Assembly (NCBI RefSeq): GCF_008932115.1
Contig: NZ_CP044543.1
Coordinates: 2,486,501-2,550,500, forward strand
Direction of reading: 5' to 3'
DNA from: Bradyrhizobium betae
Lineage (GTDB): Bacteria > Pseudomonadota > Alphaproteobacteria > Rhizobiales > Xanthobacteraceae
Length of the DNA: 64,000 nucleotides
This document shows, piece by piece, positions 1 through 64,000 of the stretch; position 1 is the stretch's first letter; each line of letters opens with the position of its first letter. Under the pieces are notes generated by a model that was given only the letters and a program-made list of their open reading frames with translations, did not search any database and was not told where the DNA came from. Position numbers and translations under genes: made by a program.

Positions 1-713
1 CCGGTATAGGTGTTGGCGGGAATGATCGTCGAGATGAAGGGCGGACCGATCTTGTCGACGGTCTCCTTCGGCACCGCGACCACCGTGATCGAGCTCGAGC
101 TGGAGAGATCCTTCAGCGAGGCGACGCCAAGGCCGGCCGATTGCAGGGTCGCGCCCAGCTGGCGGTTCTTCATGAGGTCGACGGATTCGGCGAACGGCAG
201 ATATTCGACCTTGCCGAGGTCCTTGTAGGTCATGCCGGCGGCGCCGAGGATCGCGCGGGAATTGAGCTCGGTGCCCGACTTCGGCGCGCCGACCGACAGG
301 CTCTTGCCCTTGAGATCCGCGAGCGTCTTGATGCCGGACTCGGCGGTCGCGACGATCTGGATGTAGTTCGGATAGATCGCGCCGATGGTCCTGAGCTTGT
401 CGAGCTTGGTCTTGAAGCCCGCCTCCTCGTCGCCCTCCCAGGCCGCTTTCAGCGAGTCGCCCAGCGTGAACGCCAGTTCGCCGCGGCCCTGCTGGAGCAG
501 GATCAGGTTCTCGACCGACGCCTTGGTGGCCTGCACCTGCGTCTTCACGTTCGGAATCTTGTCGCCGTAGATCTTCCCGATCGCGACCCCGAGCGGATAG
601 TAGACGCCGGAGGTGCCCCCGGTCAGAACGTTGATGAAAGATTGCGCATGCGCGCAAGGTGCCGACGCCGCCAGAGCAAGAGCCGCGGCCACGCCGAGAA
701 TCGTCCGTTTCAT
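1..713 (-). CDS. TAXI-family TRAP transporter solute-binding protein (partial, runs off the left edge)
   Basis: The start ATG is at 713 and the frame is open to the window edge, so about 237 residues are visible and the C-terminus is missing. A signal peptide of about 23 residues ends in AHA. It is followed by the FINVLTGGTSGVYYPLG segment that marks the TAXI branch of TRAP periplasmic receptors, and by a LADLKGKSLSVGAPKSGTE hinge typical of the fold. The protein would capture a small organic acid or amino acid in the periplasm and hand it to a fused TRAP permease, which should lie to the left of the window. The substrate cannot be read from sequence. Confidence 0.88.
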   Translation of the reverse strand, partial: MKRTILGVAAALALAASAPCAHAQSFINVLTGGTSGVYYPLGVAIGKIYGDKIPNVKTQVQATKASVENLILLQQGRGELAFTLGDSLKAAWEGDEEAGFKTKLDKLRTIGAIYPNYIQIVATAESGIKTLADLKGKSLSVGAPKSGTELNSRAILGAAGMTYKDLGKVEYLPFAESVDLMKNRQLGATLQSAGLGVASLKDLSSSSSITVVAVPKETVDKIGPPFISTIIPANTYT

Positions 714-894
714 GATTTTGCACTCCCCAAACCGGCGGGGAAGTTGGCCGGATGAGAGGTGCGGGTCAACCCATCCAAAAGACAAAACAGGACTGCGGTA
801 AACGGCCGATCCGGCTCGACTTTTTGGGAACCCGGCGGGTGCGGCGAGGTGGCGCAGACATTGTATGGGCCGCCGCGCCGTCGCCGGCCAGCCG

Positions 895-1383
895 TCACTG
901 GAACGTCATGTCCAGGCACTTGGAGATGTCGGAGCCGAGGCCGGAGGAGATGGTGATGCAGCCGCGGATCTTCTGCGCAGCCATGTCGGCGGCCCAGATC
1001 GAATAGCCGCCGGGACCGAAGAACGAGTTTGTGTTCGGCGGCTCGGTCTCGGTCGCGTCGAAATCATACTTGCCGTCGGCCTCGAAGATGCGCGGCTTCT
1101 TGGTGCAGCCGCCGTCGGTCTGGACGTTGATGACTTCCTTGTTGTCGCGAGTCAGCGCCAGCGAGACCTGGCAGCGGAAATATTCCGAGGTCTTGGTATT
1201 GAACAGATAAGTGTAGGACTTGCAGGTCGCGGTGTTCAGCTTGCCCGGAGCCAGGCCGCGGCTGCACGAAATCCGCTGGTTGTGGCTGAGCTGGTAGTCA
1301 TCGGCCCGGGCGGCCGGCACCAGCGCCGTCAGCAGCAGCGCCGCAGTCCAGCAAACTTTAATGACATGGCTCATTCGAATCAT
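895..1383 (-). CDS. Secreted hypothetical protein, Cys-containing
   Basis: This is a 162-residue protein with a clear signal peptide (basic start, hydrophobic core, cleavage after ARA near residue 27). The mature part of about 135 residues has six cysteines (ISCSRG, TATCKSY, FRCQVS, GGCTKKP, RGCITI, SKCLDM), which suggests disulfides in the periplasm. I do not recognise a family. Met4 (1374) is an alternative start. It stands alone between the TAXI receptor and a divergent small secreted protein. Coding character and the signal peptide support a real gene; the function is unknown. Confidence 0.72.
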   Translation of the reverse strand: MIRMSHVIKVCWTAALLLTALVPAARADDYQLSHNQRISCSRGLAPGKLNTATCKSYTYLFNTKTSEYFRCQVSLALTRDNKEVINVQTDGGCTKKPRIFEADGKYDFDATETEPPNTNSFFGPGGYSIWAADMAAQKIRGCITISSGLGSDISKCLDMTFQ

Positions 1384-1563
1384 CCCCCACCAATATTTTT
1401 GTCGAATTGCGTTTTAGACGGAAAGCGGAACATAGTCGCGCGGGGGCGAAGGGAAAATCACAAACTGATGGGCAGGACGTGATGCGCTGCGGCGCTTTTG
1501 CGAATTGACCCGGAATTGCCGTTCGTGATTTGTTCAAGCACCCCAATGACGGGGAGGATGGAT

Positions 1564-1866
1564 ATGGCATTTTCAAAAAAGACATTTGCACTCGTAACCA
1601 TGCTGGGCGCGTTCGCGGCACCCGCATTGGCGCAGACCGCCGCGACACCGTGGGAGCTCAAGCCCGACACGGGTTACGCCTATGACAAGGACGGCAAGAC
1701 CCTGTCCTACAAGATCGGCACCAGCAACGCCGGCGAACTCCTGAAGGGCGCCAAGAAAGTGCCGAAGGGCACGCTGTTCTTCATCGGCCACAACGGCCAG
1801 CTCTACATGCGCAGCGGCCCGTATCTCGAGGGCGACGGCAAGTTCAAGTTCGGGTCGGATCAGTAA
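1564..1866 (+). CDS. Small secreted hypothetical protein
   Basis: The open frame begins at 1498, but the best start is the ATG at 1564: a GGGGAGG ribosome site at 1551-1557 is correctly spaced for it. The product has 100 residues. A signal peptide (MAFSKKTFALVTMLGAFAAP, then ALAQ) ends near residue 24. The mature domain of about 76 residues is hydrophilic and Gly-rich, with a LFFIGHNGQLYMRSGPYLE segment. No catalytic motif is visible. Probably a periplasmic protein of unknown role. Confidence 0.7.
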   Translation: MAFSKKTFALVTMLGAFAAPALAQTAATPWELKPDTGYAYDKDGKTLSYKIGTSNAGELLKGAKKVPKGTLFFIGHNGQLYMRSGPYLEGDGKFKFGSDQ

Positions 1867-1914
1867 GGCCGTCTTTGTAGACTCAGGGGGCGCGCAACGC
1901 CGCTATACGCTCGG

Positions 1915-2018
1915 TGTCATCACCCGCGAAAGCGGGTGATCCAGTATTCCAGAGGCCGTCGTGATTGAATAGAGAGGCCTCGGCGTACTGGATGCCCCGG
2001 TCAAGCCGGGGCATGACA
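1915..2018. repeat. Dispersed palindromic repeat, family A (TGTCAT...ATGACA), copy 1
   Basis: The element begins TGTCAT and ends ATGACA. It contains two hairpins, one over CACCCGCGAAAGCGGGTG and one over GCCCCGGTCAAGCCGGGGC, joined by a linker bounded by CCAGTATTCC and GTACTGGATG. A second copy with the same layout lies at 4482-4584. It sits between two convergent genes and could also act as a bidirectional terminator. Confidence 0.85.
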
Positions 2019-2042
2019 GCGGAGGGTGTGGCAGGGCCCGCC

Positions 2043-3284
2043 CTAAAACGCCCCCGCCAGCTCCCTCGCACCAGCATTGTTGCTGTTGCTGTCCATCCGC
2101 GTATCCGTGATCGCGAGCAGCTTCGCCACCGTGTTGTGGCGGATCGCGACCGGATTGCGCTCGTAGCCGCCGCGCTGGAAGAAGTTCGAGGTCGGCACCT
2201 GCTCGCGCATGGCCTGCGGCATCGTCACCATGTCGAGTCCGGTGCCGTCGCCGGTGAGGTTCATCATCTCGAGCTCGGCCGCGGTGAGCGGACGGGTGTA
2301 ACCCTTGGCGCGCGCGAACAGAACCGACGTCAGCAGCTTGTGGGTCTGCAGCATCGGGCCGATGTCGATGTCGAGCACCATCGCATGCATGGCCCAGCCT
2401 TGCGCGGTGTTGCCGATCTTCTCGTGCTCCGACCAGGTGTCGGGCACCGACTTCGCATGCGCCACCATCTTCTTTAGAACAGCGAGCTTGTGCTCGAGCG
2501 ACTGGCGGGCCGGGCCTGAGGTCCGGGCCATCTTGTCGGAGAGCGCGCGAATGAATTCATGGCCCTGCTCGGCGAGCAGCTCGACGCTGTTGGTGGTCAA
2601 CAGTTGATTGTAGCCCATCGCGGTCGAGATCGCGCGCTTGCCGCCATGCTCGATGCCCGCCTGCACGTCATAACTGCCGGTGCCGCCGGTCTCGAACGAA
2701 TAGACCCGCACGGCCTGCTCGCGCGTCAATCCCGAGGCGAGCGCGTAGCGCGCATAGACACGCTTGAACTCCAGCTCGGAGGCGGGCCGCTGCGGCGTGA
2801 ACTGATAGAGCTCCTGCGCTGCGCGCAGCAGATCGGCCACCACGGGAATGGGCTTTCGGGCGGGCTTTTCAGGCGTTTCCTCCGGCTCCGGATTCACCGG
2901 CCGCTTCGGCCCGTTGTAGAGCGGCGGATGCTCCAGCACGTAATCATCCAGCGTCACCTGCTGCCCGCTGCGCCGCTTGGCATTGCGGCCTTTCCGCTTC
3001 TCCGAGATCTGGCTCCAATAGGCTCCGGCCTCCTCGTCGAAGGCGGCGCGCGCGGCCTGATATTCCTGCAGCTTGCGGCGATATTCGAGCACCGCCGGCG
3101 AGGCGCCCCCGCCTTGCGCAAAAAACTGCGACAGCAGCTGGGCGTTGGCATCGCGGACGGCCGGCGGCAGCGCGTCGGCCTCGCCGCCGCGCGCGGCGGG
3201 CGCGAGCAAGAGGAGCGCGAGCGGAACCAGCGCCAGAGGAACTGCGAAGGGTACTGTCAGGCCATTTCGAATCGATCGATGCAT
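2043..3284 (-). CDS. Exported protein with a possible lysozyme-like (SLT-type) fold
   Basis: This 413-residue protein has a signal peptide of about 33 residues rich in Ala and Leu. The region to about residue 160 is charged and Pro-rich (KRPVNPEPEETPEKPARKP). The C-terminal half holds AVRVYSFETGGTGSYDVQAG followed by STAMGYNQLLTTNS. An exposed Glu in an ETGG turn followed by a GxxQL-like strand resembles the catalytic Glu and substrate-binding turn of lytic transglycosylases, but identity is too low to be sure. If so, it would cleave or bind periplasmic peptidoglycan. Otherwise it is an uncharacterised exported protein. Confidence 0.6.
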   Translation of the reverse strand: MHRSIRNGLTVPFAVPLALVPLALLLLAPAARGGEADALPPAVRDANAQLLSQFFAQGGGASPAVLEYRRKLQEYQAARAAFDEEAGAYWSQISEKRKGRNAKRRSGQQVTLDDYVLEHPPLYNGPKRPVNPEPEETPEKPARKPIPVVADLLRAAQELYQFTPQRPASELEFKRVYARYALASGLTREQAVRVYSFETGGTGSYDVQAGIEHGGKRAISTAMGYNQLLTTNSVELLAEQGHEFIRALSDKMARTSGPARQSLEHKLAVLKKMVAHAKSVPDTWSEHEKIGNTAQGWAMHAMVLDIDIGPMLQTHKLLTSVLFARAKGYTRPLTAAELEMMNLTGDGTGLDMVTMPQAMREQVPTSNFFQRGGYERNPVAIRHNTVAKLLAITDTRMDSNSNNAGARELAGAF

Positions 3285-3340
3285 GCTGCCCTCTTAGCAG
3301 GCATCCGGTAACCGTCACGTTAACGCGCCGTTTACCATCC

Positions 3341-3967
3341 TCACTTCCAGGCGAACACCGGCTGTTCCAGCTCGGTGACGCGGGTGTGCCGGCCCGCCAG
3401 GACCTCGCGGAACTGGTAGATCAGCGCCGCCGTCGGCGCATGGATCAGGCTCATCTGGTGATGGAATCGGATCACGCGGCGCGCGCTTTCGGGGATGTCG
3501 GTGAAATCGAAGGCGTCGTCGCGCTCGATCGTCGCCAGAGCGATGCGGTGGACCGAAGCGACCTCATCCGGGTTGGGCTTGATCGCGGCACTGTCCGCGG
3601 CCCAGACCACCACCGGCGTGATCAGGTAGCCGGAGCGGGTCGGATAATCGTCGAGCAGGCCGAGCACCACATCGGTCGTGAGCTTGAGGCCGAGCTCCTC
3701 GTCGAGCTCGCGCAACGCCGCCTCGACCGGCGTCTCGCCGGCATCGCAACGCCCGCCCGGCAGCGCCCACTGGCCGCGATGGGCGCGCAGGTGTGAAGCA
3801 CGCTTGGTGAGCAGGAAGGCCGTGTCGTCGCCGTCACTGGATTCAGTCAGCGCCAGCACCACCGCGGCGCGCTTCAGGGCCGACGGCTCGGCCGCGTCGG
3901 GCAGCCGTGCGAAGGCCGCACAGGCCTCTGCGATATTCCGTCTGGTGGCATCGCCGAAAGCTCTCAT
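3341..3967 (-). CDS. Nudix hydrolase (CoA-pyrophosphatase type)
   Basis: The protein has 208 residues with a complete Nudix box at about residues 70-93: a Gly, then E after five residues, then RELDEELGL, matching GX5EX7REUXEEXGU. The flanking LLTKRASHLRAHRGQWALPG resembles the CoA-pyrophosphatase subgroup (UPF0035), which cleaves CoA to 4'-phosphopantetheine and adenosine 3',5'-bisphosphate with Mg or Mn. Neighbouring genes give no operon clue; it is divergent from a thioesterase gene 60 bp away. Nudix membership is clear, the CoA substrate is inferred. Confidence 0.9.
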   Translation of the reverse strand: MRAFGDATRRNIAEACAAFARLPDAAEPSALKRAAVVLALTESSDGDDTAFLLTKRASHLRAHRGQWALPGGRCDAGETPVEAALRELDEELGLKLTTDVVLGLLDDYPTRSGYLITPVVVWAADSAAIKPNPDEVASVHRIALATIERDDAFDFTDIPESARRVIRFHHQMSLIHAPTAALIYQFREVLAGRHTRVTELEQPVFAWK

Positions 3968-4027
3968 GATGCTTGACTACACCAGGACTGCATCTGATGA
4001 AACGCGGAGAGAGATGCGCCTGCTGGA

Positions 4028-4465
4028 ATGGACGGTGAGATGACGAACAAGACGGCCGCAAGGCTGAAATCAGACGGCTGGACTATACTGGAGACCACCG
4101 GTTTCCTGCATCTGATCGGCCCCTTGTGGGAGCGCAAGTTCGACGGCCACTACGAATTCGCACTCGCGACCGAAGACAAGCACCATAATCGCCGCGGCAT
4201 GGTCCAGGGCGGCGTGATGATGACCTTCGCCGACCGCACCTGCGGCATGGCTGCACGCTACGTCTCGGGCAAGGAATATTTGGCGACCGTGCAACTCGAC
4301 ACGCATTTCGTCGAAGCCGGCAAGATCGGCGACATCCTGATCTCCCGCCCCCGCGTGGTGCGCACCACGCGCAGCCTGATCTTCATGAGCACGGAGATCA
4401 ACGTGGACGGCCGCTGCGTGGTGATGGCCAATGGCGTGTTCAAGATCTTGAAGGGGCCGGAGTAG
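4028..4465 (+). CDS. PaaI-family hot-dog thioesterase
   Basis: This 145-residue protein has the size of a single hot-dog domain. The segment HNRRGMVQGGVMMTFADRT carries the G-x-hydrophobic-x-G-G-x-x-x-x-x-D pattern of the PaaI/acyl-CoA thioesterase family, with the Asp as likely catalytic residue. It would hydrolyse an acyl- or aryl-CoA to free acid and CoA in the cytoplasm. The start at 4028 could be replaced by Met5 (4040). It is transcribed divergently from the Nudix gene, so a CoA-related theme is possible but not shown. Confidence 0.88.
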   Translation: MDGEMTNKTAARLKSDGWTILETTGFLHLIGPLWERKFDGHYEFALATEDKHHNRRGMVQGGVMMTFADRTCGMAARYVSGKEYLATVQLDTHFVEAGKIGDILISRPRVVRTTRSLIFMSTEINVDGRCVVMANGVFKILKGPE

Positions 4466-4481
4466 GCGCCACACCCACCGC

Positions 4482-4634
4482 TGTCATTCCCCGCGAAGGC
4501 GGGGAATCCAGTACGCCGCGGCCTCTCCGCTCAATCACCGACGTCCCGGAATACTGGATCGCCCGGTCAAGCCGGGCGATGACAGTTGAGAGTGCCCATC
4601 TCTGGATTGCTTCGCTCCGCTCGCAATGACGGAG
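4482..4634. repeat. Dispersed palindromic repeat, family A copy 2, plus a second repeat fragment
   Basis: Positions 4482-4584 have the same TGTCAT...ATGACA frame and paired hairpins (TTCCCCGCGAAGGCGGGGAA and CGCCCGGTCAAGCCGGGCG) as 1915-2018. It is followed at 4601-4634 by TCTGGATTGCTTCGC...GCAATGACGGA, a short element also typical of dispersed Bradyrhizobiaceae repeats. Both lie between the thioesterase stop and the aldo/keto reductase start. Confidence 0.82.
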
Positions 4635-4680
4635 TGAGATCGCTATGCTGTTGCCCGAAGAAGCACCAAGGACTTAGCCC

Positions 4681-5691
4681 ATGCAATACCGCCAGCTCGG
4701 CCGCAGCGGCCTGAAAGTGTCGCCGATCTGTCTGGGCACCATGATGTTCGGCGGGCCAACTGATGAGGCCACGTCAAAGCGGATCATCGCCAAGGCGCTC
4801 GACGCCGGCATCAATTTCATCGATACCGCGGACGCCTATTCCAAGGGTGGCTCCGAAGAGGTCGCCGGCCGCGCCATCGGCAACAACCGAAACGCCTGGG
4901 TGCTCGCCACGAAGCTCGCCAACCCCATGGGCAAGGACCCGAACCGCGTCGGGCTGTCGCGACGCTGGGTGTTGCAGGCCGCGGACGAAAGCCTGAAGCG
5001 GCTCGGCACCGACCACATCGACATCTACTATCTGCACAAGGAAGACCACGCGACCCCGCTGGAAGAGACGGTGCGCGCAATGGGCGACCTGATCCGCGCG
5101 GGCAAGGTTCGCTATTTCGGCGTCTCGAACTATCGCGCCTGGCGCGTCGCCGAGATCTGCAACATCTGCGACCGGCTCGGCATCGATCGGCCCGCGGTGA
5201 GCCAGCCCTACTACAACGCCATGAACCGCATGCCCGAGGTCGAGCATTTTCCGGCGTGCTCCTATTACGGCCTCGGCATCGTGCCTTACAGCCCGCTGGC
5301 GCGCGGCGTGCTCACGGGCAAGTACAAGCCGGACGCAGCGCCCGACAAGGAGACCCGCGCGGGCCGCAACGACACCCGCATGATGCAGACCGAATGGCGG
5401 CCGGAATCGCTGCAACTCGCGCAGGAGATCAAGACCCATGCCGAGAAGAAGGGCATCACCGCCGGCCAGTTCGCGGTCGCCTGGGTGCTCAACTCGGCTT
5501 TCGTCTCGTCGATCGTCGCCGGCCCCCGCACCGAGGAGCAATGGGACGGCTACATCAGTGCGCTCGACTACCGCTTCACTGCCGACGACGAAGCGCTGAT
5601 CGACCGGCTGGTCGTACCCGGCCATCCCTCGACGCCCGGCTACAACGACCCGGCCTATCCGATCGAGGGCCGCCGCGCGCGGACGGCTTGA
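4681..5691 (+). CDS. Aldo/keto reductase
   Basis: This 336-residue protein is a TIM-barrel NADPH-dependent aldo/keto reductase. The usual tetrad can be read: Asp48 and Tyr53 in FIDTADAY, Lys78 in VLATKL and His119 in DIYYLHKEDH. The C-terminal cofactor region (SSIVAGPRTEEQWDGYISAL) is intact. It would reduce an aldehyde or ketone in the cytoplasm; the substrate is unknown. The TPR-protein start lies 15 bp downstream, so the two are probably co-transcribed. Confidence 0.93.
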   Translation: MQYRQLGRSGLKVSPICLGTMMFGGPTDEATSKRIIAKALDAGINFIDTADAYSKGGSEEVAGRAIGNNRNAWVLATKLANPMGKDPNRVGLSRRWVLQAADESLKRLGTDHIDIYYLHKEDHATPLEETVRAMGDLIRAGKVRYFGVSNYRAWRVAEICNICDRLGIDRPAVSQPYYNAMNRMPEVEHFPACSYYGLGIVPYSPLARGVLTGKYKPDAAPDKETRAGRNDTRMMQTEWRPESLQLAQEIKTHAEKKGITAGQFAVAWVLNSAFVSSIVAGPRTEEQWDGYISALDYRFTADDEALIDRLVVPGHPSTPGYNDPAYPIEGRRARTA

Positions 5692-5706
5692 GGGCGGGAG
5701 ACGACG

Positions 5707-7013
5707 ATGCCATTCGAAGACCGCTACGGCCTGCCGCTCACCACCGCGTCGCACGAGGCAGGGAGCGCCTATCGCGAGGGGGTCGACCTCATGCTCGCGG
5801 GATGGACCGGCACGGCGGAGACGCTGGAGCGTGCGATCGCGGCCGATCCGGATTTCGCGCTGCCTCAGATCGCCCGCGCTCGCGTGCATGCGTTCTACCA
5901 GCAGGGTGATCTGGCGCGGCAGAAGGCGGCGGTCGCACGCGAGCTGGTCGCCCGGCGCGGCACCGCGCGCGAGCGTTCGCACGTCGAGACGCTGGCGCTC
6001 GCGATCGAGGGACGGCTGCCGGAGGCGGTCGCAGCGACGCTGAAGCATATCGACGCATGGCCACGCGATGCCGTGGTGCTGTCGCTGCCGCTCGGCGCGT
6101 TCGGCCTGTTCGCCTTCTCCGGCATGGCCGATCACGACCGCGCGCGGCATGAGCTCTGTGCGAGCGTCTCGCAGCATTATGGCGAGGACTGGTGGTTCCT
6201 CACGATGTCCGGCTGGGCCATGACCGAGAACGGCGACGTCGCGCGCGGCCGCACGGTCACCGAACGCGGCTTCGACCTGCGCCGGGCGAATGCCCACGCC
6301 GCACACGCGGTGCTGCACGCGATGTTCGAGGACGGCTCGATCGAGGCGGCCGATCGTCTCGTCGACGAATGGATTCCGACTTACGACCGCGCCGGTATCC
6401 TGCACGGCCATATCCGCTGGCACCAGGCCCTCGGCGCGCTCGAGCATGGCGACGCCGCGCGGGCGCTTGCGATCTATGCCGACGTGCTTCAGCCAGAGGC
6501 GACCCAGGCGCCGCCACTGAACGTCATCACCGACGGCGCCTCGCTGCTCTGGCGTCTGTCGGCTTACGGCCACGCCGTGCCGAAGCCGCTCTGGCGCGCG
6601 GCGGATGCCGCCGCGCAAAAACTGTTTCCGAAGTCGAGCCTGCCCTTCGCCGACGTCCACATGGCGCTGTTCGCCGCGGCAACGCAAAATCGCGAAGCGC
6701 TCGCCACGCGCCTTGCCGCGATCGAGCAGCGCCTCGCTGACGGCAAGCTGCCGGCCGGCCCCGTGGTGCCGGCGATCTGCCGCGCGCTGGCGGCCTTTGC
6801 CGACGACGACTACGCGGCATGCGTGCGAACGCTCGCGCCTGTGCTCGCTGATGTCGTGCGCATCGGCGGTAGCCATGCCCAGCGCGAGCTGATCGAGGAC
6901 ACTTATCTCGTCGCCCTGATGCGCAGCGGCGAGCTGCCGCGCGCCCGTGCGATGCTGGACGCCCGGCTGCACCGGCGGCCGTCCCTGCGCGCTGGCAGGC
7001 GGCGATGGGCTAG
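5707..7013 (+). pseudogene. TPR-repeat protein, C-terminus altered by a probable frameshift (reads through to 7797)
   Basis: The start ATG at 5707 follows a GGGAG ribosome site and lies just after the aldo/keto reductase gene. About 425 residues of helical, Ala/Arg-rich TPR-like sequence follow (for example ALEHGDAARALAIYADVLQ), suggesting a cytosolic scaffold or adaptor. The frame has no stop at the expected end. It continues through low-complexity Arg/Gly sequence and fuses in frame to the secreted-protein gene at 7216, ending at 7797 (696 codons). In the neighbouring frame the same DNA near 6993-7013 reads WQAAMG and then a stop, which looks like a natural terminus. A small indel near 6980-6992 is the simplest explanation. 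It may still be a functional protein with a changed tail. Confidence 0.65.
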
Positions 7014-7215
7014 CGCTGCCACGAAAAAAACATCGGTCTGGCGGCAAGTGGCTGCTAAGGACGGGTTAGGCGATCGGGGGCGAATCGCCGATGGGTGGCA
7101 CGGTGGTATTCCAGGCTGGAGCAGCAGCACGAACCGGATCGCAACCAATTTGCGGTTCGATGGTTGTCGGGCGGAACTTTCCCGCTTCCGTGGCCCCTGG
7201 CATACGAGCCTGACG

Positions 7216-7797
7216 ATGCGCCGCCTCCGCCGACCGGTTCTGGCCGCCACCCTGATCGCTCTCGCAAGCCCTTGTTTTGCCGAGCCTTCCGCGCCGATCC
7301 CGGTCAACAATCCACCCGCGCCGCAGACTTCCTACATCGACCTGCTGGCGCTGATGTCCGGCCACTGCAAGACGCTGAAGGTCGCGGGGCGCACCTTCGC
7401 CTGCAAGACTGTGGCCTACGCGCATGGCGACAAGGGCCGGGTCAATTTCGCTGTCGCCGTCGACGATCCCAGCGACGAGAATCACGTCGTCTCGTTCTCC
7501 GGCGAGAACGGCAAGCGCGCCGACGACAATTCCTACGAACTGCCGATCGACCGCATGCTGCTCAACTCCAAGAACCGACCGAAGGTCGACGGCCTGCCGG
7601 TGCCGGCGGAGCAGACCTCGACCGGCCTCTGCCGCCAGACCGGCAATTTCGCCGCCAAGAAGGTCAACGACGTCACCTGCTCCGCGACCGACAGCGAGGG
7701 CCGCAGCTACGAGCTGCTGTTCATCTCCGACGGTACGCCCGTGAGCGTGCGCCGCATCAGGCAGTCGTCACCGTCGATCCAGGATCCTTTCAAGTAG
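7216..7797 (+). CDS. Secreted hypothetical protein
   Basis: The ATG at 7216 begins a signal peptide (MRRLRRPVLAATLIALAS, then PCFA) and a 193-residue protein. The mature domain has four Cys (GHCKTL, FACKTV, GLCRQT, VTCSAT) and a C-terminal beta-rich region (YELLFISDGTPVSVRRI). No family is recognised. It is in frame with the TPR gene upstream because the TPR stop appears lost, but the internal signal peptide argues that it is a separate gene. Cleavage of a fused product would not make biological sense for a cytosolic TPR domain. Confidence 0.75.
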   Translation: MRRLRRPVLAATLIALASPCFAEPSAPIPVNNPPAPQTSYIDLLALMSGHCKTLKVAGRTFACKTVAYAHGDKGRVNFAVAVDDPSDENHVVSFSGENGKRADDNSYELPIDRMLLNSKNRPKVDGLPVPAEQTSTGLCRQTGNFAAKKVNDVTCSATDSEGRSYELLFISDGTPVSVRRIRQSSPSIQDPFK

Positions 7798-7805
7798 CTC
7801 TCCTG

Positions 7806-7832
7806 CCTCTTCCCCATAAGAACGGGGAGAGG
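7806..7832. terminator. Hairpin between convergent genes (short family-B repeat)
   Basis: CCTCTTCCCC pairs with GGGGAGAGG across a short ATAAGAA-containing loop. The hairpin lies 9 bp after the stop of the secreted-protein gene and 12 bp beyond the end of the oppositely transcribed oleate hydratase gene. It lacks a good T-run, so termination may be weak; it also matches the core of the longer family-B repeats at 46773 and 59595. Confidence 0.5.
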
Positions 7833-7843
7833 GGAGAAGCATT

Positions 7844-9403
7844 TTACGCGAAGGCCTTTTCCAGCGTCGCGAAGATCACCGAAAGCGACTTGTCGTGGCG
7901 GGTCACCGGCGGCACCGGCCGATCGACCTTCATGAGCTGATAGACCGCCGTCTGCGCCGCGCGCACCGAATATTCGACCGTGAACACGACGTCCTCGGGG
8001 ATCTCGACGAACTGGCTGACGAAGGCGAGGTTGACCGAATTCGTGGGCACCGGCAACGGCCGGTCGGTGACGTGGCGCGGCATGAACATGCTGGTGATGT
8101 AGGGCATGCGGCAGGGAATGCAGATCGAATTGTCGAACACGCCCGCATCGAAATTCAGGTGCCCGCACAGCTCCTTCAGGATCTCCGCGCCGCCGCATTC
8201 GGACATCGGCTTGGCGACGAAATTGCCGACGCGGTCCGGATGCAGCGCGTAGCCCCAGAACACCTGCACGTCTCTCGGCTGGCCGGAGAAATGCGGCTGG
8301 TGATAGAGCACGACCGACAGCAGCCAGTTGGAATCCTTGAAGGTCACGAGGCCGCCGGTACCGGCCCTGTTGCCGGAGAACGCTTCCATCTTGTCGAAGA
8401 AGCGCGGATCGCGGCAGGTGACGGTGAACGACTGCCACCAGGATTCAGGGATCGAGGTGTTGAACGCGGACGGATTGCCGAATTCGGGACGCCCCTTCGC
8501 GATGGTCTCCCAGAGCGCCCAGCCCTGGCTGTCGGCCTTGGTCAGGCGGGGAGCCGGATCAGTCATGGAGCCGAGGCTGGACGCATCGGTCATCGAGCCG
8601 TTCTGGAAGAAGACGAGGTCGCCGTCATCGAGACGGACATTGGCGATGCGGCTGTCGCGGTCGAGCACGAGATTGCGCACACGCACGCGACCGTTCTCGT
8701 CTTCGAGCGTCATGTCGGTGACGCGGGTGCCGCGCACGAACTGCACGCCCTGCCGCTTGAGCCAGTCGGCAAGCGGCCGCACGATCGAGTCGTACTGATT
8801 GTAGACGGTGCGCTTGACGCCGGCGAGCGTCTCGATACGCGGGAATTCGCTCATGAAGCGGTGCAGGTAGCGCTTCAGCTCGACCGCGCTGTGCCAGGGC
8901 TGGAAGGCGAAGGTGGTCTGCCACATGTACCAGAAATTCGACTCGAAGAATCCGGCCGACAGCCAGTCGGTGATGCGGCTATCGCCGAGCGTCTCCTCCG
9001 AGGCCTCCGTGAGCCGCAGCAGCTCGAGCCGGTCACGCGCGGAGAAGCCCATATGCGAGACGTCGACCTTGAAGCGGTTGCGGTCGACCAGTCGCGCCTG
9101 CGAATGCGCCGGATTCTCCACGTTGAACGCAACGGTCTCGTCGCGCACGCTGAGGCCGGGACGTTCGAGCGAAGGAATGTCCGACAGCAGGTCCCAGGTG
9201 CATTCGTAGTGATCGGTGGTGAGCATGCGCCCGCCACGCAGCGAGTAGGCGCCGTTTGCGAGCTGCGCGCCGTCGAGGCTGCCGCCAACCAGTGGCTGCG
9301 CCTCGTAGATCACGATATCGCGACCCGTCACCTGCGCATCGCGGATCAGGAACGCCGCGCCCGCGAGCGATCCGATGCCACCACCGATGAAATACGCCTT
9401 CAT
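7844..9403 (-). CDS. ohyA: Oleate hydratase (MCRA family flavoenzyme)
   Basis: This 519-residue protein begins with an FAD-binding Rossmann motif (YFIGGGIGSLAGAAFLIRD) and continues with the conserved blocks of the myosin-cross-reactive-antigen family: GGRMLTTDHYECTWDLLSDIP, FWYMWQTTFAFQPWHSAVE, GSMTDASSLG, and near the C-terminus PCRMPYITSMFMPR and NLAFVSQFVEIPEDVVFTVE. The enzyme adds water to the cis-9 double bond of oleate to give 10-hydroxystearate; FAD has a structural role. The length is slightly short of the usual 550-590. The neighbouring acyl-CoA ligase gene, transcribed the same way 94 bp upstream, fits a fatty-acid role. Confidence 0.93.
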   Translation of the reverse strand: MKAYFIGGGIGSLAGAAFLIRDAQVTGRDIVIYEAQPLVGGSLDGAQLANGAYSLRGGRMLTTDHYECTWDLLSDIPSLERPGLSVRDETVAFNVENPAHSQARLVDRNRFKVDVSHMGFSARDRLELLRLTEASEETLGDSRITDWLSAGFFESNFWYMWQTTFAFQPWHSAVELKRYLHRFMSEFPRIETLAGVKRTVYNQYDSIVRPLADWLKRQGVQFVRGTRVTDMTLEDENGRVRVRNLVLDRDSRIANVRLDDGDLVFFQNGSMTDASSLGSMTDPAPRLTKADSQGWALWETIAKGRPEFGNPSAFNTSIPESWWQSFTVTCRDPRFFDKMEAFSGNRAGTGGLVTFKDSNWLLSVVLYHQPHFSGQPRDVQVFWGYALHPDRVGNFVAKPMSECGGAEILKELCGHLNFDAGVFDNSICIPCRMPYITSMFMPRHVTDRPLPVPTNSVNLAFVSQFVEIPEDVVFTVEYSVRAAQTAVYQLMKVDRPVPPVTRHDKSLSVIFATLEKAFA

Positions 9404-9497
9404 GACTTGCCTCGATTGCAGTTCGAATTTTCGCGGCGAGATTGCATGCGGGGCGGCGGCCGAGATTGCGCTGGATCAAGCGCCATGGGCGCTGCGT

Positions 9498-11333
9498 TCA
9501 AGAGGACGTGAGCGGCTTCTTCGCGTAGATCTGCGCGATCTCGTCCGCGAAGCGATGTTCGAGCGCGGGGCGCTTGTTCTTCAGGGTCGGCGTGAGCAGG
9601 CCCGCCGCAATGGTCCAGGGATCCAGCGTCCACCACACCGCGCGCGGCGTCGCGTAGGATGGATAGGCCTTCACCGCTGCCGCGATCCGCGCCAGCAGAG
9701 CCGCGCGCTCCGCCGCGCCGCCTTGCTTGCCGCTCGCCGCGAGCCTTTCCTTCTCCTGCACCCAGGCTTTCGCGTTGAGCACGACCAGTGCAGTGAGGAA
9801 CGGCCGCTGCTCGCCGACCACCAGCGCCTGCTCGAACAGCGGATCGGCAAGGATCGCGGTCTCGAGGTCGACCGGCGCGATCTTCTCGCCGGTGGAGGTG
9901 ACGAGGATGTCCTTGATGCGGCCGGTGATGGTGATGCGCCCGTCCTCGATGCGGGCCTGGTCGCCGGTGTGCAGCCAGCCGTCGGCATCCTTGACGCGGC
10001 GCGTCTCGTCCGGCTTGTGCCAATAGCCGAGCATCACGCTGGGGCCGCGCACCAGCAGTTCGTCGTTGTCGCCGAGCCTGACCTCGATGCCGTCGAGCAC
10101 ATGGCCGACCGAGTGCGGATCGTTGTCCTCGATGGTGTTGACGGAGACCACCGGCGAGGTCTCGGTCATGCCGTAGCCCTGGAGGACGTCGAGCCCGAGC
10201 GACAGGAACAGTCGGATGACGGGTTCGGCGATCGGCGCGCCGCCGGAGACCGCGACCTTCAGGCGCCCCCCAAGCTGCGCCAGCACCTTGTCCGCGACCA
10301 GCCGCTTGAGCAGCGGCCAGGCCAGCCGGTCACGCAGCGACAACGCACCATGTCCCTGCCGCGCGTCAAAGCGCCGGCCGCCAATGGCGAGCGTGAGATC
10401 GAGCAGCGCGCGCTCGACGGCGCCTGCCGTTGCGCGGTGCTGCATGATCAGCGCGTAGATGCGCTCATAGATTCGCGGCACAGAGATCAAGACCGTGGGC
10501 CGCACCTGCCTCAGGTCCTCCGACAACAGCGGCACCGATCGCGCATAGGCGACGCAGGCGCCGGCCGCGATCGGATAGTAATAGCCGCCGGTGCGCTCGA
10601 ACGTGTGCGAGAGCGGCAGGAAGGACAGGAAGACATCCTCCGTCGACGCCGCGATGCGATGCGCGATCGCCTTCACATTGGCGATGATGTTGTCATGCGA
10701 CAGCATCACGCCTTTGGGCCGTCCGGTCGTGCCCGAGGTATAGACGATGGAGGCGAGATCGTCCGGATTCACCGCCACGTCGGGCAGCGGCGCCGTCGCG
10801 CCCGGCGCGGAGGCGAGCCATTGGTCGAGCGCGACGATGCGCGCATCGGCCGCCGCAAGGCCGGTCGCGTCCGCACAGACGATGCGCTTGAGATGGTCCA
10901 GCTGCTGGCCGGTGGCCACGATGGTCTGCCAGCGCGCCAGCGAATCCACGAACAGCAGCAGCGCGCCGGAATCGGCGAGGATGTAGGCGATGCTATCGGG
11001 ATTGTCGACCGCATGCATCGGCACCGGCACCAGGCCGCGCGACAGCGCCGCCTGGTCCATCGCGACATGCGGGATGCCGTTCGGCATCAGGATCGCCACC
11101 CGCTCGCCGGGCGCAAAGCTTTCCGCGGCCAACGCCCGCCGCCAGAGCTCGAATTCGGCGTCGATCTCCTGCCAGGACTGGCCGACCCAGCGCCCCGCAT
11201 CCGCGTCGAAATGGCGATAGGCCTCGGCCGCCGGCGTCGCCTTGATGCGCCAGCGCAGCAGCTCCGGCAACGTCGTCACCTCGGCAAGCGCCTGTGCTTG
11301 ACTGATCGGCGGTTGACTGAGTAGCGCTGGCAT
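9498..11333 (-). CDS. Long-chain fatty acid-CoA ligase (AMP-forming)
   Basis: This 611-residue ANL-superfamily enzyme has the P-loop YTSGTTGRPKGVMLSHDN near residue 197, the adenine/acyl motif QGYGMTETSPVV and the hinge GWLHTGDQARIEDGRITITG. Domain order and length match bacterial long-chain acyl-CoA synthetases of the FadD15 type. It activates fatty acids to acyl-adenylate and then acyl-CoA. It precedes the oleate hydratase gene on the same strand. The two may form a unit that detoxifies or activates unsaturated fatty acids, which is an inference from position only. Confidence 0.92.
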   Translation of the reverse strand: MPALLSQPPISQAQALAEVTTLPELLRWRIKATPAAEAYRHFDADAGRWVGQSWQEIDAEFELWRRALAAESFAPGERVAILMPNGIPHVAMDQAALSRGLVPVPMHAVDNPDSIAYILADSGALLLFVDSLARWQTIVATGQQLDHLKRIVCADATGLAAADARIVALDQWLASAPGATAPLPDVAVNPDDLASIVYTSGTTGRPKGVMLSHDNIIANVKAIAHRIAASTEDVFLSFLPLSHTFERTGGYYYPIAAGACVAYARSVPLLSEDLRQVRPTVLISVPRIYERIYALIMQHRATAGAVERALLDLTLAIGGRRFDARQGHGALSLRDRLAWPLLKRLVADKVLAQLGGRLKVAVSGGAPIAEPVIRLFLSLGLDVLQGYGMTETSPVVSVNTIEDNDPHSVGHVLDGIEVRLGDNDELLVRGPSVMLGYWHKPDETRRVKDADGWLHTGDQARIEDGRITITGRIKDILVTSTGEKIAPVDLETAILADPLFEQALVVGEQRPFLTALVVLNAKAWVQEKERLAASGKQGGAAERAALLARIAAAVKAYPSYATPRAVWWTLDPWTIAAGLLTPTLKNKRPALEHRFADEIAQIYAKKPLTSS

Positions 11334-11493
11334 GACGTCCTTTCGAAACTTGATCGATTCCCGGTCTATCTGGGGCCTCGACCCTAGGCTAACCAGCCCT
11401 CGCCGCCTTGATCCTCAGCAAGGCCGCCATGCTTCGGAGCGCCGCCATGACGCGCGACCGTTGCATATCCCAAACACCACAGGTTTATCGCCG

Positions 11494-11554
11494 CTCTCGT
11501 GTCCCGGACGCGGCGCGGCACGAAGTGATGCGACGCAGAGCCGGGGCACGAGAG
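11494..11554. repeat. Dispersed palindromic repeat, family D
   Basis: CTCTCGTG at 11494 pairs with CACGAGAG at 11547, and GTCCCGGACGC with the internal GCAGAGCCGGGGC forms an imperfect extended stem. This is the only clear feature in the 310-bp gap 11334-11643; the rest shows no gene, and I see no firm promoter. Confidence 0.7.
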
Positions 11555-11643
11555 CTGTCCCGAAACGAGGGAAGATCGGCATTGCCCGCCAGTCCTATCG
11601 CCTCGCATACTACCCCAGCAAGCAAGCCTGAAGGCCGCCGTCC

Positions 11644-12219
11644 ATGCCCAATCCCCTCCCCGCCCTCATCGTCGTCGACGTCCAGCGCGCATTCGACGAA
11701 TGGGAGGCTGCGGGCAAGCGACGCAACAATCCGGATGCGGTCAAGCGCATCGTCGATCTGCTGACCGCGTTCAGGGCGCACGGCGCGCCGATCTTCCACA
11801 TCCGCCACGAAGGCACCAAGCCGAGCTCGTCGTTCCTGCCGTCGCGCTCCGGCTATGCGGTCAAGGACGAGGCGCACGAAGCGCCTGGTGAGGCGGTGAT
11901 CGTCAAGCGCGTCAACAGCGCCTTCATCGGCACCGACCTCGAAAGCCGGCTGCGTGCAGGCAATATCACCACGCTCGTCATCTGCGGCGCCACCACCAAT
12001 CATTGCGTGGAGACGACGACCCGGATGGCCGGCAATCTCGGCTTCGACGCTGCGCTCGTGCGCGATGCGACATGGACCTTCGACCGGATCGGGCCCGATG
12101 GCGACAGGCATTCGGCTGACGAGATCCACGCGATGACGCTGTCGAATCTCAACGGCGAATTCGCGCGCATCGTCACCACCAATGAAGTGATCGCATCGCT
12201 CGAAGCCATGCGACAATAG
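11644..12219 (+). CDS. Isochorismatase-family cysteine hydrolase
   Basis: This 191-residue protein is a single isochorismatase-like domain. The catalytic triad can be read: Asp12 in LIVVDVQRAF, Lys88 in AVIVKRVNSAF and Cys121 in GATTNHCVETTTR, with the non-proline cis-peptide region before the Cys. Such enzymes cleave amides, ureido groups or vinyl ethers; the nucleophilic Cys favours an amidase such as a nicotinamidase-like or carbamoyl hydrolase. There is no operon partner to suggest a substrate. Confidence 0.9.
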   Translation: MPNPLPALIVVDVQRAFDEWEAAGKRRNNPDAVKRIVDLLTAFRAHGAPIFHIRHEGTKPSSSFLPSRSGYAVKDEAHEAPGEAVIVKRVNSAFIGTDLESRLRAGNITTLVICGATTNHCVETTTRMAGNLGFDAALVRDATWTFDRIGPDGDRHSADEIHAMTLSNLNGEFARIVTTNEVIASLEAMRQ

Positions 12220-12335
12220 ATCGCGCGACGTTCCGCTATTCACATACGTTGATCGGAACTGATCTGCGTCGTTTCGACGCCGGAACGTGGCGGGCGCATG
12301 TCTGTTGTCACACCACGTTCAACTGGAGTGATGAC

Positions 12336-12641
12336 ATGAAGTATCTCTTTGTCGCGATGGCCGTCGGTGCTGCGGCGTTCGCAGGCGGATCCGCCAACGC
12401 GGCCGGCAAGGCCGGCGCGAAGCAAAAAGCGCCGACCGACATCAGCGCGCAGCACAGGCACCACCATCATGGCCATCGCCACCATCATCACTGGCGGCAA
12501 CACTACGGCCATCATCGTCCGCACTACCGGAGCTATGGCCATTATCCGCGCCACCACGGTTACTACGGCGGCGGACCGTACGGCTATTACGGCGGCGGTG
12601 GCCCCGGCGTGACCTTCAGCTTCGGCGGCAGCCGCTGGTGA
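12336..12641 (+). CDS. Small secreted His/Gly/Tyr-rich protein
   Basis: The best start is ATG 12336, preceded by GGAG at 12325; the frame is open further upstream without a site. The product has 101 residues. After a signal peptide (MKYLFVAMAVGAAAFAGG, then SANA) the chain has a dense histidine tract (HRHHHHGHRHHHHW) followed by HYGHH and Gly/Tyr repeats (GYYGGGPYGYYGGGGPG). It resembles short metal-binding or glycine-rich surface proteins of Bradyrhizobiaceae. Nickel, copper or zinc binding is plausible from composition alone. A strong terminator follows 8 bp after the stop. Confidence 0.75.
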   Translation: MKYLFVAMAVGAAAFAGGSANAAGKAGAKQKAPTDISAQHRHHHHGHRHHHHWRQHYGHHRPHYRSYGHYPRHHGYYGGGPYGYYGGGGPGVTFSFGGSRW

Positions 12642-12648
12642 GAGACAA

Positions 12649-12673
12649 GGCCCGCAGAGATGCGGGCCTTTTT
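12649..12673 (+). terminator. Rho-independent terminator
   Basis: GGCCCGCA (12649-12656), loop GAGA, TGCGGGCC (12661-12668), then five T. It ends the His-rich gene. The stem abuts the last codon of the convergent amine oxidase gene and may serve both, although the reverse direction has a weaker T-run. Confidence 0.92.
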
Positions 12674-13944
12674 CATCCGCCCAAGATCAGCCTCGCCGTC
12701 TCCAGCCCGCTCGCCAGTGCCGCCTCGACCGTGCCCATGTCGCTTCCGTGATAGAGCGCTTCGCCGGAGAACAGCACCGGGCCGTCGGCCTGCCCGAGAA
12801 AGGCCTGCGCCGCACGCGTCCGCGGCGTCGCCCAGGAATAGGCACCGCGTGCGAAAGGATCGTGCGCCCAGTTGGTCGCGGCAGCCGCCACGAGATCGCG
12901 CGCGATGTCATCGCGCGGCAGGCCGAAGATGGCGGCGAGCGAGCCCAGCCCGGCATCGATCAGCCCTTGCGGATCGAGGCCGTTCAGCTCCGTCGTCCGC
13001 GGGCCGCCGAACCAGCCGGTAAGAACAGGATGCTGATCCGGATACCGCGTCCACCATACCGGGATGGTCTGGTCCGACAGCAGGAAGGTCATGTCCGCGA
13101 GATCTTCACCCCGCTCGCGCCACCATGGCTGCGTGAACCGCAGCAGGATCTTGATGACGCTGCCGAAGCCGATGTCGTCCGCAGCCGCAGCTTTCGCGCG
13201 TGCGGCCGAGGGCAGAGCGATGTCGCGCAACAACGGCAACGGCACGGTGAGGAGGACGCGATCGCAGGCCTGCACGTCGCCGCTGGCGCAGCGGACCACC
13301 AGCGCGCCGCCCTCCTCCGTGATCGCCGACACCACGCTGCCAAAGCGGATCGCAACGCCATGCCTGCGGCATTGCTCCGCCAGAAAATCGATCAGCGCGC
13401 CATAGCCGCCGACGATGCGCGCCTGGGTGTGGTGCCCGCCGTCCATCCATTCCGCGCGCAGCGCCAGCGTCGAAGCGCGCTCGGGATCGGCGGCGTCGTA
13501 GCCCTCGACCATGCGCTCGATCGAATAGCGCAGCTGCGCATAGTCCTCGCCGGCAAAATGGCGGCGCAGGAAATCGGCGACCGTGAGGTCGTCCTTCAGT
13601 TGCCCGAGCACGGCATGCAGCTCGGCCTCGTGCGGATCGAGGCGATCCTCACGCGACAATCGGGTGCCGTCGAAGCTCCATTGCTGGCCTTCGATCAGCT
13701 GCGACGATAGCCCGGCCTCGCGCAGCAAGGCGCGCGTCACGGGCGCATCGCCATGGATGAATTCGGCGCCGGCGTCGGCGGGGTAGCCGAATTCCGACGC
13801 CGGCAGCGGATGGATCCGTCCGCCGCAGCGCTCGCGCGCCTCCAGGATCGTCACCGATTTGCCCGCACGCGCCAGCGCGCGCGCCGCCATCAGCCCGGCC
13901 GCGCCGGCACCGACGACGACGATGTGTTCCGATTGCCTGGACAT
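12673..13944 (-). CDS. Flavin-containing monoamine oxidase family protein
   Basis: This 423-residue FAD enzyme starts with the dinucleotide-binding motif IVVVGAGAAGLMAARALARA and LEARERCGGRI, the second motif of the amine oxidase family. The C-terminal FAD-contact block VLFSGEALYHGSDMGTVEAA is intact. It would oxidise a primary or secondary amine to imine with H2O2 formation. It is the last gene of an operon with the RibD-type reductase (8-bp gap) and the nitrobindin-like protein. Confidence 0.9.
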   Translation of the reverse strand: MSRQSEHIVVVGAGAAGLMAARALARAGKSVTILEARERCGGRIHPLPASEFGYPADAGAEFIHGDAPVTRALLREAGLSSQLIEGQQWSFDGTRLSREDRLDPHEAELHAVLGQLKDDLTVADFLRRHFAGEDYAQLRYSIERMVEGYDAADPERASTLALRAEWMDGGHHTQARIVGGYGALIDFLAEQCRRHGVAIRFGSVVSAITEEGGALVVRCASGDVQACDRVLLTVPLPLLRDIALPSAARAKAAAADDIGFGSVIKILLRFTQPWWRERGEDLADMTFLLSDQTIPVWWTRYPDQHPVLTGWFGGPRTTELNGLDPQGLIDAGLGSLAAIFGLPRDDIARDLVAAAATNWAHDPFARGAYSWATPRTRAAQAFLGQADGPVLFSGEALYHGSDMGTVEAALASGLETARLILGG

Positions 13945-13952
13945 GCCGATGC

Positions 13953-14654
13953 TTATCTGCTCACGCCGTTCTGGATCAGGTACCGCAGCAGCAAGACGCC
14001 GCCGCCAAGATCCCGCGTGCTTTCCAGCGTCATTGCGGTCAGCGGCGCGCGTTGCTCGCTGTCGGCCTCGGTTGAGTCGAACACGAAGGGGGCGCCCCTG
14101 GCACCGTCGATCGCGGGGCTAAGGATCAGGTTGAATTCGTCGATCAGGCCGGCGCGCAGGAACGCGCCATTGGCGACGCCGCCGCCCTCGACCAGCAGGC
14201 GCTTCACGCCGAGCTCGCGGTTGAGGATGTCCAGCGTCAGGGCCAGGTCGATCTCGGACTTGCCAGCAAAGATGTAGGACACGCCTTCAGCGCGCAGGCC
14301 GGCGAGGTGCGAATCCGGCACGCCCTCCGTCAGCACCACGACGATCGGATCGCCGCCGATGTCCGAGCGGCCCCAGCCGATCTTGCCGTGCGCATCGAGC
14401 ACGACGCCATAAGTCTTCGCATCGCGCCGCGCGATCCAGTTTTCGCGCGGAAACTTTTCGCTGGACGTTGCGGGATAGGGCTTGCCCTTGGCGAATTCCG
14501 AGCCGGTGACGCGGCCGATCACCCAGGCATCGCCGCCGAGTTCGTCATGAATCTTCTCGAACCAGTCACCGCCAACGCTCTTCGGACGCCAGCGGCTGGG
14601 ATGCGTGCGGCCATCCAGGCTGGAGGCCATCAGGCAGATGACGTAGGGCTTCAT
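13953..14654 (-). CDS. RibD C-terminal-type dihydrofolate reductase family protein
   Basis: The frame is open from 14705, but ATG 14654 (MKPYVICLMASSLDGRT) is the family start; the product has 233 residues. The segment PYVICLMASSLDGR and the later LLVEGGGVANGAFLRAGLID are the NADPH and substrate motifs of the RibD reductase domain. No deaminase domain is present, so it is not the bifunctional RibD. It probably reduces a pyrimidine or pteridine-like compound with NADPH. It lies between the nitrobindin-like and amine oxidase genes with short gaps (22 and 8 bp). Confidence 0.88.
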   Translation of the reverse strand: MKPYVICLMASSLDGRTHPSRWRPKSVGGDWFEKIHDELGGDAWVIGRVTGSEFAKGKPYPATSSEKFPRENWIARRDAKTYGVVLDAHGKIGWGRSDIGGDPIVVVLTEGVPDSHLAGLRAEGVSYIFAGKSEIDLALTLDILNRELGVKRLLVEGGGVANGAFLRAGLIDEFNLILSPAIDGARGAPFVFDSTEADSEQRAPLTAMTLESTRDLGGGVLLLRYLIQNGVSR

Positions 14655-14676
14655 GCAAAATCTCCGAACTTCTTTT

Positions 14677-15339
14677 TCACGCGGCCGGCCCGCCGCCTTT
14701 GGCACGATCGTTCACGATCACCGCGAGCGGATTGAGCTTCGGCGGAGCCACCATCTTGAGCGTGTTGCTGTCGTGATGATTGAACGGCGCGCCGCGGACG
14801 AACAACTCGGTCTGGATCAGATAGGTCCAGCTGCCGTCATCGTTGAAGCTGATGTCGCAGCGGTAAGAGTCGGTGCGGAAAGCCTGTTCGAGAAAATCGG
14901 TCGAGCAGATCCCGTAGGCGGTGTCGCCGCGCTTCGCCGTGACCGCGATCTTTCGATCGTCCGGCCTGGCGTTGCCGAACGCGAGCAGCACCTGCCCGCG
15001 CGGGATCGCCAGCGTCTGCATGATCAGCCCGGTCGCAGGCTCCCACAGCCAATAGCCGACCTGGTCGTGGAAGGTAATGTCTTCCTCAGGGGTGTTGATG
15101 TGAATGTGATAGCGCAGCCCGTAGAGCAACTGCGGCCCGTTGGCCTGCGGATCGATCGGGTCCATCCGGATGTGCTCGATGAAGGTACGCCGCTCCGGCC
15201 CCTCCGCCTTTGGATTGACGTCGATGCCCTTGTCCGCCTGCCAGACCCCGGCAAGACGGCGGAGCGGGCCGAGATTGGCGAGTCCGTCGGGCGAGACGTC
15301 CTCGGGTTCGGTGAAGATGTCGGCGGGAAGGGGGAGCAT
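14677..15339 (-). CDS. Nitrobindin-like heme-binding beta-barrel protein (FABP-like)
   Basis: ATG 15339 (MLPLPADIFTEPEDVSPDGL) is preferred over the upstream open frame, giving 220 residues. The LGPLRRLAGVWQADKG motif opens the barrel, as in the THAP4/nitrobindin-like family (L-x-G-x-W). Later blocks (DITFHDQVGYWLWEPATGLIMQ) show alternating strand character. Members form ten-stranded barrels, some of which bind heme or fatty acids. Conservation of the axial His is not clear, so heme binding is unproven. First gene of the operon continuing to RibD-like and amine oxidase genes. Confidence 0.82.
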   Translation of the reverse strand: MLPLPADIFTEPEDVSPDGLANLGPLRRLAGVWQADKGIDVNPKAEGPERRTFIEHIRMDPIDPQANGPQLLYGLRYHIHINTPEEDITFHDQVGYWLWEPATGLIMQTLAIPRGQVLLAFGNARPDDRKIAVTAKRGDTAYGICSTDFLEQAFRTDSYRCDISFNDDGSWTYLIQTELFVRGAPFNHHDSNTLKMVAPPKLNPLAVIVNDRAKGGGPAA

Positions 15340-15477
15340 GGGGGCCTCGCGTCGTTGCGGGAAGCAGCAATAGCACAAGGATGGCGCGAATCGACTGCAA
15401 TGGAACCAGATGCCGCCCTGCGCGTTATAGGCCCTTGAGTAAGAGTCCTTGAATGGGGCTCGATTGGGCAGGATATC

Positions 15478-15589
15478 CAAGTCACTTGTTTCAAGTCACT
15501 TGTTTCAAGTCACTTGTTTCAAGTCACTTGCCTCAAGTCACTTGCCTCAAGTCACTTGCCTCAAGTCACTTGCCTCAAGTCACTTGCCC
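15478..15589. repeat. Tandem array of eight 14-bp units, each an interrupted palindrome
   Basis: Eight head-to-tail units start at 15478, 15492, 15506, 15520, 15534, 15548, 15562 and 15576. Every unit holds an invariant CAAGTCACTTG (CAAGT and ACTTG around one C). Only the three-base spacer varies: TTT in units 1-3, CCT in 4-7, CCC in 8. The array ends about 26 bp before the probable start of the histidine kinase gene. On the minus strand it gives eight CAAGTGA words, the same word found in front of both LuxR genes downstream. Confidence 0.95.
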
Positions 15590-15615
15590 ATGGTCACGCG
15601 TCGCGAGGGGGTCCG

Positions 15616-17712
15616 GTGCTGTCTGAGAAAGCTGCTCGGCAGTCAACTGATATGGGCTTCCTCGCTGAAGGGGGCGAGCTTGGCGCCATGATGCGCGCCC
15701 TCGACTGGTCGGATTCACCGCTCGGTCATCCCCGCCAATGGTCCCAGGCCCTGAAGACGACGGTCGGCATGCTGCTGGCAGCCCAGGCCCAGATCGTCCT
15801 GTTCTGGGGGCCCGATTACGTGGCGCTGTACAATGACGCCTACGCGCCGGGCATCGGCGCCAATCACCCCCGCGCCCTCGGCCGCCCCGCGATCGAGAAC
15901 TGGGGCGAGCTGTGGGACGATCTCGAACCGCTGCTGGCCGGCGTCCGCCGGACAAGGAAGACGTTCGCCGCCAAGGATCGTCCCTTCTACGTCGAGCGTC
16001 ATGGCTATGGCGAGACGAGTTACTGGGACGTTTCCTACTCGGCCGTACCCGACGACGATGGCTCGGTCGGCGGCGTGCTCTGCATCGTCTCCGAAACCAC
16101 TGACCGTGTTCTCGGCGAGACGCAGTTGAGGGCGAGCGAAGCGCGCTACCGGGAGCTCAATGCCACGCTCGAGCAGCGCGTGACGGAACGGACCGCCGAG
16201 CGGCACCTGCTTGCCACGATCGTGGAGACCACCGACGGGCAGATTCAGGCCCTCGACCTCGACTATCGCTGGGTCGCCATCAACACGGCTTGCGCCGAGG
16301 CTTATGAGCGCATCTACGGCAAGTGGCCGAAGGTCGGCGATTCCCTGCATGAATTCCTCGCCGACCGGCCCGAGCATCTCGCTGCGGCAACCGCGATCTG
16401 GACCCGCGCGCTCGGCGGCGAGGCCTTCACCAATATCGAGGAGTTCGGCGATCCCAGGTTCGACCGCCGGGTCTTCGAAATGAAATTCGAAACGCTGCGC
16501 GCGCCTGACGGCACGCGGATCGGCGCGTTCCTGACCGGGACGGACGTGACCGATCGCCTGGAGGAGCAGGCACGGCTCGCCCAGGCCGAGGCGGCGCTGC
16601 GCCAGGCGCAGAAGATGGAGGCCATGGGCCAGCTGACCGGCGGTGTTGCGCACGACTTCAACAATCTGCTGACGCCGATCGTCGGCCTGCTCGACATGTT
16701 TCAGCGCAAGGGCATCGGCGGCGAGCGCGAGCATCGGCTGATCGCCGGCGCAGCCCAGGCAGCAGAGCGTGCCAAGACGCTGGTCCAGCGACTTCTTGCT
16801 TTCGCGCGCCGGCAACCGCTCCAGGCTGTTCCGGTCAACATCGGCCGGCTCGTTGCCGACATGGGCGATCTGATCTCGAGCACGACCGGGCCGCAAATCC
16901 AGGTGACGGTGGACACACCGGAAGGCCTTCCCGAAGCGATGGCCGATCCCAACCAGATCGAGATGGCCATCCTGAACCTCAGCGTGAATGCCCGCGACGC
17001 CATGCCCGACGGCGGCGGATTGCGCATCTCGGCCAAGGCAAGGACCGTGACCAGCGAGAACAAATCGGGCCTGGCACCCGGCGCCTATATCTGCATCTCG
17101 GTCGCCGATACCGGCATCGGCATGGACGAAACGACACTGGCCCACGCCGTCGAACCGTTCTTCTCGACCAAGGGCGTCGGGCAAGGCACCGGCCTTGGCC
17201 TCTCGATGGTCCACGGCCTCGCATCGCAACTCGGCGGCGCGCTGACGATCAGGAGCGCCGTGGGCGCGGGAACGACGGTGGAATTGTGGCTGCCGGTCAG
17301 CCACGCGGCCGCGGCCGCGATCGACACGGCCCCGCAACCCAAACTGCGGCCGCTTCCCGTCGGCACGGCGCTGCTGGTGGATGACGAGCCTCTGGTGCGC
17401 ATGAGCACCGCCGAGATGCTGAGCGAGCTCGGCTACAGGGTCGTCGAGGCCGCCTCCGCCGAGGACGCGCTTCAGCGCGTGAGCGACGGACTGCGGCCGA
17501 ACCTGCTCGTCACGGACCATCTGATGCCGGGCATGAGCGGAACGGACCTCGGCCTCGCGCTACGCAATCAATATCCCGAACTGCAGATCCTCGTCGTCTC
17601 AGGCTACGCCAACAATGAAGGCATCACGCCGGACCTGTCGCGGCTGACCAAGCCGTTCCGGAGCGATGAGCTGGCGGCGAGTCTTGCCAACCTGGCGAAG
17701 ACGGGACGGTAG
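15616..17712 (+). CDS. Hybrid sensor histidine kinase/response regulator with PAS-type input
   Basis: The frame is open from inside the tandem array at 15514. I prefer GTG 15616, which follows AGGGGG at 15606-15611; ATG 15652 is an alternative. The product has about 698 residues. Domains: an N-terminal PAS/GAF-like sensor ([20 protein letters not shown]), a second PAS after a short coiled coil, HisKA with His346 in [11 protein letters not shown], HATPase with N, G1 and G2 boxes ([29 protein letters not shown]), and a C-terminal receiver with Asp634 in [11 protein letters not shown]. No membrane segment is seen, so it is cytosolic. No separate output regulator is adjacent except the LuxR pair. 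Confidence 0.93.
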
Positions 17713-18031
17713 GGAATAAACAGCCCGCTCGAGCGATATGGACACCGCAGCTGGAAGATCGAAAGCGACATCGCGTCTGCCACCGTTTTAATCAACACCG
17801 TACAGGACGAGCACTGGACTCGCGCATTCAACACGCATCCCGCCATTCGCGAAGATCATGGCAGCCGCGCAAGAGGCGTTACAACAGCTTGTGGTCGGGG
17901 TTCCCGTTTGCCCGGCGGAATCGCGATGATAAGACCATTGGCTCGGGATTGTGAAATTCGCCATAGGCGATGAAGCCGCTCGCAATATAGCTTTCAAGTG
18001 ACGTCATTGATATTCAAGTGAATGGTTCGGA
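17713..18031 (+). promoter_or_regulatory. Intergenic region with two CAAGTGA boxes before LuxR gene 1
   Basis: No gene is seen in this 319-bp gap. CAAGTGA occurs at 17995-18001 and 18015-18021, 20 bp apart (two helical turns), the second ending 10 bp before the LuxR start codon. The same word is at 19202-19208, 10 bp before the start of LuxR gene 2, and eight times on the minus strand in the 15478-15589 array. A role as a binding site is inferred. Confidence 0.45.
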
Positions 18032-19177
18032 ATGCAGCAGGCTTCGGTCGAAAGATTCTCAGACCTCATCGGCAAAATCTACGATTGTGTCATCGCACCG
18101 GAACGCTGGACTGAGGTTCTGAACGAGATTCGTACCGAGTTCGGCTTTGCGACCGCCGTGCTCTCGGCCTACAGCCTCACGAACGTGAGGATCGGCGTCA
18201 ACGCCGCCTCCGGAACCGACCCCGTCCCGACGATGGCCCAGACCAGCAAGGAGTATGTGGCCGATATCGTCGAGCTCTGGGGCGGTATCGAGCGCATCAG
18301 GCAATATCCGCTTGGAGAACCGATCATTCGATCCCAGGCCGTTCCCGAGGAGATCATCCTCGGCAACCGGTATCACCGGGAATGGGCTCTCCCCAAGGGC
18401 TTGTTCGACGCCGTCGGCGTCGCCCTTGTTCGCGAGAAAGCCATGATCGGGAATGCGACATTCAGCCAGCATGAAGCGGACGGAGCGATCGAGGATGCGC
18501 AGGTCGACGGATTGCGCCTTCTCGCCCCTCACATTCGCCGCGCCGTGATCATCAGCAATCTGTTCGACATGAAGACCGTCGAAGCCGCGACATTCGCCGC
18601 GACCGTGGAAACCCTGACGGTCGGCGTCGTCCTGACGGACGAGGATTCGAAGATCGTTCACACCAACGCCGCAGCCTCCGCGATGCTCGCGGCAGGCGAT
18701 CCGATTTTGACGCGGCATGGCCGGATCGCGGTTCAGTCCGCGGCAACGACCACCTCATTGCAATCGGCCATCGCACAGGCCGCGAAGGACGAAGCGGCAC
18801 TCGGCCAGAAAGGCATCGGCATCCCGATCCCGCGCCCGAGCGGCGATCCGCTCGTCGTCCACGTTCTGCCGTTGCGACGCGGCCAAACGCGATCCGGCCT
18901 GATCCAGCGCGCGGCTGCCGCGCTGTTCGTGGCGTCGGCCTCCGGTCCGCCGCAGCTACCTCATGATGCCCTCGTCCACCTCTATGACCTGACGCCGGCC
19001 GAGATTCGCATCTTCGAGCTCATCTGCGACGGCCATACACGTGACGCGATCTCGTCGCAGCTCGGGGTGTCCATCAGCACCGTGAAGAGCCACCTGTTTC
19101 ATGTGTTCGAGAAGACGGGGTGCCGGCGCCAGGTCGATCTGGTCAGGCTGGCGAAGTCGCTGACATTCCCGGTCTAG
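18032..19177 (+). CDS. LuxR-type transcriptional regulator, paralogue 1
   Basis: This 381-residue protein has a C-terminal LuxR/FixJ-type helix-turn-helix at about residues 315-375 (LTPAEIRIFELICDGHTRDA, then STVKSHLFHVFEKTG). The central part (TLTVGVVLTDEDSKIVHTNA) looks like a PAS-type sensor. The N-terminal 180 residues are an uncharacterised domain common to the two paralogues. There is no acyl-homoserine-lactone domain and no receiver, so the signal is unknown. About three quarters identical by eye to the next gene. A CAAGTGA box precedes the start codon. Confidence 0.88.
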   Translation: MQQASVERFSDLIGKIYDCVIAPERWTEVLNEIRTEFGFATAVLSAYSLTNVRIGVNAASGTDPVPTMAQTSKEYVADIVELWGGIERIRQYPLGEPIIRSQAVPEEIILGNRYHREWALPKGLFDAVGVALVREKAMIGNATFSQHEADGAIEDAQVDGLRLLAPHIRRAVIISNLFDMKTVEAATFAATVETLTVGVVLTDEDSKIVHTNAAASAMLAAGDPILTRHGRIAVQSAATTTSLQSAIAQAAKDEAALGQKGIGIPIPRPSGDPLVVHVLPLRRGQTRSGLIQRAAAALFVASASGPPQLPHDALVHLYDLTPAEIRIFELICDGHTRDAISSQLGVSISTVKSHLFHVFEKTGCRRQVDLVRLAKSLTFPV

Positions 19178-19218
19178 TTCTCGCGTAGCGTCCGTGACTT
19201 TCAAGTGAGTGGTTTGGA

Positions 19219-20361
19219 ATGCAGCAGGCTTCGGTCGAAGAATTCTCGGATCTCATCGGCGGCATCTATGATTGTGTGATCGCGCCTGAACGCTGGACCG
19301 GAGTTCTGGACGACATCTGCGCCGAGTTCGGCTTTGCCACCGGCGCGCTCTCGGTCGCCAGCCTCACCAACATGAAGGCCGTCGTCAACGCGGTCTCCGG
19401 CAGCGACCTCGCCCAGATGGCGCAGAACGGGATCGGCTATGGTGCCGACATCATCGAGCTCTGGGGCGGCGCCGAGCGCATTCAGCAATACCCGCTGGGG
19501 GAGCCGATCGTTCAATCCCAGGCCGTCCGGCAGGACGTCATCGCCGGCAACCGCTATTATCGCGAATGGGCCCTGCCCAGGGGCCTGTTCGACGCCGTTG
19601 CCGTCGGCCTCGTTCGCGACGAGGCGATGGTCGGCAATGCGATCTTCAGCCAGCATGAGTCGGCCGGATCCATTGACGATGCGCAGGTCGGCGGATTGCG
19701 CCTTCTTGCGCCTCACATCCGCCGCGCGGTGACGATCAGCCATTTCTTCGACATGAAGGCGGTGGAAGCCGCGACATTTGCGGCGACAGTCGAGGCCTTG
19801 ACGGTCGGAGTCGTCCTGGCGGACGAGGATTCGCGGATCGTTCACGCCAATGCCGCGGCCACTTCCATGCTCGCAGCCGGTGACCCGATCGTGAATCGCC
19901 AGGGACGGATTGCCGTCCAATTCGCGGCGACCACCGGCGCACTGCAATCCGCCGTCGCGCAGGCCGCGAAAGACGAGGCGACGCTCGGCCAGAGAGGCAT
20001 CGGCATCCCGATCCCGCGCCCGAGCGGGGACCCGTTTGTCATTCACGTTCTGCCGCTGCGACGCAGCCACATGCGATCCGGCCTGATCCAGCGCGCCGCC
20101 GCCGCTCTGTTCGTGGCGTCAGCCTCCGGGCCGCCGCGAATGCCTCACGATGCGCTCAACCAGCTCTACGACCTGACGCCGGCCGAGATTCGAATCTTCG
20201 AGCTCATCTGCGAGGGACAGACGCGCGCCGCGATCGGTGAATTGCTCGGCATTTCCCTCAGCACCGTGAAGAGCCACCTGTTTCATGTCTTCGAGAAGAC
20301 AGGGTGCCGGCGCCAGGTCGATCTGGTCAGGCTGGCGAAGTCGCTGACGTTTCCGGTCTAG
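19219..20361 (+). CDS. LuxR-type transcriptional regulator, paralogue 2
   Basis: This 380-residue protein has the same layout as the gene immediately upstream: N-terminal domain beginning MQQASVEEFSDLIGGIYDCV, PAS-like centre (ALTVGVVLADEDSRIVHANA) and C-terminal LuxR helix-turn-helix ending in an identical 20-residue tail (RRQVDLVRLAKSLTFPV region). The similarity extends into the leader (CAAGTGA, then TGGTTTGGA before ATG). It therefore arose by tandem duplication including the 5' region. Divergence is greatest in the N-terminal and PAS parts, so the two may sense different signals at shared DNA sites. Confidence 0.88.
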   Translation: MQQASVEEFSDLIGGIYDCVIAPERWTGVLDDICAEFGFATGALSVASLTNMKAVVNAVSGSDLAQMAQNGIGYGADIIELWGGAERIQQYPLGEPIVQSQAVRQDVIAGNRYYREWALPRGLFDAVAVGLVRDEAMVGNAIFSQHESAGSIDDAQVGGLRLLAPHIRRAVTISHFFDMKAVEAATFAATVEALTVGVVLADEDSRIVHANAAATSMLAAGDPIVNRQGRIAVQFAATTGALQSAVAQAAKDEATLGQRGIGIPIPRPSGDPFVIHVLPLRRSHMRSGLIQRAAAALFVASASGPPRMPHDALNQLYDLTPAEIRIFELICEGQTRAAIGELLGISLSTVKSHLFHVFEKTGCRRQVDLVRLAKSLTFPV

Positions 20362-20374
20362 GCGAAGACCGCTC

Positions 20375-20623
20375 TCAAGCCGCTTCAGTTGCCGGTTTGG
20401 TACGTTGCTCAAGCACGCCGATCGTCGAGACCAGGTTGTCGCGTCGCGCGCGAAGGTTAAGCGCGAGCAGCGGATATGCCGGCTCCCGGACGTCAAACAC
20501 CCCCGCTCGGGCTTCTTCTTCGAGAATGTCGGTGTTCATGAGCCGAACACGCCACCACAAATCGGCGATCAGCGCATTGAGCTGGAGTTCTCCTGCCGCA
20601 CCAGAACGGGACACTTCGTGCAT
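20375..20623 (-). CDS. Small hypothetical protein
   Basis: An 82-residue helical protein; ATG 20623 is chosen because GAGG lies 6 bp upstream. The sequence LNALIADLWWRVRLMNTDIL followed by VFDVREPAYPLLALNLRARR has clear amphipathic helix character and codon bias. No family name can be given. It is convergent with LuxR gene 2 (13-bp gap). Its 5' side abuts the breakpoint of the truncated nucleotidyltransferase. Confidence 0.62.
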   Translation of the reverse strand: MHEVSRSGAAGELQLNALIADLWWRVRLMNTDILEEEARAGVFDVREPAYPLLALNLRARRDNLVSTIGVLEQRTKPATEAA

Positions 20624-20727
20624 CGTTTGCCTCAACCTGAAACGGCCCAGCGAGTTGGGCCTGGCGTTGGCTCCAACTGAGCAAGCACAATGCCAATGGC
20701 GGAGTACGATCCGGTTCCGGAATTAAC

Positions 20728-21258
20728 TGCACTTTCTCCACCATCTGGAGCCGCCTGAAATGGCTGGCGGACATCGACGTCCTGATGAGCGCCGATCCGG
20801 GCGCGCCGCAGCGCCTGCTCGCGCTGGCAGACCGGGTCGGTCTGCAGCGACCGGTCGGACAGGCGCTTTGGCTGGCGTCGGAATTGCTCGATATGCCGCT
20901 CGACGCGGTCACGCGCGACGCGCTCGCCAACGACCGTACGGTGCGCAAGCTCAGCGAGGTTGCGCTCGATACGATCATGACCGGAGATGGCGCAACCGAA
21001 CTGGAAGAGACCGCGCTGGGGACGACGCGGGTACGGCTGTCGCATTTCGCGCTCGGCCGCGGCTGGCGACATTGGCGGACGCAGGCCCTCCTCGCGCTCG
21101 CGAGCGGCGAAGATCTCAAGCTGATCCGGCTGCCGAAACATCTGGCCTTCGCCTATGCATTGTTGCGTCCCGTATCCTGGGCCATTCGCAAGGCAACGGC
21201 GCTCAAGGTCGCAGGTGCCAGGCCGTCCGCACGCCACGACGAGCGAGCTGTCCGGTGA
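20728..21258 (+). pseudogene. 5'-truncated nucleotidyltransferase-family gene (C-terminal remnant)
   Basis: The frame from about 20728 reads FSTIWSRLKWLADIDVLM and then PGAPQRLLALADRVGLQRPV, which matches the C-terminal helical half of the nucleotidyltransferase-family proteins found in polysaccharide loci. The N-terminal nucleotidyltransferase core (GSxxxxD...E motif) is missing, and sequence upstream of 20725 does not continue the domain. The first internal ATG (20785) would give 157 residues without the catalytic part. Its TGA overlaps the GTG start of the next gene (GTGA), so the remnant keeps its original junction with the glycosyltransferase genes. Confidence 0.7.
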
Positions 21259-22391
21259 AGGTCATTCTCTCTGTCGATGCGATCAGGCAACCGCTGACCG
21301 GCGTCGGTCGCTACACGCTCGAGCTTGCCCGCCATCTCGCAGCGATTCCCGAACTAGACCTCACCTTCCTGCAAGGTGACGCCCTTCTCGACACGCTCCC
21401 CGCAGCGGCATCGGGCCATCCGCTCGTCCCTGTCGTACGGGACATGCTGTCCGGCTTCAGCCTGCCCACGTCGATCTATCGCCGCTATCAGGGATACCGC
21501 CGGGCCCGCGCCTTGCGTGGTGAAACCAACGCGCTGCTGCACGGAACCAATTACTATTTGCCCGCCTTTGCCGGGCGGAGCATCGTCACGATCCACGATG
21601 TCTCCGTGTTCACGAGCCCGGAATATCATCGGCCGGATCGGGTCCGCTACATGCACAAGGAAGTCGCCCTGTCCCTGCAGCGCGCCGAACTCGTCGTCAC
21701 GGTCTCACAATTCTCGAAAGCTGAGATCACGCGCGTCCTGGGGGTCGATGCCGATCGCATCAGGGTGATCCCGCTCGGCATTGGCGCGGATTTCCATCCC
21801 CGCGCGCCAGCCGAGCTGGCCAAGGAGTTGAGCACGTTCGCCCTGCAGCCCGACACGTACTGCCTCTATGTCGGCACCATCGAGCCGCGCAAGAATTTGC
21901 GGACACTGCTGGACGCTTTCGAGCAACTGCCGGCGCAGCGGCGCTCGCAATATCCGCTGGTCCTCGCAGGCTATCGCGGCTGGGAGAGCGCGGAGCTGCA
22001 TGCACGGATTGCAAAGGCCGCGCGCGAGGGGTGGCTGACCTATCTCGGCTACGTCCCGGAACGGCAGCTTCCGGCGCTGATCGCCGGCGCGCGCCTGTTC
22101 GTCTATCCGTCGCTCTATGAGGGCTTCGGCCTGCCACCGCTCGAGGCCATGGCCTCCGGCGTTCCCGTGGTCTGCTCGGACGCCGCGGCACTCAAGGAAG
22201 CAGCTGGCGATGTCGCGCAGACCGCACCGGCGCACGACGCCGATGCGCTTGCGCGCGCGATTGAACGCGCGCTCGACGACGAGACCTGGCGTTCCCAGGC
22301 GAAACTGCGCGGCCCGGCCCGTGCCGCCGGCTTCCGCTGGGACCGTTGTGCGCAGAGGACGTGCGCGGTCTATCGGGAGCTGGCCGCGTGA
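21255..22391 (+). CDS. Glycosyltransferase family 4 protein
   Basis: GTG 21255 overlaps the upstream stop and gives 378 residues starting VKVILSVDAIRQPLTGVGRY. The TGVGRYTLELARHL loop binds the donor phosphates. The GT-B C-terminal domain shows VGTIEPRKNLRTLLDAFEQL and the EX7E segment in PSLYEGFGLPPLEAMASGVP. It would transfer a sugar, often mannose or a related hexose, from a nucleotide-sugar to a lipid-linked or surface glycan on the cytosolic face. The second glycosyltransferase follows after 16 bp. Confidence 0.92.
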   Translation: MKVILSVDAIRQPLTGVGRYTLELARHLAAIPELDLTFLQGDALLDTLPAAASGHPLVPVVRDMLSGFSLPTSIYRRYQGYRRARALRGETNALLHGTNYYLPAFAGRSIVTIHDVSVFTSPEYHRPDRVRYMHKEVALSLQRAELVVTVSQFSKAEITRVLGVDADRIRVIPLGIGADFHPRAPAELAKELSTFALQPDTYCLYVGTIEPRKNLRTLLDAFEQLPAQRRSQYPLVLAGYRGWESAELHARIAKAAREGWLTYLGYVPERQLPALIAGARLFVYPSLYEGFGLPPLEAMASGVPVVCSDAAALKEAAGDVAQTAPAHDADALARAIERALDDETWRSQAKLRGPARAAGFRWDRCAQRTCAVYRELAA

Positions 22392-22407
22392 TGACGGCTC
22401 ATCTGCC

Positions 22408-23529
22408 GTGAAGGTCCTGCACTTCTACAAGACCAGCCTCCCCGACACGGTCGGAGGCGTCCAGCTCTGCATCGACCAGCTCGCGACGGGCCTCGCCCGC
22501 CGTGGTGTCGACGTCGACCTGCTAGCGTTGTCGACCAAACCCGGCAAGCTCGCGCCACTGGACCGAAACGACTACCGCATTCACCGGGTCCGCCAGAGCT
22601 TCGAGATCGCCTCCACCGGCTTCTCGCTGACGGCGGCGCGCCGCTTTCTGCATTTGATGCAAGACGCCGATATCGTGCACTTCCACTATCCATGGCCGTT
22701 CATGGATGTGATCCATCTGCTGCTGTCGCAGGGCAAGCCGAGCGTTGTCACTTATCACTCCGACATCATTCGCCAGAAACACCTGCTCAAGATCTACAGG
22801 CCGCTCGCCGACCGCTTCCTCCGGAAGGTCGATCGCATCGTCGCAACCTCGCCGGATTATCTGCAGACGAGCGCGGTGCTGCAGCGGTATGCGGACAAGG
22901 TCCGCGTGATTCCAATCGGAATCGATCCGCAATCCTATCCCTCGCCCAGGCCGCAGGCCGTACGAGCGTGGCGGGAGCGGCTTGGTGAGGGCTTCTTCCT
23001 CTTCATCGGCGTGCTCAGATATTACAAAGGCCTCGCGTTCCTGATCGAGGCGGCGAAACTGACCGGACTTCCAACCGTAATCGTGGGGACCGGGCCGATG
23101 GAGCGTCGCCTGCGGCAGCAAGCTCGAGGCGGATCTCCCATCGTCTTTCTCGGGAGCCTGTCCGAAGAGGACAAGGCGGCCGTCCTGTCGCTCTGCGGCG
23201 CGCTGGTGCTTCCTTCTCACCTGCGCGCCGAAGCGTTCGGCGTCGCGCTGCTCGAAGGCGGGTTGCATGCAAAGCCCTTGATAACGACGGCGATCGGCAC
23301 CGGCACGAGCCACATCAACCAGGCCGACATCACCGGCCTCGTGGTGCCACCTGCCGATTCGCAGGCGCTCGCCGCCGCCATGCGGCGTCTCAAGGACGAT
23401 CCGCCCCTTGCGGCGCAGATGGGCCAACGTGCTCTCGAACGTTGCCGCACGCTGTTCGGAGCGGAGGCGATGGCCGACGCCTATATCGATCTCTACCGCG
23501 ACGTGCTCGCCGAGCGGGCCAACGCATGA
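22408..23529 (+). CDS. Glycosyltransferase family 4 protein (WcaI/mannosyltransferase-like)
   Basis: GTG 22408 begins VKVLHFYKTSLPDTVGGVQL, giving 373 residues; the longer open frame upstream overlaps the previous gene and is not used. The GGVQ donor loop, FIGVLRYYKGLAFLIEAAKL and LPSHLRAEAFGVALLEGGLH (EX7E region) define a GT-B retaining enzyme. It differs from its neighbour in sequence and probably adds a different residue. The convergent methyltransferase gene ends 2 bp downstream of its stop. Confidence 0.92.
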   Translation: MKVLHFYKTSLPDTVGGVQLCIDQLATGLARRGVDVDLLALSTKPGKLAPLDRNDYRIHRVRQSFEIASTGFSLTAARRFLHLMQDADIVHFHYPWPFMDVIHLLLSQGKPSVVTYHSDIIRQKHLLKIYRPLADRFLRKVDRIVATSPDYLQTSAVLQRYADKVRVIPIGIDPQSYPSPRPQAVRAWRERLGEGFFLFIGVLRYYKGLAFLIEAAKLTGLPTVIVGTGPMERRLRQQARGGSPIVFLGSLSEEDKAAVLSLCGALVLPSHLRAEAFGVALLEGGLHAKPLITTAIGTGTSHINQADITGLVVPPADSQALAAAMRRLKDDPPLAAQMGQRALERCRTLFGAEAMADAYIDLYRDVLAERANA

Positions 23530-23530
23530 T

Positions 23531-24505
23531 CTAAGGCGTAATCGGCGGCGGGTTCAGCCCCCCCGCGATGGCCAGCTTTCCGAGCCGCCATGCCGATTTT
23601 GGGTAACCGTCGGTGAGCCGCCACGGCTGCATCTGCTCGCGTATCTGCTGGCGCAACCGAACCACATCGGGAGGCCGGGGAAGGCCGGGATCGGCGTCGC
23701 CAACGCGTGCGAAAACCCTGAGATTGGTCGGGTGAATGCCGTAGAGCTCCCGTTGCATGGCGTGCACGCGGAAGCCATGCCGCGCCAGCAGCGCGGTCAA
23801 TGTCGCCCCCGTGAAATAGCTGCGATGTGACACATGGGCATATTGCAGTCCGATCTGCGACCAATCCTCCAGATCGGGAACCTCGATCACGAGCCAGCCA
23901 TCGCGCGGCAGCCAGCCGGCGATCACATCGAGCGTTGCGCCGGGTTGCTCGAGATGTTCGAGGACGTGGAACATGGTGACCATTTGCGGCTGAAATGGCG
24001 CAGCGGCGGGCGATCCGAAATCGCCGGCAACGATGCGGCCGCGCAGGCCGAGATTGTCTTCGCCATAACGTCGCTGCAGCGGGCCGGGCTCGACGCCCCA
24101 ATAATTCCTGCTGCCGGCGTCGCGGCAGGCTGCCAGGAAGAAGCCATGACCGGCGCCGATATCGACGATGTCGTCGACCACACCCGCGACGCTGCGAATG
24201 GCATTGACGCGATAACCCGCCGCAAGGCGCAACTGGCCGAGCACGGGAGCTGAATAGATTCCCACGCCCATCAGCCGCGGATAGAGATCGGCGTAGAAGC
24301 GAGTTGCGATGTCGCCCGCGAGCCCCCGTGCCAGATAGATCGCCCCGCAATCCTCGCAAATCGAAAGGTCGACGCGCAGGAGATATCGATCGCGGCGCAG
24401 CACGCGCAGCGGCTTGCACGCGTTGCAGACAGGACAGGGCAGCGGCTGCAGCTGCCTGTCGAGGCGATACAGATCCGGCAGGAGGGAAAACGCTGGCTGA
24501 CGCAT
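23531..24505 (-). CDS. Class I SAM-dependent methyltransferase with N-terminal zinc-ribbon-like segment
   Basis: ATG 24505 is preferred (the frame opens at a TTG at 24550); 324 residues. Four Cys near the N-terminus (CPVCNAC and CEDCG) form a likely zinc site, as in methyltransferases of sugar C-methylation and glycan loci. The SAM motif DIVDIGAGHGFFLAACRDAG and the FHVLEHLEQPGATL post-motif are clear. It probably methylates a nucleotide sugar or glycan, given the neighbouring glycosyltransferases, though it is on the opposite strand. Confidence 0.88.
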   Translation of the reverse strand: MRQPAFSLLPDLYRLDRQLQPLPCPVCNACKPLRVLRRDRYLLRVDLSICEDCGAIYLARGLAGDIATRFYADLYPRLMGVGIYSAPVLGQLRLAAGYRVNAIRSVAGVVDDIVDIGAGHGFFLAACRDAGSRNYWGVEPGPLQRRYGEDNLGLRGRIVAGDFGSPAAAPFQPQMVTMFHVLEHLEQPGATLDVIAGWLPRDGWLVIEVPDLEDWSQIGLQYAHVSHRSYFTGATLTALLARHGFRVHAMQRELYGIHPTNLRVFARVGDADPGLPRPPDVVRLRQQIREQMQPWRLTDGYPKSAWRLGKLAIAGGLNPPPITP

Positions 24506-24671
24506 GAGTGTGGCGAGTGATGGGTCCGCTACCGACCGGAACCCGCTCAACGGCAGCTCTCGCCCAATAGAGTGCGCATCTCTTATCCGGTCGATACGAG
24601 AAGCGCCACCGCGCCGCCTTGCTTCGCACTGGCCGGCGTCAGGAAGGTCACAAGGGCGGGGATGGAAGTCA

Positions 24672-24747
24672 TGGTGCCCAGGGGCGGGATCGAACCACCG
24701 ACACTGCGATTTTCAGTCGCATGCTCTACCAACTGAGCTACCTGGGC
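24672..24747 (-). tRNA. tRNA-Phe (GAA)
   Basis: A complete 76-nt tRNA with encoded CCA. The acceptor GCCCAGG pairs with CCTGGGC, followed by A and CCA. The D-arm has GCTC-AGTTGGTA-GAGC, the anticodon loop is CTGAAAA with GAA, and the T-arm has GGTTCGATCC. It lies downstream of yacG on the same strand. Confidence 0.98.
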
Positions 24748-24945
24748 GTGCTCCAAGAGAGGGACCAAAGAGAAGGTCAAGACCCATCGAGCGGGCGGTT
24801 TATAGTGGGGCGAAGGCTGCCTGTCCACCCGGCTTCGCCAAGAGGCTTCGCCGGGCGCAGCCCGGCTGTGCACAAGATGGGGCGGCCTCGCCGCGGCCGA
24901 CGCGAGGACCGTCGGACCATCAATTAATATATTGATATTGCTTAT

Positions 24946-25128
24946 TTATTCTTCGCCATCCGCTTCGTCGTCGCGGCCTGGGATGACGTAGGAGCCCTTC
25001 AGCCAGCGGTTCAGATCGACGTCCCGGCAGCGCGGGGAGCAGAACGGACGGGTGGCCTCGGCCTGCGGCTTGCCGCAGATCGGGCAGGTTTTGAGGGGCC
25101 CGGCGGGCTTTTTGACGTGGTCGTCCAT
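24946..25128 (-). CDS. yacG: DNA gyrase inhibitor YacG
   Basis: This 60-residue protein carries the YacG zinc finger CPICGKP...[15 protein letters not shown]. The four Cys bind zinc, and the acidic tail (DDEADGEE) is typical. YacG binds the GyrB C-terminus and blocks DNA binding in Escherichia coli. It follows maf, as is usual in alphaproteobacteria, with a 144-bp gap. Confidence 0.95.
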
Positions 25129-25272
25129 GGTGGCTGCAGCCTACACGAGGTGATCAGGTTCAAGGGCCTATCGGCAAACGGGTTCCCGCAGCGGACGCGC
25201 AAGCTGGCCGCCGGCCGATTCTACTGTGCATGGGGTTGTTTTCGAGACTTTTGTCCGGCGCGGCTGGCGCGC

Positions 25273-25902
25273 TCATATGGCCGTGGCGTTGAGCCAGCCG
25301 AAGCGGATCGGAAACCCCTCGCCGCCGAGCAGCGTGGTGGTCTCGTAGAGCGGCAGGCCGACCACGTTGGTGTAGGACCCCACCATCTTCACCACGAAGG
25401 AGCCGGCGATGCCCTGCACGGCGTAGCCGCCGGCTTTGCCGCGCCATTCGCCGGAGCCGATATAGGCCTGGATGTCGTCCTCCGACAGGCGCTTGAAGCG
25501 GACACGGGTCTCGACCAGGCGCTGGCGGAAGGCCTCGCGCGGTGTGACCAGGGTGATAGCGGTGTAGACGCGGTGGTTGCGGCCCGACAGCAGCCGCAGG
25601 CACTGCGCGGCTTCGTCCACGAGGTTGGCCTTGGGCAGGATGCGGCGGCCCACCGCCACAACCGTATCGGCGGCGAGGATGAAGGCGCCGCGCAGCTCGT
25701 CGTCGAGCTGCACCGATTTCAGCGCCGCATCGGCCTTGGCGCGGGCGAGGCGATTGGCGCAGGCGCGCGGCAGTTCGCCCCGCTTCGGCGTCTCGTCGAC
25801 GTCGGCCGGCCGGAGCGCGTCCGGCTCGATGCCGGCCTGGTTGAGCAGCGACAGGCGTCGCGGCGAACCGGAGGCAAGTACGAATTTGGGGCGGCCGAGC
25901 AT
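25273..25902 (-). CDS. maf: Maf-family nucleotide pyrophosphatase
   Basis: This 209-residue protein has the Maf signature: [19 protein letters not shown] at the N-terminus, [19 protein letters not shown] in the centre and [18 protein letters not shown] near the C-terminus. It hydrolyses non-canonical or modified nucleoside triphosphates (such as dTTP, UTP or m5UTP in characterised members) to monophosphates. It forms a run with the phosphatase gene upstream and yacG downstream. Confidence 0.95.
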
Positions 25903-26048
25903 CAGGTGATTTGGGGGATTGAAGCAGGGGGTGAATTGCGCGCGGAACCTATCGGAAGGGGGCTGATTTCACAACCCGGGAACCCGAGGTTTGGTGATTC
26001 GAGGTTTCCGGCATCGTGTGCCTGCGGTCTGTGACGCCGGTGTTACGG

Positions 26049-26516
26049 CTACCCGCTCGCCGCGCCTGCCTTCGCAAAACGCTTGCGGATGCGCATCAGG
26101 AGCTGGTCGCAGACGTCGCGATAGGCGGCAAGCTTCTGGTCGCGGCTGCCTTCGATGATGGTGGGATCCTGCGTCGGCCAGTATTCGACCTCGGCAGCGA
26201 GCGTGCGGGTCAGCTCCAGCGCCTTGTGGTGCGCCTCCGGCGAGAGCGTGATGATGAGGTCGAAATTCAGCCCCTCCCAATCCTCCAGCTCCTCGAAGGT
26301 CTGCGGCTTGTGGGCGGAAATGTCCTGTCCCAGCTCGTCCATCACCGCGACCGCGAACGGATCGAGCTCGCCGCGCCGCGTGCCGGCCGACTTCACGTAG
26401 AGGCCCTGCGGAAACATGTGCCGCAGCAGGCTCTCGGCCATCGGCGAGCGCACGCTGTTCATGGCGCAGGCGAACAGCACCGATTGCGGATTGCTTGCGC
26501 GTGGCGAACCCGCCAT
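26049..26516 (-). CDS. Low-molecular-weight phosphatase-family protein
   Basis: This 155-residue protein has the P-loop CAMNSVRS at Cys17-Ser24, matching the CxxNxxRS variant of the LMW tyrosine phosphatase/arsenate reductase fold. The late general-acid Asp is in WPTQDPTI. It is the conserved alphaproteobacterial member found between UPF0262 and maf. The true substrate is unknown: no arsenic-resistance gene is nearby, so a housekeeping phosphatase is likelier than arsenate reduction. Confidence 0.9.
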   Translation of the reverse strand: MAGSPRASNPQSVLFACAMNSVRSPMAESLLRHMFPQGLYVKSAGTRRGELDPFAVAVMDELGQDISAHKPQTFEELEDWEGLNFDLIITLSPEAHHKALELTRTLAAEVEYWPTQDPTIIEGSRDQKLAAYRDVCDQLLMRIRKRFAKAGAASG

Positions 26517-26541
26517 CGCGCTTAGCCTCTAAAAAAAGAGG

Positions 26542-26646
26542 GCATGGCCTTGTCGGAAAACCGCTGCACACTTTTCCGGGCCATGCAGCAGCTTGTATTG
26601 CGCATGATCTGGACCGAAAACCGGTGCCCACTTTTCGGGATCATGC
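26542..26646. repeat. Dispersed palindromic repeat, family C (two adjacent copies)
   Basis: Copy one (26542-26587) runs from GCATGGCC to GGCCATGC and holds CGGAAAACCGCTGCACACTT. Copy two (26602-26646) runs from GCATGATC to GATCATGC and holds CCGAAAACCGGTGCCCACTT. Both match the single element at 33631-33679. They fill the gap between the UPF0262 and phosphatase genes and may form long hairpins in the transcript. Confidence 0.85.
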
Positions 26647-26647
26647 C

Positions 26648-27145
26648 CTAACCCTTCCAGTGCAGGACGGTAATGAGCGTGAACAGCCGTCGCGAGGTCT
26701 CGAAATCGACCCGCACCTTGCCCTTCAGCCGCTCCTGCAGCGTGCGCGAACCCTCGTCATGGATGCCGCGGCGGCCCATGTCGATGGCCTCGATCTTGTC
26801 CGGCGTCGCGGTGCGGATCGCCTGATAGTAGCTGTCGCAGATCATGAAATAGTCCTTCACGATCCGCCGGAACGGCGTCAGCGAGAGCAGATGCGCGACG
26901 ACGGGCGTGCCGTCCTCGCGGCGGATGTCGAACATCAGCCGGTTGCCGGTGATGCCGATATGCAGCGTGAACGGACCTTTTCCATCCGCGCCATCGGGCG
27001 CGAACAGGTTCTGCTCGATCAAGTCGTAGATCGCGATCGCGCGCTCATGCTCGATGTCGGGCCCGGAACGGCCGATCGATTCCTCGTCGAGGGTGACCGC
27101 GACGATGCGATTGGTCGAGTCGTCCTGTTCGGGCGGCTGGGTCAT
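26648..27145 (-). CDS. UPF0262 family protein
   Basis: ATG 27145 overlaps the hisD stop codon (ATGA), and the product has 165 residues starting [20 protein letters not shown]. The blocks [20 protein letters not shown] and [20 protein letters not shown] are the family signature. The family is alphaproteobacterial and always linked to hisD; no activity is known. Overlap with hisD points to translational coupling. Confidence 0.93.
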
Positions 27146-28437
27146 GACAGGTTGAGGCGCAATCCAATCGAGCGCGAATGGGCATCCAGCCCCTCCGCTT
27201 GTCCGAGCGTCATTGCGGCCGGACCCAGCGCACGCAGCTGGTCCGGACCGCATTTCAGGATCGAGGTGCGCTTGATGAAGTCGTGCACCGACAGGCCTGA
27301 GGAGAACCGCGCCGAGCGCGCCGTCGGCAGCACGTGGTTGGAGCCGCCGACATAATCGCCGATCGCTTCGGGCGTATGCGCACCGAGGAACACCGCGCCG
27401 GCGTTGCGGATCTTTGCGGCGAGCGCGTCGGGATCGGTCGTCATGATCTCGAGATGCTCGGCGGCGATCGCATCCGCCAGCGGGATCGCCTCGCTCAGGT
27501 TCTTCACCATGATGATGGCGCCGAAATCGGCCCAGGAGGCGCCGGCGATCGCGGCGCGCGGCAGCGTCTTCAGTTGCGCCTCGACGGCCTTTTCGACGTC
27601 GGCTGCAAGGCGCGCGGAATCGGTGATCAAGATCGATTGCGCGCTGGCGTCGTGCTCGGCCTGCGCCAGCAGATCAGCGGCGATCCAGTCGGCATTGCCG
27701 GTGTCGTCGGCAATCACCAGCACCTCGGAGGGGCCGGCGATCATGTCGATGCCGACCTTGCCGAACACCAGCCGCTTTGCGGCGGCGACATAGGCGTTGC
27801 CGGGGCCGACGATCTTGGCGACCGGCGCGATCGTCGCGGTGCCGTGCGCGAGCGCGGCGACGGCCTGCGCGCCGCCGACGCGGTAGATCTCGCTGACGCC
27901 GCCGAGCCTGGCGGCGGCCAGAACCAGCGGGTTGAGCTTGCCGTCCGGCGACGGCACCACCATGACCAGGCGCGAGACGCCGGCGACCTTGGCAGGCACC
28001 GCGTTCATCAGCACGGAGGACGGATAGGCCGCAGTGCCGCCGGGCACGTAGAGGCCGGCGGATTCGATCGCGGTGTAGCGCCAGCCGAGCTCGACGCCGA
28101 GCGGATCGGTGAAGCGCTCGTCCTTTGGAAGCTGGCGGCGATGATAGGTCTCGATGCGGTCGCGCGCGAGCTTCAGCGCGTCCAGCGTCGCGACGTCGCA
28201 AGCCTTCACCGCGGCCTCGATCTCGGCGGCGGTGACGCGAAGGCCGGATGCATCCAGCGAAAGCCGGTCGAACTTTGCCGTGGCCTCGAGCAGGGCGGCG
28301 TCGCCACGTTTGGCCACATCGTCCACGATGGCGCGCACGGTGGCCTCGACGTCGGCCGAGACCTCGCGCTTGGCGGCGAGGAACGCCGCGAATCGCTGGT
28401 CAAAATCGGCGCTGCTGCGGTCGAGACGAACGGGCAT
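27142..28437 (-). CDS. hisD: Histidinol dehydrogenase
   Basis: ATG 28437 ([20 protein letters not shown]) gives 431 residues, the usual length; the frame upstream is open but not family-like. The signature block reading [20 protein letters not shown], the zinc/active-site region AEHDASAQ (Glu and His) and the late AEHLEIMT and [10 protein letters not shown] blocks are intact. It oxidises L-histidinol to L-histidine with two NAD+ in the last two steps of histidine synthesis. The gene lies in the conserved alphaproteobacterial order DUF2948-hisD-UPF0262-phosphatase-maf-yacG rather than in a his operon. Confidence 0.98.
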
Positions 28438-28519
28438 CTTGGCTTGGCTTCTGCTGGTTTTGGGGGCGCGGCTTGGCTCACCGGGCCCCCTGCTCAATGG
28501 CGCGGCGGGGAAGCTGCGT

Positions 28520-28561
28520 CAACCCTTGGCGGCCAACCCTTGGCGGTCAACCCCTGACAGC
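28520..28561. repeat. Three 14-bp direct repeats between DUF2948 and hisD
   Basis: Units CAACCCTTGGCGGC (28520), CAACCCTTGGCGGT (28534) and the diverged CAACCCCTGACAGC (28548) lie head to tail in the hisD leader, about 85 bp before its start. Period equals that of the 15478 array, but the sequence is unrelated. Confidence 0.75.
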
Positions 28562-28622
28562 CGCCTTGGAAGGCAGCGTTCCGGCAACGGCCTCGGCCGG
28601 TCTGATTGGTATACTGGTCATC

Positions 28623-29072
28623 TTACCCTTCCCCCTCGATCTCCACTCCCGCCCCCAGCTCGTCCGCCCCGAGGTCCGTCAGCTCGCATTCCAGGCATTC
28701 GACGTCGAGCCGGATGGCGCCGCCCTGGGCGAACAGGAGCAGAGCGCTGCCGCCGGGCTCTTCGTCGCGGCCGTCCCGGGGGTGAAACTCGATGCCGAGG
28801 AGGTCCAGGACCCTGTCCGACGCTCCGAGGTCGATGTTGCGCGACTTGCAGGCGAGCACGCGGTCGAAGCGGAGCGCCGCGACCAGCCGGCGCGGCTCGG
28901 CCTCGCCGTCCAGCGTCTGCTCCCAGTCCAGCCGGCTCATGCCGACCACCAGACGCTTCTCGCTCTGCCGCCAGATGATATCGGCGGGCTGGACGCGGGC
29001 GTCCTGCACATGGGTCGAGATCACGGCGAGATCATCGGCATCGAGCGCGATCAGCTTGAGCTGGGGAGACAT
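28623..29072 (-). CDS. DUF2948 family protein
   Basis: ATG 29072 (MSPQLKLIALDADDLAVIST) gives 149 residues. The motifs LIALDADDLAVISTHVQDA and RLVVGMSRLDWEQ and the acidic C-terminus match the uncharacterised DUF2948 proteins found upstream of hisD in alphaproteobacteria. No catalytic residues are apparent. Together with hisD it is part of the conserved housekeeping run; its role is unknown. Confidence 0.9.
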   Translation of the reverse strand: MSPQLKLIALDADDLAVISTHVQDARVQPADIIWRQSEKRLVVGMSRLDWEQTLDGEAEPRRLVAALRFDRVLACKSRNIDLGASDRVLDLLGIEFHPRDGRDEEPGGSALLLFAQGGAIRLDVECLECELTDLGADELGAGVEIEGEG

Positions 29073-29154
29073 CAACGACTCTTCTCCTCTGGGGCGGATA
29101 CGGCTCAACGCACGCGGACGCCGAAATTTCCGCGCAAACTAACGGGCCGGCGGA

Positions 29155-29814
29155 TCAGAGGCTATTGATATCCTCCATCTCCAGCACCTTCCGGGGATAA
29201 CCGGCCCGGGCGACATGGATCATGGCGCGGCCCATCTGCTCGGTCGAGGTGACGAGCCGCGGCGAAATCCGGCGCAGCACCGACCAGAGCGGCCAGGTTG
29301 CCGTATAGACCGCCTGCACCCAGGCGGTCTTGGAGCGGATGCCGTGCAGAGGCTGGATCGCGCCGGGCCGGAACATATAGGCCGCCTTGAACGGCAGCTT
29401 GAGCAGGTCGTTCTCGGTCTTGCCCTTGACCCGCGCCCACATCCGCAAGCCCTGCTCGGTGGAATCGGTGCCGGCGCCGGTGACGTCGGTGAAGGTCATC
29501 TGCGGATTGAGCCGCGCCAGCGTGGTCGCAGCGGCGAGCGTGAGATCATAGGTGAGATGGCGGTAGCGCTCTTCGCTCATGCCGATCGAGGAGACGCCGA
29601 GACAGAAAAAACAGGCATCGAAGCCTGTCAGCTGCGACTCGATCGCCGAATAGTCCCAGAAATCGCCGTGCGTGATCTCGGTGAGCTTGGTGTTGCGCAC
29701 ACCGGTCGGGCTGCGACCCACCGCAACCACGCGCGCGATGCCGGGATCGATCAGGCACTCGCGCAGCACACCCTGCCCGACCATGCCGGTCGCGCCGAAG
29801 ATGATGACTTGCAT
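29155..29814 (-). CDS. NAD(P)-binding Rossmann-fold protein (atypical SDR, epimerase-like)
   Basis: ATG 29814 starts MQVIIFGATGMVGQGVLREC, the GxxGxxG cofactor motif of extended/atypical SDRs, and gives 219 residues. A start at 29844 would overlap the upstream SDR stop (ATGA). The family is HTATIP2/YwnB-like, with no complete YxxxK. It may act as a redox sensor or quinone reductase rather than an epimerase. Likely co-transcribed with the SDR gene upstream. Confidence 0.85.
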   Translation of the reverse strand: MQVIIFGATGMVGQGVLRECLIDPGIARVVAVGRSPTGVRNTKLTEITHGDFWDYSAIESQLTGFDACFFCLGVSSIGMSEERYRHLTYDLTLAAATTLARLNPQMTFTDVTGAGTDSTEQGLRMWARVKGKTENDLLKLPFKAAYMFRPGAIQPLHGIRSKTAWVQAVYTATWPLWSVLRRISPRLVTSTEQMGRAMIHVARAGYPRKVLEMEDINSL

Positions 29815-29840
29815 CGGGACGTCCCCATCGGTCTCGCGGC

Positions 29841-30779
29841 TCATGCGGCGGCCGCGATCTCGTCGAAGGATACACCGGTCAAGGTTGCCGAGACATCCCA
29901 CAGCATTGCGGCGGCGGCAAAATCCTTCGCCTGCGGCATGATCCTCGCCGGCACCGGGGACCCCTTCAATTCGTAGAACCAGTTCGGACCGTAATAGCCG
30001 CCAGCTTCGGCAGCGGGCGAGGTCGCGGCGAACAAGGTCGGCAGCGCGCCCTCGGCCGCGGACTGGCTGATGAAAGGCTGGAGCCGCTTGTTGATCTGCC
30101 AGAGCCAACGGTCCTGACCCGGCCCGTTCGGAATGAGATCGGTCCGCGCGTAGCCGGGATGGGCGGCAACGCTCATCAGGTCCCAGCCGGCCGCGAGGCT
30201 GCGGCGCTGCAATTCGAGTGCAAACATCAGCATCGCCAGCTTGGACTGGCAGTAGGCCCGCCAGGGGCGATAGGAGCGCTTGCCCTGGAGATCGTCGAAA
30301 TTGATGGCGCCGGAACGGTGTGCGAGGCTGGAGAGATTGACGACGCGCGCCCCCTTCGCGCGGCGAAGCTGCGACAGCAGGCGCGCGGTCAGCGCGTAAT
30401 GGCCGAGATAATTGGTGCCGAGCTGCATCTCGAAACCGTCCTCGGTTTGCTGCCGCTTCGGCAGCGCCATCACGCCGGCATTGTTGACGAGGAGGTCGAG
30501 CTGCTCATTACTGGCGGCGAAGCGCCTGGCGAAATCGGCGACGGAGGCAAGGCTTGCGAGGTCGAGATGCTCGTAGGCGATCAGGGCGTTGGGAAACCGC
30601 TCGCAAATGCCCTCGATGGCCCGCAGGCCCTTTGCGTCGCTGCGCCCGGTGAGTATGACAATGGCGCCGGCGCCCGCCAGCGCCATCGCCGTCTCGTAGC
30701 CGAGGCCGCCGGTTGCTCCGGTCACGACGGCGGTCTTGCCGTTGAGAGAGGGGATGTCTGCCGTCGTCCAGTCGGTCAT
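29841..30779 (-). CDS. Short-chain dehydrogenase/reductase (retinol dehydrogenase-like)
   Basis: This 312-residue protein has TGATGGLGYETAMALAGAGA (cofactor), LLVNNAGVM, VVNLSSLAHRSG (catalytic Ser) and YCQSKLAMLMFALEL (catalytic Tyr and Lys). It resembles the WWOX/retinol dehydrogenase-like SDR group in bacteria, which reduce lipophilic carbonyls with NADPH. It is divergent from a TetR regulator with a perfect 13-bp palindrome between them, and probably controlled by it. Confidence 0.92.
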   Translation of the reverse strand: MTDWTTADIPSLNGKTAVVTGATGGLGYETAMALAGAGAIVILTGRSDAKGLRAIEGICERFPNALIAYEHLDLASLASVADFARRFAASNEQLDLLVNNAGVMALPKRQQTEDGFEMQLGTNYLGHYALTARLLSQLRRAKGARVVNLSSLAHRSGAINFDDLQGKRSYRPWRAYCQSKLAMLMFALELQRRSLAAGWDLMSVAAHPGYARTDLIPNGPGQDRWLWQINKRLQPFISQSAAEGALPTLFAATSPAAEAGGYYGPNWFYELKGSPVPARIMPQAKDFAAAAMLWDVSATLTGVSFDEIAAAA

Positions 30780-30826
30780 GCCATAACTCCGTTCGGGCTG
30801 GAAAAGGCCCGCGACCGGTCTAAATA

Positions 30827-30839
30827 TGCACTGAGTGCA
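30827..30839. promoter_or_regulatory. TetR operator between SDR and tetR genes
   Basis: TGCACTGAGTGCA is a perfect 6-1-6 palindrome in the 82-bp gap between two divergent genes, 48 bp from the SDR start and 23 bp from the tetR start. Position and symmetry fit autoregulation plus control of the SDR operon by the adjacent TetR protein. Confidence 0.75.
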
Positions 30840-30861
30840 ATTTTGCAAGAGGTGAAACAAT

Positions 30862-31515
30862 TTGAAGGTTTCGAAGCCCGCCGCGAAATCGGTCAGGACA
30901 AGCGCCAAGCCGTTGCCGGCAGGCGCAAAATCGCCTGACGCCCCCGGCCTGCGCCAGCGCAAGCTGCAGGAGACCCGCGAGCGGCTGACCCGGGGGGCGA
31001 TGGCGCTGTTCCTGGAGCGCGGCTTCGAGGCCACGACCATCGACGACATCGCAGCCTCTGCGGACGTGTCGCGGCGCAGCTTCTTCCACTATTTCGCCTC
31101 CAAGGAAGACGTGGTCGCCGCCTGGCAGGAGGGCGCGGCAAGCGCATTGGTCGCCGAGATCGTCGCGCGGCCCGCGAGCGAATCCATGCTGACGGCGGCC
31201 GAGAATGCGATTGCCGCAGCGCTCAAGCGGATCGACCCGGCCGAAGCCGCAGCGATGTCGCGGCTCAAGCGCGACAATCCCGCGCTTCAGGCCCGCGACC
31301 AGCTCAAATACGAGAAGCTCGAACGGGCGCTCGCCGAAGGCTTGGCGCAGCGCGCCAGGACCAAACCGGACAGGTTGAAGGCACGGCTCGTCGCCATGAT
31401 CGCCACCGGCGCGATGCGCGTCGGCGGCGAGAGCTGGATCGGCGAAGGTGCGCGCGAGAAGCCGGACGTCTTCGTCAAGCGCACCTTCGATGCGATCAGG
31501 GCGATCTTGACGTGA
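30862..31515 (+). CDS. TetR family transcriptional regulator
   Basis: The start is TTG 30862, with AGAGG at 30849 upstream; 217 residues. After a basic 30-residue tail, the N-terminal helix-turn-helix reads TRGAMALFLERGFEATTIDD and then VSRRSFFHYFASKEDVVAAW. The C-terminal ligand domain is helical and unassigned. It is divergent from the SDR/Rossmann pair, suggesting local repression relieved by a lipophilic carbonyl. The basic N-terminal extension is unusual but not unknown in TetR proteins. Confidence 0.9.
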   Translation: MKVSKPAAKSVRTSAKPLPAGAKSPDAPGLRQRKLQETRERLTRGAMALFLERGFEATTIDDIAASADVSRRSFFHYFASKEDVVAAWQEGAASALVAEIVARPASESMLTAAENAIAAALKRIDPAEAAAMSRLKRDNPALQARDQLKYEKLERALAEGLAQRARTKPDRLKARLVAMIATGAMRVGGESWIGEGAREKPDVFVKRTFDAIRAILT

Positions 31516-31527
31516 GGTGCCTCAACC

Positions 31528-32352
31528 TCACGCCTTGAAGAACGCCAGCAGATCCGCGTTGATGGTCTCGGCGTGCGTGGTCGGCATGCCGTGCGGAAAG
31601 CCCTTGTAGGTCTTCAGCGTGCCGTTCTTGAGCAGCTTGGCCGACAGCGGCGCGGAGTCGGCGTAGGGCACGATCTGGTCATCATCGCCGTGCATCACCA
31701 GCACCGGCACCGTGATCTTCTTGAGATCCTCGGTGAAGTCGGTCTGCGAGAACGCGACGACGCCGTCATAGTGCGCCTTGGCGCCGCCCATCATGCCCTG
31801 GCGCCACCAGTTCTGGATCACCGCTTCCGAAGGTTTCGCGCCGGGGCGGTTGTAGCCATAGAACGGGCCGGAGGCGAGGTCGCGGTAGAAGCCGGTGCGG
31901 CTGGCGGCGAGCTGGGCCTGCAGACCGTCGAACACGCTCTTCGGCAGGCCGCCCGGATTGGCCGCCGTCTGCACCATCAACGGCGGCACCGCGGAGAGGA
32001 TCGCGGCCTTCGCCACCCGGCTCTCGCCATGGCGCGCAATGTAATGCACGACCTCGCCGCCACCGGTGGAATGGCCGACGTGAATGGCGTTCTTCAAATC
32101 GAGATGCGCCGTCACGGCCGCGAGATCGTCGGCGTAGTGATCCATGTCGTGACCATCGGAGACCTGCGACGAGCGGCCGTGGCCGCGGCGGTCATGGGCG
32201 ATGACGCGATAGCCGCGGTTCGCGAAAAAGATCATCTGCGTGTCCCAGTCGTCGGCCGACAGCGGCCAACCATGGCTGAACACGATCGGCTGGCCGGCGC
32301 CCCAATCCTTGAAAAAGATCTCGACGCCGTCCTTGGTGGTGATGGTGGGCAT
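31528..32352 (-). CDS. Alpha/beta hydrolase (arylesterase / non-heme chloroperoxidase-like)
   Basis: This 274-residue protein has the fold's oxyanion block [20 protein letters not shown], the nucleophile elbow GHSTGGGEV (Ser), the acid in [13 protein letters not shown] and the His in [14 protein letters not shown]. This combination is typical of cofactor-free haloperoxidase/esterase enzymes, which can form peracids from acetate and H2O2. The physiological substrate is unknown. Convergent with the tetR gene (12-bp gap). Confidence 0.93.
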
Positions 32353-32475
32353 GAATGGCTCCTTCAGTGAAAATCAGTCCGGGGCCCGCGAAGCGCGAGC
32401 CGGCGACTTGGAGATGGTTATGCGATGTCCGCAGTTCGATGCCGCGCACCGCCCGGGACGATGACAATCGGGCGA

Positions 32476-32982
32476 TCAGGCAAACGCCATCGGCTTGAAG
32501 CGGCGCCAGGCGCCGATGGTCAGCACCACGAAGAACACCAGCACGATGCCCTGCACCGCGGCGAACACGGGACCTCCCGGCGGATTCGGCGGCACGGCGG
32601 GGGCGAGCGCGGCGAGGGCCGGCACCTTCAGGAACGACTGGATCACCAGCACGAAGACGTTGAAGTAGAGCGAGATCATCGCGGTCACGATGTAGACCGG
32701 ACGCCAGACGCCTCCAAGCTTCATGCCGTAGAGCGCGAAGCAGGCGATCGCGAGCAGCACCAGCGAGATGATGCCGATGATATGCGACGGCAGCAGTTCC
32801 TTGAACGGAAACAGGAAGCCGGTGGCGCTGGTGAGGATCGTGAACAGCAGGAAGATCGCGGTGAGGCCGGGCATCGGCTTCGAGCTGAGCAGGCCGAACA
32901 TCACGGCGAGGCCGGCGGCGATGGCGATCAGGCTGATGATGACATGGACCATCGTGAAGGCGGGCAGGCTCAATCCAAGCAT
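32476..32982 (-). CDS. Four-helix membrane protein of unknown function
   Basis: ATG 32982 gives 168 residues (a GTG one codon upstream is also possible, and AGGAGAG precedes both). Four hydrophobic segments can be seen: MVHVIISLIAIAAGLAVMFG, AIFLLFTILTSATGFLF, HIIGIISLVLLAIACFALYG and the C-terminal FAAVQGIVLVFFVVLTIG; a further one (IVTAMISLYFNVFVLVIQ) makes five possible. No transporter motif. It is probably an inner-membrane protein. A perfect palindrome lies just upstream. Confidence 0.78.
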   Translation of the reverse strand: MLGLSLPAFTMVHVIISLIAIAAGLAVMFGLLSSKPMPGLTAIFLLFTILTSATGFLFPFKELLPSHIIGIISLVLLAIACFALYGMKLGGVWRPVYIVTAMISLYFNVFVLVIQSFLKVPALAALAPAVPPNPPGGPVFAAVQGIVLVFFVVLTIGAWRRFKPMAFA

Positions 32983-33000
32983 CACGGCATCTCTCCTACT

Positions 33001-33012
33001 CTCAACGTTGAG
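33001..33012. promoter_or_regulatory. Perfect 12-bp palindrome upstream of the membrane-protein gene
   Basis: CTCAACGTTGAG lies 19 bp before the ATG of the four-helix membrane protein, flanked by TCCTACT and GTCGGAGGA, which extend the symmetry. It is at a position suited to an operator or a 5' hairpin that hides the ribosome site. No regulator is assigned. Confidence 0.4.
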
Positions 33013-33182
33013 GTCGGAGGATTAGTATTACGGTCCTCATCGAATGGCGCGAAGTCACAGGCTCGTGCGCAGCCATGCGTCGTCGTGCGAATCGACAAAC
33101 GCATGGCTGAATTTCTTGCAGCGCTGTCACAAACGAGAGCAGTTTGTAGCCCCGGGCGCTCAGGTCTTCGACGAAAGCTGGA

Positions 33183-33491
33183 TCACACTTCCTTGGTGTC
33201 GAAGATCAACAGGTCGGCGCCGCCGCTGGCGAATTTCGGCACGTCGCCAGCAGCGGCCTTGCCCGCTTCGCTGCCGAAGGCCGCCTGGATGTCGGCCACG
33301 CTGTTGAAGGTGAGGATTGCGACGAGGTGGATGCCGGACGGTCCAGCGGGGGAACCGACCGGCCCGGTGCTGACGGCGTATTTCTTCAGACCCGGCAATT
33401 TCTTGGCGAGCGGAATGTGGGTCTCGGCATAATGCTTGTCGAAAGCGGCAGCGTCCTTGGGCGTCTTGTAGAGCACGACGAGTTCGGCCAT
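33183..33491 (-). CDS. EthD-domain protein
   Basis: ATG 33491 (MAELVVLYKTPKDAAAFDKH) gives 102 residues. The segment FDKHYAETHIPLAKKLPGLK is the EthD signature (F-x-x-H-Y-x-x-x-H-x-P-L). The fold is a dimeric ferredoxin-like barrel. EthD members assist degradation of ethers or act as small reductases or isomerases. It lies alone, about 490 bp from the thioredoxin-reductase-like gene start side. No pathway partner is seen. Confidence 0.9.
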   Translation of the reverse strand: MAELVVLYKTPKDAAAFDKHYAETHIPLAKKLPGLKKYAVSTGPVGSPAGPSGIHLVAILTFNSVADIQAAFGSEAGKAAAGDVPKFASGGADLLIFDTKEV

Positions 33492-33630
33492 TGAGTCCTC
33501 CCTTGTGAATTGTTTGTTCTTCCACGCGCGATTGACCTCGCAACGAGGGGAGATAGTCACGCATCACACGGCAAGATGGCAAGCCTCATTCGACTTGCCA
33601 TCTGCTTGTCTTGTTCTTGACTTCTTGTTT

Positions 33631-33679
33631 GAGCACGATCTTTTCGGAAAACCGCTTCACACTTTTCCGGATCGTGCTC
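33631..33679. repeat. Dispersed palindromic repeat, family C
   Basis: GAGCACGAT (33631) and ATCGTGCTC (33671) are exact inverted ends around TTCGGAAAACCGCTTCACAC. It matches the pair at 26542-26646. The last base is also the final base of the neighbouring gene's stop codon, so the element sits directly behind that gene and may help terminate it. Confidence 0.9.
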
Positions 33680-35397
33680 TAAAGCGCCGGTTTTGCGGCG
33701 TCGCCGAGATAGCCGTGCAGGGAGGCCACGACCTGTGCGCCTTCGCCGATGGCGCCGCCGACGCGCTTGACCGAGCCGGAGCGGACGTCGCCGACGGCGT
33801 AGACACCGGGCACCGAGGTCTCCAGCGGCGCCACCAGCCGCCCCTGGTTCTGCTCGGACTGCGCGCCTGTCACGACGAAGCCGCCACGATCGAGCGTGAC
33901 GCCGCAGCCGTCGAGCCAGGTGGTGGCGGGATCTGCGCCGACGAACAAAAACAGATTGCTGATGTCGGCAAAATCCTCGTCATCAGACAGCCGGCTCTTC
34001 CAGCGGATGCGCCGCAGCAGCGAGGCCTCGTCACCCTCGAGCGACGTTATCTCGGTGTTGAACAGCAATTCGATGTTCGGCGTCGCCTCGATGCGCTCGA
34101 TGAGATAGCGCGACATGCTGGCGCCGAGGCCGCCGCCGCGGATGATCATCAACACCTTCTTGGCGTGACCCGACAGGAACACCGCGGCCTGGCCCGCCGA
34201 ATTGCCGGCGCCGACCAGGGCCACGTCCTCGCCGGCGCACAGCTTCGCCTCGACCGGGGACGCCCAGTACCAGACGCCGCGCCCCTCGAACCTGGCGAGG
34301 TTCTCGATCTCGGGCCGGTGATAGCGCGCACCGCTCGCGACCACCACCGCGCGCGAGCGCAGGGGATCGCTGCCGTCGAGCGCGACCGAAAATGCGCCGT
34401 CCGCGCGCGTGCAGTCGAGCGACTTCACCGTGACGGGGATCATGATATCGGCGCCGAATTTCTGCGCCTGGTTGAAGGCGCGCGCGGTGAGGGCCTGACC
34501 GGAGATGCCGGTCGGAAAGCCGAGATAGTTCTCGATGCGCGCGCTGGCGCCGGCCTGGCCGCCAAAGGCGCGGGTGTCGAGCACGGCGACCGAAAGTCCT
34601 TCCGAGGCGGCATAGACCGCGGTGGCGAGCCCCGCCGGTCCGGAGCCGACGATCGCGACGTCGTAGATGCGGTCGTTGCGCGGGCCGCCGATCATGCCGA
34701 TCGCGCGCCCGATTTCGGTTTCGCCGGGATTGCGCAGCACCGCACCGTCGGGGGTGACGACCAGCGGCCAGTCTTCCGGCTTGGGCGAATAACGTGCGAT
34801 GACGTCGGCGGCATCGCGATCGCGCTCGGGATCGAGCAGATGATGCGGCTGGCCGTTGCGGGTGAGGAAGCTCTGCAGCCGCACCACGCCGGCCGAATGC
34901 GAGGGACCGATCAGAACGATACCGCCGACGCCGGCCTGGAGCAGATTGACCCGGCGCAGGATCAGCGCGCGCATGATGCGCTCGCCGAGTTCGGCCTCGG
35001 CGACCAGCAGCGCACGCAGGCGCTCCGGCGGCAACAGCAACGTTTCGACCTCGCCCTCGGCGCGGCCATCGACCAGTGCGGGCCGGCCGGAGAGCTGGCT
35101 GAGTTCGGCCAGAAACTGCCCCGGCCCCTGGTCGATCAGCGGGGTAACATTGCCGAGCCCGTCGCGCTGGGTGATGGCGACGTGGCCGCTCAGTACGACG
35201 AACATGCCCGGCCCCGGCTTGCCGGTCTCGAACAGCCAGTCGCCGTCGGCGTAGTTGCGGACCTCACCGAAGTGCCGCATGCGCTCGATTTCTGCTGGTG
35301 TCAGCGTCGGAAAGGTCTGTTCGGGGCGGGTGAACCGCGCCATCTGCGCGTCACTGTCAGCTCGTTGCGAATAGTCCTGCCCGCTTGCCACGTCCAT
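33679..35397 (-). CDS. FAD-dependent oxidoreductase: cyclic-nucleotide-binding domain fused to a thioredoxin-reductase-like domain
   Basis: ATG 35397 follows GGAG and gives 572 residues. Residues about 30-135 form a Crp-type cyclic-nucleotide-binding domain (GDWLFETGKPGPGMFVVLSG), then a linker resembling a thioredoxin-fold fragment, then a TrxR domain (YDVAIVGSGPAGLATAVYAA, FGGQAGASARIENYLGFPTG, GVYAVGDVRSG). Where thioredoxin reductase has CATC, this protein has YWASPVEAKLC with no CxxC, so it cannot reduce thioredoxin by the classic route. It may be a ferredoxin/flavodoxin-type reductase or a cNMP-controlled redox switch. Confidence 0.9.
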   Translation of the reverse strand: MDVASGQDYSQRADSDAQMARFTRPEQTFPTLTPAEIERMRHFGEVRNYADGDWLFETGKPGPGMFVVLSGHVAITQRDGLGNVTPLIDQGPGQFLAELSQLSGRPALVDGRAEGEVETLLLPPERLRALLVAEAELGERIMRALILRRVNLLQAGVGGIVLIGPSHSAGVVRLQSFLTRNGQPHHLLDPERDRDAADVIARYSPKPEDWPLVVTPDGAVLRNPGETEIGRAIGMIGGPRNDRIYDVAIVGSGPAGLATAVYAASEGLSVAVLDTRAFGGQAGASARIENYLGFPTGISGQALTARAFNQAQKFGADIMIPVTVKSLDCTRADGAFSVALDGSDPLRSRAVVVASGARYHRPEIENLARFEGRGVWYWASPVEAKLCAGEDVALVGAGNSAGQAAVFLSGHAKKVLMIIRGGGLGASMSRYLIERIEATPNIELLFNTEITSLEGDEASLLRRIRWKSRLSDDEDFADISNLFLFVGADPATTWLDGCGVTLDRGGFVVTGAQSEQNQGRLVAPLETSVPGVYAVGDVRSGSVKRVGGAIGEGAQVVASLHGYLGDAAKPAL

Positions 35398-35424
35398 GCA
35401 CTCCAAAAATTCCAGCTGCCGGTT

Positions 35425-35625
35425 TCAAGGGCCGGTCTTGCCGGCGGTCCCCTCATCTAGGGAATCATCGTCGTTCTGCGAGGGGCCGTCGGTCGCGGCG
35501 CGCTCGCGCGCCTGCAGCTTCCGCCGCTTCAGGTTTTCGCGCAGCGCCGATTTCAGGCGATCGTCCCGGGACGCCCTCGCCTGTCTCGGCTCTGGTCTTG
35601 CGCTCTTGTCGTTCTCGTCAGCCAT
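35425..35625 (-). CDS. Small hydrophilic hypothetical protein
   Basis: ATG 35625 (MADENDKSARPEPRQARASR) gives 66 residues. The sequence is highly charged, with a basic helical centre (DRLKSALRENLKRRKLQARE) and an acidic, probably disordered tail. Such short proteins are widespread in Bradyrhizobiaceae without known role. It ends 27 bp upstream of the thioredoxin-reductase-like gene on the same strand and may be co-transcribed with it. Confidence 0.6.
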   Translation of the reverse strand: MADENDKSARPEPRQARASRDDRLKSALRENLKRRKLQARERAATDGPSQNDDDSLDEGTAGKTGP

Positions 35626-35954
35626 CACGGGTCCATACAGCGATCCGCGATAACATGCCCAGGGAATGCGGCAGCTCAAGAGCCTGACGCCCATCCGATC
35701 GTGCGAAACTCAAAATGAGCCAGCTCCGGGACATCGGCCAACTGGCCAGATGGCGAGGGATCGCGGAACCAAAATCAGCGGCAAAATCAGCGGAAAGTCA
35801 GTCGTTTCGCGCCAAAACGGGCGTTTTGGACCTGATATCGCTCCGATTTTCTCGTTTTGGCGGGGCCAGCAAGCTTGCACAGGAGGGGGGCTTGTGGCAG
35901 ATATCGGCCCGCTTGGTAGGCTCCCTGTGGCGGCCGATTCTCATCCCAGCACAT
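35626..35954. other. Intergenic region upstream of tRNA-Thr
   Basis: No gene is seen in these 329 bp. A perfect 8-2-8 inverted repeat, CCAAAACG...CGTTTTGG, lies at 35812-35829, and AAAATCAGCGG is directly repeated just before it. The region must hold the tRNA-Thr promoter but no consensus is clear. Confidence 0.5.
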
Positions 35955-36029
35955 GCTGCCGTAGCTCAGTGGTAGAGCACTCCATTGGTAATGGAGAGGT
36001 CGACAGTTCAATCCTGTCTGGCAGCACCA
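35955..36029 (+). tRNA. tRNA-Thr (GGT)
   Basis: A complete 75-nt tRNA with encoded CCA. Acceptor GCTGCCG/TGGCAGC (one wobble mismatch), D-arm GCTCAGTGGTAGAGC, anticodon stem CTCCA/TGGAG with loop TTGGTAA, so GGT. The T-arm has CAGTTCAATCCTG. Followed directly by a composite repeat. Confidence 0.98.
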
Positions 36030-36080
36030 TTCCCTCGGGTCCAATCACACACGGATCGGCGTTCTCGCGGCTCGAAACGC

Positions 36081-36560
36081 CCGAGTTTTGCTCTCCTCTT
36101 TCGCCCTCTGTTGTGAAGAGGGCGCAGGGAAGGCCGGGTGCCGGCTGGCACCCGTGATCCGCTGCGCGAAGAATTTGCACACGCAAATGCGCAGGCGGAA
36201 AAACAGGTGGGCCGGAAAACACCCGGCCTTCCCTGCGCGATGGTCGGACGGCTTATGCCGAGCTCTCCCGGGAGCCGAACTTTCCCTCTGGCCTCCCTCG
36301 CCCCGCGAATTGACGATGCCGTCCGCCCGGTTGGGCTCGCGCACATCTCCGCTGAGGGCTTGACCGTAGCAACGACGGCCAAGACGACCCGGTTTTGCCG
36401 TACGCTTCAGCGTCGCTCGTCCGCACGTAGCCACGGGCTCACAGGGACTACCCGCCCTGCCCGGACCTCTCGCGCACGACGCTGCCGCGTCCACCGCACC
36501 CCAGCCCACGTTCGTTGCGACGTACGATCGCCCCTCTCCTCGGGCCGGGATGAGGGGATA
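36081..36560. repeat. Composite dispersed repeat downstream of tRNA-Thr
   Basis: The 644-bp gap 36030-36673 has no gene. Its core is a 19-bp perfect inverted repeat (36122-36140 with 36220-36238) enclosing a GGTGCC...GGCACC hairpin at 36138-36153. The downstream part to about 36560 is C-rich, non-coding in appearance, and ends in CTCCTCGGGCCGGGATGAGG. This arrangement is typical of the large dispersed repeats of Bradyrhizobium. Short open frames here are Arg/Pro-rich and not credible. Confidence 0.7.
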
Positions 36561-36673
36561 GTGCCGTAAATCCGAATTTCGGTAAAGTGGAATATTTTTG
36601 CGGCAGGGGATTGACGGGATTTTGGGGGAGGTGGGTGTTTTGCCCGACGGGTCAATGCCGGTTGAAGTCGCCG

Positions 36674-37096
36674 TCAGAGATCCCCCTCTTCTTTCACCAG
36701 CGTTAGCAACCGAAGCGTCAGGAACGTGAACACCGCGATCGTCACCGCGACGTCGTAGGCACCGAGCCCGACGGAGACGCCGATGGCGCCGGTGGCCCAC
36801 AGGCTGGCGGCGGTCGCGGTGCCCTGCACCGAATTGCCCTGCTTGAGGATCGCACCGCCGCCGATGAAGCCGATGCCGGTGATGAGGCCCTCGATCACCT
36901 TGGCCATGCCGTCAGGCGAATGCACCAGCAGGCTTTCGCTGGCCTGCACGAAGCCGCAGCTTGCCAGCGCGACCAGCGGAAAGGTGCGCAGGCCCGCGCT
37001 TCGCGCCCGCTTCTCGCGGTCCCACCCAATCGGGACGGCGAGCGCGAACGCAGCCGCCAGCGCGACGACGTGAACGCCGATGTTGAATCTGTCCAA
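36674..37096 (-). CDS. MgtC/SapB family membrane protein
   Basis: This 140-residue protein has the MgtC motif AVPIGWDREKRARSAGLRTF, followed by ALASCGFVQ and GLITGIGFIGGGAILK, with four predicted membrane segments. The C-terminal cytosolic domain of full MgtC is missing, so this is the short SapB-like form. Family members inhibit F-type ATPase or help growth in low Mg2+; the role of the short form is unclear. Confidence 0.92.
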   Translation of the reverse strand: MDRFNIGVHVVALAAAFALAVPIGWDREKRARSAGLRTFPLVALASCGFVQASESLLVHSPDGMAKVIEGLITGIGFIGGGAILKQGNSVQGTATAASLWATGAIGVSVGLGAYDVAVTIAVFTFLTLRLLTLVKEEGDL

Positions 37097-37206
37097 AGCA
37101 AATCCCCGAAACCAAAGCCCATCAAATCAAGCCGGCCTGCAACGCGGCCGGGCGGCGGATGGTTTCAGGACGGGCGGATTTGCCGCATGGGTTTGCGCGG
37201 GCTCTC

Positions 37207-37269
37207 GTAGGGTGGGTTACGCCTTGCGGTTTGCGCTTCGCGCAACCCCCAAGGCTAACCCACCCCTAC
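37207..37269. repeat. Inverted repeat, family E
   Basis: GTAGGGTGGGTTA at 37207 pairs imperfectly with TAACCCACCCCTACG at 37256, around a GCGCTTCGCGC centre. It lies just beyond the 3' end of tarD and may act as a terminator for it. Confidence 0.75.
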
Positions 37270-37283
37270 GCGTCTGCGTATCC

Positions 37284-38447
37284 CTACTCCGCGAGTTCGC
37301 GCATCACCTTGATCAGATCCGACTTGCCCTCGAAGCCGATGCCGGGGAGCTCCGGCATGACGATGTGGCCGGCTTCGACCTTCACGCCATCAGGGAAGCC
37401 GCCATAGGGCTGAAACAGATCCGGATAGCTCTCATTGCCGCCGAGGCCAAGGCCCGCGGCGATATTGAGCGACATCTGGTGGCCGCCGTGCGGGACGCAG
37501 CGCGAGGGCGACCAGCCGAACTGATGCAGCACGTCGAGCGTGCGCAGATATTCGACGAGGCCATAGGACAGCGCGCAGTCGAACTGCAGCCAGTCGCGGT
37601 CCGGCCGCATGCCGCCGTAGCGCAGCAAGTTGCGCGCATCCTGGTGCGAGAACAGATTCTCGCCGGTCGCCATCGGGCCGGGATAGAACTCGGAGAGCGC
37701 GGCCTGGAGCGCGTAGTCGAGGGGATCGCCGACCTCCTCGTACCAGAACAGCGGATACTGCCGGAGCATCTTCGCATAGGCGATGCCGGTCTCGAGGTCG
37801 AAGCGGCCGTTGGCATCGACGGCGAGTTGCGCCTGCGACCCGATCTCGGACAGCACCGCTTCGATGCGGCGCTGATCGTCGTCGATGGGCGCGCCGCCGA
37901 TCTTCATCTTGACGACGTTGTAGCCGCGATCGAGATAGCCGCGCATCTCGGCGCGCAGCGCGGTGTTGTCCTTGCCTGGATAATAGTAGCCGCCGGCCGC
38001 ATAGACGAACACGCGCGGATTGGCTTCACACCCCTTCTGCTCGGCGAGCAGCCGGAACAGCGGCTTGCCCGCGATCTTGGCGGTGGCGTCCCAGATCGCC
38101 ATGTCGAGCGTGCCGACCGCGACCGAGCGCTCGCCGTGGCCGCCGGGCTTCTCGTTGCTCATCATCGCCGCCCAGAGCTTGTGCGGATCGAGATTGTCGC
38201 CGGCCTCGTTGAGGACGCTGTTCGGTTCGGCTTCGAGGATGCGATTGCGGAACCGCTCGCGGATCAGCCCGCCCTGGCCGTAGCGGCCGTTGGAGTTGAA
38301 GCCGTAGCCGACCACGCGCCTGCCATCGCGCTCGACGTCGGTGACGACGGCGACGAGGCTCGCCGTCATCTTCGAGAAGTCGATATAGGCGTTTCGGATC
38401 GGGGACGCGATCGGCTTTGTGATCTCGCGGACGTCGACGATGCGCAT
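37284..38447 (-). CDS. tarD: D(-)-tartrate dehydratase (enolase superfamily, mandelate racemase subgroup)
   Basis: ATG 38447 (MRIVDVREITKPIASPIRNA) gives 387 residues. The active-site blocks of the characterised Bradyrhizobium enzyme are present: VVKMKIGGAPID (catalytic Lys), VDANGRFDLETG, WYEEVGDPLDYAL and MATGENLFSHQD (metal ligands Asp, Glu, Glu), and CVPHGGHQMS (general acid His). It dehydrates D-tartrate to oxaloacetate with Mg2+. The match to my memory of the Bradyrhizobium sequence is near complete along the chain. A LysR gene is divergent and probably its regulator. Confidence 0.93.
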   Translation of the reverse strand: MRIVDVREITKPIASPIRNAYIDFSKMTASLVAVVTDVERDGRRVVGYGFNSNGRYGQGGLIRERFRNRILEAEPNSVLNEAGDNLDPHKLWAAMMSNEKPGGHGERSVAVGTLDMAIWDATAKIAGKPLFRLLAEQKGCEANPRVFVYAAGGYYYPGKDNTALRAEMRGYLDRGYNVVKMKIGGAPIDDDQRRIEAVLSEIGSQAQLAVDANGRFDLETGIAYAKMLRQYPLFWYEEVGDPLDYALQAALSEFYPGPMATGENLFSHQDARNLLRYGGMRPDRDWLQFDCALSYGLVEYLRTLDVLHQFGWSPSRCVPHGGHQMSLNIAAGLGLGGNESYPDLFQPYGGFPDGVKVEAGHIVMPELPGIGFEGKSDLIKVMRELAE

Positions 38448-38566
38448 GATGGTCTCCTGGCCTGGCTGCAGGCAGGTGTACGTCTGGACAGGGCCGTTTG
38501 GCCAATGCCATGATCGGTTCGCCTCATGCACGGACGGCATCGGCGCTAATTTCGTCTGGATTTCAA

Positions 38567-39466
38567 TTGGATATCGACTGGCTCAAGGATTTTTCGGCAC
38601 TGGCGGAGCTGAAGAGCTTTTCGCGGGCCGCCGAGGCGCGGTACGTGACGCAGCCGGCCTTCAGCCGCCGCATTCGCGCGCTGGAGGACTGGATCGGAAC
38701 GCCGCTGTTCGCACGCGGGGCGCAAGGCGCCAGCCTGACCTCGGCCGGTCAGCACTTCCAGCCTCTCGCCGCCGACTTGATCCGCAGCCTGGAGCGGGCG
38801 CAACGCGACACGCGGTCCGTGGGCGAGCGCGATCATGTCGCGTTGTCCATTGCCGCGACGCATGCGCTGTCCTTCACGTTCTTTCCCGGGTGGATCCGGC
38901 AGCATCTTCGCTTCGAGGCGCTCGGCGCGCTCAGCCTGATCTCGGAGAGCATGGAAGGCTGCGAGCAGATCATGCTCAGCGGCGAGGTGCATTTCCTGCT
39001 GTGCCACTCCCATGCGGAGGCGCCGACTCGCTTCGATCCGGAGCGCTTCCAGAGCCACCGCATCGGGGACGACTGCCTCGTGCCGCTTTGCGCGCCCGGG
39101 TCCGACGGACAGCCGACCTGGTCTCTCGACGAGACATCCGCGCAACCGGCACGCCTGCTCTCCTACAGCCGCGCTTCGGGCCTCGGCCGCATCCTCGCGG
39201 CCCATCCGATCGGCCGGAGCACGATCGCCGACATGCAGACCGGCTTCACCTCGCATCTTGCCGCGACGCTGATGACGATGGCACGTGAGGGCCACGGCGT
39301 GGCCTGGCTGCCGCTGACCCTGGCGAGAGAGGAGATCGAGCAGGGCCGCCTCGTTCGCGCAGGCGGCGAACGGTTCGATATTCCGATCGAGATCAGGCTG
39401 ATCCGGTCGCCCGATTGCCGCAATGACGTGGCCGACACGCTCTGGCATGCGCTGACCGGGGGCTGA
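38567..39466 (+). CDS. LysR family transcriptional regulator
   Basis: The frame is open from ATG 38498, but family alignment favours TTG 38567 (LDIDWLKDFSALAELKSFSR), giving 299 residues; starts at 38498 or 38510 cannot be excluded. The N-terminal winged helix reads SFSRAAEARYVTQPAFSRRI and LEDWIGTPLFARG. The remaining 220 residues form the ligand-binding domain. Divergence from tarD with about 119 bp between starts is the classic arrangement for a LysR activator of a catabolic gene, with tartrate as the likely effector by inference. Confidence 0.9.
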   Translation: MDIDWLKDFSALAELKSFSRAAEARYVTQPAFSRRIRALEDWIGTPLFARGAQGASLTSAGQHFQPLAADLIRSLERAQRDTRSVGERDHVALSIAATHALSFTFFPGWIRQHLRFEALGALSLISESMEGCEQIMLSGEVHFLLCHSHAEAPTRFDPERFQSHRIGDDCLVPLCAPGSDGQPTWSLDETSAQPARLLSYSRASGLGRILAAHPIGRSTIADMQTGFTSHLAATLMTMAREGHGVAWLPLTLAREEIEQGRLVRAGGERFDIPIEIRLIRSPDCRNDVADTLWHALTGG

Positions 39467-39587
39467 GATGCACGGCAATTTCGGATGGCGCCGCTGCTGA
39501 TGCGCCTGAGCAAGCCGCCTACCATTTTGAGAGCAGGCACTTACATGTGAAGTCCGCGTTCCAACGCCCACCATCCGGACCCCTCGC

Positions 39588-40595
39588 ATGATCCCCTTCT
39601 CCGTGCTCGACCTCGCTCCCATCCATCAGGGCAGCAATGCGGCGCAGGCGTTCGCCAATTCGCTCGATCTCGCCCGGCATGCCGAGGCCTGGGGTTACAA
39701 GCGGTTCTGGCTGGCCGAGCATCACAACATGACGGGGATCGCGAGCGCCGCGACGTCGGTGGTGATCGGGCATGTCGCGGGCGGCACCAAGACGATCCGC
39801 GTCGGTTCCGGCGGCGTGATGCTGCCGAACCATTCGCCGCTGGTTATCGCCGAGCAGTTCGGCACGCTGGAATCGCTCTATCCCGGGCGCATCGATCTCG
39901 GGCTCGGGCGGGCGCCGGGCACCGACCAGTTCACCGCGCGAGCGATGCGGCGCGATCTTGCAACGGCTTCCGAGAATTTTCCGCATGACGTGCTGGAGCT
40001 GCAGGCGCTGCTCGGCGACGTGCAGCCGAACCAGGCGATCCGCGCCGTGCCCGGCATGGGCACGAAGGTGCCGCTCTGGATCCTGGGATCGAGCACGTTT
40101 GGCGCGCAGCTTGCCGGCATGCTCGGCCTGCCCTTCGCGTTCGCGTCGCATTTCGCGCCGCAGATAATGATGCCGGCGCTGCGCGAGTATCGCTCTCGCT
40201 TCGCGCCGTCGGCGCAGCTGGACAAGCCCTACGCGATGGTCGGCGTCAACGTGTTCGCGGCCGACACCGACGACGAGGCACGCCGCATGTTCACCTCGCT
40301 GCAGCAGCAGTTCATCAACCTGCGGCGCGGCACGCCGGGACAGCTGCCGCCGCCGGTCGACGACATGGACGCGCTGTGGTCGCCGGCCGAGAAGGCCGGC
40401 GTCGGCCAGTCGCTGTCCTGCTCCGCGGTCGGCTCGCCTGCCGTCGTCGAAGAGAAGCTGAAGGCGCTGATCGCCGAGACCGGCGCGGACGAGCTGATGA
40501 CGACGGGGCAGATCTACGACCACGCCGCGCGGCTGCGCTCGTTCGAGATCGCCGCCGAGGTGCGGGATCGGCTGGCGAAGCAGCCGGCGGTGTGA
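39588..40595 (+). CDS. LLM-class flavin-dependent oxidoreductase
   Basis: This 335-residue protein has the bacterial-luciferase-like fold: [40 protein letters not shown] and [14 protein letters not shown]. The enzyme type uses FMNH2 or F420 supplied by a partner reductase; Bradyrhizobium lacks a general F420 system, so FMN is likely. The substrate is unknown. The flavin reductase at 44250 is in another operon, so no partnership is implied. Confidence 0.92.
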
Positions 40596-41141
40596 TCACT
40601 GGCCGAACGCGTTACCCTGGCGGACCTGGCAAGTGGTGTTCGTCACCTCGATACGGATAAGCTCGATCGGCCGTTGCGACGTCAATCCGGGATAGCGGAT
40701 CGGCGCGCTGCCTTCCTTGCCGTGAATGACGCGAAGCGAGCAGGAGGACGCGTCGTCACTGAACGAGACGACGATACGCCGCGCGCCCGAACCGCCGAAC
40801 TTCTGGTCGGCGGCAACGCTGCGACCTTCGAAGCGCCAGTTCAGCACCGACTTTCCCTCGCCGGAGACGGCCGCGTTGACAAGGCGGTTGTTGTTGCCCT
40901 TCGCGACCCTGTTGAAGCGGCTGAAGAAGCGGCCCTGCTCACTGATGTAGAGCAGGACCTGGGAGGTCTGATAGCCCGGCTTTTCCTCACCGGTATCCAG
41001 GAATTTCTCCGTGCGGCTGTCGGTCCACGACAGATCGACGGAGATGCCGCGCAGCGCTGCCGGAGCAGCGGATACGGGTCCCGACGTCAGCACCGGCAGA
41101 AGGAGCAGTGCAACAATCAGCCGCGTGGTCCATCCCTGCAT
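40596..41141 (-). CDS. Secreted hypothetical protein
   Basis: This 181-residue protein has a signal peptide (MQGWTTRLIVALLLLPVLTS, cleaved after VSA near residue 25). The mature domain is beta-rich (ISVDLSWTDSRTEKFLD, VLLYISEQGRFFSRFNRV), with two Cys (SSCSLRV, NTTCQVR). No family is recognised. The stop is adjacent to the convergent oxidoreductase stop (no gap). Confidence 0.75.
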   Translation of the reverse strand: MQGWTTRLIVALLLLPVLTSGPVSAAPAALRGISVDLSWTDSRTEKFLDTGEEKPGYQTSQVLLYISEQGRFFSRFNRVAKGNNNRLVNAAVSGEGKSVLNWRFEGRSVAADQKFGGSGARRIVVSFSDDASSCSLRVIHGKEGSAPIRYPGLTSQRPIELIRIEVTNTTCQVRQGNAFGQ

Positions 41142-41221
41142 GGTTGCCGCTCCGCCCCTGACGCATCCGTTGCAAGTTTCTAGCGGGGATTGAGCGCATC
41201 GCCTAGGACGTCATGCTGGTT

Positions 41222-42097
41222 CTAATCCGGAAAGCCGAACAGCTTGGCCGGATTGTGCACAAGAATCTGCTCCAGCTCCGTTTGATCCGCCGCGAAGCGG
41301 AACATCAGTTCGAGCAGGTCGGCGTCGTTGGGCGGCTGCTTGACGGAGACGGGATGCGGCCAGTCGCTGGCCCAGACGCAGCGATCGAGTGCGGCCTCGA
41401 TATAGCTGCGCGCGATCGGGATCACGTCGTCATAGGGCGGGCCGGCCTGCGAGGTCTTCTCGCCGAGCGACAGCATCACCCAGAAATTGCCCTTCTTGAG
41501 CAGCTCCAGCATCTTGCGCAGGTTCGGATCGTCCTTGCCATTCGACGGCACCGGCCGCGCCATGTGGTCGATCAGCACGGGCACGTCGAGATTCTCGTAT
41601 TTGGCGACGCTGGAGACGATGCCGTCCTTCTCCGGCTGGATCTTGACGTACCAGCCGAGCTCGCGAATGCGCGCGATGGCGCGGGCGAAATCGGCATCCG
41701 ACAGCACCGCGCCGAGCTCCTGGCGGAAGCTGAAGCGCGCGCCGCGCACGCCGGCGTCGTGCAGCTTGGCGAGATAGGAATCGTTCGCCTCCGCGAACAC
41801 CAGCGCGTTGGCGCAGCCGCGATAGTTGGGGCCCATCGCGGCGAGGCCGTCGAGCACGACGGAGTGGTCGGCGCCATAGGTCGTGGTCTGCACGATGATG
41901 CCGCGCTCGATGCCGAGCGTCTTGTGCACGCGCAGCGCCGCTTCCCAGGTCGCGCTCGGCATCCGGTAGGCCGCGCCGGGGCGCTCCGGATATTTGTCGA
42001 TGGGCCCCAGCACGTGAAACTGGCTGTCGACGGTCTTCGGCGGCGGTGCCTTGCTAGGGCGGCGGGGATTCGGATCGAACGGCAGATAGGTCGGCAT
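41222..42097 (-). CDS. COG3618-type amidohydrolase (lactonase-like)
   Basis: ATG 42097 (MPTYLPFDPNPRRPSKAPPP) gives 291 residues. The TIM-barrel opening reads KTVDSQFHVLGP and the end VWASDWPHPVSV. In 2-pyrone-4,6-dicarboxylate hydrolases the opening is DxHxHxFGP; here the first His is Gln, as in D-galactarolactone isomerase-type members, which work without metal. The reaction is likely hydrolysis or isomerisation of a lactone from ring cleavage or sugar acid catabolism. It is last in the operon, 13 bp after ridA-like. Confidence 0.88.
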   Translation of the reverse strand: MPTYLPFDPNPRRPSKAPPPKTVDSQFHVLGPIDKYPERPGAAYRMPSATWEAALRVHKTLGIERGIIVQTTTYGADHSVVLDGLAAMGPNYRGCANALVFAEANDSYLAKLHDAGVRGARFSFRQELGAVLSDADFARAIARIRELGWYVKIQPEKDGIVSSVAKYENLDVPVLIDHMARPVPSNGKDDPNLRKMLELLKKGNFWVMLSLGEKTSQAGPPYDDVIPIARSYIEAALDRCVWASDWPHPVSVKQPPNDADLLELMFRFAADQTELEQILVHNPAKLFGFPD

Positions 42098-42110
42098 GCG
42101 CAAAACTCCC

Positions 42111-42503
42111 TCAGTCGATCATTGCGGTGAAGTCGCACTGCACCAGCGCGCCGCCGTCCATGTTGTCCATCGGCAGCGCGTGGCGCGCCGGGCGCGAATG
42201 CTCGTCCGGAAACATCTTGAGCCATTCGATATTGACCGGGCCGCGCTGGGTGCGGTCCTTCAGCCATACCGTCATCTTGATGATGTCGTCCGTGGTGCCG
42301 CCGGCGGCCTCCACCGTCGCCTTCATGTGCGCGAACATGTTGGCGCATTGGGCGTCGAGGCTTTCCGGCATCACGCCGGCCGCATCACGGCCGAGGATGA
42401 CGCCTGACATCACGAGACCGCCGATGCGGCAGGCGTTCGGAATCGGATTGGCGTGCTTGAAGCCGCCGATATGGATGCTCTTGCGCCGCGATTCACCCGT
42501 CAT
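42111..42503 (-). CDS. RidA/YjgF-family protein
   Basis: ATG 42503 gives 130 residues. The segment NPIPNACRIGGLVMSGVILG and the late block DIIKMTVWLKDRTQ match the RidA fold, with MFPDEHSRPARHALPMD near the active site. RidA members hydrolyse reactive imines, and one branch (2-aminomuconate deaminase) works in aminophenol and hydroxyanthranilate degradation. The canonical Arg is replaced or shifted (HSRPARHA), so specificity is uncertain. Fourth gene of the operon downstream of the hydratase. Confidence 0.88.
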   Translation of the reverse strand: MTGESRRKSIHIGGFKHANPIPNACRIGGLVMSGVILGRDAAGVMPESLDAQCANMFAHMKATVEAAGGTTDDIIKMTVWLKDRTQRGPVNIEWLKMFPDEHSRPARHALPMDNMDGGALVQCDFTAMID

Positions 42504-42528
42504 GGTGCGCTCCCTCTCTATTATCTCT

Positions 42529-43332
42529 TCAGACGAACTGGCACGACACCGAGCCGAACGCGCCGTAGTCGGCGTGGAAGGTGTCGCCGCGGCGGATATC
42601 CACCGGACGCGTGAACGATCCCGCCAGCACCACTTCGCCGGCGCCGAGATGTTCGTCGTGCGGCGCGAGGCGGTTGGCGAGCCAGGCGATGCCGTTGGCG
42701 GGATGATTGAGCACGCCGGCGGCAAGCCCGGTCTCCTCGACCTCGCCGTTACGGAACAACAGTGCGCCGATCCAGCGCAGATCCGCATCCAGCGGACGGA
42801 ACGGCCGGCCGCCGAGCACCAGCGCGGCGTTGGCGGCGTTGTCCGAGATCGTATCCATGACCTTTCGCGGCTTGCCCGTTTCGGGGTCGACGCGGTGCAT
42901 GCGCGTTTCCAGGATTTCCAGCGCGGGCGTGACATAGTCGGTGGCGTTGAGCACGTCGAAGATGGTGCAGTCCGGCCCGCGCAGCGGCGCCTTCAGCACG
43001 AAGGCGAGCTCGACCTCGATGCGCGGCGCATGGAAACGGTCGAACGGGATCGGCGTGGCATCGGCGTAGAACATGTCGGCGAACAGCACGCCGTAGTCGG
43101 GCTCGTTGATGCCGACCGCGTTCTGCATCGCCTTCGAGGTCAGGCCGATCTTGTGGCCCTTGATGACGCGGCCACGACCGAGCTGGAGCCTGGTCCAGGC
43201 GCGCTGGACGGCATAGGCATCCTCGATGCTGAAATCGGGATACTCTTTGGTAAACATCGTGATCAGCGTTTTGGTGCGCTCGGCCTCATCGAGCCGCGCG
43301 GCCAGGCGTTCGATCGTGGCGGTATCGAGCAT
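42529..43332 (-). CDS. hpaH: 2-oxo-hept-3-ene-1,7-dioate hydratase (HpaH-like)
   Basis: This 267-residue protein matches HpaH of homoprotocatechuate degradation in long blocks: [55 protein letters not shown] and [20 protein letters not shown]. It would hydrate a 2-oxo-enoate to the 4-hydroxy product that an aldolase then splits. No HpaI aldolase is in the window. The start is 2 bp downstream of the FAH-family gene's stop, in the same operon. Confidence 0.92.
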
Positions 43333-43334
43333 GA

Positions 43335-44195
43335 TTACTGCTCCGCGGCGACGGTGTTGCGCAGCACGCCGATGCGCGACGATTCGACCTCGACCACGTC
43401 ACCGACCTTCAACCAGCGCGGCGGATCGAAGCGAACGCCGGCCCCCGTCGGCGTGCCCGTCACGATCATGTCGCCGGGCTTCAGTGTCGCGAAGGTCGAG
43501 AGATAAGAGATCAGATAGTCGAACGGAAACATCAGCCGTTCGGTCGTATCCTGCTGCCGCACCTCGCCGTTGACGCGCGTGATGATGTCATGAGGGCCGC
43601 GCGGATCGAGCTCGTCCGACGTGACGAGCCACGGGCCGATGCTGCCGGAGCGATCGAAATTCTTGCCTTGCGTGACGTTGAACTTGCCGTGGCGCAGCCA
43701 GTCGCGGACCGTGCCCTCGTTGCACAGGGTCATGCCGAAGATGTGCGACCACGCTTCCTCGCGCGGGATGTGGCGACCGCCCCGCCCGATCACGATGACG
43801 AGCTCGCCCTCGTAGTCGAGCTGCTCCGAGACCTTGGGCTTCTCCAGCGGCTGGCCGGAGCCCGTCATCGAGGACATGCTGCGCACGAACAGGCTGGGAT
43901 ATTTGGGCAGGTCGGAGCTGTCTTTATACTCCGCGTTGCGCTCGGCGTAGTTGACGCCGATGCACCAGAGCTTTTCGGGGGCGAGCACCGGCGGCAGCAG
44001 GATGAGCTTGTCCAGCGCGTAGTCGGGCTTCTGCCCGGCCGCCGCCTCCTGCGCATCGGCCAGCGCGTTGGCCGCGATCAGCGCCTTGACGTCGGAGAAG
44101 TCACGGCCGATCCGCCTGGTCAGGTCGACCACACCGCCTTCGACAGCGGCGCCGTAGCGCGGCTCTCCGTCCAAGAGATAGCTTACGAGTCGCAT
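43335..44195 (-). CDS. Fumarylacetoacetate hydrolase-family protein (HpaG-like isomerase/decarboxylase)
   Basis: This 286-residue protein is a single FAH domain preceded by the short N-terminal domain of the HpaG/COG0179 group. The blocks [36 protein letters not shown] (metal Glu ligands) and [20 protein letters not shown] are intact. Members isomerise or decarboxylate 2-hydroxy-dienedioates or hydrolyse acylpyruvates. Placed before an HpaH-like hydratase, it probably supplies its substrate. Confidence 0.93.
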
Positions 44196-44249
44196 GTCGG
44201 TTTCTCCAATGGACTTCAGGCACTGAGGGCGGCGCGATGCGCAGCTCGC

Positions 44250-44867
44250 TCAGTCCTTCGATTTGGGCGTCTGGAAGACGGTATTCAGCGTCACGATCTC
44301 GCCGAGGCTGGCGTAGCGCGGCCCGCCAATGCGCGCGATCGGATCGAGCGCCTTGGTCTCGACCTTGCCGTCGTTCACGAGACCGTCGCGCAGATGGAAC
44401 ATCACGACCTCGCCGACGATCAGCCGGCTCTTCGCGTCGCCGAATTCGAGGCACTGCCGGAAGCGGCACTCCATCGCGACGGGCGCCGCAGCCAATCGCG
44501 GCACCTTGATGCGCTCGCTCGCGAGCGTCTCCAGTCCGAGATGCTCGACCTCGCTCACCTCGGGCGGATGCTCGACGGAGCTGTCGTGCACCGCGGACAT
44601 TAGCGGGGTATCGGCGATGTGGATCACATATTCCTCGGTGTCGAGGATGTTGTGCGCGGTGTCCTTGTAGTTCGCGCCCTTGCGGCCGACGCTGATGGCG
44701 AGCATCGGCGGCTTCTGCGAGACGAAGGTGAAGGCGCTGAACGGCGCGAGGTTGAGCACGCCGGAGCGCGACAGGCTCGTCACCCAGGCGATCGGGCGCG
44801 GCACCACGATGCCGGTCATCAGCCGGTAGATGAGCTCCGCGCCGAGCTCGGTGGGGTCGATCCGCAT
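44250..44867 (-). CDS. Flavin reductase-like FMN-binding protein
   Basis: This 205-residue protein has the split-barrel flavin reductase domain: GIVVPRPIAWVTSLSRSGVL, LAPFSAFTFVSQKPPMLAIS and YVIHIADTPLM. It binds FMN and may supply reduced flavin to a monooxygenase or reduce an aromatic or quinone substrate itself. No oxygenase is in this operon, so its partner is missing or encoded elsewhere. It starts 2 bp downstream of the tctC-like stop. Confidence 0.9.
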   Translation of the reverse strand: MRIDPTELGAELIYRLMTGIVVPRPIAWVTSLSRSGVLNLAPFSAFTFVSQKPPMLAISVGRKGANYKDTAHNILDTEEYVIHIADTPLMSAVHDSSVEHPPEVSEVEHLGLETLASERIKVPRLAAAPVAMECRFRQCLEFGDAKSRLIVGEVVMFHLRDGLVNDGKVETKALDPIARIGGPRYASLGEIVTLNTVFQTPKSKD

Positions 44868-44869
44868 GC

Positions 44870-45835
44870 TCAGTCAGCCTTGATGTTGGCCTTGCGCACG
44901 ACCGGAGTCCACTTGGCGTCCTCGCGCTCGAGATAGGCCTTGAATTCGTCCGGCGTCATCGGGGTGGATTCCCCGCCGAGCTTTTCGAACTTGTCGATCA
45001 CGCTCGGGTTTTTCAGGATCGCGACCAGCGTTTCGTGCAGCTTGTCGATGACAGGCGCCGGCGTGCCCGCGGGCGCGAACAGGCCGGTGAAGGTCTGGCC
45101 ATCAAAGTCCTTGTAGCCGAGCTCGACGAAGGTCGGGACGTCAGGCAGCGACTTCAGGCGATGCGGGCTGGTGACTGCGAGCGCACGGAACAGGCCGGCC
45201 TTGATGTGCTGCAGGCTGACCGTGAGCTGGTCGAACGCGAACTGCACCTGACCGCCGAGCAGATCGTTGATCGCGGGCGCGTTGCCGCGATAGTGCGCGG
45301 TGACCCATTGCAGATCGAGGCTGGACTGCATCAGCTCGCTGAGCAGATGGTTGGTGGTGCCGGGCCCGGGCGAGGCCATGGTCAGCTTGCCGGGGTCGCG
45401 CTTGGCGAGCTCGATGAATTCCTTGAAAGTGTTGGCCTGAACCGACGGATGGACCTCGAGCACCAGCGGCGTCATCGAGATCGTCGAGATCGGCATGAAG
45501 TCCTTCTTCCAGCTATAGGCCTCGCGCTTGTTGATCTCGGTCGCGAACAGCACAGGGCCGTTGGCGCCGACGAACAGCGTGTAACCGTCGGGCGCGGACT
45601 TCGCGAAGGCTTCGCCCGCGATCATGCCGCCGGCGCCGGCCTTGTTCTCGATGATGAAGGGCTGACCGAGTTTTTCCTGGAGCTTGTCGGCGACGATGCG
45701 CGCCGCGCTGTCGACATTGCCGCCGGCCGGATAAGGCACGATCAGCTTGACGCTGCGCGCCGGCCATTGCTGAGCCGAAGCGGGCCCCGCGAGCATCGCG
45801 GTGACAGCAGCGATGGCAATCCCGATTAATCTCAT
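44870..45835 (-). CDS. Tripartite tricarboxylate transporter substrate-binding protein (TctC/Bug family)
   Basis: ATG 45835 (MRLIGIAIAAVTAMLAGPAS) gives 321 residues with a signal peptide cleaved after ASA. The Bug blocks VKLIVPYPAGGNVDSAARIV, IIENKAGAGGMIAGEAFAKS and DGYTLFVGANGP are clear. It captures a carboxylate in the periplasm. The TctA/TctB permease genes are not adjacent, as is common for orphan Bug proteins. It is first in the catabolic operon and divergent from the IclR gene, suggesting uptake of the operon's own substrate. Confidence 0.93.
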   Translation of the reverse strand: MRLIGIAIAAVTAMLAGPASAQQWPARSVKLIVPYPAGGNVDSAARIVADKLQEKLGQPFIIENKAGAGGMIAGEAFAKSAPDGYTLFVGANGPVLFATEINKREAYSWKKDFMPISTISMTPLVLEVHPSVQANTFKEFIELAKRDPGKLTMASPGPGTTNHLLSELMQSSLDLQWVTAHYRGNAPAINDLLGGQVQFAFDQLTVSLQHIKAGLFRALAVTSPHRLKSLPDVPTFVELGYKDFDGQTFTGLFAPAGTPAPVIDKLHETLVAILKNPSVIDKFEKLGGESTPMTPDEFKAYLEREDAKWTPVVRKANIKAD

Positions 45836-45954
45836 GTTAACCTCCCGACGGCGCTTCCAATTTCCATGCGAGTGCCCCGACGTCATGCAAGGCATCCCGA
45901 TGGGATCGCAATCTCCAGATGCGGGCTTTACCTGTCGAGTGAATTGTGGCGTTC

Positions 45955-45973
45955 TTGTCCATATTATGGACAA
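45955..45973. promoter_or_regulatory. Perfect 19-bp palindrome across the iclR-type start codon
   Basis: TTGTCCATATTATGGACAA is a perfect 9-1-9 palindrome. The ATG at 45966 is inside its right half. It lies between the divergent tctC-like and iclR-type genes, 119 bp from the tctC start. Symmetry, length and place suit an IclR-family operator for autoregulation. Confidence 0.72.
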
Positions 45974-46754
45974 GAGAGCTTTGTCAAAATCCGCGGTCGA
46001 ACCGCGACAAGGCGCGCAGGCAATCCGGCGCGCGCTCGCGGTGCTGCGCATTCTTGCCGCAGGCCGCGAAGACGGTGTGCCATTGGCCGAGGTCGTACGC
46101 GCAACCGGCCTCACCCGCCCGACCGTGCATCGCATCGTCCACGTGCTGATCGAGGAAGGCATCGTCGAGCGGCACGATCGAACCGGCCGCTATGCGATCG
46201 GCAACCAGGTGCCCGAGCTGGCGCTGGCGCGGGCGCGGCCGTCGCGGCTGCTGGTCGCCGCCAATCCGTCGCTGCGGCGCGCCTCCGCCGAGATCGGCGA
46301 CACGCTGTTCCTGACGATGCGGACCGGCAACGACACGCTCTGCGTCGATCGCAGGATTGGCGTCTATCCGATCCAGGTGCTGTCGATCGAGGTCGGCGCG
46401 CGCCGGCCGCTCGGCGTCAGCAGCGCCGGCGTCGCCATCCTCGCCGCGATGCCGGCGCCGGACGCGCGAAAAATCGTCGCAGCCAACGAGAAGAGATTCG
46501 AAGCCTACCAGACCGACGCGGCGTCGGTGATGAGCCAGGTCACGACGGCACGGAAGCGTGGATACAATATGAGGGAGATCGGCCTCGTGCAGGGCACCAA
46601 GTCGATCTCCACCTGGATCAAGACCCCGGACGGACAGCCGGCCGCGGCGATGACCGTCTCCGCCGTTCGAACGAGGCTCGGGCCAAGGCGCGAGCAGGAG
46701 GTCGCGGAGATCCTGCTGCGCGAGGCGCGGATCATCGAGCAGGCGATGCGCTAG
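45966..46754 (+). CDS. IclR family transcriptional regulator
   Basis: ATG 45966 gives 262 residues, but no ribosome site precedes it; TTG 45981, with AAGAGAG upstream, is an alternative that would place the palindrome fully in the leader. The winged helix reads GVPLAEVVRATGLTRPTVHR and LIEEGIVERHDRTGRYAIGN. The effector domain is complete, with VDRRIGVYPIQVLSIEVGAR and the late PDGQPAAAMTVSAVRTRL. Divergent from the six-gene catabolic operon, which it probably controls in response to a pathway carboxylate. Confidence 0.92.
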   Translation: MDKRALSKSAVEPRQGAQAIRRALAVLRILAAGREDGVPLAEVVRATGLTRPTVHRIVHVLIEEGIVERHDRTGRYAIGNQVPELALARARPSRLLVAANPSLRRASAEIGDTLFLTMRTGNDTLCVDRRIGVYPIQVLSIEVGARRPLGVSSAGVAILAAMPAPDARKIVAANEKRFEAYQTDAASVMSQVTTARKRGYNMREIGLVQGTKSISTWIKTPDGQPAAAMTVSAVRTRLGPRREQEVAEILLREARIIEQAMR

Positions 46755-46772
46755 CGCTACCGGTGCCGCTTC

Positions 46773-46917
46773 ACCTCGCCCCGCTTGCGGGGAGAGGTCG
46801 GAATTCAAGCAAAGCTTGAATTCCGGGTGAGGGGGAGTCTCCGCGAGTTCAACTCTCACCGTCTTCGCGGAAAGGGCCCCTCACCCCACCCCTCTCCCCG
46901 TAAGAACGGGGCGAGGG
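46773..46917. repeat. Dispersed palindromic repeat, family B, long copy
   Basis: The element begins ACCTCGCCCCGCTTGCGGGG and ends in CTCTCCCCGTAAGAACGGGG, with GAATTCAAGCAAAGCTTGAATTC as an internal palindrome and TCTCCGCGAGTTCAACTCTC in the middle. It fills most of the gap 46755-47010 between iclR-type and metY genes. Related copies are at 51676 and 59595. Confidence 0.85.
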
Positions 46918-47010
46918 AGCGCACCGTCTCCGGCGCTGTCAATGGGCTGACGTGGCCCGCCATTTTGTGGCACAAGGGCCGCCATCGCCGACCGACCAAC
47001 GAGGCCAAGC

Positions 47011-48306
47011 ATGCCCGCGCCGAAACCGCCTGCCTTCGAGACCCTGAGCCTGCATGCGGGCCAGCATCCGGATCCCGCGACCGGCGCCCGCGCGGTGCCG
47101 ATCTACCAGACCACGTCCTACGTGTTCCAGGATTCCGACCACGCCGCAGCGCTGTTCAATCTGGAACGCGCCGGCCACATCTATACGCGCATCTCCAATC
47201 CGACCACCGGCGTGCTGGAGGAGCGGCTCGCGGCGCTGGAGGGCGGTGTCGGCGCGATCTGCACCGCGAGCGGCATGGCCGCGCTGCATCTGGCCATCGC
47301 GACGCTGCTCAATGCCGGCGACCACATCTTGGCATCGAGCTCGCTCTATGGCGGCACCATCAACCTCTTGGCACACACGCTGCCGCGCTTCGGCATCACC
47401 ACCACCTTCGTGAAGCCGCGCGACCACGACGCGTTCCGCGCGGCGATCAAGCCCAACACGAAGCTCGTGATCGGCGAGACCATCGGCAATCCCGGCCTCG
47501 AAGTGCTCGACATCCCCAAGGTCGCAGCGATCGCGCATGACGCAAAGATTCCGCTGCTGATCGACAACACTTTTGCCACGCCCTATCTCAGCCGCCCGAT
47601 CGAGCTCGGGGCCGACATCGTGATGCATTCGGCGACCAAATGGATCGGCGGCCATGGCATCGCGATCGGTGGCGCCATCATCGACGGCGGCCGCTTCGAC
47701 TGGCGCGACTCCGGAAAGTTCGGCGTGCTGACCGAGCCCTATGGCGGCTATCACGGCATCGTCTTCGACGAGCAGTTCGGCACGGCCGCCTTCATCATCC
47801 GCGCGCGCACCGAGGGCCTGCGCGATTTCGGCGCCTGCCTGTCGCCGACCAACGCATTTCAGCTGCTGCAGGGCGTCGAGACGCTGGGCGTGCGCATGGA
47901 CCGCCACATCCAGAATACGCACCTCGTGCTGGAAGCCCTGAAATCGAACAAGGCGGTCGACTGGGTGCTGCATCCCTCGCTGGAGGACCACGCGGACTAT
48001 CAGCTGGCAAAGCAGCTGCTGCCGCGCGGCGCCGGCTCGATCGTCTCCTTCGGCATCAAGGGTGGGCGGCCCGCGGGACGCAAGTTCATCGAATCGCTGC
48101 GCATGATCAGCCATCTTGCCAATGTCGGCGACGCCAAGACGCTGGTGATCCATCCCGCCTCGACCACGCACCAGCAGATGGACGCCGAGCAGCTCAAGGC
48201 CGCCGGCATCGGCGAGGAGCTGGTGCGGCTGTCGGTCGGCATCGAGACCGCCTCCGACATCATCGACGATCTCTCCCAGGCGCTGCGCATCTCGCAAAAG
48301 GTTTGA
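47011..48306 (+). CDS. metY: O-acetylhomoserine sulfhydrylase (PLP-dependent)
   Basis: This 431-residue protein has the length and blocks of MetY: FETLSLHAGQHPDPATGARA, VPIYQTTSYVFQDSDHAAAL, YTRISNPTTGVLEERLAALE and the PLP lysine in MHSATKWIGGHG. It condenses O-acetylhomoserine with sulfide (or methanethiol) to homocysteine (or methionine). An alpha/beta hydrolase gene follows after 4 bp. No SAM-II-type riboswitch could be recognised in the leader. Confidence 0.95.
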   Translation: MPAPKPPAFETLSLHAGQHPDPATGARAVPIYQTTSYVFQDSDHAAALFNLERAGHIYTRISNPTTGVLEERLAALEGGVGAICTASGMAALHLAIATLLNAGDHILASSSLYGGTINLLAHTLPRFGITTTFVKPRDHDAFRAAIKPNTKLVIGETIGNPGLEVLDIPKVAAIAHDAKIPLLIDNTFATPYLSRPIELGADIVMHSATKWIGGHGIAIGGAIIDGGRFDWRDSGKFGVLTEPYGGYHGIVFDEQFGTAAFIIRARTEGLRDFGACLSPTNAFQLLQGVETLGVRMDRHIQNTHLVLEALKSNKAVDWVLHPSLEDHADYQLAKQLLPRGAGSIVSFGIKGGRPAGRKFIESLRMISHLANVGDAKTLVIHPASTTHQQMDAEQLKAAGIGEELVRLSVGIETASDIIDDLSQALRISQKV

Positions 48307-48310
48307 GACC

Positions 48311-49093
48311 ATGAAGCTCTCCGTCAACGGCGCCGAAGTGTTTGTCGCAACCGGTGGCCGCGAATTCGACAAGTCCCTGCCCGCGGTGGTCTTCATCCAC
48401 GGCGCCGGCTTCGACCGTTCGACCTGGGCGCTGCATACGCGCTGGTTCGCCCATCACGGCTTTGGCGTGCTGGCGCCTGACATGCCCGGCCACGGCCGTT
48501 CGGCCGGACCTTCGCTGTCAACCATCGCGGAGATGGCCGACTGGACAGCGGCATTGCTCGATGCCGCCGGCGTGCAGAAAGCGCACCTGATCGGCCACTC
48601 CATGGGATCGCTGATCTCGCTGGAGACCGCGGCGCGCCATCCGGACAAGGTCTCCGCATTGAGCCTGATCGGCACGGCCGCGACCATGACGGTCGGCCCC
48701 GACCTGCTCAAGGCCGCCGAGGCCAACTCGCAGGACGCCAACGATATGGTCTCGATCTGGGGCCTCGGCTTCAACGCCGAGCTCGGCGGCAGCCTTGCAC
48801 CGGGCCTGTGGATGCACGGCGGCGCGCAGGCGGTGCTGAAGCATTGCGAGCCGGGCGTCCTGTTCAAGGATCTGTCCGCCTGCAACGCCTACGCGAATGC
48901 GCTGACCGCTGCCGCGAGCGTGAAGGTGCCGACCACGCTCATCCTCGGTGAACGCGACATGATGACGCCGGCAAAGGCCGGCAAGGCGCTTGCGGCGGCG
49001 ATCCCGCATGCGAAGACCGTCGTGGTGCCGGGCGCGGGCCACATGATCATGGCCGAACGCCCGGATGAATTGCTGGTGGCGCTGAGGGGCTGA
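48311..49093 (+). CDS. Alpha/beta hydrolase
   Basis: This 260-residue protein has VVFIHGAGFDRSTWALHTRW (oxyanion region), LIGHSMGSLISLETAARHPD with the nucleophile Ser, LILGERDMMTP with the acid, and VPGAGHMIMAERPDELL with the His. It starts 4 bp after metY and is certainly co-transcribed. MetX-type acyltransferases share this fold, but this protein is too short and lacks the MetX signature, so it is not homoserine acetyltransferase. A role in thioester or sulfur chemistry is only suggested by position. Confidence 0.9.
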   Translation: MKLSVNGAEVFVATGGREFDKSLPAVVFIHGAGFDRSTWALHTRWFAHHGFGVLAPDMPGHGRSAGPSLSTIAEMADWTAALLDAAGVQKAHLIGHSMGSLISLETAARHPDKVSALSLIGTAATMTVGPDLLKAAEANSQDANDMVSIWGLGFNAELGGSLAPGLWMHGGAQAVLKHCEPGVLFKDLSACNAYANALTAAASVKVPTTLILGERDMMTPAKAGKALAAAIPHAKTVVVPGAGHMIMAERPDELLVALRG

Positions 49094-49099
49094 GTCCGC

Positions 49100-49597
49100 T
49101 CAGGACCCCGGCGTCCACTTCCAGACGATGTCGGAGACATTGACCGGCTTCGGGATCAGGCCAAGTTTTGCGAAACGATCGGCCACGGCCTGCTGGCTCT
49201 TGATCACGTCGGCGTCGAGCGGCACCACGCGATAGCTCGAGCGGTTGACGAAGCGCCTGATAGCCTCGATGTCGACGCCGGTCGCCTCGGCCTGCGCCTT
49301 GGCGACCTCCTCGTGATGGGCGTCCGCCCATACGCCTTCGGAGGCGAAGGTCGTGTTGAGCCTGGCCACCAGCGACGGATATTTCTCAACGAAGTCGGTG
49401 TTGGCGATGTAATAGGCGTCGATGCCGAGCGGCTTGAAGGCATTTTCGAGCGTCTGACGCTGGCGCACCGCCGGGAAGAAGCCGCCCTTCTGGGTGCCGA
49501 TGCGGATTTCCGCCGGCTTGTCTTCAGCGCGCGCAGGTGCGGCCAGGGCAGTTGCGAGGACGAGTGTCGTTGCGAGAATGTGTCGTCGGGTGATCAT
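49100..49597 (-). pseudogene. SsuA-like sulfonate-binding protein with a large in-frame internal deletion
   Basis: Only 165 residues remain. The N-terminus is normal: a Tat-like signal (MITRRHILATTLVLATALAA) and the first strand IRIGTQKGGFFPAVRQRQ. At about residues 57-61 (near 49415-49430) it jumps to DAYYIANTDFVEKYPSLVAR, which belongs to the last third of these proteins, and finishes normally with SDIVWKWTPGS. Sulfonate receptors have about 310-330 residues, so roughly 150 residues, most of both lobes, are missing without a frame loss. It is unlikely to bind ligand. It is downstream of a small gene and a Cys-rich leader peptide. Confidence 0.75.
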
Positions 49598-49618
49598 GAC
49601 GTTGCCCTTTCGGTGAGA

Positions 49619-49840
49619 TCAGTTGGCGAAGAGTTGCGAGTTCGCGCGTCCGCTCCGCTCGGCGAACACGGCGCGAGCGGCGCGCTCGGCCTCGCGCGCC
49701 GAGCGGAACTGGCGGCCTTCGAGACTATCGAACAGGCGCTCGGAGGAGAAGAAGCGGAAGCCGCGCTCGTCGCGTGTGATGATGCCGGCGGCGCGATCGT
49801 GGATCTCGATGATGTAGGCGTTGGACTGGGAGTGGGACAT
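49619..49840 (-). CDS. Small conserved-looking protein in a sulfur-type operon
   Basis: A 73-residue protein (MSHSQSNAYIIEIHDRAAGI) with the central RDERGFRFFSSERLFDSLEG and a C-terminal helix rich in Arg/Ala. No known domain. It starts 72 bp after the stop of the Cys-rich leader peptide and ends 21 bp before the SsuA-like gene on the same strand, so it is the first full gene behind the presumed attenuator. An imperfect CGCCG...CGGCG hairpin precedes its start. Confidence 0.65.
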   Translation of the reverse strand: MSHSQSNAYIIEIHDRAAGIITRDERGFRFFSSERLFDSLEGRQFRSAREAERAARAVFAERSGRANSQLFAN

Positions 49841-49912
49841 GGCTGCTCGTTCGCCGGGATATCGGCGCTTCCTGTCTGGAATCTTCGGTGTGAGTTTGCT
49901 GCTAGGACGCGG

Positions 49913-49963
49913 TCAGCAACAACAACAGGCGCCGGTGGCCGCCGAGAAACAGCGCCGCGTCAT
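49913..49963 (-). CDS. Cys-rich leader peptide (presumed cysteine-responsive attenuator)
   Basis: The frame reads MTRRCFSAATGACCCC and then TGA: 16 residues, five Cys, four of them in a row at the stop. A start at 49975 would add MQVC, with one further Cys. Such peptides precede sulfur-assimilation operons in Actinobacteria and some Proteobacteria and are thought to sense cysteine supply by ribosome slowing at the Cys run. Here it precedes the 73-residue gene and the SsuA-like remnant. Consecutive codons TGT TGT TGT TGC are very unlikely by chance. The remaining gap (49964-50234) shows no gene. Confidence 0.68.
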   Translation of the reverse strand: MTRRCFSAATGACCCC

Positions 49964-50234
49964 GCATACTTGCATGTCGCCGGAACTACGCTGGTGATCG
50001 TTTCTCATGTTGCGGCTTCGAGCTCGAGGAGCAGTTTCGATGCTGCAAATATCGAGCGATTGGCGCGATTGGTCAATGAAATGGCTATCCATATTTGGGA
50101 CTGGCGCGCTGGGGCGCTTCTCCCGCCGCAAGCACTGACAGACAGATTCATCTCGCGATGATTTCAACACGATCACGCGGCCGGCATGGTACGCTTCCGG
50201 CAGCCGGAAAGCAGATCATTTGGGAGGTTCAGGC

Positions 50235-50966
50235 ATGGCGGACGATCTGAAGGGGCGCACGGCTCTCGTCACCGGCGGCTCGCGCGGGATTGGCGCTGCC
50301 GTCTGTCGGGCGTTGGCCGATACAGGTGCGGCCGTGGCGATCAATTGCCGCGAACGGATCGGACAAGCCGAGCAACTGGCGGGCGAGATCGTCAAGCGGG
50401 GCGGTCGGGCGATCGTGGTTGCGGCCGACGTCTCACAGAGCGAGGCCGTGATGAACATGGTCGAGCGTGTCTCGGCCGGGCTCGGGCCGATCGACATCCT
50501 CGTCAACAATGCCGGCATCGCCATCACCCGCGGCGTCGACGATCTCACCGAGGACGATTTCGACCGGACGATTCTGGTCAATTTGAAATCCGCCTTCCTG
50601 TGCACGCAGGCGGTGCTGCCGTCGATGCGCGCGAGGAAGTGGGGTCGCATCGTCAACGTCTCCTCCGGAGCCGCGCGCGGCGCCGGCTCGATCGGCCCGC
50701 ATTACAATGCCTCCAAGGCTGGCATGGAAGGCCTCACGCGCGGTTACGCGGCGCGGCTGGTGAAGGAAGGCATCACCGTCAACGCGGTCGCACCATCGCT
50801 GATCGAGACCGACATGATGAGCGGACAACCCCAGCTCATCAGCCGCATCCCGCTCGGCCGCTTCGGCACGGCGGAAGAAGTGGCGAAAGCCGTGATGCTG
50901 CTGGTCGACAACGCCTACATGACCGGGCAGACGGTCGCGCTGAGCGGTGGGATGGCGTTCAATTAG
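50235..50966 (+). CDS. SDR-family oxidoreductase (3-oxoacyl-ACP reductase-like)
   Basis: ATG 50235 follows GGGAGG at 50222-50227 and gives 243 residues. The cofactor motif TALVTGGSRGIGAAV, the NNAG in ILVNNAGIAITRG, the catalytic Ser in IVNVSSGAARG and Tyr/Lys in YNASKAGMEGL are all present. FabG-like enzymes reduce 3-oxoacyl thioesters, but many relatives act on other alcohols; the substrate is unknown. It stands alone. Confidence 0.93.
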   Translation: MADDLKGRTALVTGGSRGIGAAVCRALADTGAAVAINCRERIGQAEQLAGEIVKRGGRAIVVAADVSQSEAVMNMVERVSAGLGPIDILVNNAGIAITRGVDDLTEDDFDRTILVNLKSAFLCTQAVLPSMRARKWGRIVNVSSGAARGAGSIGPHYNASKAGMEGLTRGYAARLVKEGITVNAVAPSLIETDMMSGQPQLISRIPLGRFGTAEEVAKAVMLLVDNAYMTGQTVALSGGMAFN

Positions 50967-51210
50967 AAGGCGAGCTCGAACGAACGCATGGCGAGGTGCA
51001 TTGCGTGCGGCGATTAGGGAGCGAAGGCTGATATCAAAGCGGATCCGAACGTGTGGATCGATGATCGCGACAGGATAATCGTGACAATGGCGAAAACAAT
51101 TGGCACGCCAACCTCTAGAATCTTGCGCGTCCGCCTCAATTCTCGCGGCAGCCGCCTAACCCCTAGCCGCCTTTCTCGAACGGCCCGCCAAATTCGTCAA
51201 GGCGATCGGC

Positions 51211-51651
51211 ATGATCAGCATTGAAAATTCCAGCCTTGAGGTACTATTCGCAGAGCTGCTCGCCGCTCTGCTCGGCGTCCATGGTGAATTTGGAATTTTG
51301 ATCTATTTCACGCCGAAAGCTGCCATCGCGAGGCTCGATATGATTGACAACGTTATTGAACCTTCACTGGCAGGTCATTCCGAACTGATTGCAGAAATCC
51401 GTGCCATCCTGAAGCGTGCCAAAGCCGCAATCGGGCGACGTCATGACGCCATGCATACGCTTTGGGCTTTCGACGACCCGGCGGACGGGGTGCAACAAAT
51501 ACTCTTGCCGTCATTTAAGGGAGGAGAAATGAATCTCTCCACCCTCGATAAACTAATTGCGGACTATCGAAGCCTAATCGAAGAGGTCATCCCACTAATC
51601 GACCACGTGCAAAAGGCGAGAGGGTTTGGTTGGAAGGCACCTTATCGCTGA
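51211..51651 (+). CDS. Hypothetical protein with a possible HEPN-like RxxxxH motif
   Basis: This 146-residue protein has less GC-rich, atypical codon use compared with neighbours, and a 244-bp AT-richer region (50967-51210) upstream. A long helical stretch ends in AKAAIGRRHDAMHTLWAFDD: Arg followed by His four residues later, then a Trp, as in HEPN-fold and RN..H.W families. No partner antitoxin gene is adjacent. It looks acquired; function unknown, ribonuclease-like activity is speculation. Confidence 0.6.
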   Translation: MISIENSSLEVLFAELLAALLGVHGEFGILIYFTPKAAIARLDMIDNVIEPSLAGHSELIAEIRAILKRAKAAIGRRHDAMHTLWAFDDPADGVQQILLPSFKGGEMNLSTLDKLIADYRSLIEEVIPLIDHVQKARGFGWKAPYR

Positions 51652-51675
51652 CTTATCGCCTCTCCCTTAGAGCTG

Positions 51676-51738
51676 GTCCCTCACCCATCTCGCCGCTTCA
51701 CGGCGAGCCACTCTCTCCCGCAAGCGGATAGGGGAGGA
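51676..51738. repeat. Dispersed palindromic repeat, family B, partial
   Basis: GTCCCTCACCCATCTCGCCGC, read with the following CTTCACGGCGAG and CTCTCCCGCAAGCGGATAGG, is one arm of the family-B element seen complete at 59595-59750. It lies just beyond the 3' end of the PNPOx-like gene and may terminate the phn operon. Confidence 0.72.
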
Positions 51739-51744
51739 AAGCGA

Positions 51745-52356
51745 TCACCACATCGTCGCGGCGGCCCGCTCCGGCCAGATACGGTCGTATTCCGCGCCGC
51801 CGACCTTGTTCTCGCTCATCTCGGCGAGGATCTGGCCGGGCGTCGGCAAAATCTTGGGATCGATGCGCTTGTCGGGATTCCAGAGGTCGGAGCGGACGAT
51901 GGCGCGGGCGCACTGAAAGTAAATTTCTTCCACGTTCATCACCATGACGCTGCGCGGCGCCTTGCCTTCGACCTTGAACGAGGCCAGCAGTTCCGGATCG
52001 ATCGAAAGATGCGCGCGGCCGTTGGCGCGGACCGCGTTGCCGGAGCCGGGGATCAGGAACATCAGCGACACCCTGGGATCGCGCACGATGTTGCGCAGGG
52101 AATCGACCCGGTTGTTGCCGCGCCGGTCCGGCAGCATCAGCGTCCTGGGATCATGAATGCGGACGAAGCCGGGCAGATCGCCGCGCGGCGAGCAGTCGAT
52201 CCCCTCCGGCCCGATGGTTGCGAGCGCCGCGAACGGCGCCTTCTCGATGAAGATGCGGTAGAGCGGAGTGACGTGGTCGGCGACTTTCACGGTCGAGGCA
52301 TCACCGACGGCACCGTAGATGGCCTCGAGCTGTTCGACCGTTTCAATCACCGACAT
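51745..52356 (-). CDS. Pyridoxamine 5'-phosphate oxidase-family protein at the end of the phn operon
   Basis: ATG 52356 (MSVIETVEQLEAIYGAVGDA) gives 203 residues. The FMN-binding split-barrel reads FAALATIGPEGIDCSPRGDL, LMLPDRRGNNRVDSLRNIVR and VSLMFLIPGSGNAVRANGRA, typical of the MSMEG-like/COG3576 group rather than PdxH. It starts 22 bp after phnN and is in the operon. A redox function in phosphonate use is not known. Confidence 0.88.
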   Translation of the reverse strand: MSVIETVEQLEAIYGAVGDASTVKVADHVTPLYRIFIEKAPFAALATIGPEGIDCSPRGDLPGFVRIHDPRTLMLPDRRGNNRVDSLRNIVRDPRVSLMFLIPGSGNAVRANGRAHLSIDPELLASFKVEGKAPRSVMVMNVEEIYFQCARAIVRSDLWNPDKRIDPKILPTPGQILAEMSENKVGGAEYDRIWPERAAATMW

Positions 52357-52378
52357 TCCAGTCTCCTTGTCGTACCGG

Positions 52379-52975
52379 CTATTCGTGCCAGCCTTCATTC
52401 CTGATCGCCCGCACGAGCTGGCGGCTGTGATAGTCCGCACTGCCCGCATTGAGGATGGTGACATCGGCATGGACCGATGCATCACTGATGCTGCGCGCGA
52501 GGCGGTCCCCGATATTGCCGTCGCTCTGCCGCGCGCGGGCGGCCAGCCGCTGTGCCAGCACGTCCGGCGGCGCGGTGATCGCGACGACGACGACGTTGGC
52601 GTAGGCCTTGCGCAGTTCGCCGATCACGGTACGCGAGACGTTGGCGACGACGGCTCGGCCGGCCCGGATATCGTCGTTGATGCCGAGCGGCAGCGCATAG
52701 GAATGTCCGTGCGCGTCCCAATGCACGGCGAAATCGCCGTGCTCTTGCGAGCGGCGGAATTCTTCGGGACTGACTGCGATATTGTCCTCGTCCGCGGAGG
52801 ACTCGCGCGTCACGACACGGCGCGGAAAGACGATGTCGCGGTCGTCGACGCAGGCCGCCTGCGCCAGCCGCAGCAAGGTGTCCTTGCCGGCCCCGCTCGG
52901 GCCGACCACGAGCACGAGCCGGCCGGGGCCGATCGTACCCGCCTCGCTCTGCGCAATGGTCGTGGTCTCGCTCAT
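52379..52975 (-). CDS. phnN: Ribose 1,5-bisphosphate phosphokinase PhnN
   Basis: This 198-residue protein has a Walker A motif GPSGAGKDTLLRLAQAAC near the N-terminus and the guanylate-kinase-like RRVVTRESSADEDNIAVSPE. PhnN phosphorylates ribose 1,5-bisphosphate to PRPP, the last step of the C-P lyase route. Its ATG overlaps the phnM stop (ATGA). It requires PhnP product, but phnP is not in the window. Confidence 0.95.
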   Translation of the reverse strand: MSETTTIAQSEAGTIGPGRLVLVVGPSGAGKDTLLRLAQAACVDDRDIVFPRRVVTRESSADEDNIAVSPEEFRRSQEHGDFAVHWDAHGHSYALPLGINDDIRAGRAVVANVSRTVIGELRKAYANVVVVAITAPPDVLAQRLAARARQSDGNIGDRLARSISDASVHADVTILNAGSADYHSRQLVRAIRNEGWHE

Positions 52976-54129
52976 GCGACACGGCTTCCTTCGCGCCAGA
53001 CGCTGCGAACGACCGGAACGCTGCCGGCAACGTGCACACGGATCAGATCGGCGCGCTTGCCGGCTGCGACCTCGCCGCGATCGGACAGGCCGACCGCCTC
53101 GGCGGGGGCCTTGGTCACGGTGCGAACCGCTGCCGGAAGGCTGATCGCGGGCACATGCTCGGGCAGTTGCAGCGCAGCCATCAGCAGGCTCGACGGAATG
53201 TAGTCCGACGACAGGATGTCGAGCAGGCCCTCGCGGGCAAGATCGACCGCGGCGATGTTGCCGGAATGCGAGCCGCCGCGGACGACGTTCGGCGCCCCCA
53301 TCAGGATGTCGATGCCGGCCTGGTGCAGGCCGCGCGCGGCTTCCAGCGTGGTCGGGAACTCGGCCACCGACACGCGATCGCGCACGGCGTCCACGACGTT
53401 CTCCTCGGTGGTGTCGTCATGGCTCGCGAGCGGAATGTTGTACTTGTGCGCCAGCGACACGATCTCGCGCATGTTGGTCGCGGCATATTTTTTCTGATAT
53501 TCGAAGCGCTTTGCGAACAGCTCGTCGAGCTCGGCATCGGTCTTGCCGCCGCCCTTGCCGCGGTAATAGTCGCGCAGCTTGACCTCGTCGCGGAACTGGC
53601 GCTGGCCGGGCGTGTGGTCCATCAGCGACATCAGCCGGACGTCGGGACGGTCGATCAGCTCCTTGGCCTCCTCGACCACGCTCGGCATTGGGATTTCGCA
53701 GCGCAGATGCAGAAAGTGGTCGGCGCGCAGCAGGTCGGCCTCGCGCGCGGTCGTGATCGCCGCGGCGAGCACGCCAGCACGGCCGTCGACCTCCTCGGCG
53801 CCGTCCTCGCGCCAGACCCGGAGTGAGTCGAACACGGTGGTGATGCCTGAGGTGGTAAGCTGGCCGTCATAGGAGATCACGGCCGCGACCGGATTCCAGA
53901 ACACCTTCGGGCGCGGCACGTAATGCGCTTCGAGATGGTCGGTGTGGAGCTCGATCAGGCCTGGCATGATGAGGTCGCCGCCGACGTCGTCCGCGCCGGC
54001 CGGGGCCCTGCCCTCGCCGATCTCGGCAATCCGTCCATCCGCGAGAGCAAGCCAGCCCTGCTCGATCACCCGGTCAGCCAGCACGATCCTGGCATTGGCG
54101 ATCACGGTATCCTTCGGCTTGGCGTTCAT
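52972..54129 (-). CDS. phnM: Alpha-D-ribose 1-methylphosphonate 5-triphosphate diphosphatase PhnM
   Basis: ATG 54129 is spaced best from AAGGA (a start at 54135 is possible); 385 residues. The amidohydrolase metal site reads GLIELHTDHLEAHYVPRP, with late motifs SHDDTTEENV and LSSDYIPSSLLMAALQL and the family ending VRSVWREGSRVA. PhnM removes pyrophosphate from the 5-triphosphate made by PhnGHIL. Part of the phnG-N operon. Confidence 0.96.
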   Translation of the reverse strand: MNAKPKDTVIANARIVLADRVIEQGWLALADGRIAEIGEGRAPAGADDVGGDLIMPGLIELHTDHLEAHYVPRPKVFWNPVAAVISYDGQLTTSGITTVFDSLRVWREDGAEEVDGRAGVLAAAITTAREADLLRADHFLHLRCEIPMPSVVEEAKELIDRPDVRLMSLMDHTPGQRQFRDEVKLRDYYRGKGGGKTDAELDELFAKRFEYQKKYAATNMREIVSLAHKYNIPLASHDDTTEENVVDAVRDRVSVAEFPTTLEAARGLHQAGIDILMGAPNVVRGGSHSGNIAAVDLAREGLLDILSSDYIPSSLLMAALQLPEHVPAISLPAAVRTVTKAPAEAVGLSDRGEVAAGKRADLIRVHVAGSVPVVRSVWREGSRVA

Positions 54130-54140
54130 TTCCATTTCCT

Positions 54141-54851
54141 TCAGGCCGCGGCGGCAAAGCTGGTGACGTCAACGATGCGGTCGGCAATCAAATGGCGGAT
54201 TTCGTCGTCGTGGACAATGGCGACCATGGCGACGCCCTGGCGCTTTTTCTCGGCGACCAGCTCGACCACGACGGCGCGGTTGGCGGCGTCGAGCGAGGCA
54301 GTCGGCTCGTCCAGCAGCAGGATCGGCAGCTCGGAGATGAAGCCGCGCGCGATGTTGACGCGCTGCTGCTCGCCGCCGGAGAAGGTCGCGGGCGGCAGCT
54401 GCCAGAGCCGCTCGGGGATGTTGAGGCGATGCAGCAGCTGGCCGGCGCGCGCCTGCGCCTCGGCGCGGGCCATGCCGTTGACGATCAGCGGCTCGGCGAC
54501 GACGTCGATGGTCGCAACGCGCGGCACCGCCCGCAGAAACTGGCTGACATAGCCGATGGTCGCACGGCGGACGTTGAGGACCTGCCGCGGCTCGGCGGTG
54601 GCTAGATCGATCACCGCGCCGCGATGGCGGATGCCGATGCGGCCGGAGTCGCAGCGGTAATTGCCGAAGATCATTTTCAGGATCGACGATTTGCCGGCGC
54701 CTGATGGCCCCGACAGCACGACGCATTCGCCCGCATCGACGTGGAAGGTCACGCCGCTCACGACGGGCAATTCGATGCCGCCCTGCAGGTGCATCGTAAA
54801 AGTCTTGTTGGCGTTGGCGACGTCGATCATGGCGGTCATCGGGGAACTCAT
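54141..54851 (-). CDS. phnL: C-P lyase complex protein PhnL (ATP-binding)
   Basis: This 236-residue ABC-type protein has Walker A GPSGAGKSSILKMIFGNYRC, signature FSGGEQQRVNIARGFI and Walker B LPILLLDEPTASLDAANRAV. PhnL associates with the C-P lyase core rather than with a membrane permease and is needed for the nucleosidase or transfer step. Spacing to phnM is 11 bp. Confidence 0.95.
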   Translation of the reverse strand: MSSPMTAMIDVANANKTFTMHLQGGIELPVVSGVTFHVDAGECVVLSGPSGAGKSSILKMIFGNYRCDSGRIGIRHRGAVIDLATAEPRQVLNVRRATIGYVSQFLRAVPRVATIDVVAEPLIVNGMARAEAQARAGQLLHRLNIPERLWQLPPATFSGGEQQRVNIARGFISELPILLLDEPTASLDAANRAVVVELVAEKKRQGVAMVAIVHDDEIRHLIADRIVDVTSFAAAA

Positions 54852-54861
54852 CTTGGCAGCC

Positions 54862-55659
54862 TTATGGCGGCAGAATCGAGGAGACGAGAAGCTGGGTATA
54901 GGGCTCGCGCGGATCGTCGAGCACCTGGTCGGTGAGGCCGGTCTCGATGACGCGGCCGCCCTTCATCACCATCACGCGGTGCGACAGCAGCCGCGCGACC
55001 GCGAGATCGTGGGTGACGATGACGACGGCGAGGTTCAACTCGGCGACGAGGCTACGCAGGAGATCGAGCAGGCGGGCCTGCACGGACACGTCGAGGCCGC
55101 CGGTCGGCTCGTCCATGAACACCAGCCGCGGCTCGGTGACGAGGTTACGGGCGATCTGGAGACGCTGGCGCATGCCGCCGGAATAGGTCCGCGGCGCATC
55201 GTCGATGCGCGCGATGTCGATCTCGACGCGGGTGAGCCAGTCCGACGCGGTGTCGCGGATGCGGCCGTAGTGATTCCAGCCCACCGCCATCAGCCGCTCG
55301 CCGACATTGGCGCCGGCCGACACCGCCATGCGCAGGCCCTGCGCGGGATCCTGATGCACGAAACCCCAATCGGTACGGAACAGGAGGCGCCGCTCGGCCT
55401 CGCCGAGCGTGGCGAGATCGCGGGTGACGCCGTCGCGCATCCGGTAGGACACATGGCCGCCGCTGGCCGCGAGCTGGCCCGACAGCAGTTGCAGCAGCGT
55501 CGACTTACCCGAACCGGATTCGCCGACGATCGCCAGCACCTCGCCGGGATAGAGCGAGAACGACACGTCGCGGCAGGCGGCGATGCGGCCGTAGGATTTG
55601 CTGAGGCCTGCGGCGATCAGCAACGGATCATCGTTCTCGAGCATGTCGCGATCAGCCAT
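54862..55659 (-). CDS. phnK: C-P lyase complex ATPase PhnK
   Basis: ATG 55659 (MADRDMLENDDPLLIAAGLS) gives 265 residues and overlaps phnJ by 8 bp; 55671 is an alternative. It has Walker A GESGSGKSTLLQLLSG, signature YSGGMRQRLQIARNLV and Walker B LVFMDEPTGGLDVSVQARLL. PhnK binds the PhnGHIJ core and shows ATPase activity in the enterobacterial complex. Confidence 0.95.
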   Translation of the reverse strand: MADRDMLENDDPLLIAAGLSKSYGRIAACRDVSFSLYPGEVLAIVGESGSGKSTLLQLLSGQLAASGGHVSYRMRDGVTRDLATLGEAERRLLFRTDWGFVHQDPAQGLRMAVSAGANVGERLMAVGWNHYGRIRDTASDWLTRVEIDIARIDDAPRTYSGGMRQRLQIARNLVTEPRLVFMDEPTGGLDVSVQARLLDLLRSLVAELNLAVVIVTHDLAVARLLSHRVMVMKGGRVIETGLTDQVLDDPREPYTQLLVSSILPP

Positions 55660-56560
55660 GTGAGCCCTCATGTGAGTCCCCTGGCGCCTTCTCCTTGTAC
55701 GGCGCAGCGCTCTCGCTGCCGTGATGGCCGGCGGCCTGGCGGCCCTCGCAATAATCGGTGTCCGAGCAGACGAACATGCGTCCGCCCTTGTCGTCGGTGA
55801 CGATCTCGTCGAGATAGGAATTCTCGGCCGCACACAGCGCACAGGGCGCGTTGAAACGATACGGCTCGAACGGATGATCCTCGAAATCGAGCGAGACCAC
55901 CTGCGTGTAGGGCGGGATCGCATAGATGCGCTTCTCGCGGCCGGCGCCGAACAATTGCAGCGCCGGGCAATTGTCCATCTTGGGATTGTCGAATTTCGGC
56001 GTCGGCGACGGGTCCATCACGTAGCGCGCATTCACCTTCACCGGATAGGCGTAGGCGGTCGCGATGTGGCCGAAGCGGGCGATGTCCTCGTAGAGCTTCA
56101 CATGCATCAGGCCGTATTCGGCGAGCGCATGCATGCGCCGCGTCTCGGTCTCGCGCGGCTCGAGGAAGCGTAAGGGCTCCGGGATCGGCACCTGGTAAAC
56201 CAGCACCTGGTTCTCGTGCAGCGTCGTCTCCGGAATGCGGTGACGGGTCTGGATCACGGTCGCCTCATTCGTCGCCGTGGTCGTGGCAACGCCCGCGGTC
56301 CTGGCGAAGAATTTGCGGATCGAGATCGCGTTGGTGGTGTCGTCGGAGCCCTGGTCGATCACCTTCAGCACGTCCTGGGGGCCGAGGATCGCCGCGGTCA
56401 CCTGCACGCCGCCGGTGCCCCAGCCATAGGGCATCGGCATCTCGCGGCTGGCGAACGGCACCTGGTAGCCGGGGATCGCGATCGCCTTGAGGATCGCGCG
56501 ACGGATCATCCGCTTGGTCTGCTCGTCGAGATAGGCGAAATTGTAGGCCGGCGCGTTCAT
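55652..56560 (-). CDS. phnJ: Carbon-phosphorus lyase PhnJ
   Basis: This 302-residue protein has the C-P lyase cysteines: Cys240 and Cys243 in CALCAAENSYLDEI, Cys265 and Cys271 in FVCSDTDYCEGR, each one residue earlier than in Escherichia coli (241, 244, 266, 272). Gly31 in PGYQVPFASREMPMPYGWG corresponds to the radical Gly32. It uses SAM and an Fe4S4 cluster to break the C-P bond of ribose-1-phosphonate 5-phosphate, giving methane or another alkane and 5-phosphoribosyl 1,2-cyclic phosphate. The stop overlaps phnK. Confidence 0.98.
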   Translation of the reverse strand: MNAPAYNFAYLDEQTKRMIRRAILKAIAIPGYQVPFASREMPMPYGWGTGGVQVTAAILGPQDVLKVIDQGSDDTTNAISIRKFFARTAGVATTTATNEATVIQTRHRIPETTLHENQVLVYQVPIPEPLRFLEPRETETRRMHALAEYGLMHVKLYEDIARFGHIATAYAYPVKVNARYVMDPSPTPKFDNPKMDNCPALQLFGAGREKRIYAIPPYTQVVSLDFEDHPFEPYRFNAPCALCAAENSYLDEIVTDDKGGRMFVCSDTDYCEGRQAAGHHGSESAAPYKEKAPGDSHEGSHG

Positions 56561-57660
56561 TCCGCGGCCTCCTTCATGACGTCGGGCGCACTGGCTTCGG
56601 CGAATTCCTTGCGCAGCTTGCGGAGCAGGCCGAGCTCGGACTGGAAGTCGACATAATGCGGCAGCTTCAGATGCTCGACGAAGCCGGTCGCCTGGACGTT
56701 GTCCGAATGCGACATCACGAATTCTTCATCTTGCGCCGGTGCGAGGGCCTCCTCACCTAGCTCGCGGGCACGCAGCGCGCGATCGACCAGCGCCATCGAC
56801 ATGGTCTTGCGCTCGCTCTGGCCGAAGGCGAGACCATAGCCGCGGGTGAAGCACGGCGCCTCGGTCGCGGAACCCTTGAACTGGTTGACCATCTGGCACT
56901 CGGTGAGCTCGATCGAGCCAAGCGGCACGGCGAAGCCGACATCTTCGGCCGCGAATTCAACCTCGACCTCACCGAAGCGGATCTCGCCGGCGAACGGATG
57001 GTTGCGGCCATAGCCGCGCTGGGTGGAGTAACCCATCGCGAGCAGAAAGCCTTCGTCGCCGCGCGCGAGGTTTTGCAGGCGCAGGTCGCGATCAGCCGGG
57101 AAGTTCAGCGGCTCGCGGGTGAGATCGCCGACGCTGGCGCCTTCCTCCGCTTGCGGTGACGATTCGATCAGCCCGTCGCGGCCCAGAATGTCGGTCACGC
57201 GCGGCGTCGGCGCGGTCGAAGCTTCGGCCGTCGCGGGCGCCTCGGGCACAAAGCCCTGGCCAAGCGAAGGATCGAGCAGGCGATGCGTGTAGTCGAATGT
57301 CGGACCGAGGATCTGGCCGCCCGGAATGTCCTTGAAGGTCGAGGACACCCGCCGCTGTACGCGCATCGCGCCGGTGTCGACCGGCTCGCTTGCGCCGAAG
57401 CGCGGCAGCGTGGCGCGGAAAGCGCGGACCAGGAAGATCGCCTCGATCAGATCGCCGCGCGCCTGCTTGATCGCGAGCGCCGCCAGTTCGCGATCATAGA
57501 GCGAGCCTTCGCTCATGACGCGGTCCACGGCTAGGCCGAGCTGCTCCGAGATCTGGTCGAGGGAGACTTCCGCAACGCTCCTGTCGCCGCGCCGCGCATT
57601 GGCGAGCAGGCGATGGGCGTTCTCGATGGCGCGCTCGCCGCCCTTGACTGCGACATACAT
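56557..57660 (-). CDS. phnI: C-P lyase core subunit PhnI
   Basis: This 367-residue protein begins MYVAVKGGERAIENAHRLLA and holds SVAEVSLDQISEQLGLAVDR, typical of PhnI. The C-terminal QATGFVEHLKLPHYVDFQSE block is intact. PhnI is the nucleosidase-like subunit that exchanges adenine of ATP for the phosphonate. It overlaps phnJ (ATGA) and follows phnH by 2 bp. Confidence 0.97.
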   Translation of the reverse strand: MYVAVKGGERAIENAHRLLANARRGDRSVAEVSLDQISEQLGLAVDRVMSEGSLYDRELAALAIKQARGDLIEAIFLVRAFRATLPRFGASEPVDTGAMRVQRRVSSTFKDIPGGQILGPTFDYTHRLLDPSLGQGFVPEAPATAEASTAPTPRVTDILGRDGLIESSPQAEEGASVGDLTREPLNFPADRDLRLQNLARGDEGFLLAMGYSTQRGYGRNHPFAGEIRFGEVEVEFAAEDVGFAVPLGSIELTECQMVNQFKGSATEAPCFTRGYGLAFGQSERKTMSMALVDRALRARELGEEALAPAQDEEFVMSHSDNVQATGFVEHLKLPHYVDFQSELGLLRKLRKEFAEASAPDVMKEAAE

Positions 57661-57662
57661 GC

Positions 57663-58271
57663 TTAGCTTCCCTTACTCACGACACGCGTTGTCCGCGGGA
57701 TCGCCACCACGGAATCATCTGCGACCAGCACCAGATCGATGCCGCGCGGAAACAATGCCTCGTTGAGATGCAGGCGCTCGAACAGATCGGCGGGCTTGAT
57801 CGTCGCCTTGAGCGTGGCGACGCCGTCGATGCCCGGGCCGCGCAGCTCGAAGCTGCGGCCCGCATCCAGACTCTCGACCTGGACGATCACGGTGGTCGAA
57901 CGGTCTGGGTACTCGCTGGTGCCGAGCGCGAAGCGCTCGAGCGCCGGAAGCAAGCCGCCGTCGCTGATCAGCGCAAAGCTCGCGATCGAGGAATCCTGCA
58001 CCACCGGCGCGCCGGTATGGAATTTCAGCCACTTCGTGACGTCGGTGCTCTCCAACATCCGCGCATCGAGCCAGAGCGGCGTGTCGTGGTCGAACAGCGT
58101 CAGCGCGATCGCCGCGGTGCCGCGCATCATCGTCTCGGGCGCCCCCGCCATCGGCACGATGCGCTGGACCGAGCCCGGCCGCGCCATCGCGTCCATGACC
58201 GAGCGAAAGGTCGACTGCGCCGACAGCACCTTGTCGGCGAAACCCGGAGGCAATTCCGCAATCGTCGTCAT
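57663..58271 (-). CDS. phnH: C-P lyase subunit PhnH
   Basis: ATG 58271 (MTTIAELPPGFADKVLSAQS) follows a GAGG site and gives 202 residues. Motifs STFRSVMDAMARPGSVQR and the later LRGPGIDGVATLK are family-typical. PhnH is a PLP-transferase-fold subunit of the PhnGHIJ core without PLP. Gap of 4 bp to phnG. Confidence 0.96.
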   Translation of the reverse strand: MTTIAELPPGFADKVLSAQSTFRSVMDAMARPGSVQRIVPMAGAPETMMRGTAAIALTLFDHDTPLWLDARMLESTDVTKWLKFHTGAPVVQDSSIASFALISDGGLLPALERFALGTSEYPDRSTTVIVQVESLDAGRSFELRGPGIDGVATLKATIKPADLFERLHLNEALFPRGIDLVLVADDSVVAIPRTTRVVSKGS

Positions 58272-58275
58272 GGCC

Positions 58276-58740
58276 TCACCCCTCACCGCGCACCATGGTG
58301 TAGAAATCTACTTTCGTCGCGGCGGTCTCCGCCGCCGTCTGCTTGCGACGCATCGCAAGCTGCTCGCGCAACGGCGCGATGATGTCCCGCTCAACCGACG
58401 CGCCGAAATCCCGCGACTGCACCAGTGCGTCGCACAGCGCGATCAGCCGCGCCTTCTCGCCGTCGCGCCCGAGCGTGTAGCCGAATCCGACCTCGCCGCT
58501 CGCAAGCCGCACCGCGGCGCGCGACACCGTCGCTTCGCCGAGATTGAACGGCGCGCCGTCGCCGCCGACGCGCCCGCGCAGCATGACGAGGCCGTTTTCC
58601 GGCGTACGCAGATCCTGATGGGGCGGAAGCGAGAAGTTGCGGAGGCGGGCGGCGATCTCGCCCGCCTCCGCATGCGCCAGCACGGCCATTGCGGCCTGGC
58701 GCTGGGCTTGCTGGGTATTGTGCTGAGTCACCAAATCCAC
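58276..58740 (-). CDS. phnG: C-P lyase subunit PhnG
   Basis: This 154-residue protein, with RQAAMAVLAHAEAGEIAARL and LGEATVSRAAVRLASGEVGF and GYTLGRDGEKARLIALCDAL, is PhnG, one of the four core subunits. It is the first gene of the phnG-N operon. Upstream are a palindrome overlapping the predicted -10 and a Pho-box-like repeat. Confidence 0.96.
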   Translation of the reverse strand: MDLVTQHNTQQAQRQAAMAVLAHAEAGEIAARLRNFSLPPHQDLRTPENGLVMLRGRVGGDGAPFNLGEATVSRAAVRLASGEVGFGYTLGRDGEKARLIALCDALVQSRDFGASVERDIIAPLREQLAMRRKQTAAETAATKVDFYTMVRGEG

Positions 58741-58768
58741 CGAACGTGTTTGCCGAACTTGCCGGATC

Positions 58769-58796
58769 CAAGTTGTCTATGATACTAGACAACTTG
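58769..58796. promoter_or_regulatory. Probable PhnF operator
   Basis: CAAGTTGTCTA and TAGACAACTTG form a perfect 11-bp inverted repeat around six bases (TGATAC). It lies 28 bp before the phnG start and 63 bp before the phnF start. GntR-type regulators bind such palindromes. Its outer edge overlaps the -10-like TATCAA at 58794-58799 (minus strand). Confidence 0.78.
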
Positions 58797-58809
58797 ATAC
58801 GCAAGCGCC

Positions 58810-58827
58810 ATGACTGTTTCGTGACAA
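58810..58827 (-). promoter_or_regulatory. Pho box for the phnG operon
   Basis: On the minus strand TTGTCAC-GAAA-CAGTCAT is a direct repeat of the PhoB heptamer (CTGTCAT) with the usual 4-base spacer. A -10-like TATCAA follows 10 bp later (58794-58799), the spacing expected when PhoB replaces the -35 contact. Matches: five of seven and six of seven. Confidence 0.68.
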
Positions 58828-58859
58828 GGGTGTGATTTCTGGAGTAGGTTGCCGGCGAT

Positions 58860-59591
58860 ATGAGCATGCAGGACACCGCCTCCTCGGGCGTCGCGCTGTG
58901 GCGCCTCGTTGCCGACGGCATCGAGCGCGGCATCGCCGACGGCCGCTTCGCGGCCGGCGACAAGCTGCCGGGCGAGATGGAGATCGCCGAAACCTATCGG
59001 GTCAACCGCCACACCGTGCGGCGCGCGCTGGCAGCCCTTGCCGAGCGCGGCATCGTGCGCGCCGAGCGCGGCAGCGGAACCTATGTCGAGGCGCAGAAGC
59101 TCGCTTATCCCTTGCGCTCGCGCACGCGCTTTTCCGAGATCGTCGGCGCCGAGGGCCGCGAACCGCATGGCCGCCTGATCGGGGCGTCCGATGATGTCGC
59201 GACGCGCGAGCTGGCGCGGGAGCTCGGCCTGAAGACCGGCGCGCCGCTGGTACGGATCGAGGCGATCCGCCTCGCCGACCGCACGCCGATCTGTGTGTCC
59301 ACCACCTGGCTGTCGGCGGAGCTGTTTCCGGGCGCGGGCGCGGTATTCGCCGCGACGCGCTCGATGACGAAGCTGCTCGAGCAATACGGCGTGCGCGACT
59401 ATCGCCGCGGCGCGACGCGGATAACCGCCGGCATCGTCGACGCGAAGGATGCCGCGCGGCTCGATCTGCCGCTGGGCCGGCCGATCCTGGTGGTTGACGC
59501 CACCGACCATGATCTCGACGGCAAGCCGCTCGTGACCAAGCACTCGCGCTTTGCGGCGGAGCGGGTGGAGTTTCTGGTGGAGAACGGGTGA
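58860..59591 (+). CDS. phnF: PhnF, GntR-family phosphonate operon regulator
   Basis: This 243-residue protein has an N-terminal GntR winged helix (GDKLPGEMEIAETYRVNRHT and VRRALAALAERGIVRAERGS) and a C-terminal UTRA (HutC-type) effector domain with TRFSEIVGAEGREPHG. Length and place divergent to phnG match PhnF. It probably represses phnG-N at the palindrome in the shared promoter region and is relieved by a phosphonate or sugar phosphate. Confidence 0.94.
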   Translation: MSMQDTASSGVALWRLVADGIERGIADGRFAAGDKLPGEMEIAETYRVNRHTVRRALAALAERGIVRAERGSGTYVEAQKLAYPLRSRTRFSEIVGAEGREPHGRLIGASDDVATRELARELGLKTGAPLVRIEAIRLADRTPICVSTTWLSAELFPGAGAVFAATRSMTKLLEQYGVRDYRRGATRITAGIVDAKDAARLDLPLGRPILVVDATDHDLDGKPLVTKHSRFAAERVEFLVENG

Positions 59592-59594
59592 GGC

Positions 59595-59750
59595 TTCCCC
59601 TCTCCCCTTGTGGGAGAGGGTGGCTCGCCGCGCAGCGGCGAGACGGGTGAGGGGTATGTCTCCGCGCGTACTCTTCTCATATTGGATTCGTGGAGAGAGA
59701 CCCCTCATCCGGCGCTTCGCGCCACCTTCTCCCACAAGGGGAGAAGGGAA
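59595..59750. repeat. Dispersed palindromic repeat, family B, complete
   Basis: It begins CCCCTCTCCCCTTGTGGGAG, has GGCTCGCCGCGCAGCGGCGAG and GGTGAGGGG in its left half and CCCCTCATCC, CACCTTCTCCCACAAGGGGA in its right half, so both ends pair. It lies between convergent phnF and phnE2 and may end transcription from both sides. Family copies occur at 46773 and 51676. Confidence 0.87.
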
Positions 59751-59775
59751 GTGGAGTTCGTGGCCACGGCTGCGA

Positions 59776-60624
59776 TCAGGCCACCGCGCGCCTTCCAATG
59801 ATCGCGAACCGCAGCTTGCTCGAGACAAAATCGATCGCAGCAACGGCGACCAGAATCATCAGAATGAGGAACGACACCTTCTGCCATTCCAGCACGCGAA
59901 TCTGTTCGGCGAGCTGCAGCCCGATGCCGCCGGCGCCGACGATGCCGATGATGGTGGCCGAGCGCGTGTTGGATTCGATGAAATAGAGCACCTGGCCGGC
60001 GATCACGGGCAGCACCTGCGGCAACAGGCCAAACCGGATCTCGTGCAGCGGACTGCCGCCGGAAGCACGGATGCCCTCGACCTGCTTCTGGTCGGCGCCC
60101 TCGATCGCCTCCGAGAACAGCTTGCCGAAGGCGCCGAAATCCGACACGGCGATGGCGAGCACGCCGGCGAACGGGCCGAGCCCGACGACATTGATCCACA
60201 CCAGCGCCCAGATCAGCGTGTCGACGCCGCGGATCGAATCCAGGAAGCGCCGGATGGGAAAGCGCAGGATCTTCGACGGCACGATGTTGCGCGCGGCCAG
60301 CAGGCTGACGGGAAGTGCGAACACCGCGGCGAGCGTGGTGCCGAGCAGCGCGATCGAGAGCGTCTCCCCGAGCGCCTTCAGATAGACCGGCAGCGAGGAG
60401 CCGGGATCCGGCGGGATCATCATCAGGCTGATCCAGCCGAGCTGGCTGAGGCCGGCGAAGAAGCGCGACGGCGAGAAGTCGAGATCGACGAGGCCGTAGA
60501 CCAGGATCGCGAAGGCCGCGACGATCATCGCGGGCGTCGCAAGCCGCGCCGAGGCCGGCCGGTCGAACACATCGGGGTAGCGCGCGCGAATCTGCGCGGT
60601 ATCGACCTGCTGCGGCCCCGTCAT
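59776..60624 (-). CDS. phnE: Phosphonate ABC transporter permease PhnE (second copy)
   Basis: ATG 60624 overlaps the stop of the preceding phnE (ATGA); 282 residues with five to six membrane segments. The inner-membrane permease motif reads EAIEGADQKQVEGIRASGG, with the LIWALVWINVVGLGPFAGVL block and the late GIVGAGGIGLQLAEQIRVLE. The pair of PhnE subunits forms the channel for PhnD-PhnC. Confidence 0.95.
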   Translation of the reverse strand: MTGPQQVDTAQIRARYPDVFDRPASARLATPAMIVAAFAILVYGLVDLDFSPSRFFAGLSQLGWISLMMIPPDPGSSLPVYLKALGETLSIALLGTTLAAVFALPVSLLAARNIVPSKILRFPIRRFLDSIRGVDTLIWALVWINVVGLGPFAGVLAIAVSDFGAFGKLFSEAIEGADQKQVEGIRASGGSPLHEIRFGLLPQVLPVIAGQVLYFIESNTRSATIIGIVGAGGIGLQLAEQIRVLEWQKVSFLILMILVAVAAIDFVSSKLRFAIIGRRAVA

Positions 60625-61505
60625 CTCCGCGCCTCCTTGCCGAACAAGCGGCCACGCAGCCATCCGGTGGCGATGTCGATGATGAAGACCGTGACGATGA
60701 TGGTGAGCAGGATCGCGCTGACGTCCGAATAATAGAATTTTCGGATGGCGACGACCAGTTCCTGGCCGATGCCGCCGGCGCCGACGAAGCCCATCACCGA
60801 GGCTTCGCGGACGTTGATCTCGAAGCGCAGCAGCGCATAGCTCGCATAACCCGCGGTGACCTGCGGCACGATGGCAAAGCGCATGCAGGAGAGCCAGCTC
60901 GCACCGGTCGAGCGGACACCTTCGACCGGCTTCATGTCGGCATTCTCGACGATCTCCGAGAACAGCTTGCCGAGCGCACCGGTGGAGTGGATCGCGATCG
61001 CCAGCACGCCCGCCATCGGGCCGAGCCCGAAGGCGATGACGAAGATCAGCGCGAAGACGATTCCGGGCACCGTGCGCGCGAATTCGAGCAGGCGACGCAC
61101 CACGAAGCGCAGCCAGGGTGCGGGCGAGGTGTTCTCCGCCGCGAAAAAATTCAGCACGAACGCAAAGGTCGCGCCGATCAGCGTGCCGACATAGCTGATC
61201 AGCAGGGTCTCGCCCAGCATCTTCAGCCATTTGCGCCAGCCCCACAGCCATTCGCCGAAATCGGTCCAGACCCGCTGGCCGTTGTCGAGGGTGAAGATGC
61301 GGTCGAAATAGCTGACGAAATTGCCGAAATAGGTGAAGAGCGTGCGCAGGTTCACTTCGGCGCCGATCGCGGCGAGAAGCAATGCGGCGGCGAACACCGC
61401 GGCTCCGAACAGGAGACGCCATCGCCTGCGCGCGACTGCCTGGCCATAGGCGGCGTTCAGCGCAGCCAATTGCTGCTCGGGCAGGATCGAAACCGCGATG
61501 GTCAT
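60621..61505 (-). CDS. phnE: Phosphonate ABC transporter permease PhnE (first copy)
   Basis: This 294-residue permease has an N-terminal membrane segment near residues 30-50 and a periplasmic loop, then EFARTVPGIVFALIFVIAFG, SEIVENADMKPVEGVRSTGA (EAA-type loop) and GFVGAGGIGQELVVAIRKFY. It is paralogous to the following phnE. It follows phnD after a 75-bp gap that holds a strong hairpin. Confidence 0.95.
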   Translation of the reverse strand: MTIAVSILPEQQLAALNAAYGQAVARRRWRLLFGAAVFAAALLLAAIGAEVNLRTLFTYFGNFVSYFDRIFTLDNGQRVWTDFGEWLWGWRKWLKMLGETLLISYVGTLIGATFAFVLNFFAAENTSPAPWLRFVVRRLLEFARTVPGIVFALIFVIAFGLGPMAGVLAIAIHSTGALGKLFSEIVENADMKPVEGVRSTGASWLSCMRFAIVPQVTAGYASYALLRFEINVREASVMGFVGAGGIGQELVVAIRKFYYSDVSAILLTIIVTVFIIDIATGWLRGRLFGKEARR

Positions 61506-61536
61506 TGGTCTGGAGAGGACCTGTCAAAAAGAGAAA

Positions 61537-61560
61537 GAGCCGGGTCCATCGACCCGGCTC
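61537..61560 (-). terminator. Intercistronic hairpin between phnD and phnE
   Basis: A perfect 10-bp stem, GAGCCGGGTC and GACCCGGCTC around a 4-base loop; on the minus strand it is followed by TTTCTCTTTTT. It could stop part of the transcripts after phnD or protect the phnCD mRNA 3' end, giving more receptor than permease. Confidence 0.72.
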
Positions 61561-61580
61561 AAGTCGCTCGTCCCGAGAAC

Positions 61581-62516
61581 TCAGGACGCCTTCTTCTTAC
61601 GCAGTGCATCGACGAACTTGATCAGCTCGATCGTGCCATCCCAGTCCTTGGTGGTGGCGGGATGAAAACCCTTCTTCTGGCCGTCGGAGAGGCGATCAAA
61701 GGCGACCTTGTCCTTGGCCGGGGCGTCGAAGAACGCCTTGGCGATCGCCGCCTTGGCGCCTTCCGGCAGGTCGGAGTTGTAGGCGTAGGGGCCGTTGATG
61801 ATCGGCGCCGACTTGTGGATAATGCGGAAATTGTCCTTCTTCATCGCCGAGCCGTCGGCGTTCTTCAGCATGCCCTTGGTCAGCATCTGCGCCAGCGTGG
61901 AATCGTCGTCACTGGTCCACTGGTTGGCGGCAACATCGACCGTACCCTGCGCCAGCGCCAGGATCGCGTTCTCGTGGCTGCCGGTGAAGACGACCTTGCC
62001 GAAATAGGTGTCGGCGTCCGCGATGCCCATCTTGTCGAGCTCGAAACGGGGCACGTTGTTGCCGGACGTCGAGTTCGGATCGACGAGGCCGAGGTTCTTG
62101 CCCTTGAGCTGATCGACGCTCTTGTAGGGGCTGTTCGCCTTGACGAAGAACACCGAGTAATAGCCGGTCGAGCCGTCGGCGTTGATGTCGTTGGCGAAGG
62201 CATCGGTCTTGACGCCGGTCAGGCGGGCGCGGGCGAACGACGCCGAGCCGTAGCTGGCGATATGGATGTTGCCGGCGCGCTGGCCTTCGATGACCGCGGC
62301 GTAGTCGTTGGCGATGCGCAGCGTGACCTTCACGCCCAGTTCCTTGGAGAGGTAGCTGACGAACGGCGCCCAGCGCTCGGTGACGCCGGAGGCGTTCTCG
62401 GCCGGAACGACCGCGAAGGTCAATTCGGGATATTTGGCTTTCCAGTCTTCGGCGGAAGCCGACGAGGCGAAAGCGAGCGCGGCGGCGCCGGCAAGAATGA
62501 GTCTGCGAGTGATCAT
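61581..62516 (-). CDS. phnD: Phosphonate ABC transporter substrate-binding protein PhnD
   Basis: ATG 62516 (MITRRLILAGAAALAFASSA) gives 311 residues with a signal peptide cleaved after ASA. Typical blocks: LTFAVVPAENASGVTERWAP, IHIASYGSASFARA, LGLVDPNSTSGNNVPRFELD and SHENAILALAQGTVDVAANQ. It captures phosphonates, in many strains 2-aminoethylphosphonate, in the periplasm. Second gene of the phnC operon. Confidence 0.96.
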   Translation of the reverse strand: MITRRLILAGAAALAFASSASAEDWKAKYPELTFAVVPAENASGVTERWAPFVSYLSKELGVKVTLRIANDYAAVIEGQRAGNIHIASYGSASFARARLTGVKTDAFANDINADGSTGYYSVFFVKANSPYKSVDQLKGKNLGLVDPNSTSGNNVPRFELDKMGIADADTYFGKVVFTGSHENAILALAQGTVDVAANQWTSDDDSTLAQMLTKGMLKNADGSAMKKDNFRIIHKSAPIINGPYAYNSDLPEGAKAAIAKAFFDAPAKDKVAFDRLSDGQKKGFHPATTKDWDGTIELIKFVDALRKKKAS

Positions 62517-62578
62517 GATACCCTCTTCATCGGTTGGGTCGGTTGACGCAAAACTGGCAATCAGGCAGGTGGCGCAGC

Positions 62579-63388
62579 TCAGGCCGCCGCGGCCGTCCCG
62601 AGCGCAGGGACGCCATCGGGGGCCGGCGCGGACGCACCACCCATGACATCGGCGGCTTCGAGATCGTAGAGCTCGCGCGCGACGTGATCGGTCAGCGCGG
62701 CCGGCGCACCGTCGAACACCACGCGGCCCTGCGCCATGCCGATCAGGCGGTCGCAATAGCTGCGCGCCAGGTCGAGCGAATGCAAATTGCAGAGCACGGT
62801 GATGCCGAAGTGCTTGTTGATGCGCAGCAGCGCATCCATGACGATCTTGGTGTTGCGCGGATCGAGCGAGGCGATCGGCTCGTCGGCGAGAATGATGTCG
62901 GGCTGCTGCACCAGCGCGCGGGCGATCGCAACTCGCTGCTGCTGGCCGCCGGAGAGCTGATCGGCACGCTGGGCGGCGAGCGCGGCGATGTCGAACTGTT
63001 CGAGCGCGGACATCGCCAGCGCCTTGTCATGCTCGGGCCATGTCTGCGTGAGCGAGCGCCAGGCCGGCATCGTCGCAAGACGTCCCATCAGGACGTTGGT
63101 CAGCACGTCGAGCCGCCCGACCAGGTTGAATTGCTGGAAGATCATGGCCGAACGCGCCCGCCACTGCCGCAGCTCCTTGCCGCGCAGCGTGGTGACGTCG
63201 AGGCCGTCGAACAGGATGCGGCCCTGTGTCGGCGTCGCGAGGCGGTTGATGGTTCGCAGCAGCGTCGACTTGCCGGCACCGGAGCGCCCGATCACACCGA
63301 CGAAGCCGCCAGGGGAGATTTTGAACGAAGCGTCGTCCACCGCGGCTTTTGCGCCGAAGCGGCACGTCAGACCTTCAACCACCAGCAT
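62579..63388 (-). CDS. phnC: Phosphonate ABC transporter ATP-binding protein PhnC
   Basis: This 269-residue ATPase has Walker [21 protein letters not shown], signature [20 protein letters not shown] and Walker [21 protein letters not shown]. The order phnC-phnD-phnE-phnE is the standard importer layout. A GGAG ribosome site is upstream, and a Pho-box-like repeat lies 44-61 bp before the start. Confidence 0.96.
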
Positions 63389-63431
63389 AGAGGGCTCCAG
63401 AGTAGCTGGGGCCCACCGCTAACGCCAGCGC

Positions 63432-63449
63432 TTGACACTTGTGTGACAC
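63432..63449 (-). promoter_or_regulatory. Pho box for the phnCDE operon
   Basis: On the minus strand GTGTCAC-ACAA-GTGTCAA is a direct repeat of a TGTCA core with a 4-base spacer, each five of seven to the PhoB heptamer. It faces phnC, whose ATG is 44 bp downstream. No clear -10 was recognised, so this site is weaker than those at 58810 and 63487. Confidence 0.58.
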
Positions 63450-63486
63450 GCACGATGCGATGCGGCGATGCTACGCACTTCGTCCC

Positions 63487-63515
63487 CTGTCATCGTCTTG
63501 TCATGACATTGTCAT
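63487..63515 (+). promoter_or_regulatory. Triple Pho box for the acyltransferase gene
   Basis: Three heptamers at an exact 11-bp period: CTGTCAT (63487), TTGTCAT (63498) and TTGTCAT (63509), separated by four-base spacers. The first is a perfect PhoB half-site. The last ends 48 bp before the acyltransferase ATG. Confidence 0.82.
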
Positions 63516-63562
63516 CAAGCCGCTCGAAGAGAAACGCCCGCCCTCAAACCGTCGGATGCAAC

Positions 63563-64000
63563 ATGGCCGGCAAGATGCTTTCGGTTCAACCGACCGTCGA
63601 CGCGTCCGCAAAGCTGCAGGAAACCAGGCTCGGCGCCTATACCGAGGTCGGCGCGCGCACGATCCTCACCGAAGTCACGATGGGCGACTACTCCTATGTC
63701 GTGAACGACGCGCAGATCACCTACACCACCATCGGGAAATTCTGCTCGATCGCGGCGATGACGCGCGTCAATCCCGGCAATCATCCGATGCAGCGCGCCA
63801 CACAGGCCCATTTCACCTACCGCTCCAGCGCCTACTTCCCGGGCGAGAGCGACGACGCGGAATTCTTCGACTGGCGGCGCCAGCATCACGTCCATATCGG
63901 CCATGACGTCTGGATCGGTCATGGCGCGGTCGTGCTGCCGGGCCGCAACATCGGCACCGGCGCGGTGATCGCGGCGGGGGCCATCGTCACCAAGGACGTG
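63563..64000 (+). CDS. Phosphonate-locus hexapeptide-repeat acyltransferase (partial, runs off right edge)
   Basis: ATG 63563 begins MAGKMLSVQPTVDASAKLQE; 146 codons are visible and the gene continues. Left-handed beta-helix repeats are seen (VHIGHDVWIGHGAVVLPGRN and NIGTGAVIAAGAIVTKDV), with an active-site His near NPGNHPMQRATQAHF. It belongs to the phosphonate-metabolism-associated DapD/GlmU-like acyltransferase group, which may acylate aminoalkylphosphonates in place of PhnO. It is divergent from phnC and has its own triple Pho box. Confidence 0.9.
   Translation, partial: MAGKMLSVQPTVDASAKLQETRLGAYTEVGARTILTEVTMGDYSYVVNDAQITYTTIGKFCSIAAMTRVNPGNHPMQRATQAHFTYRSSAYFPGESDDAEFFDWRRQHHVHIGHDVWIGHGAVVLPGRNIGTGAVIAAGAIVTKDV

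What the first reader, a model, noticed from the sequence alone, without database searches (positions are those of the whole stretch)
49913..49975. A Cys4 leader peptide sits upstream of sulfonate-type genes
The minus-strand frame reads MTRRCFSAATGACCCC and then stops: five Cys in 16 residues and four in a row before the stop. This is the pattern of cysteine-sensing leader peptides known for sulfur operons in Actinobacteria and some Proteobacteria. It is placed just before a 73-residue gene and a sulfonate receptor remnant. Such leaders are poorly described in Bradyrhizobium-type genomes, and it falls below normal gene-finder limits.
Basis: partly seen in the sequence, partly recalled or inferred. 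Interest (0 to 1): 0.75.

Follow-up and report, generated by a model that had tools for sequence, protein, structure and literature searches.

The report
Cysteine-codon leader of sulfur genes
A tiny conserved gene ending in a run of cysteine codons sits in front of sulfur-uptake genes in Bradyrhizobium and probably tunes them to the cell's cysteine supply.

Summary
The reading frame is real and conserved. It ends RCFSAATGACCCC* at window 49913 (minus strand); its likeliest start is 50008 (31 codons). It lies behind a sigma-70-like promoter, 72 nt before the 73-residue gene. The Cys run alone is not rare; conservation is the evidence. Of 80 named loci found through the 73-residue protein, 79 carry the leader. 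The core is selected as protein: dN/dS 0.145-0.20 in frame, above 2 in the other two same-strand frames. Leader plus small protein precede SsuA-type receptors, a MetQ receptor or SsuD-like monooxygenases. The element upstream of the promoter recurs before a metQ gene of the same genome. In four genomes of three other genera a Cys-containing leader follows a SAM-II-like aptamer that scores below Rfam's cut-off. A sulfur-linked, cis-acting leader is well supported; cysteine sensing is inferred, the direction of control is open, and no terminator was found. In this genome the receptor has lost about 152 internal residues. New variant of a known kind.

The parts
50048..50076 (-). sigma-70-like promoter TTGACC-17-GATATT
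   Evidence: 9 of 12 consensus positions; a consensus match only; position conserved in relatives
50071..50092 (-). conserved operator-like element ATGGATAGCCATTTCATTGACC, overlapping the -35 box
   Evidence: TGGATAGCCATTTCATTGA found 3 times in the genome with up to 3 mismatches, reversed control 0
49913..50008 (-). leader ORF, 31 codons and stop, MRNDHQRSSGDMQVCMTRRCFSAATGACCCC (inner ATGs at 49975 and 49963)
   Evidence: ATG at this codon in 74 of 79 relatives; dN/dS of the core 0.145-0.20
49961..49976 (-). hairpin P1 inside the ORF, CATGCA-loop-TGCATG
   Evidence: 94.9% of cells paired, 3 of 6 pairs with both-side changes in 49 sequences
49928..49954 (-). core codons RCFSAATGA
   Evidence: codon table; dN/dS
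49913..49927 (-). four terminal Cys codons TGT TGT TGT TGC and stop TGA
   Evidence: first of these Cys kept in 75 of 75 distinct relatives, always TGT
49852..49867 (-). hairpin P2, CGCCG-loop-CGGCG, 11 nt before the start of the small-protein gene
   Evidence: 93.9% of cells paired; outer five pairs nearly invariant, innermost pair covaries but is unpaired in 16 of 49
49619..49840 (-). 73-residue small protein (SP), family and function unknown
   Evidence: 0 Pfam and 0 NCBIfam families; 302 homologues; model pLDDT 81, 0 of 378 PDB fold matches at E <= 0.001
49100..49597 (-). SsuA-family substrate-binding protein, 165 aa, internal deletion of about 152 residues
   Evidence: 60 bits, below the cut-off of 163.5; residues 1-60 and 60-165 match 1-60 and 212-317 of the 317-aa relative in L124

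Best explanation
A translated, cis-acting regulatory leader of a sulfur-limitation cassette: promoter with operator-like element, leader, 73-residue protein, then a sulfur-compound receptor. Ribosomes translate about 31 codons ending in Cys codons. When charged tRNA-Cys runs short they slow or stop there. The stalled ribosome covers the core codons, which can otherwise pair with hairpin P2 in front of the small-protein start, so P2 forms instead and translation of the small protein and the genes behind it changes. Shown here: the ORF, its selection as protein, hairpins P1 and P2, and linkage to sulfur genes. Inferred: cysteine as the signal, the P2 switch, control of translation rather than by a terminator. 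The direction (probably on when cysteine is short) is only an analogy with other cysteine leaders.
For: Leader in 79 of 80 loci found through SP and at 18 of 18 places found by DNA. Core dN/dS 0.145-0.20 in frame, 2.0-6.0 in the two other same-strand frames. Named structure (P1, P2, helix at the Cys codons) paired in 94.1% of cells, slid controls 20-51%; four of five measures above all 500 shuffles, the fifth reached by 2. Genes behind the cassette: SsuA family in 53 of 80, MetQ (L035), SsuD-like (L195, L181). Upstream element shared with a metQ gene. SAM-II-like aptamers before the leader in four genomes of other genera. Matched core-P2 pairing stronger than permuted, p 0.017, 16 hand-picked representatives. 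No terminator-like site on the leader strand.
Against: No expression data. Four of 79 leaders end without Cys and three with a single Cys. Modelling a stall left the SP ribosome site almost unchanged (mean unpaired 0.39 to 0.40; more open in 7, less in 3 of 76), and opened an SD-like AGGA only slightly (0.35 to 0.40; more open in 23, less in 8 of 76). The core is conserved as protein beyond what Cys counting needs. The helix at the Cys codons varies almost only through G-U pairs and was not found by RNAalifold on A4, though it was on 76 sequences. In this genome the receptor is internally deleted. The SsuD-like proteins score below the curated cut-offs.
Confidence: 0.6

Rival explanations
1. 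Arrest peptide: the nascent chain RC[FV]SAATGxC itself acts in the ribosome exit tunnel and stalls the ribosome at the terminal Cys or stop codon, sensing cysteine, a derivative or redox state; the Cys codons are only part of the signal.
For: The core is kept at amino-acid level with free third positions, while the number of terminal Cys varies.
Against: Leaders of other genera keep the core only in part: CTATGIC*, PPCCCRCC*, CTTGVC*, HAAGAC*. No arrest motif known to me matches (recalled).
Confidence: 0.25
2. Rho-dependent control: the leader's translation state decides whether Rho stops transcription in the 72 nt before the small-protein gene; P2 has another role such as RNA stability or spacing.
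For: No intrinsic terminator on the leader strand; Rho is proposed for mycobacterial cys leaders (PMC1262725, passages) and reported for CruR (PMC9426467, passages).
Against: Conserved P2 beside the start codon points to translation; no search for Rho sites was made.
Confidence: 0.2
3. Functional micropeptide acting in trans, for example metal or thiol binding, merely co-transcribed with the small protein.
For: Selection on the peptide itself.
Against: Fixed place before SP in 79 of 80 loci, weak constraint on the N-terminal part (dN/dS 0.56), variable end, hairpins within and behind it.
Confidence: 0.08
4. Chance reading frame.
For: Cys-run patterns are common by chance, and weak profile hits elsewhere read as chance.
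Against: Frame-specific selection and presence in 79 of 80 loci.
Confidence: 0.02

Closest known systems
Poly-Cys leader ORFs of cys operons in mycobacteria and other Actinobacteria (PMC1262725, passages; Canestrari et al. 2020, not held, seen only as cited)
   Same: Short ORF with a run of Cys codons near the stop, upstream of sulfur genes, without an obvious terminator.
   Different: Other phylum; targets there are cys operons and cbs. Here: Bradyrhizobium, conserved core RC[FV]SAATGxC, hairpins P1 and P2, a small-protein gene plus receptor. The 2020 title calls those ORFs leaderless; here the promoter lies about 40 nt upstream of the likely start.
uORFC-8-2 motif upstream of cysS in Rhodobacterales (PMC8632094, passages)
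   Same: Alphaproteobacterial uORF with adjacent Cys codons proposed for ribosome-mediated attenuation.
   Different: That one has two Cys codons at about positions 14 and 15, sits only before cysS and ends in a U run of an intrinsic terminator; none of this holds here.
CruR, copper-responsive uORF of Bordetella pertussis (PMC9426467, passages)
   Same: Regulatory uORF with conserved peptide motifs at the head of a transport operon.
   Different: 145 residues, DUF2946 family, CXXC and RAPP motifs, copper signal. The window peptide has no CXXC pair and no RAPP.
SAM-II riboswitch, SAM_alpha RF00521 (PMC1273637 and PMC9373788, passages)
   Same: SAM-II-like aptamers stand before the Cys leader in four genomes of three other genera.
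   Different: Scores of 16.9-27.3 bits lie below the cut-off of 36; nothing was found in the window at gathering level.

Membership tests
Cysteine-codon leader peptide (attenuator), general kind | short ORF with a run of Cys codons near its stop, upstream of sulfur-related genes | tested here: met
   the run is shorter or absent in some relatives
Cysteine-codon leader peptide (attenuator), general kind | the ORF is translated | tested here: inconclusive
   frame-specific selection argues for it; no ribosome data
Cysteine-codon leader peptide (attenuator), general kind | downstream expression responds to cysteine through the Cys codons | not testable with these tools
   needs an experiment
Classical transcription attenuator | intrinsic terminator between leader and first gene | tested here: not met
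   no terminator-like site on the leader strand in 49000-50240
Translational attenuator | alternative pairing that opens or closes the ribosome site of the next gene | tested here: inconclusive
   P2 conserved, core-P2 complementarity p 0.017, but predicted ribosome-site accessibility hardly changes
uORFC-8-2 | upstream of cysS, with terminal U run | tested here: not met
   next gene is SP, no terminator; definition
CruR (DUF2946) | CXXC and C-terminal RAPP motifs in a protein of about 145 residues | tested here: not met
   peptide sequence; definition
NCBIfam or Rfam families held here | match to any model | tested here: not met
   0 NCBIfam families for three typed leader peptides; best Rfam match over the leader region a chance one at E 4.3

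The most novel reading that the evidence does not exclude
A two-input sulfur sensor family in the family that contains Bradyrhizobium. A conserved nascent peptide (RC[FV]SAATGxC) that arrests the ribosome according to cysteine supply controls translation of a small protein of unknown function through hairpin P2. In several genera it is stacked behind a SAM-II riboswitch, so that one mRNA reads both S-adenosylmethionine and cysteine; in Bradyrhizobium a sulfur-regulon promoter stands in place of the riboswitch.
Probability: 0.3. Interest if true: 0.8.

Novelty: new variant of a known kind. Interest (0 to 1): 0.6.

Why it matters
Cysteine-codon leaders are known in Actinobacteria and before cysS of Rhodobacterales. 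In the literature searches made (open-licence papers only) none was seen for Bradyrhizobium sulfur uptake. Term searches of the main texts of the USDA 110 start-site paper and small-ORF paper found no mention of it; supplements could not be read. If confirmed, it gives a very small, testable sensor of sulfur status in nitrogen-fixing symbionts, ties a small protein of unknown function to sulfur metabolism, and offers a natural case of a riboswitch and a leader peptide in tandem.

Tried and rejected
Chance ORF: rejected.

Intrinsic terminator between leader and small protein: none on the leader strand.

A wider peptide-profile search (297 genomes of the order, E <= 1) listed 259 genomes with a match. 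Loci were given for 30 places only. True leaders among them: L070-L073 (G021, G177, G000, G270), all of the same family; L074 (G416) is a leader fused to receptor remnants. The other 25 I judged to be chance from their translations (one printed empty, several were cut short by a stop inside the match); the best, L075 at E 1.7e-5, runs on without a stop. L095, from the same genus, lies inside a ferredoxin oxidoreductase gene; one search showed only that gene's conservation. Matches without a locus were not inspected.

The first order-wide DNA pattern was wrongly written (it missed TCG and TCA serine codons), so its 2 of 249 counts for nothing, although one of the two, L020, is a true leader.

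Stall modelling gave no clear effect on the ribosome site.

Small-protein paralogues often have no leader: of the 31 loci showed a leader or a Cys-rich end (L039, L041-L047, L050, L057, L060, L068) and 19 did not, among them L040 of this genome. Some have an EcfG-like promoter (motif recalled, not from a call; flagged by a loose pattern). In L050 and L057 the SAATG end lies before such a promoter and glp-type genes, and may not belong to this kind. Of 29 further loci, L227 and L254 have a leader; L242 repeats L050; the script flagged Cys-rich ends in L228, L231 and L246 that I took for chance.

Fold search of the small protein: 0 of 378 matches at E <= 0.001. Plasmids: no match for the leader region.

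Full report
Observation. On the minus strand, 49975-49913 reads MQVCMTRRCFSAATGACCCC and a TGA stop. It is the only CCCC* end in the six frames of the window. Such a run alone means little: TGYTGYTGYTRR occurs 97 times in the genome against 72 for the reversed control. A promoter-like TTGACC-17-GATATT lies at 50076-50048. An in-frame ATG at 50008 gives 31 residues, MRNDHQRSSGDMQVCMTRRCFSAATGACCCC. The leader stop is 72 nt from the ATG of the 73-residue small protein (SP, 49840-49619). The receptor gene follows at 49597-49100.

Conservation. A 160-base query over the leader matched 17 of 60 genomes, the own one included, all of the same genus, at 18 places; all 18 carry the peptide. Starting from SP, the search for related loci confirmed 95 loci and kept the best 80. 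Seventy showed an A[AT]TG leader by script. Nine of the other ten carry a diverged leader by eye and by anchoring. Only L196 (Rhodopseudomonas) has none.

Selection. Among 75 distinct sequences of the 79, the residues S, A, A, T, G, A of the core are kept in 72, 72, 73, 74, 71 and 65, each written with three or four synonymous codons. The first terminal Cys is present in 75 of 75, always TGT. Nei-Gojobori dN/dS is 0.145 for SAATGA and 0.20 for codons 1-9 in frame, against 2.0 to 6.0 in the two other frames of the same strand; the N-terminal part gives 0.56 and the P1 codons 0.41. Pairs of related sequences are not independent and no test was made; antisense frames were not examined. The terminal Cys run is 4 in 59, 3 in 5, 2 in 8, 1 in 3 and 0 in 4 of 79; the ATG corresponding to 50008 is in frame in 74 of 79. 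In L137 an insertion puts that ATG out of frame, so an inner start must serve there.

RNA structure. On 49 sequences (the window and 48 of the 79 loci, chosen for spread), the named structure (P1, P2 and a helix between the Cys codons and the stretch before P1) is paired in 94.1% of cells, against 20-51% when slid; four of five covariation measures exceed all 500 shuffles and the fifth is reached by 2. The tool warns that relatedness inflates such counts. P1 rests mainly on its innermost pair (A-U 24, G-C 13). P2 is nearly invariant except for its innermost pair (A-U 21, G-C 6, C-G 3, unpaired 16). The Cys-codon helix varies almost only through G-U pairs. RNAalifold finds P1 and P2 on this alignment but not that helix; on a 76-sequence alignment it found all three. 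Complementarity of the leader core with P2: matched pairs average -25.8 kcal/mol, permuted -24.0, p 0.017, on 16 representatives picked by hand after seeing the sequences (a seventeenth failed to parse). Modelling a stalled ribosome moved pairing from leader-P2 (12.1 to 6.0 pairs) to local pairs (5.3 to 6.7) but left the SP ribosome site almost unchanged.

Sulfur link. Behind leader and SP a SsuA-family receptor is present in 53 of 80 loci (52 in one piece, L172 in two); L181 has a distant relative further on; none was found in 26, of which L196 has no leader and L159, L183 and L194 end at a contig end. Three such receptors scored above the SsuA-family cut-off (L124, L193, L185). In L035 a MetQ receptor follows, above its cut-off; in L195 and L181 SsuD-like monooxygenases, below theirs. 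L038 has a protein that looks like the one of L195 but was not scored. The element TGGATAGCCATTTCATTGA occurs three times in the genome with up to three mismatches (control 0): here, before a metQ gene (2 mismatches), and once with no clear target. In genome G031 a closely similar metQ stands behind the whole cassette with a similar upstream element. The next gene in the window, convergent, encodes an O-acetylhomoserine sulfhydrylase.

Other genera. SP homologues were found in 45 of 119 and 205 of 391 genomes of the family; most of the loci inspected have no leader. Four genomes of three genera have a Cys-containing leader with a SAM-II-like aptamer in front: G358 (L060, 18.7 bits, E 0.048), G306 (L068, 27.3, E 2e-4), G528 (L227, 16.9, E 0.19) and G482 (L254, 22.9, E 0.005). 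RF00521 was the best Rfam match each time, but below its cut-off of 36, and the gathering-level scan of L060 and L068 found none. My script's motif missed L227 and L254; they were seen by eye. The leaders end CTATGIC*, PPCCCRCC*, CTTGVC* and HAAGAC*, so the core is kept only in part. A hairpin before SP is present in all four by eye. In the genus of G358, 1 of 11 genomes had the SP; for G306 no other genome of its genus was held.

State in this genome. The receptor has lost about residues 60-211 in frame and is probably not functional, yet leader and SP are kept. In many relatives no receptor was found at all, so SP is the constant target. SP has no known family or fold.

Mechanism and verdict. 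The best-supported reading is a translated, cis-acting leader in a sulfur-limitation cassette, with the terminal Cys codons as the likely sensor and P2 as the likely switch. The conserved peptide core suggests that the nascent chain also matters. Cysteine leaders are a known kind (PMC1262725, PMC8632094; passages). This one differs in its peptide, its targets, the missing terminator and, in other genera, the company of a SAM-II-like aptamer; hence a new variant.

Noticed in passing
L060:1237-1309 (+), L068:1256-1329 (+), L227:1241-1314 (+), L254:1865-1939 (-): SAM-II-like aptamers (RF00521, 16.9-27.3 bits, below the cut-off of 36) directly upstream of a Cys-containing leader and a homologue of the 73-residue protein, in three other genera.
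   Followed up: partly
L223 (genome place G000:C1:4632989-4633007, +): A metQ gene of the same genome carries the operator-like element of the leader promoter but no Cys leader.
   Followed up: partly
L074 (G416:C5:563549-563620): A leader fused by a deletion to remnants of the receptor gene: the cassette in decay.
   Followed up: no
L202 (genome place G000:C1:5106869-5106880, -): An exact CATTTCATTGAC lies upstream of a gene that looks like another sulfonate-type receptor (not scored), with a frame that appears broken.
   Followed up: no
window 47011-48306 (+): An O-acetylhomoserine sulfhydrylase gene (NF006004, above its cut-off) lies convergent to the cassette; a protein with the same beginning is the neighbour in many relatives.
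   Followed up: no
L139: A record named Frankia sp. RB7 carries a Bradyrhizobium-like cassette, probably a mislabelled or contaminated assembly.
   Followed up: no
L040 and similar small-protein paralogues: A second, leaderless copy of the small-protein family in this genome; some homologues elsewhere have an EcfG-like (general stress) promoter (motif recalled).
   Followed up: partly
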